From Candidatus Omnitrophota bacterium (GTDB lineage Bacteria; Omnitrophota; Gorgyraeia; 2-01-FULL-45-10): a stretch of DNA of 32,942 nucleotides. The stretch is taken from the NCBI GenBank assembly GCA_016935115.1, contig JAFGRN010000050.1, positions 1 through 32,942 of the forward strand. The letters are read 5' to 3'. This document shows, in pieces, positions 1 to 32,942 of the stretch (its first letter is position 1; the number at the start of each line of letters is the position of its first letter). The position numbers and the translations under genes were made by a program. The notes beneath the pieces are model-generated. The model was given only the letters and a program-made list of their open reading frames with translations. It was not told the DNA's origin and did not search any database.

Positions 1-346
1 CATTGCGGGCTTCTTCGGCTATGCGCGCCTCCTTCGCCTTTCGGGCCTCTTCGGCCTTACGAGCTTTTTCGGCCTTCAGGGCCTCTTCTTCAGCGGCGGC
101 ACGGGCGGCTTCTTCAGCCTTTCTCTCTTTCGCGGCGGCTCTCTTAGCCTTTAAGGCCTCGGCTTTCGCCCTGGACTCTTTTTCATCCTTTATCTGCGCG
201 AAAACATTCGCGGCTTCGGCTTCCGCCGAAAGCATCCTGCCAAAACCGCTCACAAGAATTTCTATATCATCCAAATCTTCCGAAGAAGAGAGGTCTTTCA
301 GGCGCGATACGATCCGTCCATCAGTATATTTCTTCTGTGGCACTTC
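1..346 (-). other. A/E/K-rich coiled coil at the left edge
   Basis: From about residue 2088 the chain becomes a long run of AEEARKA-like units with almost only A, E, K and R. This low-complexity, TolA-like helix should form a rigid coiled coil or single alpha helix spanning tens of nanometres if it continues. The frame is still open at base 2, so length and C-terminus are unknown. Confidence 0.8.
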
Positions 347-3300
347 CGGATAAATAGCGTGATGCACAGTTCTTAAATAGCGCATGATCTCAGGGCTTGC
401 GATAATACGCCTGCGAATATCGCCCCTGGTCAGCTTCGTCAATCCTTTCATGTTAACCAGGATCTCATCATCAAGCTTGTTCGTTATGCCTATATCAAAG
501 TGGTCAAGCTCATGGGGTATCGACTGTAGAATAAGGTGGCTTCTTCTCTTGGGCTGAAGCTCTTTCAGATTTACCCTAATGGCGACGCGGCCATTAGCCC
601 TTTTCTCGATTACCGCTGACCTAGGAAGGTCACCTACAACCTCTATGGTAAGGCCCCCTTTTATTCTCGCAAGTTTTCCGGCAACTGATTTATTCTCAGC
701 AATATAAAGGTTAACCGCTTCCATAACGGCATCCTGCCAATCCTGGTGTTCCTTCCATACCCGAACATAACCCTTGTCGGCCTTTATAGCTTCTATCGTT
801 CCATTCTTAGTAACTTGCGCGCTGCCCTTGGCGAGCACCACCGGCGGACCTTTTACTTTCTCCTTAACCGGCATCTTTGCGCCGCGCGGGACGGCCGCTT
901 TAGCGATCTCCGCATTAAGGGAATCCCTTAATACAACAACGGCCGCATTAATGGTATTTCTCGCTTCATTTGTAGTAAGATTAAACTTTTTACTGAATTC
1001 ACTAAATTCCTTATCCCCCATCTCAACCAACCAATCGCGCGCATATACCCTCTTCACATACTTGGCAGCAAGCCTCGTCATTCTCTCGGGAGTAACCTGC
1101 CCTTTCGCGGCAAGCGCTTCATATTCATTGATCATGTTTATGAAATTAGCGCTGTTAATAGCGAAGGTATCTTTGAGAAATTGAAGGTATGCGGATCTCT
1201 CTTCCGCGGAAACTTTATCATAAAGGTACTTTATTATTTCGGTCGTTACAAAAACTTCTTCATAAAACTCTTCTTCATTGGAAGGAATAGCTCCGCGGGC
1301 ACGCGACGCTTTCAACATCTCATGTAATCTTTCGTGATAGATAGATATGGCGGCCGCCAGGGTATTTCCGAGGGCCACATCTGAAATATCTATACCGCCT
1401 CGCCTGAATGCGGCAAGTTCTTTCATATTGCGCCATATTTTTATTTTACTGGTCTCAATGTCGCTGATGGCATCCCTCATGCCGGCTTTGAGGCTGAGCA
1501 CGGCATCAGATAACACGCCGTTCTGTTCATCGGTAAGCTTCTTAACTCTCACCTCTTTTAGCCCGGTCAGCCTCAATTTTATAAACTCAGCGTTCTTCTT
1601 GATGTCGCGGCCTTTTACGGCAACCCACAGATATGCCCCGTAACCCACCAGCGCCAGGATCGCCACCTGCCACCATGCTAAACCACCGCTCTTGCTGTGT
1701 TTACCGGTAACTGGATCAACGCGTAACTCGGTAGGGCCAATATCATATACACTTACCGAATTGTCGCCGGTTCTCGAAATCGTAAAGGTCCCTTCTGATG
1801 TCCCTAATGGTTTTTTGAATCCTTCATCGAGCTTGTTTCTCTCCACGGCGGAAGATAAGTATCTATGAATACGATCGCTGCATATTGGAGTAATAACCAT
1901 ATCATGCCCATTGCCGAGCTCGGCCCTGGCGCGCTTGATAAGCTCGGCAATTATAGCGGTGTCATCCATATCGGAAAGGTCGGGATAGACCCATGCATCC
2001 ACATAAGATATCCTTACGATGTAGGATTTTCCGTTGGTGGTTACAAATAACGCTATCTCTCTATTGCCTATTATATCCACCGGTGCCATATTGGTATTTG
2101 AAAGATCGTGGACTACCACGGGCTTCGCGGCTCGTTCTTTCTCAAGCTTTTCTATGGCATTAAATATCCTGACTGTATGAGAAAGCCCGGCTTCTTCGGG
2201 CACTATGGGCCTGGCAGTGTTCTCGGCCGATATTTTATTGCCAGCGTAGATCGCGGTAAAAACCAATATTGCTCCTGCAAATATAAATGGCAGAACATTC
2301 GCCTTCACAAAACCGCCAGCATCTCTGGCCCTTGATCTTACGGCAACGGTTATTGCCGGCATTCTGGGCGCTAAAAAGATGGTATAGATCAGGTGTAAAG
2401 AGGCAAGAAGTATTGCGGCGGTACCTACCAGCAGGGGCAGATAACCCAGCTCGGCGGCGATTCGCGCGATTATGGCAAATGAGGCAGGTGCCATCTGGAG
2501 CCTTCCCCTTAACGCTCTTTCACGCTCGCTTCTCAAGCGCTCTAATTCTTTTATCTGTTCGCTTACGGCCTCGGGAGCTTTTAATCCTTTAAGTTTCCCC
2601 AGATCCATCTCGCCGTTTTCCGATACGGCTGAAAGCAGTTCGTCCTGCGTGAATTTGCCCATCGCCACACTATTCATAATATCGAGTTTGGCGGTTACGG
2701 TGTCCCCGCTCTTAATGATGCTGGACATCTCGGCTTTTATATCGCTATCCGGAGAGCTATCGTTGATAATGTTCAGATTTTTTACTATATTGCTTATCTC
2801 ATCCCGCACTCCTTCTATCAGCGGTTTCCAGGCCCTCTGCGCTGCCAGAACCCTGTCCTCGCCCGCGACCGCTAGTATCTCTACTATATCCTTGCTGTCC
2901 GGCGATACTCCGAGCATCTGATCATAGCCTTTGACAATAGCAAAAGGCTGCTCATTGGCATAGCCTGCCGTAGCAAGATATTGTATGGATAGATCGGAAA
3001 TATTCTCCAGGAATTTTTCAAGATCTTCGGATTGTTTCAATAGCTTAATAAAATCATCCCTGTTAGCGGCCGCTACCATGTTCCTCATGACTCTTTCATT
3101 CACGGCGGCAAGGGATATAGGCAGGATTTTATTGGTCACAAGATGCTTGATCATCGCTGTATACACCCTATGGGCATAGTATTCCATATCCCTCAGGACC
3201 CTTCTGTTTATATCTTTATCTTCCGTAAGCTCTTTTCTATACTTCACATATCTAGCGGCATCGCCGGTTTCTGTGCGTTCGGTTACCACAGGCCCGCCGA

Positions 3301-6300
3301 CTTCCGTTATGTACTTTATTATGCTTTTTGTATATGACGCTATATCAACATTTTTGGAAATATCTATATTCAGGGCATCCAGTATCGCCGCAAGGCGCGG
3401 ATGCGCGGACCTTTGTCCGTTATGTATCTTAAAGAAAGCTATCAGCCTGAGCACGGTGAGAAGGGTCGTCATAACTTCCTCTTCAGCTCCGCGGTTCACG
3501 CTCCTGCCGAACCTCTGGAACTCCTGCCTCAAGACGATATGATAACCTTCATGCGGTATATCAAATTCACGGACATCCACTTTCAGGTGGCCGTCCTTAT
3601 CAATGGCCCTCCTGTCCACCAGGAGATACCATTCACCCTGCTTCTTAAAGTAGATCTTCGCAAATTTATCCATGCCGTCTACAATGCGGATATTGCCATG
3701 CAGCGCTTTAGCCGCTACAGGCGGCAAAGCGGATTCGGCTTCTTTTATCGCTGTTTCTTCCGCTTTAGTAGCTTCCTGCGGCAAGGTGTCCCTTTCGGCA
3801 TCGGCTCTCTTTATAAGTTCAGCTTCCGTAAGGAACCGGCCTGTTGTGGTAATCCCCATCTTATCCCTGATATCCTGAACATGCCTGCCGCTCACTATCA
3901 TCATACCGGCAACTGTGCTGACCCCATCCGCGTTTGCAAGCGCTTCCTTTTCCCTGGCTTCCACTATATATATATCAGGGATCAACTCGCCGCCTACCAC
4001 CTCAGAGACTTCCGGCTCTTCGGCAGTGGCAACGGGCTTTTCCGCTATAACTACCGGCTTTTCCGGAATAGCCTCCGCAATGGGCTTTTCAGCGAGCTTC
4101 GCCTGCAATGCGACAGTTATGGACTGTTCCAGCGCTTTCCTATCCTCCGATGACACATTCTGCAGTCCTTTTGCCTTAAACTGTCTATTCAGGAGGTCTC
4201 CTATATCATCCACCGATCTGGCCGACCCGACAATGGCTGCTTTTATATTGGCTTCCGCATCCGCATCGAGCTTTACGCGCATATCTTTATCGGCTTCGAG
4301 CCTGCCGAGCCTGTCATAGATGTCCTGAAGCTCCGCGGCGCTAATTTCTTTAGCTCCTGCCTGCGCCGACAGAGATCTCTCAAAGACTTTTATCTCCACG
4401 GCTGAGGCGGAATGGCTCGTTATGGCGCCGTCTTTCTCCCTCTCTACCGTTATGTAAGCGTCATTCAATTTCATCACCGCCGCGGAGGCGCTAAGCCTGA
4501 CACCTTTTATGGCCTCTACCAGCCTCCCAAAATCCTTGGGCGAGAGGCTATTCGGCAGCATCGATGTAACCGCTATCTGCGTATCGCCCGCAGGGATTGC
4601 TTCGTCGGCTGGAGTTAGGCCGTAGCCTTCTCGCAATGACGGCGTAGAAGATTCATCCGCGGGTTTTACACCATCATTGCGAGGCAGCGAAGCCACACTC
4701 TCGTCATTGCGAGGCAGCGAAGCTGCCGAAGCAATCTCTCCCTCCCCCCGTATATATCCCTGAGATACAAGCTCCTCATACTTATCCTTATAGCTCTGTA
4801 TCCACAGCTTCTTCACACTTTCCAAATCCTTCCTGTCCATAACCGCCTGGGCCAGGCTTGTGATCACGATATCCTGGATAAAGAGCTCTACCTTTTTCGG
4901 GTCCGCGATACCGGCGTTGAAATAATTGTCAGTGGCTATCTTGTATTTGCCGGATGCCAGGAGGTTATCATAATCATCTTTCTGATTGGTAAGGATCGCC
5001 ACATAGGGCCTTTCACCCTTGGAAGCGTCGAACTTCGGAAGTATCACTATGTAGGATGTGCGGTTCTGTCTCAGGAGTTCGGTAATGCCCTGGGAGTGAT
5101 AACCGCCGGTAATAAGGGCGGCTACATTCTGCCCTTTTTCTTTCATGCGCTCGATGGTATTGGCCAGTATCGTATGATTTCTTTTCTCGGCGGTCCTGTA
5201 AAAAGAGAGGGCCATGGGAACGTCATTGAATATTTTTCCGAGATCATAGCCGCCGCTTAAAACCACGCCATATTTTAGCGAGGCGTCTTTTATATAAGAA
5301 GCCGTAAACGCAGCATTACAGTTTTCTATGTGTGTCGAGAGGTAGGCGAAGTCGGCGTTTGTGAGCTTCATCTCAAAGAGATCCTTCAGGAACTCCGCGC
5401 ACTTCGATATTTCGTAGAGCTTCTTTTGATCTTCCCCGGTGAAGATCTTCTCCATTATCTGGTCTTCAAAAGCCCTTACTTCTTCGAATATCGCGGTCAG
5501 GTCTATGGATTCATAGAGGGTAATGTATTCAGTGTAGGTTATAAGGTTCTTGTAATTCGACGCGTCTATATCCGCCTTTTCGGCCTTATCCTGCAGGAAG
5601 ATATAATACTCGCCCTGCGATATCTTGCCGGTCTTGAATAAAAGCGACTTCAACACGATCTCTTCGAGATTCTGCTTGGAGACCTGCTTCGAAAGCGTAT
5701 CGATAAGGGCATCGCGCTCCTTATTGGCCTTGTCGAAGCTTATGCCCTTCTCCAGTTTAAGGGCCTCTACCAGTTTTGTAAGATTTTCATACCTGCGGTA
5801 ATCTGAATGTGTCTTATCGGCAAGCTCCTTCACCAGGCTCCAGCGCTGGGTAAATGTAAGTTTGCCGTCTTTATGGAGAACTGAATTGGCAGTCAGATCT
5901 TTCATATCCTGGGAGTAGATCTTATCCTGCAGAGTTTTAAGCGCGGCCAGGAGATTTTTGATATCCGGGGCTATGGCGGCACCGGCCTCGTGTATTGCCC
6001 TGAACTGGTCGGCGTTTTCAAGATAAAGTGATTTGTCTTCAATACCATAGACGGCTATCTGCTTGCCTGAAGTTATGGCAAAAAACTCGCCTGCTGACAA
6101 CTTGCCGGCAGCCATGAAATGCTTTGCCGTGTCTTTTTTAATATTATCGTCCGGGAATGTGCTCAGTATGGACGTATCCACGTAGCCTGAAGAACCCTCT
6201 ATAGCTATAAGCTTGAGATCGTAATTAGTGGCTAATGAATCAAGGACGGAGGCTATCGACTCCTGGGCGCCTAAAGACGCGTGGGCATCCTGGATGTTTA

Positions 6301-6607
6301 TGATTGTGCGGTCGCCGGGGGCTGTATAGACTTCTTTTGTTACTGCGACGTCTTTCGGGACATTGATGGGGCTGGCTACATTAACCGGAGGCTTAAAAGA
6401 AAAACTCCCGTTCTGTCCTTTGGACCAAACAGGAGCTCCATCTTGCGCCCAGACCAGATCCTGATTTATGAAAGTAACGACAAGGATGAGAGCAACTATG
6501 CGGATCCACTTCTTGTTTCGAGGACTCTGCCAGTCCATGATCAGGGATTTCGATCCCATCTCATCTCTGGTACTATCGACGGTATCTCCAATGCGCCAAG
6601 CATTCAT
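1..6607 (-). CDS. Large exported multidomain protein: TIKI/TraB-like domain, two HExxH motifs, coiled coil (3' partial)
   Basis: Starts at ATG 6607-6605 and is open for 2,202 codons to the left edge, so the C-terminus is missing. The start is supported by an AAGGGG ribosome site 10 bases upstream and a strong promoter behind it. Residues 30-54 form a signal peptide (NKKWIR, hydrophobic core, then DLVWA). Residues about 100-530 resemble the TIKI/TraB/ChaN fold (H109, E137, H504). Residues about 620-670 are a linker built from a dispersed DNA repeat. HEGYH lies at 1019-1023 and HELDH at 2032-2036. Membrane segments lie at about 1385-1411, 1436-1456 and 1644-1663. The tail from about 2088 is an A/E/K-rich coiled coil. 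It lies 318 bases downstream of the giant gene on the same strand but has its own promoter. Probably a membrane-anchored envelope protein with hydrolase-like domains; substrate unknown. No full-length family is recognised. Confidence 0.9.
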   Translation of the reverse strand, partial: MNAWRIGDTVDSTRDEMGSKSLIMDWQSPRNKKWIRIVALILVVTFINQDLVWAQDGAPVWSKGQNGSFSFKPPVNVASPINVPKDVAVTKEVYTAPGDRTIINIQDAHASLGAQESIASVLDSLATNYDLKLIAIEGSSGYVDTSILSTFPDDNIKKDTAKHFMAAGKLSAGEFFAITSGKQIAVYGIEDKSLYLENADQFRAIHEAGAAIAPDIKNLLAALKTLQDKIYSQDMKDLTANSVLHKDGKLTFTQRWSLVKELADKTHSDYRRYENLTKLVEALKLEKGISFDKANKERDALIDTLSKQVSKQNLEEIVLKSLLFKTGKISQGEYYIFLQDKAEKADIDASNYKNLITYTEYITLYESIDLTAIFEEVRAFEDQIMEKIFTGEDQKKLYEISKCAEFLKDLFEMKLTNADFAYLSTHIENCNAAFTASYIKDASLKYGVVLSGGYDLGKIFNDVPMALSFYRTAEKRNHTILANTIERMKEKGQNVAALITGGYHSQGITELLRQNRTSYIVILPKFDASKGERPYVAILTNQKDDYDNLLASGKYKIATDNYFNAGIADPKKVELFIQDIVITSLAQAVMDRKDLESVKKLWIQSYKDKYEELVSQGYIRGEGEIASAASLPRNDESVASLPRNDGVKPADESSTPSLREGYGLTPADEAIPAGDTQIAVTSMLPNSLSPKDFGRLVEAIKGVRLSASAAVMKLNDAYITVEREKDGAITSHSASAVEIKVFERSLSAQAGAKEISAAELQDIYDRLGRLEADKDMRVKLDADAEANIKAAIVGSARSVDDIGDLLNRQFKAKGLQNVSSEDRKALEQSITVALQAKLAEKPIAEAIPEKPVVIAEKPVATAEEPEVSEVVGGELIPDIYIVEAREKEALANADGVSTVAGMMIVSGRHVQDIRDKMGITTTGRFLTEAELIKRADAERDTLPQEATKAEETAIKEAESALPPVAAKALHGNIRIVDGMDKFAKIYFKKQGEWYLLVDRRAIDKDGHLKVDVREFDIPHEGYHIVLRQEFQRFGRSVNRGAEEEVMTTLLTVLRLIAFFKIHNGQRSAHPRLAAILDALNIDISKNVDIASYTKSIIKYITEVGGPVVTERTETGDAARYVKYRKELTEDKDINRRVLRDMEYYAHRVYTAMIKHLVTNKILPISLAAVNERVMRNMVAAANRDDFIKLLKQSEDLEKFLENISDLSIQYLATAGYANEQPFAIVKGYDQMLGVSPDSKDIVEILAVAGEDRVLAAQRAWKPLIEGVRDEISNIVKNLNIINDSSPDSDIKAEMSSIIKSGDTVTAKLDIMNSVAMGKFTQDELLSAVSENGEMDLGKLKGLKAPEAVSEQIKELERLRSERERALRGRLQMAPASFAIIARIAAELGYLPLLVGTAAILLASLHLIYTIFLAPRMPAITVAVRSRARDAGGFVKANVLPFIFAGAILVFTAIYAGNKISAENTARPIVPEEAGLSHTVRIFNAIEKLEKERAAKPVVVHDLSNTNMAPVDIIGNREIALFVTTNGKSYIVRISYVDAWVYPDLSDMDDTAIIAELIKRARAELGNGHDMVITPICSDRIHRYLSSAVERNKLDEGFKKPLGTSEGTFTISRTGDNSVSVYDIGPTELRVDPVTGKHSKSGGLAWWQVAILALVGYGAYLWVAVKGRDIKKNAEFIKLRLTGLKEVRVKKLTDEQNGVLSDAVLSLKAGMRDAISDIETSKIKIWRNMKELAAFRRGGIDISDVALGNTLAAAISIYHERLHEMLKASRARGAIPSNEEEFYEEVFVTTEIIKYLYDKVSAEERSAYLQFLKDTFAINSANFINMINEYEALAAKGQVTPERMTRLAAKYVKRVYARDWLVEMGDKEFSEFSKKFNLTTNEARNTINAAVVVLRDSLNAEIAKAAVPRGAKMPVKEKVKGPPVVLAKGSAQVTKNGTIEAIKADKGYVRVWKEHQDWQDAVMEAVNLYIAENKSVAGKLARIKGGLTIEVVGDLPRSAVIEKRANGRVAIRVNLKELQPKRRSHLILQSIPHELDHFDIGITNKLDDEILVNMKGLTKLTRGDIRRRIIASPEIMRYLRTVHHAIYPEVPQKKYTDGRIVSRLKDLSSSEDLDDIEILVSGFGRMLSAEAEAANVFAQIKDEKESRAKAEALKAKRAAAKERKAEEAARAAAEEEALKAEKARKAEEARKAKEARIAEEARN
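500..514 (-). other. HExxH motif 2 (HELDH) of the second protein
   Basis: HELDH at residues 2032-2036 sits in SIPHELDHFDIG, after a strand rich in basic residues. It has the same 'IPHE..H' context as motif 1 a thousand residues earlier, suggesting two related metallopeptidase-like domains. No third ligand is certain. Confidence 0.5.
1620..1677 (-). other. Third membrane segment of the second protein
   Basis: Residues 1644-1663 (WWQVAILALVGYGAYLWVAV) form a clear span flanked by Trp and followed by basic KGRDIKK. With the preceding hairpin it encloses a soluble domain of about 185 residues, likely outside the membrane. Confidence 0.8.
2240..2452 (-). other. Two membrane segments of the second protein
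   Basis: Residues about 1385-1411 (YLPLLVGTAAILLASLHLIY) and 1436-1456 (LPFIFAGAILVFTAIYAG) are apolar spans with a short basic loop (RSRARD) between them, giving a hairpin with the loop probably cytoplasmic. Confidence 0.75.
3539..3553 (-). other. HExxH motif 1 (HEGYH) of the second protein
   Basis: HEGYH at residues 1019-1023 follows a beta strand (VDVREFDIP) and leads into a helix. A Glu-rich AEEE starts 18 residues after the second His and could give the third zinc ligand, as in gluzincin metallopeptidases (HExxH...E). The nearby sequence has no family I can name. Confidence 0.5.
4592..4738. repeat. Dispersed GTCATTGCGAG-type repeat inside a coding region
   Basis: Three copies are present. 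Minus-strand copy at 4592-4643 has the full CGTCATTGCGAG ... CGACGAAGCAATCCC form. Plus-strand copies are at 4674-4693 (partial, TCATTGCGAGGCAGCGAAGC) and 4703-4738 (GTCATTGCGAGGCAGCGAAG then CCGAAGCAATCTC). This element is a well-known interspersed repeat of many environmental bacterial genomes. It is translated in frame here (SLPRND twice) in the linker after the TIKI-like domain. Confidence 0.85.
5010..6310 (-). other. TIKI/TraB/ChaN-like domain of the second protein
   Basis: The domain opens with TIINIQDAHASLGAQESIAS (H109 at 6281-6283), then LKLIAIEGSSG (E137 at 6197-6199), and ends with AALITGGYHSQGITELL (H504 at 5096-5098) and SYIVILPKF. A histidine after the first strand, a Glu after the second, and a late 'G-G/A-x-H-x-x-G' strand are the layout of the TIKI/TraB/PrgY/ChaN superfamily of metal-dependent hydrolases and haem-binding proteins. 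Assignment is by pattern only. Confidence 0.5.
6446..6520 (-). other. Signal peptide of the second protein
   Basis: A long N-terminal extension leads to a basic n-region (RNKKWIR), a hydrophobic core (IVALILVVTFI) and a polar c-region ending VWA before QD, at about residue 54. This is a Sec-type signal with a likely signal peptidase I site after A54. The core lies unusually far from the start, so a later start (M17 or M24) is possible. Confidence 0.7.
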
Positions 6608-6617
6608 ATTGTGATTA

Positions 6618-6623
6618 CCCCTT
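6618..6623 (-). promoter_or_regulatory. Ribosome binding site for the second gene
   Basis: AAGGGG on the minus strand lies 10 bases before ATG 6607-6605. The overlapping ATG at 6603-6601 is in another frame, so this site supports 6607 as the start. Spacing is slightly long. Confidence 0.55.
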
Positions 6624-6729
6624 ATTTATTCACTATTATAATATACTACTTTAATAACGCAGACACACCACGACCTATAGTGGCTTGTAAACTCAGTCAT
6701 TTTCCAAGCTGGCTTTCTATTCATATTTA

Positions 6730-6751
6730 CGTATGTAGTATATCACATACG
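6730..6751. promoter_or_regulatory. Palindromic operator candidate overlapping the -10
   Basis: CGTATGT (6730-6736) and ACATACG (6745-6751) are perfect 7-base inverted arms around an 8-base centre that contains the -10 hexamer. A dimeric repressor bound here would block RNA polymerase. The regulator is not in the window. Confidence 0.6.
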
Positions 6752-6764
6752 CTAACTTTGTCAA
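6737..6764 (-). promoter_or_regulatory. Extended -10 promoter of the second gene
   Basis: On the minus strand the -35 is TTGACA (6759-6764), a perfect consensus. The spacer is 16 bases, and the -10 is TATACT (6737-6742) preceded by a TGA, giving an extended -10 (TGnTATACT). Transcription would begin near 6730 and leave a leader of about 120 bases before the ATG at 6607. This gives the downstream gene a start independent of the giant gene. Confidence 0.8.
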
Positions 6765-6896
6765 GTCTTAATATCTGACTATTTTCACTCCTAATCTTTT
6801 CATAAGTATATGCGGCACAATGAATAAAACTTATTTAAACTTGGTGCTAAAAATCGATCAATTTCAATTTGCATGATTTGCGCAATTTTCACACCA

Positions 6897-6924
6897 TCAA
6901 CTGTCAACTGTCAACCGTCAACTA
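6897..6924. repeat. Tandem heptamer repeat, four units
   Basis: Four consecutive heptamers on the plus strand read TCAACTG, TCAACTG, TCAACCG, TCAACTA. The array starts directly past the giant gene's TAA. On the minus strand it reads as GTTGACA-like units, each resembling a -35 box, but with no matching -10 at proper distance. Confidence 0.9.
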
Positions 6925-6925
6925 A

Positions 6926-7690
6926 TTACACCGACACCGATATCTTCCTCACCATCTTGAAGAACTCTCCGAGAGCCTCTGTCACACTCTTTATCATCGC
7001 TACGAATCCGAATGCTCCCGTATTCCTGATATTGTTAAGCTTAACAACTGTAGGATCATTCTTATCATTCTCATCCCATCCCATTGTAACAAGTGCGCCT
7101 TTTGTAACTATAGATACGAGCAGGTTACCGAAGTTCACCGAACCTTTGGCCACGGTATCAGCACCTGTAGCTCTGCTATTAAGGAATGCATATGCCATTA
7201 CGCCTTTCTTATCGGCGCGAGCAGCGTCTCTGGCTATGAGATCTACTTCATTATTACCAGTATCCTCGAGGAATACGCCTATGTAGCTTACCTCTTGATT
7301 TATCTCACTCTTGATACTCTCCGTAAGACTGCCTGTATTCTTATCCAGGAGGACTATGGTAGCGCCCTTTAGGTCATCGTCATCGCCTGTTCTCTTCTCG
7401 AGGGCGTCTTGCTCCGACAAAGTTCTGGCGAGGATTACAACCCTTACTATATTGGCATTCTCTTCACTGGAAACAGCCTGGTCGAGCGTGGCCTTGAAAG
7501 TGGCGTCTTTTATGGCGCCCTTACCATCGGAGCCTTCTATAATACCTTTAGCGTCATAGGCGAGGACCACTTTACCTGTAATATTGGAGCTCTGGCGCAG
7601 GAGCTTATGCAGGGCATTGAACATATCCTCAGGCTTAGAGCCTGAATCAAGCTTAGATATGATATCAAGGCCGCTTTCCTCGGCTTTCCG
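6926..7690 (-). other. C-terminal alpha/beta domain of giant protein, unknown family
   Basis: The last 250 or so residues alternate strands and helices (KVVLAYDAKGIIEG, VRVVILARTL, ATIVLLDKN, SYIGVFLED, GVMAYAFLNS), suggesting a Rossmann-like or flavodoxin-like fold. No catalytic signature is recognised. The chain ends RKISVSV with no obvious sorting signal. Confidence 0.4.
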
Positions 7691-10600
7691 TGCCGGAAGA
7701 AGCATGCTTGTGGGGCTTACCGCCGGAACCATTATAGGCTGGGTCACAGGAGGAACCCTGTCACGCAATAATTCTCCTATCTTTTCTGCCGGTATGGCGG
7801 CGCCTGGCGCGGCTTCTTTGGTAAAGATGGAATATGTATATGTTACTACCGATACACCCTTATCTCTGGCTATATTGATAGACTCGGTGAACCTGGCCGC
7901 TTTCGGCAGTCTCGCGAGAGCCTCAGCCTGGCTCTTAGGCAGAGCCTTCAGGGGCTCATTCTTCACAAGGATAACTGGAATGGCGTCTGGACCCTGTAAT
8001 ATAAGGAGATATCTGGTATTTTTGCCGAATTTGCCGCGATCGAGGTTCTTCTGATCTATGGCAAATTGTCTCACATCCGTAGCGACATCAGGATGGGTGT
8101 GGCCCCTCAATATCACATTATCAAAGTCTGACACAAGTTCTGTACAGTTCATATTCTTAAGCTTATTATTATCGCCAAAGCTTATACCCGCCTTGTGGGA
8201 TAATTTTACCTTGCCGTCGGCCATAAGAGCGAAGGATGTCTCGTAAGAGGAGACACCTTTCAATTTGCTCCCGTCCCTCTCCGTAAGTTCAGCCATGGTG
8301 CTCCTGCCGTTTCCAACAAGCTTCAGGTCTTCGCCGTCAAGATTCTTTATCTCCAGCATCATGCCCTTTCTCGGAACGCCTTTAATGCCTTTCATGACAG
8401 CGTCGGATATCTTATCGATACCGGCTTTTATATTCTTATCCGAAATATTAATTCCTGTCCTGGGGTCGCGCGCGACTTCGGTTAGGACATCTATCACTTT
8501 GTAACCTTCTGGCAGTTCCGACATATAAGACTCGGCAGGGATTTCTGATTCTTTAGCCCTGGATGGGACGATCTGGACGATCCCCAGGAAGCCCAGGAAG
8601 GCTCCTATGACGCTCGTAGCCGCCATAGGAAGCATATCCATAATCATCATCTGCGCCACAGGCATAACAGCTATCATTAGCATGGCCGCCTTAGCAATAG
8701 GGGTGGCCTCTCTCCATGCCCTGACTACAAACTCGCCCGGATGCCTTATGCCGCGGCCTATCTTCTCCATAATTTCAGCAAAGGTAATTATGCCGGCGGC
8801 CTTAGCGGCGGATTCAGCCTCTTTAAGGGCCTCGGCAAATCTGGTCTTTCTTAAGGCGCTCAGCTGCCTGGCGCGTTCTCTCATAGCGGACTTAATCATC
8901 GCCTGTATCTCACCTGTCATTTCGGGATTGGTATTGAGGCGCGCGGCGGTCCTTAAATTACTTATCTTTGTCATGGTATCCGGAGCGCGGGCATTTATAA
9001 TCTGCTGGACAAGCGCGGCCCTGAATTCATCGAAAGCTTTCGAGCGCATTCCGAGCGCTCCGCCAGAATGGACAAGATTATCTATAATATCGATCATCGC
9101 CACGGCATCATCAGTATCAACGAATACGCCTCCCAATTGCATCGATTCGAGCGCCTCGAGCGCTTTCGCGGAAGCGGCTTTCTTTATATATTCGACACGG
9201 CTCTCAAGGCCGGCATCATGCTTCAGGGCTGTCTTTGCGGCGAACGCGGCGTCTTCGAATCTTCCGGCGGAGAGATCCTCTCCTGCAAGGCCGAGCCACT
9301 GACTGGCGATTCCGGCATTTACCTTTGCCTTAAGCTGTGCGGCGGTTATTACCTCGCCGGTATCCAGGGTCACTGTTACCTCTCTGGAGCGGCTTGCGGC
9401 CTCGGCAAGCCTAACATTCATGAGAGCATCATAATACCTTCCTTCACTAAAATCCTCCAAGGCAACAGCCAGGACCTCTTTGGCAAATTCCTTATTCTCG
9501 GCATAACGGGCCCTGGCAGCCGCGAGCGCTTCAGCTTGTGCCGCGCGGTCCGCGGCCATATCCTGCGCCATACCTTCCGAAACCCAGCCATTGTACTCTT
9601 TCATAAGATCGGTATTGCGCGCAAGGCCCGCGTCCATCTTCACAGCTTCTTCGAAAGCGGCCGCCGCATTCAAATAATCCTCTTTACCCGCGGCTTCCCT
9701 GGCCATCTCAAGCCACTGGCCTTTCTCCTGAGACCTGGCCTGCCTCGTCCATGTATTCATAAGGTCTATAAGCGTAGTATCGGCAAGGGCGCCCCTATCG
9801 AGAGTGATAGCTTCTCTTAAAGATTTAACGGCGGAATCATAGTCTTTCTCTCCGGCGTAACCTTTGGCGAGGTCTATCCAATCAAGCGCCGTAATATGGT
9901 TATCTCTCACTTCCAGGGCTTTCTTAATGTCATACTTCATCATTGCAGCGATGTCGCTGAAGGCCTTGTCAAACGCGGCCTTACGCTCAGAGGAGAGATT
10001 TCTCACGGCCGCGACACTCATGGCAGTTCCGGGCGAGGCCGACCTCAGCGCGATAGCAGTCATGTCGGCAATACCCAGATACTGCGACTTCTTAAGGTCA
10101 AGCGCCGCGGTTATTTCTGCCGCAAGCGCGGCGGCGTCCGAGAGCTTCGCGTTGCCTTTCGCGGCTTCCTTAACATAATTGACTATGGCTAACCTGTCGC
10201 CTTTCTCCATCGCCTCAAATACGCTTCGAGCGTGTAATACCGATGTCGAACCGGCGAGCTCGTCGGAGATCTGCCTTAAGTTGCCAGTAATCGCATAGGC
10301 CTTTGTCATCGGTACTGATAGGGCGCGCCTGTTGGCAGCGGCATCATCGATGAAACTTGGCGCCAGGCGGCCGGCGACTGTAGGATCGGCCAGCAAATAC
10401 AGGTCAATAAATTCATCCGAAAATTCATAGGCCTCCTTTATCACAGTCCTGCCGTCCTTCTCCCTCTTTCCCATATCTATTCCGTCTGCTGAAATGAAGG
10501 TTATTGGCTTACCGTCATTATCTCTCCTTACCATATCTATATTGTTTGCCCTGGCGGCTTTCATGAGATCGAACATGGCAACCGTACCGGCGACGGGCTT

Positions 10601-13600
10601 ATTGTCTTTGATCTCTCTCGAAGCCTTACCAAGGGCAGAGAGCCTGGCAACCGTTAAGGACTCAGGCGCTGAAGCGCCTCTATCCATGAGATCCGCCAGC
10701 CCCGGCTCGACCTGCAGTCTCGCGGTGGCCTGGTCGGTCTTCCTAACACCCCTTACGGCCTCATCCACATCCTTCGAATCGATATTAAGGAGAGCATAGA
10801 CCTGACGTTCGCTCATCATGTGGCGAGCGGCAAAACCCGCTATGTCGGAGATATAAATGTCATTCTTCTTCTCCTTTAAGAGATTACCTAAATTAACTGT
10901 GGCATCATAGAGCTTTCTATCGCCTATACCGAATCCATCAACGCCCCGTCCGCCTATATACCACTTATCCTTCGTGGCCTGCGGGACGAACGGCACGAGA
11001 GCGTAGAGCATCTGCAGGGCGCCGTTAACAACGTCGGCGACCATAGATAGCGGGTTATACGGGTTATACTGCCCGCCTGAGAGCTTGTTTACTAGGGTGA
11101 GAATGCTATCGGCCGACATTGACAGGATATCTCTAGCATTAAGTTTCCCGAACAATTTTGCATTGGATAGAGCTGTCTCTATTAATGCCAGATTCTTTTC
11201 ATTAATCGCGTTATTAACGGCCCGCTCGCTTATGGACGGATCCGCCTGCCTGATAATCGCTTTAGCGATATTCGGCATCCTCTTAATATCATTGCCATTA
11301 AGCGCGGCCATGGCGGCCTTCCTGGCGCGCATCTCGAAGAATCCGTGCCAGTATGGAGCTATGCCATTTGTCGCTTCGCTTATGGCCACTGAAAGCTGTG
11401 GCAGGAGGCCGCCGCCTATCATGTAGTAAATATTGAAGAAGAACATTCTCGAGAATACGCCCATAACTGGGCTAAGTACCATCGATGCCATGAGCGGAAC
11501 CGATATGGCGGTCTTGAATATGCCTCCGAACATAGATATCGATACCGGCAGCGCTCCGGGCAGGCCAAGCCACGGCTCAAGCTTATATTGTGCCCTCATT
11601 TTGGCCATCTCTCTGTCGTAAACCTTCTTACTGGCGCGGACCAGAGATTCAAACCCCTTATAGACATTGCTCTTGTTCGAAACATATCTCATCAATGTCT
11701 TAGCGAAAGATACATCGGTCGCCCTGTAACGCGCGCTGTTTAATATGTCGTTGTTCTTGAGGGCAGAGGCATCCATCTCGCCCGACGCTATAAGTTCTGA
11801 TAACTGGGAAACCCTGCCGGCAAAAGCATCAAATGTATCGGATTCGAGCGAGAGATAACCTTTTTCGATCAGGTTAAGCACGGCCTTCAATATCTCATCA
11901 CCGTTATCAAGCCTGCCCGCGCCGCCAAAGAGAGCCCCGAGTATAACTGAGAGCGCCTGGCCTATCGCGGACTTCTGGCTCTTCAACCTCGCGGCATAGT
12001 CTATGACACGCGCCTCTTCCGGCGAGAAGTCACTGCTATGAGATACGGTTCTGCCTCTTTCTTTCATCATGCGCGAGGCGTCCTCTCTCGATAAACCTAT
12101 GTCCGCAAGCTTCTCAAGATTAGCTTTCGCTGAAGTATCGGCTGTTTTCGCCATTGCCGGGCCCGACATCGGAGCGGTATCTGGCAGATCTTTTATTGAA
12201 ACGCTGTCCCTGATAGCCGCGGCAAGGCCTGACATAGTAGCTGCCAACGCAACCGCGCCTCTTTCTTCTTTGGGCTTGGCCAGATCTTCCCTGGTTGCCT
12301 TCAGGTTTAGTGACATATCGCCATTTTCAAAGCTCTCGATCTCGTCATTTATCGCCGCCTGCGAAACTTTACTAAGTCTGTAGAATCTCGAGTCATTATC
12401 CCTGAGATCCTGCAGGAACTTCATGACACCGTCAATACGCGCCTGTAAGCCCTGGATGCCGGTCTGCGCGTCGGTCTTGGGCCTTAAGTTACTGTTCAAC
12501 CCAAGCGAACTCTGCATCTTTGTGGTTATCTCTTTCAGTATCTGGTGTCCAGCCAGTCCTTCATTAATAGAAAGATTGGCTATGATCTCGGCGCCTCTGG
12601 TATCAATCAGGTCCCCGAGGGTAGAGTAATAAGCGCTCTTCCTCGAAGCTGTGTCAACTGTCTCGAAATGGGTCCTCAATCTCTTTATATTCTCTTCCAG
12701 GCTCGCGGATGAATCGATGAGACCGGACCTCGATACATAAAAGACATTCAGGTCATGGTAAACTCTCTCTTTTTCTTTGCCAATAAGGAGCGGATCCGAG
12801 TCCGGTTTGCCTTCCTTATCATCAAAAATCGGAGTATAAACACCCCTGTCACGGCCGGCAAGCTGTAAGAAGACTGAGCTCGTCGTAAGAGTATCTATTA
12901 TTCCGAATGACTGTATGCCGGTTTTGTCTTTCACGGCTTTCAATACATCCAGGGATTCTTCGATATCCTTCTTATTAATATCTTCGGTAAGCTGTATATC
13001 CGTTGCCCTTGTAGCGGCTTTGTTCAAATAGAATATAACCTTCTCATCTGGCCTCATCCTAAGGTAGTTCTCCACGGCAACGGAGTTTTTGTCGGGGGCT
13101 TTAAGCTCTATCGGCTCACTTAAGACTTTGCCATCCGCGCCTAATGTATACTTGGTCCAGCCTTCACCCAGGTTCTTGGCAAGAACTGTCCTTCCGGTCT
13201 CTTCGCAGAGTCTTCTGGCTATCTCTTCGCCCTTCACAGTATCGGCCTCGCGGCCATCCAGGTATAATGCGGCTTTAAGCGGCTCTATCTTTTTCAATAT
13301 GTCAGCCTCTACGGCATCGTACGACTGCATCTGGATAAGAGATGTTATCCTCTTGTCCCATTCAAACTCACGCTTGCCCTCCAGATAACGCTCTATATGT
13401 ATGCCAAAGAGCATCGGGCCCAGGTCTTCGACAGTGCTTAAGGTGCCGGAGAATCCTCCGAAGTCCGCTCCGGCTTTCATGGCCCAGGCCATGGCGGTGG
13501 CCATCGAAGTTACGGTCGAGAGATTGGAGAGGGTAAGATCATTTATCCTCGGATCTACGCGAACAATTTCGCTCTTCTTTGTGTCTGTATTATATCTTTC

Positions 13601-16600
13601 GGTTGTATCCTGGACTCTCTTAAACACAAGCTCAGTATGTCCGGCAAAGTACGGATCGGAGAGCTGTAACTGCGGAGCAAGCACCGCGCCGGGAGCGGGT
13701 TTTATAAGGTCTATCTGGCCGTCCGAGTGTATGCCGACATCCGTACCCAGGCGCTGGGTAAGGCAGTTCGTCCTGCCCACGAGCGAAGCCCTGTAATTGA
13801 CCACAATCTCGTCTTTCGAGTCGAGAAAAGCATCTTCCGAGGCAAATTTAAACTCCTTATCGGTCTTGCGTATCTCTTCCTCGACGAAAGCCCTGAATGC
13901 TTTCCGGACATCTTCCGTAAATGACATGTCCATGTAATTCTTGTCAGGGTTTTTGCTCCATTCCTCAAAACTCTTTGTTTCGATCGTCCCATCCGCTTTC
14001 CTGTATCTAAACTCCATGAACGCCAGCTGGGCATTCTGGTAATCATTGCCGCGCTGGTTGTCCATGTCATTACCCGTGTTCTTCTTTATATAATCGTGCA
14101 GGAACCTATCTACCGCCCAGAGATATTCCTTCTCTTTATCCGTAAGTTTACGGGCATCCATGCCTTCCTGCGCCCTGTTCCTGAAGAACGCGGTATCGAC
14201 TTCATCGTGAAGGATCTTGGCATTATCGCACATCGTCCTCCAGAGGAGGTTTGCCTGGGCAATATTTGACTTAGGCGTGCCGTCTTTTGACTCTCCATCT
14301 TCGGCATTACGCACCATTAACTGCATGAACATGAATGTATCAGCGTCCATGTATATAAGGTCCGCCTTCTGTAATACTCCCGTGGAATATCCCGGCTTTC
14401 TCTGGATCTCATCCAACGAAACGGAAGTAACGGCTCCTCCGCCATCCTTTACAGTGACGCCATTCTGGCATATTGCGACCATTTCAAGGCCGGCTTTCTT
14501 AAAGGCCTGGTTCGTCGGGGTATTTCCATCCGCTATCGTGCGGAACTCATTGGAATCGTGCAATATATATATAGTATGCTTATTTTTAAAGGCGTCGATA
14601 CCGCTATCCCTGAGAGCCTTATTGATCCTCGTTATGGCATTCATTATTATGGCTGTCTTCCCGAATCCCGTAGGCATCTCGAAGAATGTGTTAGACCTAA
14701 ATGCATTCTGGACTATGGCATTTACCTGGCTTATGCCGTCTCTCTGCGACAGAATCTTTTTACCCGTCGTCGACTGTATCTCCAGCACGGCCTCGGTCGT
14801 TACCCTCTCTATCTCTTTTATAATATTCCTCTTCGCCTCGATCTCTTCCCTGCCGTCAAGCGACGGGTCATTAATATCCATCAATTTACCGTCCGGCATC
14901 TTTACTTTAGCGTCAATAACGCATCTTTCAAACTTTCCGGAGATGTCGGGAGTTAATTCCTCGTGTTCGGGCCTTGTTTCAAATTCAAGGCCGAGAGACT
15001 TTACTGATGTTGGTGCCCTTAATACATTGCCCATGGCATCCAGATATATATCGCGCCTTGCGTCGCCTCCTTCTATCCTTACGAGCACGCGCGCGGCTTT
15101 GGGATCAGTGTCATTCTCTATGTAAGATACCTGGGCGCCTCTTAGGCTTACCTCTTCACCATTGACATCCATGAAGTAATCGCTTGCCTGTTCCGCGGCC
15201 ATTATGAGTTTCACCTGCAGGTTCTTTATGGCATCTTTGATATTAAGGGTGGAAGTTTTACTGTTCTCGAGCACCGTACCTGCCTTTATCTCAATCTTCA
15301 CGCTGTCTACAAAAGACGAGCCCAGGCTTCTTATAATATCCGCCGCGTTAGCGAATCTATTAAGCTTGATCCTGTTCAGGATATTATTCGCGGCATCCTT
15401 ATCCATTTCGGAAAGCTCTGCAATCGTCGTATTTACGGTTATATCGGATCTCTTCAGTTGCTTACTGAGAACGTCCACTATGTCGCGGGCCTTTACTTCT
15501 ATATCGCCGGGTTCAGCCATTAGCTTTGCCACATCCGCTATCGTTAATATACCGAATAAATTCGCCACTTTGACCGCTGAAAGGCCCATCTTCCTGGCGG
15601 CCATGGCTACAGAGTCCCTATTTCTTACAGCCGCGCCGAATACGCTGAAATTAGGATCTACCTTCAATCCGGAGAGGACTTCATCCAGCGTAATGTTTCT
15701 TGATTCAGCCACATCATATAAGACATCTCCAAGCTGCATATTGACTACGCTATCCCTTATCTTGCCATTCTCATCCCTGTACGCGGCTATATCTTCGGAA
15801 GTGAGGCCAAGCGCTTCCAGAGCTTCTTCAGTCTTCTTCGCCCCGGAGAACCGCATAAATTCACCCACGCTTAAAGCGGTTGTCACCGGCAGGCGATATA
15901 TAAGCCCGAGCTTTTCGGCAAATGAGCGCCTCTCGCTTAATGACAGTTTTTCAAGTAAGTTACCGGCTGTAAGGAACTTATTAATAGCTTCTACCGCCCA
16001 GGGCGAAGTCATCTTATCACTAAGGTAATCATGTAGTTTCATATCGAGGTTGTGGCATTCGGAATTTATCATGTCATGTTCAAACCGGCTTAAGTCAGCC
16101 ACACCCAGGAAATCCCTCACTGTCATGGCCCTTGAAAGAGTCTGCAAACCGGTAAATCCGGAGAAGCCTATCTTTACCCCGAAGACATCCGACATAGACT
16201 GCCCTGTAAGGCTGGATAATTCCGCCACCGTAATGCCCTGGCCGCTCGTTGAAACTGATGCCATGTCAAGGAAATTGAAGGCATTTAATCTGTATTCGAG
16301 CTGGCCTGTCGCGGCTCTCCGCAGATCGCTTATGGTAGCGCCGGATTTGACCATGTTGCCCAGATTCACTTTAATGCCGAGATTGGAGAGTCCTTGCTCA
16401 AATGCCTGGATATCAGCCTGGCTCTTCAGGACAGAGCTTAGCGACACTCCGGATGAGAGCTTATCGAGTTTCACCTGGGCATCTGGTATATCCATAGCCG
16501 AGAATACTCTGGCGATAGTTCCCAGATTGATGGCTATATTTGCACCGGCTGCTCCGCCTGTTCCGGGGATAAACTCTACCATTGACTCAGCTATCTGGGC

Positions 16601-19600
16601 AGGCATTCCGGCTTTCTTAAGCACTCCGGAAGCAATGCCTTCTATATATGCCTCTCTTATGAGCCCTTCCATCTCGCCGAATACGGCCTTTGAGGCCTCG
16701 CTTGCAGGGAAGAATGACCTTACTCTTCCGAAGAAATTCGATATCGAGCTGCCAACGCGGGTGCCCTTAAACCAATCCGTAAAGCTTTCGAGGCGCCTGC
16801 CAAATGCCGCTTGCGAAGCTTGCATCGCCGCGCCGAACGGGGCAAGGCCCAGGCCGAATACAAATCCCATAACAAAAGCATTTCCATAACCCTGCTGTCC
16901 AAAGTTGGCAAATGATGATATATACCAGGGGGCTTTAGTTATATTTTTCAGTTTGTGGCTATCCATGTACGGCTTCACTATGAAAGGCTGGATTATGGCC
17001 TTACCCATAGCCTCGAACATTATCATGTGGCCACCGATACTGAATCCCTGCTGGAGAAGGTAATACATGGCGGCTTTGTTAGTGACAGGATTAAGAAGCG
17101 CCCCGGCGAAGTTTCCGGCGCCGAGCATGCCGAGCGAGCCGGGGGTGGTGCCGATTATATTTGCTTTCGTGATCTCTCCGGCAGAAACCGGGCCCAATCC
17201 TTCTTTTAGGCCCTTATAGAAATCACCCATTGAAATAATCACGGTCGCGGCCACTGCGCCGATACCGGCATATGCCGCTACAGTACCAAGTCTCTGGAGC
17301 CAGCTTCTATCCTCGCCCTTGCCATACCTGTACGATTCGAGGCCCACTCCAAAAGCGGCGCCTACCATTGCGCCCGCGGCCGCCCAGAAATACGCGTTTA
17401 TGTACTTCGTTCCGGCTATTATGAGTATAGGCCGGTTGATCTGTTTAAACGCTTCCTTGCTCCAACTAATAAGAGATGTGCTTAAGCCGCCGGACTTTGC
17501 CAGGCCTTCTTTCATAATGAGATTCTGCGCTTTCGCGTATCCGCCTGCCATACCCATAGAGAGCGCATATAATGCTCCTCCCTTAAGCCCATCCCATAGC
17601 GCACTCCTGAATGTCTCGAGTGACATCGCCTTACCCTCGACCGTAGTCATATACATAAAGGAAGACGCCGTGCATATAGTGGTGGAATAGGCCAATACTA
17701 TCCAACCGCTTCCTGTAGCGCCGGCGAGATTTCCTGTCGAGACTATCATGCCTATGGTCATACCATCGCGCAGGGCCCTGCCAACTGTCTGCAGTGAGAA
17801 TAGATCCTGCCCCCTGAAATTAATCCTGTAAGCGAGGCTTGTAAGAGTGCCAAGAGCCGTGGCCACGCCAAACCTGGTAAGAGCTGCAGTCCCGGCTTTC
17901 TTTAACACCTCGGTTGTGAGAGCATTTCTTAAGGCGGTACCGCCAAAGTATGACGGTAAATTCTTGGCTCCTGCAAGGGCTGGCGGAACTATACCCGCGA
18001 GTACTATGCCCGCTGCCATTGAGGTGCGGCCCGCGCTTAACATCTCGCCGACTGAAAAATCTTTGCCGCTCGTAATACCCTGATATATCTGCATACCGGC
18101 ATTCAACCCCATGCCTATTCCCGCGCCATAAGCTCCGGCTTTTAATAGGTATGCGGCATATGATGAACCGCCAAGAGTCACCGCTGTAGTAGCCGCTATG
18201 ATCGCGGTCTCTCCGAATACAAAGGCTACCTGTCTCTCATCCGTGAAGCGGTCGGATGTGCCAAAGGACGCGCCATACAAAGTCCATGCCGAGATTTTTC
18301 CGTAAAATCCCCACCCTCCGCCCGTAGCGCGCATATCCTGCCAGCCGCGCTCGACACCGGATATCATTTTATTATGTGCTTCAAGGTCTGACTTCGCCAT
18401 GTCTGCGATCCTTGGCTGTGTAAGCATGACATTGTAGAGCTCCTCGGTTCGCCCCGGCTGTACAAGCATGTCTTTATAAGATTTTTCTCCCATAGAAATA
18501 CCGGCAAACTCCGCCAATTGCCAGGCTCTTTCTTTTGATATTGCACCGCCTTCTATCCCTATTACTGCGGCTCTTGTTGTCTCCGCAGCCTGATATTCCG
18601 GACTCGACATAATCGCCAGCGCAGTATCAAAATCTCTCCTGGCCATAGCCGCCTCGCGATTATTTCGGAGCGCAACAACGGATTCGATCCTACTGCCAAC
18701 CCCGATGTCTGCCGGCATTTCAATCCCCGCAGTTTTAAATGCCGCCGGTATTGAACCTTCTGCCATCAGGATGGCGATAGCCCTATCAAAGTTTTCGGCA
18801 ACCGTAGCATAATCGCCTCTATAAGGTATAGCTCCCGCTAAAATACCATCTCTTCTGCTGCTCAAATATACGATAGCCTTGCTTACATCACCTTTCAGAA
18901 TACCAACTCTATCGCTCGACTTGTATGTAACCTTATCCAGCTCTTCAGCAAAGTCGTACCTATTCGAATGGGCGTAACCGGCCCCGCCCAGGATAACCCC
19001 ATAGAATTTTGTTATATCGGACCATTTGGATACTATCGCCCTGACCTGGTCATACCCTAGCTGGTTGGTTTCAATCGCGGTTATGAGATGCTCTAATCTA
19101 TTTTTTACATCAGCATTGCGAATATTAACGCCTTCGGCATCGGTCCAGTTTACATATGCATCCCGAGCGTCCACGGCAGACAGAAGACCCTTTAAAAACT
19201 TCACGAACGCATCGCGCGTGCCTGGCCTTGTCAACCAATCTTTAGCGTTTATAGCCAGCGCTGTAGGCATCGCCGCGCCGCTCATTATAGTAACGCTCGC
19301 AACCTCTTCGGACGTAATAGGATTTGGCTGGGCGCCATCCTGGATAGCCGCTCTTACCATGCTGCCGTATTCGGTACGCAATTCTCCATCCGTCCAGACT
19401 TTATTACCTATCTTAAGCTGAGCATCGGTGCCGAATATGAATCTCTGGTTCTCAGTGGCGACGACCCTGTTTTTGTCTATAGTAACGGTGCCGTTATATA
19501 AAATACCGTCGCCGGCCACATGCACTTCCTGCCTCTCCGAAGGCGTGCCGCCTGTGCCTGTACCCTTTATCACCGCTACGCTATCTGTCTCGACAGATAC

Positions 19601-22600
19601 CTGTATATAGGCGCTGCCGTTGAGCGTAACGGTGCCCTTAAATATGTTTATCCCTCCCTCGGGAGTGATCTGGAATACTGCGTCTTTATTGATCGTGTAA
19701 ACACCATTCGCGTAAGACTGCTTAACCCTTCCGGCTTCTACGACTTCGAGAGATTCCGTCGTAGTTATCGTGATATCCTGTATGACACTCAGGCTTCCGT
19801 CAGAATTAAGCCGCGCTGTGAGCGTTCCGCTGAATGGAGGTAGCGTCTTGCCGTTAATCACCGCGGTCACGGAGGCCTTAACGCAGTTTATGTCCACCTC
19901 GACAAATATATCGAGAGGGCTGCCCTCGGCCAGGCCCTGTACGGAGTTGACCCTGAAGGTCCATACGCGGCCGGCGATCTCGGCCGTACCGAGTTTTCTG
20001 CCTATATCGTCCGCTTTCAGCGCTTTACCATCCATCAACAAGGCCGGCTTGCCATCCGAGCCCGTAGTAATATCGAGCGTATTATTAGTAGACGTTAATA
20101 TCGATACGCTCTGCTGTTGCGTTATGAGATATCCGTTGCCAGCGGTGTCGGCCTCGTTAGCTATATTAAGCACGGTAGTTATCGTGCGAGCGTCGGGCTT
20201 TTGCACCTCTGTAAAGCTCTGACCCTTAAGATCCGTAAATAACCTCTCTGAGCCGGGGGTATCACGCCAGGCGAATGTCAGCACGCCTTTTTTGTCCTCG
20301 TTTATCACTGTGAGCTGACGCTCGGAGAGAGTTACTTTCTTGCCGGCATCATCAATAAATGTCGGGACGCCTTTAAACACATCTTCTGTCTTAAGCGTAT
20401 GAAGATCCAGTACCACGTGCAGCGTGACCGCGAAATGATTATTGACCATTATTCCATCGAGACGGGAAGCAAAATCTATTTTATCGTTCGCCAAAGTAGT
20501 GCCAATACCGATATTGACACTGCCGTCGGCCATTATCATCGCCGCGGAACGGCCGCTCAATACACTGCGCATCCCATTTGCCCCCACGACCGTGAGCGCC
20601 ACTTCGCCGCGGTTTATTATGACATCATTGGAGGCAAGGACAATATTGTTATCGGCTATATTTACTATTGAATTCACTATGTACGCCTTGCCGTCTTTTG
20701 AAACCACGTTGATGAAATTATAAGCCCTCTCCTCCTTGCCGCCCGGAGTGCCGCCGCCGGCAACCTTCAGAATATTATCGGCAATAGCGACTTCCGTGAG
20801 GAATGCCTGGCCCTGCTGTATAGAGAGCGCGCCGGACTTATCCAGCGTAAGGCCGCCGTTTAATACCAGGATCTCGTTATTATTCGAGTCGGTGAATGTC
20901 GTGCCGGTTATAGTCCTGCCATCTGCGCTTCCATCTTTTATGGTCCTGGAATCCATACCGAAAACCGATATAGTACCATCCGTGTAGAGCCTTATCCCTA
21001 TTGACTTAGCGTTAAATACCGTACCGCCCATAGCGTAGCTATAATCTCCGCTGAGCCTTCCATCCAGATACTTTCCGTCGGCGCTCGGAGTGAATACGGC
21101 ACCGCGCAGGCTCACAACTCCGGTAAATATAATACCGTCGGTGGTCGTTCTTATCGGAGCCGCAATGGTATCCTTACCGATAGCTATATCGCACACGCCG
21201 CTTTGCCCCGCATTGAACCTGAAGGCAGACGCTTTGCCGTCTTTTGAGGCCTCGAAGAAACCCGTGAAGTTAGCGCCGGCGCCGTCGGTCCTTCTGAAGC
21301 CTATGCCCATGATCTCAGCTGACGTGTTCGCTTTGAACATAGCCCGGCCCGCGGCGTCCACATCATATATGGCATCTTCCATAAGTCGCGCGCCCTGAAC
21401 CACGATGCCGGCTCCGGCCGTAATATTGAGCGACCCGGCCACGTCAGGCATAAATTCAAAGAATCCATTCGCGTTTTGGATCGCGACGACCGCGCCGCCC
21501 TCGCCGAATGTGATCCACTCGCCTTTGCCGGAAGTATCCGCGCGGCGCGTCAGGTTCCGGCTTATAGCCCCCTCCGGAATAATATCCGCGGCTTCGCCAG
21601 TCTGGCCCCGTATCTGCGCGACATCTGCCGGCATAGTTCTGTATACTTCCTGGCCCTCGGCACCCCTTATTACATATATCTGCTGACCCTTTTCATTTTG
21701 CCATATATCTACATCAGCAGTAATAGTAACCGGTTTGCCATTCGCATCGACAAAAGATACCTTCTGCCCCGCGAGAGACCCTATAATTCCGCTTGTAATA
21801 CCGGGTGCCATCCCGTCGTAAGCGGCAAGTTTTGCCGCATAGGAAACATTTGATATCCAGGAAATATTCTCCATCTGAGGCCCGCCGGCATAATCCTTAT
21901 ATCCGGCAAACGTAGAGGCATAAATGCGGCCCGATATGCCCGTAGCCTCCATGAGATACGAGCAGGCTATGCCTTCGGTAGTACGCAAGAGCATATAAGC
22001 AACATCTGTGCCACGGGCTGTTTCAGCGTTGAATATTTCTATCATCCCAGACGTAACAATCGCTTTTATCGCGGCGGCTGTATCTTCCTCCATCTTCGGA
22101 TCCGATAATATAACAGCCACACTGGAAAGCTGCTTATTGGCAGTGCCAAGTATCTCTTCGGGAGCGCAAATGTTCAGATATGAAAGCTGCGCCAGCATCT
22201 TGAACATTGTAGTAATCACCGATATAATCGAACCCGGCTGGGTTTTATAAATATTGACAAGCTCTGTTATATCTATAGTATTCCTTACGGATGATCCCAG
22301 GCTTTTTACCGCCTCCGTATCGGGCAAGCCGCTCATAGACTCCGAAATAGCAATAAGAAGGAGCATTGCTGAGTTAGCGCAATGCAGGCGTACGACTTCA
22401 TCAGATGTGGTCTTTTTCACCGCGTTGAGTAGTTCTACTATAATGCCAGCGGTCCTGTCGGCAGTCTGTGCGTCGAGCATACCGGAAGGCGAAGAGGATA
22501 TCATGTCGGCCAGGATCGCCATCTCTTTCAATGCAATAACAAAATTGAGCTTTCCTTGCTGTAAAAACGCTATATTGCCTTTGGCAAGCGCTCCAAGTAT

Positions 22601-25600
22601 GGCATTATAAACGGCTCTCAACCCTTCGGCGCTGAACTTCGCGGCGAGGCAGGCTGATAATATTCCGGCAAATCCATCCGCTATAGAATTAAATATGAGA
22701 TTGACATTGACCGGGTTCATTTTAGAGAAGTCTATATTAAAAAATTGTTCTATGGCCGCTATCGCCTTGGATGCGCCCTCCTCAGTAAGATATCCTTTTT
22801 CTGCCGCGTATTTGGCCAGATCCACGGTGGCCGCGATCATTGTGTTGGTAGTCTTCACAATTTGCGCCTCGATAGCCGGCCTGTCGGCGTCACTGCAGTT
22901 GGCAAGCATGCTATTCATCGTATTTACATAATTCTCCGCGAGCTTCCCTTCCTGGTCAAAGCCCTGGTTGATGGCCGCTATGGCATCTTCCCTGTCGGCC
23001 GCTGTAGCGGCAAGAAATTTGGCAAGGTTGTTGATAATCCACGCGCCCGCGGCGGCTAAGGTCGAATCTACAGCAGCTGTTATCTTGTTATATCCGAATA
23101 TACTGACGAGGTTCATCGCGCTTTCAATGAGGGACGGTATCGCGGCCTGCAGGCCCATTGCGGGAATACGCGCCGCGCTTAGCACCAGAACCCTCCCAAG
23201 TTCCTTAAGCGACTTGCCAAGGCTGTCCCAGCCTTCTCCTTTTAAACCTATCATGAATGCCCGGCCAAGCTTCCCAAATGCATCGGCTATGTTGCCCGCA
23301 AATTTCACTATCTCTTTAAGCGCACCGGCCGCGAAATCTATGACAGCCGCTGTCGCGGATATCATGGCCTTGACCGCCGGAACCGCTATATCCACAATCG
23401 TGCTTATTATAGGAAGCTGCGAACCGTAATCTATTACAATCTTCACAACATTCGCCAGCGCTTTGCCGACCGCGCTCCACGAACCGCCGCTGAAAAGCCC
23501 GCTTATCGCCGAACCTACATCCTTAATTGCGCCCAGGGTTTCTTTGACAAATATGTAGATCGGCACAGTGAAAGATATCGCGACTTTTAACACCCCTCCT
23601 ATGAAGACATCGTTAAGGAATGTGCCGACGGCCTTTGCTGCGCCCTTAAAATCGCCTTCGGTTAATTTTATCAGTATCGTCGTAAGCGAATTTATCGCCG
23701 TAGTGAAATAATCCACGACTGCCGTTATAAAACCCGTCTTCGCGGCTTTATCAAAATCGACCTGCGTAAGGCTGCCGAGCGTATTAATAACATAAGGCAG
23801 GGTGTACTTCATAACGCCCGAGACAAAGTCGCTGACCACCTGGCCTACCGCTGTCGCGGCCTTGCAGAGGGACTCATCATACGCCCCGGAAGCGTTATTA
23901 ATCAGTAGATCTGAATAAAACTTATTCTCCGACGCCCAGAAATTTGACCAGGAAACTATGAAATCTTTGTGATGGATATAGTAGTACTGCACGTCGAGAG
24001 CCTGCTTTATGAATTTCCCGACGATGCTCGCGGTGATATTCACGATCATATCGATAGGGGATATGCTGCCTACCGACCTTCCCGCGAATACGCCAAATGC
24101 GGCTGACGTAAACCCGGTCCAAAAGAGCCCTGCATCCGTAAGTGTCCCATCGGGGTTCTTAAATTCGCCTATCAGGTCTGTCATCATCTGCGGAATCAGT
24201 TGGGAGAGGACGCTGGCGACCACTGATTTGAGAACATCAAATCTCACTGAAGAGCCGAGGAAATCTGCTATCTTCCCCACAACCCATACGATAGCCCCGA
24301 GCACAAGGTCCACTCCGCCCTTTATAATGCCGCCTACCGAGTTAACCACTCTGCCGACGAGTCCCTCTGTCGGCGGCGGCGCGCGCGCCGCCTCAACACC
24401 CTTTTCGAATCCTTGGAACCAATTCCCAATCACTTTCATCACTCCACCCAATACCGCGCTCAAGGCCACGCTCACTACCCAAGCCCTGGCCGTCTCCCAA
24501 AAATCGGCGCCTGTGGCAAGCGCATACCCGGCCTGTATACCGCTGGTGATGGCTGTATTGATCGCGGAACTGAGCGCGCCATTGACTATAGTATTACCCG
24601 CGGTGGCAATTTTACTCCCCGTGCCGAAAGGTTTAAAATCAAAATTTAATTTGCCGCCGAGATATTGCGTAACTAACTGTACAACTATGTTTTTAATGGC
24701 TTCTCCCAGGCCCCCGGCCATATCGGTCCCATAAAGGTAGGACTGCACTAAATTTCCTATAAGCTCCATGCCGGCGACTATCGCGGTTAAGACCCAGCCG
24801 ACGGGATTCCAATCCAAGCAGACAGCAATAGCCGCTAGCACTACTTTAACCCAGCCGAATACTTGCCAGACTATCTCCTGAACTTCCGGACTTAACTCTT
24901 TCATCGCCCTTGCGATTGTCCATGCTGTGCCTATATTCTCGAGGCCGGGAATAAAAATACATAACCAACCCCAGTCCGAATCCATGATGTTCCAGACCTG
25001 CTCTTCCCACCAGCACATGTCGCGCTCTTTGGCGGTAACATCTTCAACTTTAAATTTTCCGTTCTCATCTATGCCGACCGTCACGTCATACTCGAGTTCG
25101 AAACCGTTCTGAATCGCGTATTGCAATCCGGCCCACTCTTTATAATAACTTGCGTCGGTTTCGACTAAGTCTTTTAACTTATTAAGAAGGAATGTTGAAA
25201 ACGCGGCAAGGTTTAAGGCAGAGCGCTGTCCGGATTCGTTAAGCCAATCTGTGACTTCGGAATAATTAGCCTCCCTGCCAAGATAAAGAGCCGTGTATAT
25301 AGTGGCAGCAGCCTTCGCGAGAGAGAATTGGTCACCGAGATCCAAACCGCATATATAACTCCCAATATTCACGTTGTTTATCAATATTTCCGCGTTATTG
25401 TCGGAAACCCAATTGGAGAAATAATTAACATCGTAAGGATTACCGCCGTAGTCAAAATTAGATTTGGATTCCTCTAATAAATTAATCTGTTCCAAGAGAA
25501 TATCCTCGAGACCATCAGTTAAGCTCATCAAATTCCTTAATCTTGCGATGTAAGAATCGATGTTAAAGTTGTAATACGTATTTGCTATAACGCGATAGTC

Positions 25601-28600
25601 AAGACTTGAGAAAGTAATGGGCGAAGGACTGGTATCGATCAAGCCGGCAGTATTCCCGCGGGCATCCCATGTCTGGGTCGAAGACTGGCACCCGCTTGAG
25701 GACCAATGCAGCGGCACCGATATTGATGTGCCATTAATGTTCACTGATGTGCTGGTCGATCCGCTTCGATGCCAGTAAAAATGTGAGTCGTTCGAGCGCT
25801 GGGTACCGAGCACGTCGGTCGTAGAGATATTTTCACCGGCGTATTGACGGCCGTCAAAACCAGTATAGGTAGCCACGCCATTGTTGTCATTAAAGTAACT
25901 TGTAGTGCTGGAACTGCCGTTTGCGAAGATTATTGTCCTAGAATTCGAGATATCTCTAGGGGCGCTTATGGGATGCGCCATCGTATCGGTAACTATAGTC
26001 CCGTCCGTAAAATAATTTATTCTTGAAGCTGAATATTTCGCCGCGCCGCCCTCGGGACGATCCGTGGTTATCTTGAAACTCTGGCGGCCATACTGATCGT
26101 AGTCGTAGTGAATATTGGAGATCGTGGTTATCTGTCCATCCCTGTTCAGGTCTTGGGCGGCGCCGTCTCTGCCATTGTCAAACTTCGATTCGACCGGACG
26201 CGATCCGGTCAGCACAACATCGATCTCCCAGCCGTATTGATTACGCGCGGTAACAAGCCAATCATTTTGCGTAACATTACCGTGGACATCTGTATCAATA
26301 GTTCTATAGGCCAGGAGCTGGTTCTGATAATCATAGGTCAGGGCAAGCCATTCATGCTTTGTCCTGACCAGGATCCCGTCTATCACAGCTTCATTGTAGT
26401 AACTGCGATACGCCTGCCCGTTAGTGTCATCATATATGGCGCTAGTTTGTACTACATCCGCTTTATTCGATATAACGCCGTCTGCTATGACCGTCTCGCT
26501 CATGCGGAATGAGTATTGCCTGCCATAAGCGTCAAGGCCTATATCGGAAAACTTCTTGGTATTGATAATGTCCAGAATAAGGTCATACACGATCTCTCTA
26601 TATCCGTTGATAATGCCGGTTTTGGCATCGTAAGTAATGTTCGCATAAGTCACTGCGGTATAGTTGAATAAATCTTTTTGTATAACGGAGCTTACTATAG
26701 CCTGGCCGGAAGCGCTGAATCGGCTATTAATTGTCTCAACGGTATATGGATTATGATTCATCTGGTCAACTCTAACATTGGAATAAATAAGCCTGCCCAG
26801 GCTGTCATATAACCTGTCGGCGATATCCGACGTTGCGATCGCGCCTGGCGTAAGGGCCGTTTCGATCATCCTGCGTACCTGGCCATTAGAATAATATGCG
26901 GTATCCCGCTTTACCGCTTGGGTCGTCGTCTTTGCCGCTGTAACGGTGGTTGTCTTCAGTATGTCGGAGATGAGATTGCCGAACGCGTCGTAGGCCTTGC
27001 CGTATTCGTGAGCCGTGGTCTCTTTATACCCTATCTTCTGCCCGGCTGTGGAGGTATCGGTTATTATCTCCCGCGACGTAACAAGGCTCTCTATCATTTT
27101 ATTGCGGTGGTCATAACCTATGTATCTGGTGATGGTGGTAATAATCGAAACGCCGGCATCAGCTATAGTAAGCTTATAGGAGGAGACGGGGTTACCCTGA
27201 TCATCATACATCGCCTGGTCTTGTATTATAGTGGCCCTGGATTCGCCGATAAGGGGCAATACCGCGCTCCGCGCGTTACCCGGCCTTAAGGCCATACCTG
27301 TGGAGTCGAAGGTCACGCTATCTTTTATTTCTGTATAACCGTAAACATTGCCACCGGCGTCATATTCGGTCGCTATCCTGCGCATGTACGTTATGAGGCC
27401 AAGGCCTGTAACAAAGGAATGGGACTGCGAATTCTTCACAATATCAAGAAATGCGAAGATTTGATTGTTGCTGTTGTAGCGAATATCCCTGCGCTCGGTT
27501 TCGATCGTGTAGTCCAGCACCGGCTTACCGGGCTGATTTACCGTCCTGACCGCCTCTATATAAGCGATCTGCCTGCCCATAATATCGTAAACAATGCCCG
27601 ATATGGTCTTTGTTACCTTCGTATCGGCGCCCGCGAGGGATGACTCTTCGATATAGCCTATTATCTGGGAGAAAGCGTCGTAGGCAATGCCGCTCCTTAT
27701 CTCCGTCAATATGGCTTCGCCGGGCTTCGAGGTAGTACAGACCCAGCCGTTAGAACGGCCCTTGGAATCTGCCGGCGGGCCGGTCGCGGGCGTAGTCTGT
27801 GTAACGGTCTCGGTGTAATTATTGATCCTATTATGGATCGCGCTCAGATACGGCGCCTGGCCATCCGGCGTATTGAGCTGATTATCGTAAAAATCTCCAT
27901 TCTTAATGGTTGTCTTCAGGTATGTCTGAAGCTGGCCCAAAGAATCATATGTAAGTCCGGACATCGATGTGATCGTGACATTCTCGGCTACAATGGTCGT
28001 CCCGGATTTGAAGGTTTCTGTCGCAATAATCATAGTCGAACTTAGTTTTCCTGCGGCATCTATCTGCCCTGTACGCGAAACGACGGTGTTCTGCGTAATA
28101 AAAAATCCCATCCTATCGTCTAAGAAGCCGGTGGTAGTAATAAATTTACCGGTTCGTGTGGATAAAGACTCGGCGGTTACCCGCTGGCCCAGCGAGTCCA
28201 TCGTGACGTTCCTCATTACATAGGTTTCGGCATTCTTTATTCCGGGGAGCGATATGCCATTCGATCCAATATCTCTGCCTGGGTTATTTATATTGGCTAT
28301 CGAGCCCTGCCTGATGATAGATGACTCGGCCATTATGTTACCAAAACTGTCGAACGAGGCCGTGCGCGAATAGGACGTCTGCAGATCTATGCTATACATT
28401 TGGGCGGCGCCGTTAGCCATGGTGCCGTTATTATTTCCGCCCCACAGGTCAGTTACCTGTGTGCCGGATATACCATCGGCACTCTCGAAGGAATAATAAA
28501 GAACTTTGCTGCCATCCGCCGTCGCTGGCGGTTGATTAACTTTTAATTTATCTATTTCGGCCTGGGTAAGCGCTTTGCTATAGACAGTGACCTGATCGGC

Positions 28601-31600
28601 CAAACCGGTAAAACGCGAACCCATAGTAGTCGGCGCATAAACATTGTTTTTAGAAGATGGCGCTCCCGTATGGACGAGGATGCCATCCACATATATGCGG
28701 GCTATGTTACCCGAATAGGTTACCGCGATATGGTGCCAGCCGGTGAGATTGGCTTGATAAACCGCAACCGGCGGCATGTATCCCGATGCATATTCATACA
28801 CCGATATGCCGTTTGTCCCGACCGAAACACCGAGGCCGGCATCTCCGCTATCCTGAGTTTGAAAATCGGGATAGAACAAATATCTCTGCCCGCTCGTTCC
28901 GGCCCAGCCTGAAGTTGCCTGCTGGTCGATCTCGTGCGCGGCCGAAGCGTTTACCCATGCCGCAACGGTGAAATTATTGGCCGGCGTGCTACCTCCATAA
29001 TTCCAGCTGAGAGTATCATTAGAGCCGTCAAAAGCTATCGCCGCGCCATAGGGTGAGCCGGGGCTCTGCTCTTTCATCAACATATTTGTCGCTACTACCT
29101 GGCCTGCTGGCGAAACAACGTTAGCTTGTATTGTGTGAGTGAATCCGATATTGTACGGATTGCCGTTCGTATCGAGCCGGCTGTGGGTAGATTCGAAACC
29201 CTGCTCCCACGCCTCACGGGTTATCTCCCTGAATCCTGAATCATGCTTTACAATATCGAAGAACTCTACATTGAGGATGCCGTTCTCAAGGGCCGATTCC
29301 ACGACCTTCAATCCATCCAATTCTTCTAGATTTTGGAAGCGCGTCCTTATGGCATTTTGGGTTGCCCTTAGGCCAAGGTCTTGTTCCTGATATTCTGAAG
29401 GTAGGGATGCTCCTCGGTTGAGCGTTATCGAAAACTCCTTCTGCCCTTCCCTATCGTAAACGATGTAGACCACGTCTCTGCTTACGCTGTTGACTATCTT
29501 CACTATCGCCTTGGAAGGATCGCCCGCGCAGGTTATCTTGGTGATATCAGCTATATCCCCTATGCTCCTGCCCGCCACATCAACAATATTGGCCTGCGTA
29601 GGCAGGTAAGCAGGCTCTTGTCCCGCGGTATCTATCGCGGTGCTGTAGGACATGCGCGAGGAGCTGTCGGTCAATATTGACGTATCGCCGTTCCACGAAC
29701 GCGCCAGTTGAGGAGAGAGCGTACGTTCAACGAGAAGCCGCGCCATATCCGCTTCTTCGCAAATGCTGTCGGTCACGATAGGCGGCGCGTGACCGTATTC
29801 AAACTGAAGCTCGGCGCCATACCTGGCAAAGGTTAGCTTCTCTGTGGCCGTGCCCCGGTTCTGAATTCCGGCTATATAGCCATTTACGGATTCGAAGACC
29901 GCGATATTACCCGGGCGAACCGCAATATGATTAGAAGACTTTCTCACTTCCTGTATATTAGCGGAGCCTTGCCAAATATAAGCTGCAAAACAGGCCCGGG
30001 CCCAGTCCTGGTTACTTATAGTAAAGACCTTTCCGGAACTTCTACTATCGCCCTTCCTGTAAACATAAAGTTTCAGGTCATAACCAATGAATTCAAAATC
30101 GGCCGTAAAGTCCCCGCTATTAAGGCTGGTAATCCCCAGGTCCCCGGGATTTATGGTGCCTATGTAATTATTCCATACAATATTCTCAGAGGATTGGCCC
30201 GGCTGTTGATTGACCAGCTGGATCTTGAATACGCCGCCATCCTGTATAATGGCCAGGCGCCTTAGTAATCCGCTGGAATTGGCGCCTTCTATGGAGATAT
30301 GCAACTGCGAGTTCTGGTCGGATGAGCTTTTAAAATCAACGGAAAAATACGGTTTGCGCGTGGCGCTTATGTCAAGGTAATCTGTCCTCGCCGGCGAGAC
30401 CCAAGTATGATTACCCGTAATCAAACCAAAAGTTTCGACAGATGTGTCAACTTTCCTGAATAAGTGGAATGTGCCGGATAAGGCATCCTTATATATACTG
30501 TACACAACATTGTCGATTACCGTATCGCCGAAATACGCTATACTTGCTATGCCCGTAATGGGGTTTACACCACCCGCGCCGGTTGTGCTGGAAACGATGG
30601 TATCGCTTAAATAAGCCGCCCCGGTCGATTCGAGAATTACATTACTGGTAGCCTTATTAATAACGCCTGTTATATGGTTAACACCGGCCGCGTCAGTGGC
30701 GGTGGCAAATCCGTAACCGCTGCCTATAAACTCCGCCAGGGTCGCGAACTCGAGCTCGAGGTCGCTCCCGCCGTCGACGATCCTATTAACCGTGGTAGGC
30801 GTGCCGGCTGTCTCGATATACGAATAAACAAGTGGAGCGGCATTATATGTAATAGCTATACCGTCCACATTTAAAGTAAACTGCTCCACTCCGAATGCGC
30901 CGCTTGCGGCGGGGGTGGTAGATGAATATGTCAGGCCTGGCAGTGGCTGGAAACTGCCGCTATATTGGGTCCCATACCATTTCATGAGACGGAGCGGTTT
31001 ACCACCGCTATATTCTATGTACGCGCGGTGTGTGCCGTCACCTTTAAGAAACACATTAGTGCCGTAATACACGCGCCTGTTATTCGCGGCATCCCAACGC
31101 CAGATATTCAGGAAATTCGCGTAGCGCTTGAATATCTCGCCCGCTTCTTCGCGGTCGCTGAGATAAAAATTGTTACCCTTGGTCAATTTAATATTAAGCA
31201 GGAATGGCTCCGTATCAAGCCCATCCTGACTAACGTAGTTTATGAACTTCATCTTGATTTTATGATTGCCTTTAGACAAATTCTCTATGAGAATCTCGTA
31301 GTGTTTACCGGCAGCGACTGCCGGAACACTCTCAGTGCGCAAGTATGTTTCAACACCGCCTATCTCATCATATATTTCGAACTTGTAATGTGAGTATCCG
31401 GAAGGCAGGGGAAACCGGTATAACTGTTGCGCATCAAACTCAATAAGAAGATCTTGGTCATGATCAAAGGAAACGGCCTGAGTAAATGTTGTGTTATAAG
31501 AATTCAATATCTGGACGGAACTGACATATTCCTGACTTGCAACAGTCATGTCCGTAATAAAGTACCTGTAATTTCCGGCAAGCGGGCCCGGCGATACCGC

Positions 31601-32942
31601 ATCGAACGTAGCGCTGACTATGACATTACCATTCTTATCGACGAACCTTTCGGGAATGCCTATATAATCCCCGCCTGTCGAATACTCGATGGTATTGCCA
31701 TATGCGTCGGTGATGCTCTTTATATACTGCTTGGCGGTACCATTCACCATAACCGTCTGGTACTGGATATCCTGCACATCGGCTTCGCTGTCTATGTAAT
31801 CCATTATGTCTGCATTGATTCCGGCGAATTCTATTTTCTTATTGCCGGAGGCATCCTCTCGCTCGATGATAAGAAGATTACCGTACGCGTCGCGCCTGTA
31901 ATGAACGAATTCTGTTACGATAGTGCCGTCATCTCCGGTCTTGGTAATAATGTCTTCCATGACCTCCCAGCGCGCGTCGAAATACCGCATGTCCGTCGGA
32001 TCGGTAACGCTATTTTCCGAGTACCTCTTATAGTCGTAGTCGTGGACTTCCGTAAACTGGATATCATTGGCGTCGTTATCTAAATACTTTATTGTGGTGG
32101 CTTTAGTGGCCACCGGGTTCTTGGTCGCAATGTTTGCGGTGTCGTATTCATAGGCCATGTAGCTCTTTTTGTTCGATGACGTGCCATAATATTCGGTAGT
32201 TTCGCTCTTCGCGAGGACCTTCGTGTACGACGCGGCGCCGCCCATATAACGCCCCCCGATGAGAACATCGACATAGGTATTATTTATTACTCTGGTTGTG
32301 TGCACCATTCTCTTAGTGGGATCCGTCGAAGGCTTCGTCATGTCTATCGTAGCGTGCTCTATCTTCTGGTAGATGAGGTTATTATATGCATCATACGTTT
32401 CGGCAACAATCTGTATATCTTCTACCGAGGCCGTATTTATTGTGTGGGTGGGCGCAACAGGAGCCTTATAATCCGCGGAAATGTTCTCTATCCTGGCCTT
32501 GCCGTTCTTCATCGCGGTGAAGAGATGGACGTTGGCCCAGAGCGCAGGGTCATCCATGGTGTAGATAAAGCTCTGTGAGTTGGACGGGACGCTATTGTCG
32601 CTCACAGTCACTTTAATCTGGTTGGCGGGCGCCTCGGCCGAGCCGCCGTTAATATATTCGATAGTGGCCGTGAACTGCTTATTATTGAAGTTTCCCGCGG
32701 CATAAGTGCCTAAAAGGGTGGTGGTAGTCCCGATAGTGACGTCGATATTAAATAATCCGCCAACCTGCGTCACACCTATGCTTCTATAACCGGCTGTGCC
32801 CGCTCCGCCGCAGTTTTCCATTGTCAACTTCAGGTCATTAGGCTTTCCGCCGCCGAAATCGCCGATGACCGGCCTGTAATTAGCGCCATCGAAGTCTATG
32901 GTCTTTGTGTCGGTTCTTCTATAGTCATTGTCCAGGTATGTC
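6926..32942 (-). CDS. Giant multidomain envelope protein with embedded SecA-like helicase (5' partial)
   Basis: One uninterrupted frame ends at the TAA at 6926-6928 and stays open through the right edge, so at least 8,671 residues are seen and the true start is outside. Residues below are counted from 32941. Order: beta-sandwich (about 14-159), YD-like units (178-422), second beta-sandwich (856-1004), LamG-type domain (1295-1468), YD/Rhs-like repeats (1520-2296), hydrophobic helical region (2685-3284), helical stretch (3298-3687), beta-rich block (3725-4517), helical stretch (4521-4897), multi-pass membrane cluster (4905-5374), short helical repeats (5495-5851), SecA-like helicase (6058-6818), hydrophobic hairpin (7121-7197), TPR-like repeats (7688-7911), membrane segment (8080-8126), JAMM-like candidate (8221-8348), alpha/beta C-terminus (8418-8671). 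Giant proteins with many membrane segments and divergent SecA domains are known from Omnitrophota. A role in attachment to, or attack on, other cells is inferred; no enzyme activity is proven. A TTG at 32827 is merely internal. Confidence 0.93.
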   Translation of the reverse strand, partial: TYLDNDYRRTDTKTIDFDGANYRPVIGDFGGGKPNDLKLTMENCGGAGTAGYRSIGVTQVGGLFNIDVTIGTTTTLLGTYAAGNFNNKQFTATIEYINGGSAEAPANQIKVTVSDNSVPSNSQSFIYTMDDPALWANVHLFTAMKNGKARIENISADYKAPVAPTHTINTASVEDIQIVAETYDAYNNLIYQKIEHATIDMTKPSTDPTKRMVHTTRVINNTYVDVLIGGRYMGGAASYTKVLAKSETTEYYGTSSNKKSYMAYEYDTANIATKNPVATKATTIKYLDNDANDIQFTEVHDYDYKRYSENSVTDPTDMRYFDARWEVMEDIITKTGDDGTIVTEFVHYRRDAYGNLLIIEREDASGNKKIEFAGINADIMDYIDSEADVQDIQYQTVMVNGTAKQYIKSITDAYGNTIEYSTGGDYIGIPERFVDKNGNVIVSATFDAVSPGPLAGNYRYFITDMTVASQEYVSSVQILNSYNTTFTQAVSFDHDQDLLIEFDAQQLYRFPLPSGYSHYKFEIYDEIGGVETYLRTESVPAVAAGKHYEILIENLSKGNHKIKMKFINYVSQDGLDTEPFLLNIKLTKGNNFYLSDREEAGEIFKRYANFLNIWRWDAANNRRVYYGTNVFLKGDGTHRAYIEYSGGKPLRLMKWYGTQYSGSFQPLPGLTYSSTTPAASGAFGVEQFTLNVDGIAITYNAAPLVYSYIETAGTPTTVNRIVDGGSDLELEFATLAEFIGSGYGFATATDAAGVNHITGVINKATSNVILESTGAAYLSDTIVSSTTGAGGVNPITGIASIAYFGDTVIDNVVYSIYKDALSGTFHLFRKVDTSVETFGLITGNHTWVSPARTDYLDISATRKPYFSVDFKSSSDQNSQLHISIEGANSSGLLRRLAIIQDGGVFKIQLVNQQPGQSSENIVWNNYIGTINPGDLGITSLNSGDFTADFEFIGYDLKLYVYRKGDSRSSGKVFTISNQDWARACFAAYIWQGSANIQEVRKSSNHIAVRPGNIAVFESVNGYIAGIQNRGTATEKLTFARYGAELQFEYGHAPPIVTDSICEEADMARLLVERTLSPQLARSWNGDTSILTDSSSRMSYSTAIDTAGQEPAYLPTQANIVDVAGRSIGDIADITKITCAGDPSKAIVKIVNSVSRDVVYIVYDREGQKEFSITLNRGASLPSEYQEQDLGLRATQNAIRTRFQNLEELDGLKVVESALENGILNVEFFDIVKHDSGFREITREAWEQGFESTHSRLDTNGNPYNIGFTHTIQANVVSPAGQVVATNMLMKEQSPGSPYGAAIAFDGSNDTLSWNYGGSTPANNFTVAAWVNASAAHEIDQQATSGWAGTSGQRYLFYPDFQTQDSGDAGLGVSVGTNGISVYEYASGYMPPVAVYQANLTGWHHIAVTYSGNIARIYVDGILVHTGAPSSKNNVYAPTTMGSRFTGLADQVTVYSKALTQAEIDKLKVNQPPATADGSKVLYYSFESADGISGTQVTDLWGGNNNGTMANGAAQMYSIDLQTSYSRTASFDSFGNIMAESSIIRQGSIANINNPGRDIGSNGISLPGIKNAETYVMRNVTMDSLGQRVTAESLSTRTGKFITTTGFLDDRMGFFITQNTVVSRTGQIDAAGKLSSTMIIATETFKSGTTIVAENVTITSMSGLTYDSLGQLQTYLKTTIKNGDFYDNQLNTPDGQAPYLSAIHNRINNYTETVTQTTPATGPPADSKGRSNGWVCTTSKPGEAILTEIRSGIAYDAFSQIIGYIEESSLAGADTKVTKTISGIVYDIMGRQIAYIEAVRTVNQPGKPVLDYTIETERRDIRYNSNNQIFAFLDIVKNSQSHSFVTGLGLITYMRRIATEYDAGGNVYGYTEIKDSVTFDSTGMALRPGNARSAVLPLIGESRATIIQDQAMYDDQGNPVSSYKLTIADAGVSIITTITRYIGYDHRNKMIESLVTSREIITDTSTAGQKIGYKETTAHEYGKAYDAFGNLISDILKTTTVTAAKTTTQAVKRDTAYYSNGQVRRMIETALTPGAIATSDIADRLYDSLGRLIYSNVRVDQMNHNPYTVETINSRFSASGQAIVSSVIQKDLFNYTAVTYANITYDAKTGIINGYREIVYDLILDIINTKKFSDIGLDAYGRQYSFRMSETVIADGVISNKADVVQTSAIYDDTNGQAYRSYYNEAVIDGILVRTKHEWLALTYDYQNQLLAYRTIDTDVHGNVTQNDWLVTARNQYGWEIDVVLTGSRPVESKFDNGRDGAAQDLNRDGQITTISNIHYDYDQYGRQSFKITTDRPEGGAAKYSASRINYFTDGTIVTDTMAHPISAPRDISNSRTIIFANGSSSTTSYFNDNNGVATYTGFDGRQYAGENISTTDVLGTQRSNDSHFYWHRSGSTSTSVNINGTSISVPLHWSSSGCQSSTQTWDARGNTAGLIDTSPSPITFSSLDYRVIANTYYNFNIDSYIARLRNLMSLTDGLEDILLEQINLLEESKSNFDYGGNPYDVNYFSNWVSDNNAEILINNVNIGSYICGLDLGDQFSLAKAAATIYTALYLGREANYSEVTDWLNESGQRSALNLAAFSTFLLNKLKDLVETDASYYKEWAGLQYAIQNGFELEYDVTVGIDENGKFKVEDVTAKERDMCWWEEQVWNIMDSDWGWLCIFIPGLENIGTAWTIARAMKELSPEVQEIVWQVFGWVKVVLAAIAVCLDWNPVGWVLTAIVAGMELIGNLVQSYLYGTDMAGGLGEAIKNIVVQLVTQYLGGKLNFDFKPFGTGSKIATAGNTIVNGALSSAINTAITSGIQAGYALATGADFWETARAWVVSVALSAVLGGVMKVIGNWFQGFEKGVEAARAPPPTEGLVGRVVNSVGGIIKGGVDLVLGAIVWVVGKIADFLGSSVRFDVLKSVVASVLSQLIPQMMTDLIGEFKNPDGTLTDAGLFWTGFTSAAFGVFAGRSVGSISPIDMIVNITASIVGKFIKQALDVQYYYIHHKDFIVSWSNFWASENKFYSDLLINNASGAYDESLCKAATAVGQVVSDFVSGVMKYTLPYVINTLGSLTQVDFDKAAKTGFITAVVDYFTTAINSLTTILIKLTEGDFKGAAKAVGTFLNDVFIGGVLKVAISFTVPIYIFVKETLGAIKDVGSAISGLFSGGSWSAVGKALANVVKIVIDYGSQLPIISTIVDIAVPAVKAMISATAAVIDFAAGALKEIVKFAGNIADAFGKLGRAFMIGLKGEGWDSLGKSLKELGRVLVLSAARIPAMGLQAAIPSLIESAMNLVSIFGYNKITAAVDSTLAAAGAWIINNLAKFLAATAADREDAIAAINQGFDQEGKLAENYVNTMNSMLANCSDADRPAIEAQIVKTTNTMIAATVDLAKYAAEKGYLTEEGASKAIAAIEQFFNIDFSKMNPVNVNLIFNSIADGFAGILSACLAAKFSAEGLRAVYNAILGALAKGNIAFLQQGKLNFVIALKEMAILADMISSSPSGMLDAQTADRTAGIIVELLNAVKKTTSDEVVRLHCANSAMLLLIAISESMSGLPDTEAVKSLGSSVRNTIDITELVNIYKTQPGSIISVITTMFKMLAQLSYLNICAPEEILGTANKQLSSVAVILSDPKMEEDTAAAIKAIVTSGMIEIFNAETARGTDVAYMLLRTTEGIACSYLMEATGISGRIYASTFAGYKDYAGGPQMENISWISNVSYAAKLAAYDGMAPGITSGIIGSLAGQKVSFVDANGKPVTITADVDIWQNEKGQQIYVIRGAEGQEVYRTMPADVAQIRGQTGEAADIIPEGAISRNLTRRADTSGKGEWITFGEGGAVVAIQNANGFFEFMPDVAGSLNITAGAGIVVQGARLMEDAIYDVDAAGRAMFKANTSAEIMGIGFRRTDGAGANFTGFFEASKDGKASAFRFNAGQSGVCDIAIGKDTIAAPIRTTTDGIIFTGVVSLRGAVFTPSADGKYLDGRLSGDYSYAMGGTVFNAKSIGIRLYTDGTISVFGMDSRTIKDGSADGRTITGTTFTDSNNNEILVLNGGLTLDKSGALSIQQGQAFLTEVAIADNILKVAGGGTPGGKEERAYNFINVVSKDGKAYIVNSIVNIADNNIVLASNDVIINRGEVALTVVGANGMRSVLSGRSAAMIMADGSVNIGIGTTLANDKIDFASRLDGIMVNNHFAVTLHVVLDLHTLKTEDVFKGVPTFIDDAGKKVTLSERQLTVINEDKKGVLTFAWRDTPGSERLFTDLKGQSFTEVQKPDARTITTVLNIANEADTAGNGYLITQQQSVSILTSTNNTLDITTGSDGKPALLMDGKALKADDIGRKLGTAEIAGRVWTFRVNSVQGLAEGSPLDIFVEVDINCVKASVTAVINGKTLPPFSGTLTARLNSDGSLSVIQDITITTTESLEVVEAGRVKQSYANGVYTINKDAVFQITPEGGINIFKGTVTLNGSAYIQVSVETDSVAVIKGTGTGGTPSERQEVHVAGDGILYNGTVTIDKNRVVATENQRFIFGTDAQLKIGNKVWTDGELRTEYGSMVRAAIQDGAQPNPITSEEVASVTIMSGAAMPTALAINAKDWLTRPGTRDAFVKFLKGLLSAVDARDAYVNWTDAEGVNIRNADVKNRLEHLITAIETNQLGYDQVRAIVSKWSDITKFYGVILGGAGYAHSNRYDFAEELDKVTYKSSDRVGILKGDVSKAIVYLSSRRDGILAGAIPYRGDYATVAENFDRAIAILMAEGSIPAAFKTAGIEMPADIGVGSRIESVVALRNNREAAMARRDFDTALAIMSSPEYQAAETTRAAVIGIEGGAISKERAWQLAEFAGISMGEKSYKDMLVQPGRTEELYNVMLTQPRIADMAKSDLEAHNKMISGVERGWQDMRATGGGWGFYGKISAWTLYGASFGTSDRFTDERQVAFVFGETAIIAATTAVTLGGSSYAAYLLKAGAYGAGIGMGLNAGMQIYQGITSGKDFSVGEMLSAGRTSMAAGIVLAGIVPPALAGAKNLPSYFGGTALRNALTTEVLKKAGTAALTRFGVATALGTLTSLAYRINFRGQDLFSLQTVGRALRDGMTIGMIVSTGNLAGATGSGWIVLAYSTTICTASSFMYMTTVEGKAMSLETFRSALWDGLKGGALYALSMGMAGGYAKAQNLIMKEGLAKSGGLSTSLISWSKEAFKQINRPILIIAGTKYINAYFWAAAGAMVGAAFGVGLESYRYGKGEDRSWLQRLGTVAAYAGIGAVAATVIISMGDFYKGLKEGLGPVSAGEITKANIIGTTPGSLGMLGAGNFAGALLNPVTNKAAMYYLLQQGFSIGGHMIMFEAMGKAIIQPFIVKPYMDSHKLKNITKAPWYISSFANFGQQGYGNAFVMGFVFGLGLAPFGAAMQASQAAFGRRLESFTDWFKGTRVGSSISNFFGRVRSFFPASEASKAVFGEMEGLIREAYIEGIASGVLKKAGMPAQIAESMVEFIPGTGGAAGANIAINLGTIARVFSAMDIPDAQVKLDKLSSGVSLSSVLKSQADIQAFEQGLSNLGIKVNLGNMVKSGATISDLRRAATGQLEYRLNAFNFLDMASVSTSGQGITVAELSSLTGQSMSDVFGVKIGFSGFTGLQTLSRAMTVRDFLGVADLSRFEHDMINSECHNLDMKLHDYLSDKMTSPWAVEAINKFLTAGNLLEKLSLSERRSFAEKLGLIYRLPVTTALSVGEFMRFSGAKKTEEALEALGLTSEDIAAYRDENGKIRDSVVNMQLGDVLYDVAESRNITLDEVLSGLKVDPNFSVFGAAVRNRDSVAMAARKMGLSAVKVANLFGILTIADVAKLMAEPGDIEVKARDIVDVLSKQLKRSDITVNTTIAELSEMDKDAANNILNRIKLNRFANAADIIRSLGSSFVDSVKIEIKAGTVLENSKTSTLNIKDAIKNLQVKLIMAAEQASDYFMDVNGEEVSLRGAQVSYIENDTDPKAARVLVRIEGGDARRDIYLDAMGNVLRAPTSVKSLGLEFETRPEHEELTPDISGKFERCVIDAKVKMPDGKLMDINDPSLDGREEIEAKRNIIKEIERVTTEAVLEIQSTTGKKILSQRDGISQVNAIVQNAFRSNTFFEMPTGFGKTAIIMNAITRINKALRDSGIDAFKNKHTIYILHDSNEFRTIADGNTPTNQAFKKAGLEMVAICQNGVTVKDGGGAVTSVSLDEIQRKPGYSTGVLQKADLIYMDADTFMFMQLMVRNAEDGESKDGTPKSNIAQANLLWRTMCDNAKILHDEVDTAFFRNRAQEGMDARKLTDKEKEYLWAVDRFLHDYIKKNTGNDMDNQRGNDYQNAQLAFMEFRYRKADGTIETKSFEEWSKNPDKNYMDMSFTEDVRKAFRAFVEEEIRKTDKEFKFASEDAFLDSKDEIVVNYRASLVGRTNCLTQRLGTDVGIHSDGQIDLIKPAPGAVLAPQLQLSDPYFAGHTELVFKRVQDTTERYNTDTKKSEIVRVDPRINDLTLSNLSTVTSMATAMAWAMKAGADFGGFSGTLSTVEDLGPMLFGIHIERYLEGKREFEWDKRITSLIQMQSYDAVEADILKKIEPLKAALYLDGREADTVKGEEIARRLCEETGRTVLAKNLGEGWTKYTLGADGKVLSEPIELKAPDKNSVAVENYLRMRPDEKVIFYLNKAATRATDIQLTEDINKKDIEESLDVLKAVKDKTGIQSFGIIDTLTTSSVFLQLAGRDRGVYTPIFDDKEGKPDSDPLLIGKEKERVYHDLNVFYVSRSGLIDSSASLEENIKRLRTHFETVDTASRKSAYYSTLGDLIDTRGAEIIANLSINEGLAGHQILKEITTKMQSSLGLNSNLRPKTDAQTGIQGLQARIDGVMKFLQDLRDNDSRFYRLSKVSQAAINDEIESFENGDMSLNLKATREDLAKPKEERGAVALAATMSGLAAAIRDSVSIKDLPDTAPMSGPAMAKTADTSAKANLEKLADIGLSREDASRMMKERGRTVSHSSDFSPEEARVIDYAARLKSQKSAIGQALSVILGALFGGAGRLDNGDEILKAVLNLIEKGYLSLESDTFDAFAGRVSQLSELIASGEMDASALKNNDILNSARYRATDVSFAKTLMRYVSNKSNVYKGFESLVRASKKVYDREMAKMRAQYKLEPWLGLPGALPVSISMFGGIFKTAISVPLMASMVLSPVMGVFSRMFFFNIYYMIGGGLLPQLSVAISEATNGIAPYWHGFFEMRARKAAMAALNGNDIKRMPNIAKAIIRQADPSISERAVNNAINEKNLALIETALSNAKLFGKLNARDILSMSADSILTLVNKLSGGQYNPYNPLSMVADVVNGALQMLYALVPFVPQATKDKWYIGGRGVDGFGIGDRKLYDATVNLGNLLKEKKNDIYISDIAGFAARHMMSERQVYALLNIDSKDVDEAVRGVRKTDQATARLQVEPGLADLMDRGASAPESLTVARLSALGKASREIKDNKPVAGTVAMFDLMKAARANNIDMVRRDNDGKPITFISADGIDMGKREKDGRTVIKEAYEFSDEFIDLYLLADPTVAGRLAPSFIDDAAANRRALSVPMTKAYAITGNLRQISDELAGSTSVLHARSVFEAMEKGDRLAIVNYVKEAAKGNAKLSDAAALAAEITAALDLKKSQYLGIADMTAIALRSASPGTAMSVAAVRNLSSERKAAFDKAFSDIAAMMKYDIKKALEVRDNHITALDWIDLAKGYAGEKDYDSAVKSLREAITLDRGALADTTLIDLMNTWTRQARSQEKGQWLEMAREAAGKEDYLNAAAAFEEAVKMDAGLARNTDLMKEYNGWVSEGMAQDMAADRAAQAEALAAARARYAENKEFAKEVLAVALEDFSEGRYYDALMNVRLAEAASRSREVTVTLDTGEVITAAQLKAKVNAGIASQWLGLAGEDLSAGRFEDAAFAAKTALKHDAGLESRVEYIKKAASAKALEALESMQLGGVFVDTDDAVAMIDIIDNLVHSGGALGMRSKAFDEFRAALVQQIINARAPDTMTKISNLRTAARLNTNPEMTGEIQAMIKSAMRERARQLSALRKTRFAEALKEAESAAKAAGIITFAEIMEKIGRGIRHPGEFVVRAWREATPIAKAAMLMIAVMPVAQMMIMDMLPMAATSVIGAFLGFLGIVQIVPSRAKESEIPAESYMSELPEGYKVIDVLTEVARDPRTGINISDKNIKAGIDKISDAVMKGIKGVPRKGMMLEIKNLDGEDLKLVGNGRSTMAELTERDGSKLKGVSSYETSFALMADGKVKLSHKAGISFGDNNKLKNMNCTELVSDFDNVILRGHTHPDVATDVRQFAIDQKNLDRGKFGKNTRYLLILQGPDAIPVILVKNEPLKALPKSQAEALARLPKAARFTESINIARDKGVSVVTYTYSIFTKEAAPGAAIPAEKIGELLRDRVPPVTQPIMVPAVSPTSMLLPARKAEESGLDIISKLDSGSKPEDMFNALHKLLRQSSNITGKVVLAYDAKGIIEGSDGKGAIKDATFKATLDQAVSSEENANIVRVVILARTLSEQDALEKRTGDDDDLKGATIVLLDKNTGSLTESIKSEINQEVSYIGVFLEDTGNNEVDLIARDAARADKKGVMAYAFLNSRATGADTVAKGSVNFGNLLVSIVTKGALVTMGWDENDKNDPTVVKLNNIRNTGAFGFVAMIKSVTEALGEFFKMVRKISVSV
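7900..8280 (-). other. JAMM/MPN-like candidate domain with HTHP motif (giant protein)
   Basis: HTHP is at 8090-8101 (residues 8281-8284), preceded by an apolar strand and followed by a candidate acidic ligand, D8296 in FAID, 12 residues after the Pro. An upstream Glu in SSYETSFALM could be the catalytic residue. JAMM/MPN metalloproteases use E...HxHP...SxxD. The usual Ser before the Asp is missing here and the spacing is loose, so this is a candidate only. Confidence 0.35.
8565..8705 (-). other. Last transmembrane segment(s) of giant protein
   Basis: An apolar, methionine-rich stretch (AAMLMIAVMPVAQMMIMDML followed by a second stretch, SVIGAFLGFLGIVQIV) is long enough for one or two membrane spans. 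It precedes the soluble C-terminal domains. Confidence 0.65.
9210..9880 (-). repeat. TPR-like repeats (giant protein)
   Basis: About four 34-residue-like helical pairs share a W-L-A...G-Y/F-A pattern: WIDLAKGYAGEKDYDSAVKS, WLEMAREAAGKEDYLNAAAA, VALEDFSEGRYYDALMNV and WLGLAGEDLSAGRFEDAAFA. This is the tetratricopeptide signature, usually a protein-protein interaction surface. Their place between the helicase and the last membrane segment suggests a docking site, perhaps on the cytoplasmic side (inference). Confidence 0.65.
11390..11575 (-). other. Hydrophobic hairpin after the helicase (giant protein)
   Basis: Two adjacent apolar stretches (TAISVPLMASMVLSPVMGVF and MFFFNIYYMIGGGLLPQ) follow the helicase and are candidates for a membrane hairpin. 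With the cluster at 16820-18230 they would place the helicase in a loop between membrane anchors on the same side. Confidence 0.55.
12490..14770 (-). other. Divergent SecA-like DEAD helicase/ATPase domain (giant protein)
   Basis: Motifs appear in SecA order. Motif I/Walker A is MPTGFGKT (14654-14677, residue 6089; SecA has TGEGKT). Motif II is DEVD (14195-14206, residue 6246; identical to SecA). A motif III-like GFSGTLST is at 13433-13456 (SecA TGTA..TE). Motif V is NKAATRATDIQL (12989-13024; SecA NMAGRGTDIxLG). Motif VI is QLAGRDRG (12842-12865; SecA QLRGRAGR). Distances of about 157, 250, 144 and 53 residues are compatible with SecA with insertions. The Walker lysine, DEVD and a candidate arginine finger are kept, so ATPase activity is plausible. 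No SecA C-terminal zinc motif is seen. Housekeeping SecA powers protein export; the role of this embedded copy is unknown. Confidence 0.85.
15390..16460 (-). repeat. Degenerate short helical repeats with T/S-V-x-D/E-L signature
   Basis: About seven units carry a small signature at a helix start: VSLSSVL, ATISDLRRA, ITVAELSSLTG, MTVRDFLGV, LSVGEFMRFSG, LTIADVAKLM and TTIAELSEM. Each is followed by a short helix pair. Spacing is irregular (about 30-80 residues). I do not recognise the family; it may be a helical spacer or binding scaffold before the helicase. Confidence 0.4.
16820..18230 (-). other. Multi-pass membrane cluster (giant protein)
   Basis: Seven or more strongly apolar G/A-rich segments are visible, including ETAIIAATTAVTLGG, AAGIVLAGIVPPALAG, GWIVLAYSTTICTASSF, FWAAAGAMVGAAFGVGL, LGTVAAYAGIGAVAATVIIS and NAFVMGFVFGLGLAPFGAA. 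Charged loops separate them, as expected for an integral membrane domain. It lies before the helicase, so the protein probably has domains on both sides of a membrane. Confidence 0.7.
18250..19380 (-). other. Soluble helical region before the membrane cluster (giant protein)
   Basis: Mostly helical, charged stretch of about 375 residues between the beta-rich block and the membrane cluster. No catalytic motif is apparent and no family is recognised. Confidence 0.35.
19390..21770 (-). other. Beta-rich, solenoid-like block (giant protein)
   Basis: About 790 residues dominated by short beta strands, turns and G/T/N/D-rich loops, such as GIIFTGVVSLRGAVF, GIRLYTDGTISVF, GGLTLDKSGALSI, NGVYTINKDAVF and GILYNGTVTIDKN. 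The repeating 'short strand - xDG - strand' rhythm resembles beta-helices or adhesin passenger domains. Probably a rod-like surface segment; no exact family assigned. Confidence 0.5.
21880..23050 (-). other. All-helical region of unknown function (giant protein)
   Basis: About 390 residues predicted as mostly alpha-helical, with soluble and moderately hydrophobic helices and no motif I recognise. It links the hydrophobic region to the beta-rich block. Confidence 0.4.
23090..24890 (-). other. Hydrophobic/amphipathic helical region (giant protein)
   Basis: About 600 residues of closely spaced hydrophobic and amphipathic helices, beginning with a strongly apolar stretch (VKVVLAAIAV, then GWVLTAIVAGMELIG) and continuing with many G/A/V-rich helices. 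Several are long enough to cross a membrane; others look amphipathic. It separates the beta-rich N-terminal modules from the rest. It could insert into a membrane or act as a translocation region like those of large exported toxins. No family recognised. Confidence 0.5.
26055..28385 (-). repeat. Array of YD/Rhs-like repeats (giant protein)
   Basis: Roughly 19 degenerate units spaced about 35-50 residues carry a YD..G(Q/N/R)...Y core, for example TYDSLGQLQTY, YDAFSQIIGYIEES, YDIMGRQIAYIE, AYDAFGNLISD, LYDSLGRLIYSN, LDAYGRQYSF and YDQYGRQSF. YD repeats form beta-filled shells or stalks in Rhs proteins, teneurins and wall-associated proteins. I see no conserved Rhs core terminus and no toxin cassette after the array, so this looks structural rather than like an Rhs toxin shell. 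Confidence 0.75.
28540..29060 (-). other. LamG / concanavalin-like lectin domain (giant protein)
   Basis: The domain opens with AIAFDGSNDTLSW and FTVAAWVNA, continues with LTGWHHIAVTYSGNIARIYV followed by DG, and closes with QVTVYSKALTQAEI. This is the classic LamG-like order (FDG..D, AWV, WHHIAVT, YVDG, ..V.YS.ALT..EI). The usual length of about 170-200 residues fits. In other proteins this fold binds carbohydrates or host glycoproteins, which here suggests attachment. Confidence 0.85.
29930..30375 (-). other. Beta-sandwich module, copy 2 (giant protein)
   Basis: Second copy of the module at 32465-32900, recognised by the same order of strands: QLHISIEG, GGVFKIQL, FTADFEFI, a short LYVYRKGD strand, and a closing ANIQEVRKS. 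Divergence between copies is high, so the duplication is old. Likely an extracellular binding module; ligand unknown. Confidence 0.45.
31675..32410 (-). repeat. N-terminal YD-like units
   Basis: At least three units of the form [YD]DAYGN-L-I-Y are visible: TYDAYNNLIYQKI, RRDAYGNLLIIE and TDAYGNTIEYS. They match the core of YD/Rhs repeats, which build extended beta structures in surface proteins and toxin shells. They are separated from the main YD array by other beta domains. Confidence 0.5.
32465..32900 (-). other. Beta-sandwich module, copy 1 (giant protein)
   Basis: Predicted all-beta domain. It shares landmarks with a second module at 29930-30375: a GGLFNIDV strand (GGVFKIQL in copy 2), FTATIEYI (FTADFEFI), and a closing KARIENIS strand (ANIQEVRKS). 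The pattern suits a concanavalin/LamG-like jelly roll involved in binding glycans or surfaces, but the family is not certain. Confidence 0.45.

Follow-up and report, generated by a model that had tools for sequence, protein, structure and literature searches.

A dispersed CGTC-type palindrome probably inserted in frame in a linker of a giant Omnitrophota protein

A segment of a large gene in a draft genome of Candidatus Omnitrophota (1.4 Mb, 79 contigs) contains a short palindrome, CGTCATTGCGAG...GAAGCAATC, as two complete units and a partial one. Judging from comparison with related genomes, the segment very probably arose by in-frame insertion of CGTC-type, REP/RPE-like, non-autonomous palindromes in a linker of the giant protein. 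The repeat is dispersed, homologues lack it at this position, and the host gene keeps its reading frame. The stretch of DNA that was analyzed, referred to as the window, is 32,942 nucleotides long (contig JAFGRN010000050.1), and its features are listed below.

6607..2, minus strand: host ORF, 2,202 aa within the window and open at the contig end, thus at least 2,202 aa
6926..32827, minus strand: neighbouring giant ORF, 8,633 aa
4595..4736, minus strand: repeat-derived insert and spacer, residues 624-671 of the host protein
4595..4641, minus strand: complete REP-like unit 2, long form CGTCATTGCGAG...CCGACGAAGCAATC, translated sense, SLR.. frame
4642..4671, minus strand: spacer with inward-facing heads on either side, encoding about GVKPADESSTP
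4672..4693, plus strand: partial unit, a head half without the tail end, source of the second SLPRND
4702..4736, plus strand: complete REP-like unit 1, CGTCATTGCGAGGCAGCGAAGCTGCCGAAGCAATC, translated antisense, ..RND frame

The host protein is the start of a very large product, the gene being truncated by the contig end. Its ORF is uninterrupted, with 623 residues ahead of the insert and about 1,530 behind it. A Pfam scan of the window protein, N-terminal region included, matched no family. Homologues of the N-terminal region were found in 66 of the 97 relatives searched, many of them within giant ORFs. The 8,633-aa giant ORF adjoins the host gene and shares its strand, and no repeat head was found in it at one mismatch or fewer. 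Giant ORFs are already known from Omnitrophota (PMC10066038); the main text of that paper has no words starting with repeat or palindrom.

Repeat heads in the window were located with the search string GTCATTGCGAG, allowing up to one mismatch. Three were detected, at 4630-4640 (minus), 4673-4683 (plus, one mismatch) and 4703-4713 (plus), all inside 84 bp, compared to a chance mean of 0.54; 1 of 100 shuffles reached three. The opposite end of the unit, CGAAGCAATC, occurs exactly at 4595-4604 (minus) and 4727-4736 (plus). Searched alone with one mismatch, this half showed no excess over chance (two found, 3.1 expected). The frame is open throughout the encoded segment, ...EIASAASLPRNDESVASLPRNDGVKPADESSTPSLREGYGLTPADEAIP..., which includes SLPRND twice. 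The first-pass annotation had described three copies in both orientations inside the gene, with the frame kept and SLPRND encoded twice, and the units and residues listed above agree with it.

That annotation had also proposed an expansion of the segment. Twenty nucleotides of the partial unit are an exact copy of unit 1 at a spacing of 30 bp (10 codons, in frame), as expected for an expansion. A local duplication following insertion would have copied the head half in frame, giving the second SLPRND. Short tandem arrays of heads that resemble this 30-bp copy were seen at L041:633-739, L069:1493-1593 and L069:5485-5601, with spacings of 32, 45 and 32-37 bp. The two complete units in the window have their heads inward. 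Since few two-unit clusters have this orientation (4 of 64, compared with 56 of 64 facing outward, counting exact heads only), the pair may represent two nearby insertions and not one dimer. The spacer between the heads is possibly a remnant of the original linker.

The segment was compared with homologues of the N-terminal region in an alignment of 18 of the 30 homologous loci, the window's own among them. It was missing at this position in all 17 aligned homologues, including three from the same genus; three of the 17 (L016, L018 and L024) carry repeat heads elsewhere in the locus. Between the kept anchors, the linker has 54 residues in the window protein vs 24 in L008 and 23 in L009, a net gain of about 30 residues, and the alignment with L034 and L035 shows a gap at this position too. 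Distant homologues that conserve the segment, named in the annotation as evidence against its reading, were looked for and not found. An AlphaFold model of the region, built from three sequences, gave coil at low confidence (mean pLDDT of 47.9). Because of this low confidence, the description of the region as a loose linker rests on homologue variability, and on that basis the earlier suggestion of a tolerant linker holds.

The best-matching homologues in the three same-genus genomes have 72-76% protein identity and are without the segment. This comparison suggests that the segment arose after the same-genus splits or was lost in those relatives. The comparison is between species, so the boundaries given for the insert are approximate. 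For the proposed recency of the insertion, the same-genus relatives provide a bracket only. Repeats are able to break assemblies, and in a draft of this many contigs the repeat could have been mis-joined within the gene. The ORF, however, runs on at both sides of the insert, with homologous sequence there in L008 and L009, and similar in-frame inserts are present in other genomes. An assembly artefact is exceedingly improbable.

A search of the whole genome for further copies found 94 exact GTCATTGCGAG heads (45 plus, 49 minus), while the reversed control gave none. Exact matching of one 11-mer makes all repeat counts lower bounds that include a few chance matches (reversed control, 0 to 3 per genome). 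Across the genus, head numbers were 94, 90, 11 and 5. Of 197 genomes sampled from one class, 118 contain the head; a phylum-wide sample that overlaps the class sample gave 79 of 117. The surroundings of all 94 heads in the own genome, 90 in the same-genus G001 and 58 in the same-family G011 were then collected as a three-genome sample. Units separated by a gap of less than 150 bp were counted as one cluster, giving 150 clusters in total. Of the 55 clusters in the own genome, 34 are clear of ORFs of at least 150 aa, 14 lie over an ORF edge and 7 are inside. Because most are not inside ORFs, calling the element a common intergenic repeat was correct. A very dense region, L069 (own genome, contig C65, 1-5635), has 15 heads in less than 6 kb.

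Among 241 readable units, 169 start with CGTC and 60 with TGTC, the first base alone being left free in the search string. Unit length had a median of 46 nt in the 206 units whose end could be recognised. The outer stem, ATTGC/GCAAT (5 bp), formed with at least four of its five pairs in 127 of 206 MFE folds, and the inner part is variable. Tails of these 206 units were CTC (89), CTA (88), CTT (19), CCC (9) and CTG (1). The 64 two-unit clusters of the three genomes comprise 56 inverted pairs with CGTC ends outward, 4 inward pairs including that of the window, and 4 pairs in the same direction. The hairpin tips in L051 hold a second palindrome-like stretch, TCCCGAGCGAAGTCGAGGG, with the peptide LRSGQAG, and units in L159 and L167 encode TLSEVEG; the tips of the repeat look exchangeable or nested. 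Cluster pairs with both flanking genes matching numbered 4 between the own genome (G000) and G001, 0 between G000 and G011, and 2 between G001 and G011, in which turnover and loss of gene order are inseparable.

Although ORFs of at least 150 aa make up 88% of the sampled DNA, only 20 of the 150 clusters were inside one (at least 30 codons within such an ORF); 27 lay over an ORF edge and 103 outside. Fourteen clusters were in frame and deep, meaning no closer than 100 residues to the start or 60 to the end, limits that were picked after viewing the cluster list. Ten of these 14 were in ORFs of at least 1,000 aa, compared to an expected share of 22% weighted by ORF length (p = 1e-4). This excess was also seen with the window left out (9 of 13, p = 3e-4), when distinct genes were counted with the window left out (7 of 11, p = 0.003) and at a limit of 1,500 aa (6 of 14, p = 0.01). 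All of these figures are estimates, as the fetched stretches truncate ORFs and the regions sampled are repeat-bearing ones. One long host, L051 (own genome, contig C24), is an ORF of at least 2,737 aa with separate in-frame units at 3020-3077 and 6632-6689.

Six of the 11 protein hosts of deep copies were scanned with Pfam (L108, L158, L166, L167 and L170 were left out), and five were named: GyrB, in which an intein carries the repeat, a family 9 glycosyltransferase, DnaX, QueA and a HEAT-repeat protein. The sixth, L051, had no Pfam match. The copy in QueA lies in a loop of variable length and that in DnaX in a variable linker. In the GyrB gene of G001 (L113, gene 2668-6138), a repeat dimer at 4581-4668 is within the intein, a mobile element in a mobile element; the Intein_splicing match covers residues 459-769 of 1157 aa and the repeat falls at residues about 638-666.

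The insert might instead be a regulatory RNA hairpin affecting mRNA stability or translation pausing, with the peptide as a by-product. The sense RNA did fold better than shuffled sequences (z = -3.1), 1 in 200 of which did equally well, but any palindromic repeat would be expected to fold likewise, and an Rfam search with the segment gave no match up to E = 1. Its absence from the 17 aligned homologues and the occurrence of other inserts at different places and in unrelated genes also argue against a hairpin function, which we consider very unlikely.

Recurrence of the insertion was seen in the family of the N-terminal domain itself. Fifty-one homologous loci were assembled, namely the 30 homologues, 20 picked in repeat-rich genomes and L108, which came from the repeat catalogue. 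The repeat was within the matched span in six of them (L016, L017, L018, L030, L108 and L241); the window's own copy falls outside the counted span. L017 and L018 have their site in common, following residues 428-429 in the window protein; the gap in L016 was placed nearby, after residue 453. The six loci therefore represent four or five separate events. Calculated from the repeat numbers of the genomes, the expected number of repeat-bearing loci was 0.15 from the deep fraction, or 0.22 from the laxer inside fraction (L241 lies near the N terminus), with 60 heads assumed for nine loci of unknown density. At an expectation of 0.22, four or more events have p = 8e-5, and three or more, with L108 dropped and L016 merged, have p = 0.0015. 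The neighbourhood of the L017/L018 site is possibly an insertion hot spot. An inward-head repeat pair in another arrangement was observed near the L017/L018 site in L016 (2790-2884, G026).

The inserts in this family contain no stops and are 29 (L018), 44 (L017), 17 (L030), 39 (L108) and 13 (L016) residues long, and that of L016 appears to replace part of the domain as well. In L030, L016 and L018, lengths also differ by 8 to 20 residues at points where no repeat is present. It had been suggested that such insertion is a way in which these genes grow. The process is indeed recurrent, with four or five other sites in the domain family, but the gain is in the tens of codons, in genes that are thousands of codons long. 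In the window protein, about 30 residues net were gained in at least 2,200, and so the contribution to gene size is minor.

The deep units favour certain reading frames. Of 21 such units, 12 are read in the RND frame, 7 in SLR, 1 in VIA, 1 in AMT and none in RHC, so that two of the five usable frames account for 19. For comparison, the frames are open in 88 (RND), 104 (SLR), 118 (VIA), 88 (AMT) and 125 (RHC) of 146 intergenic units, and the sixth frame in none. The combined excess of RND and SLR has p = 3e-5, or 1.5e-4 without the window. Units within one cluster are not independent (in L170, one tail is common to two units), and counting a single unit for each cluster without the window gives 1.2e-3. 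The bias was weaker when all 30 units inside ORFs were counted, shallow ones included (RND 15, SLR 7, VIA 4, RHC 2, AMT 2). Several of the shallow units may lie beyond the true gene. Hydropathy fits as the cause of the bias only in part. The frame values (AMT +0.71, VIA -0.34, SLR -0.55, RND -0.75, RHC -0.88) fit the avoidance of AMT but fail on RHC, which is avoided and is the most hydrophilic frame.

The dominance of two frames suggests that the type of peptide encoded has a bearing at least on tolerance. The same dominance could be taken to mean that the inserted peptide was co-opted as a spacer or as a cleavage or binding site, its sequence being under selection. At the sole site common to two genomes, however, the peptides differ in both length (44 residues in L017, 29 in L018) and frame (SLAFGSLAMT...APRND against SLPSVARND), which argues against a conserved peptide function. 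Co-option is therefore unlikely, and most likely, as far as these sequence comparisons can indicate, the inserted peptide is a tolerated filler without a dedicated function.

Y1 transposases were considered as the source of mobility. Y1_Tnp matches were found in 154 of the 197 class genomes, and head number showed no association with their presence (Mann-Whitney p = 0.36, 197 genomes). Genomes with a match had a mean of 10.6 heads per genome (median 1), and the 43 without had a mean of 5.8 (median 1). No Y1_Tnp match was obtained in seven genomes with at least 10 heads; two of the seven are less than 80% complete, and absence from draft genomes is weak evidence. The repeat-rich genomes without a match include G027 (62 heads), G098 (33), G122 (30) and G074 (28). 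The three Y1_Tnp loci of the own genome (L001-L003, stretches of about 3 kb) contain no TCATTGCGA, and none of 30 Y1_Tnp loci of the class sample has a repeat head, these being the best-scoring loci and many from repeat-poor genomes. A RAYT was rejected as the mobiliser given this lack of number association and of heads around the Y1_Tnp genes examined. The evidence does not call for a Y1 (RAYT-type) transposase, and the mobilising enzyme need not be one.

Together, these results are consistent with a model in which copies land widely by way of some mobiliser and selection purges most insertions in genes. The survivors would be in-frame copies in loops or linkers, which would be plentiful in long modular proteins. 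We tentatively propose that palindrome capture in two preferred frames could be a recurrent source of loops and linkers in long and giant Omnitrophota proteins. Counting the window, one N-terminal domain family would then have been hit at five or six places, a record of where the fold accepts new peptides. Should the long-ORF and two-frame preferences be confirmed in larger data sets, they would amount to a natural insertion-tolerance experiment on a protein fold, readable by comparison. The phylum that carries this CGTC-like repeat is known for giant ORFs (PMC10066038), and the repeat-rich genomes without a detected Y1 transposase help make the mover of CGTC repeats a testable question.

In open PMC literature, judged from titles and the starts of abstracts, no work related to GTCATTGCGAG was found. 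SLPRND was not mentioned in the open PMC literature searched, and REP-type repeats in candidate phyla gave no match there. The closest known elements are the Rickettsia palindromic elements and the CGTC-tagged REPs. The latter are short palindromes in which an unpaired tag, CGTC or TGTC, precedes a stem that starts with A-T pairs (PMC3733652). They are described as chiefly intergenic, often in inverted pairs and sometimes intragenic (PMC3733652; Di Nocera, De Gregorio and Rocco 2013), with flexible linkers or loops suggested as neutral sites for the intragenic copies and, in the same account, no linked transposase genes (PMC3733652). The present repeat shares the tag (CGTC in 169 and TGTC in 60 of 241 units), the intergenic bias, the inverted pairs, the intragenic cases and the lack of a transposase link, here for Y1_Tnp only. 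Among inverted dimers of CGTC-tagged REPs, HH is predominant and TT rare (PMC3733652); most pairs here have their tags outward (56 of 64, with 4 inward and 4 in the same direction), whichever geometry HH denotes there. CGTC-tagged REPs have stems of 8-9 bp, loops of 4-5 nt and mainly CCA tails, and are reported from five phyla that exclude Omnitrophota (PMC3733652). The Omnitrophota repeat, in contrast, has a 5-bp outer stem, a variable inner part, a median length of 46 nt and mainly CTC or CTA tails.

RAYT/REP systems (REPtrons) likewise have palindromic units, often in inverted pairs (PMC3733652), as does the present repeat. A RAYT gene flanked by the repeat was not seen at the Y1_Tnp loci of the own genome (L001-L003). 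Rickettsia palindromic elements (RPE) insert in frame into unrelated protein genes, and in-frame palindromic inserts have been reported chiefly from Rickettsia (PMC10969869); two of these elements, RPE-4 and RPE-6 of R. conorii, correspond to CGTC-4 and CGTC-1 (PMC3733652). The likeness to RPE drawn here is one of behaviour, given the 14 deep in-frame clusters of 150, and the differences are the phylum and the preference of deep insertions for long ORFs. The event is thus of a known kind by behaviour, and its stem, loop and tail set the repeat apart from the four CGTC families. What it adds to that kind, namely the long-ORF preference, the two-frame bias and repeated insertion in one domain family of giant proteins, is worth following.
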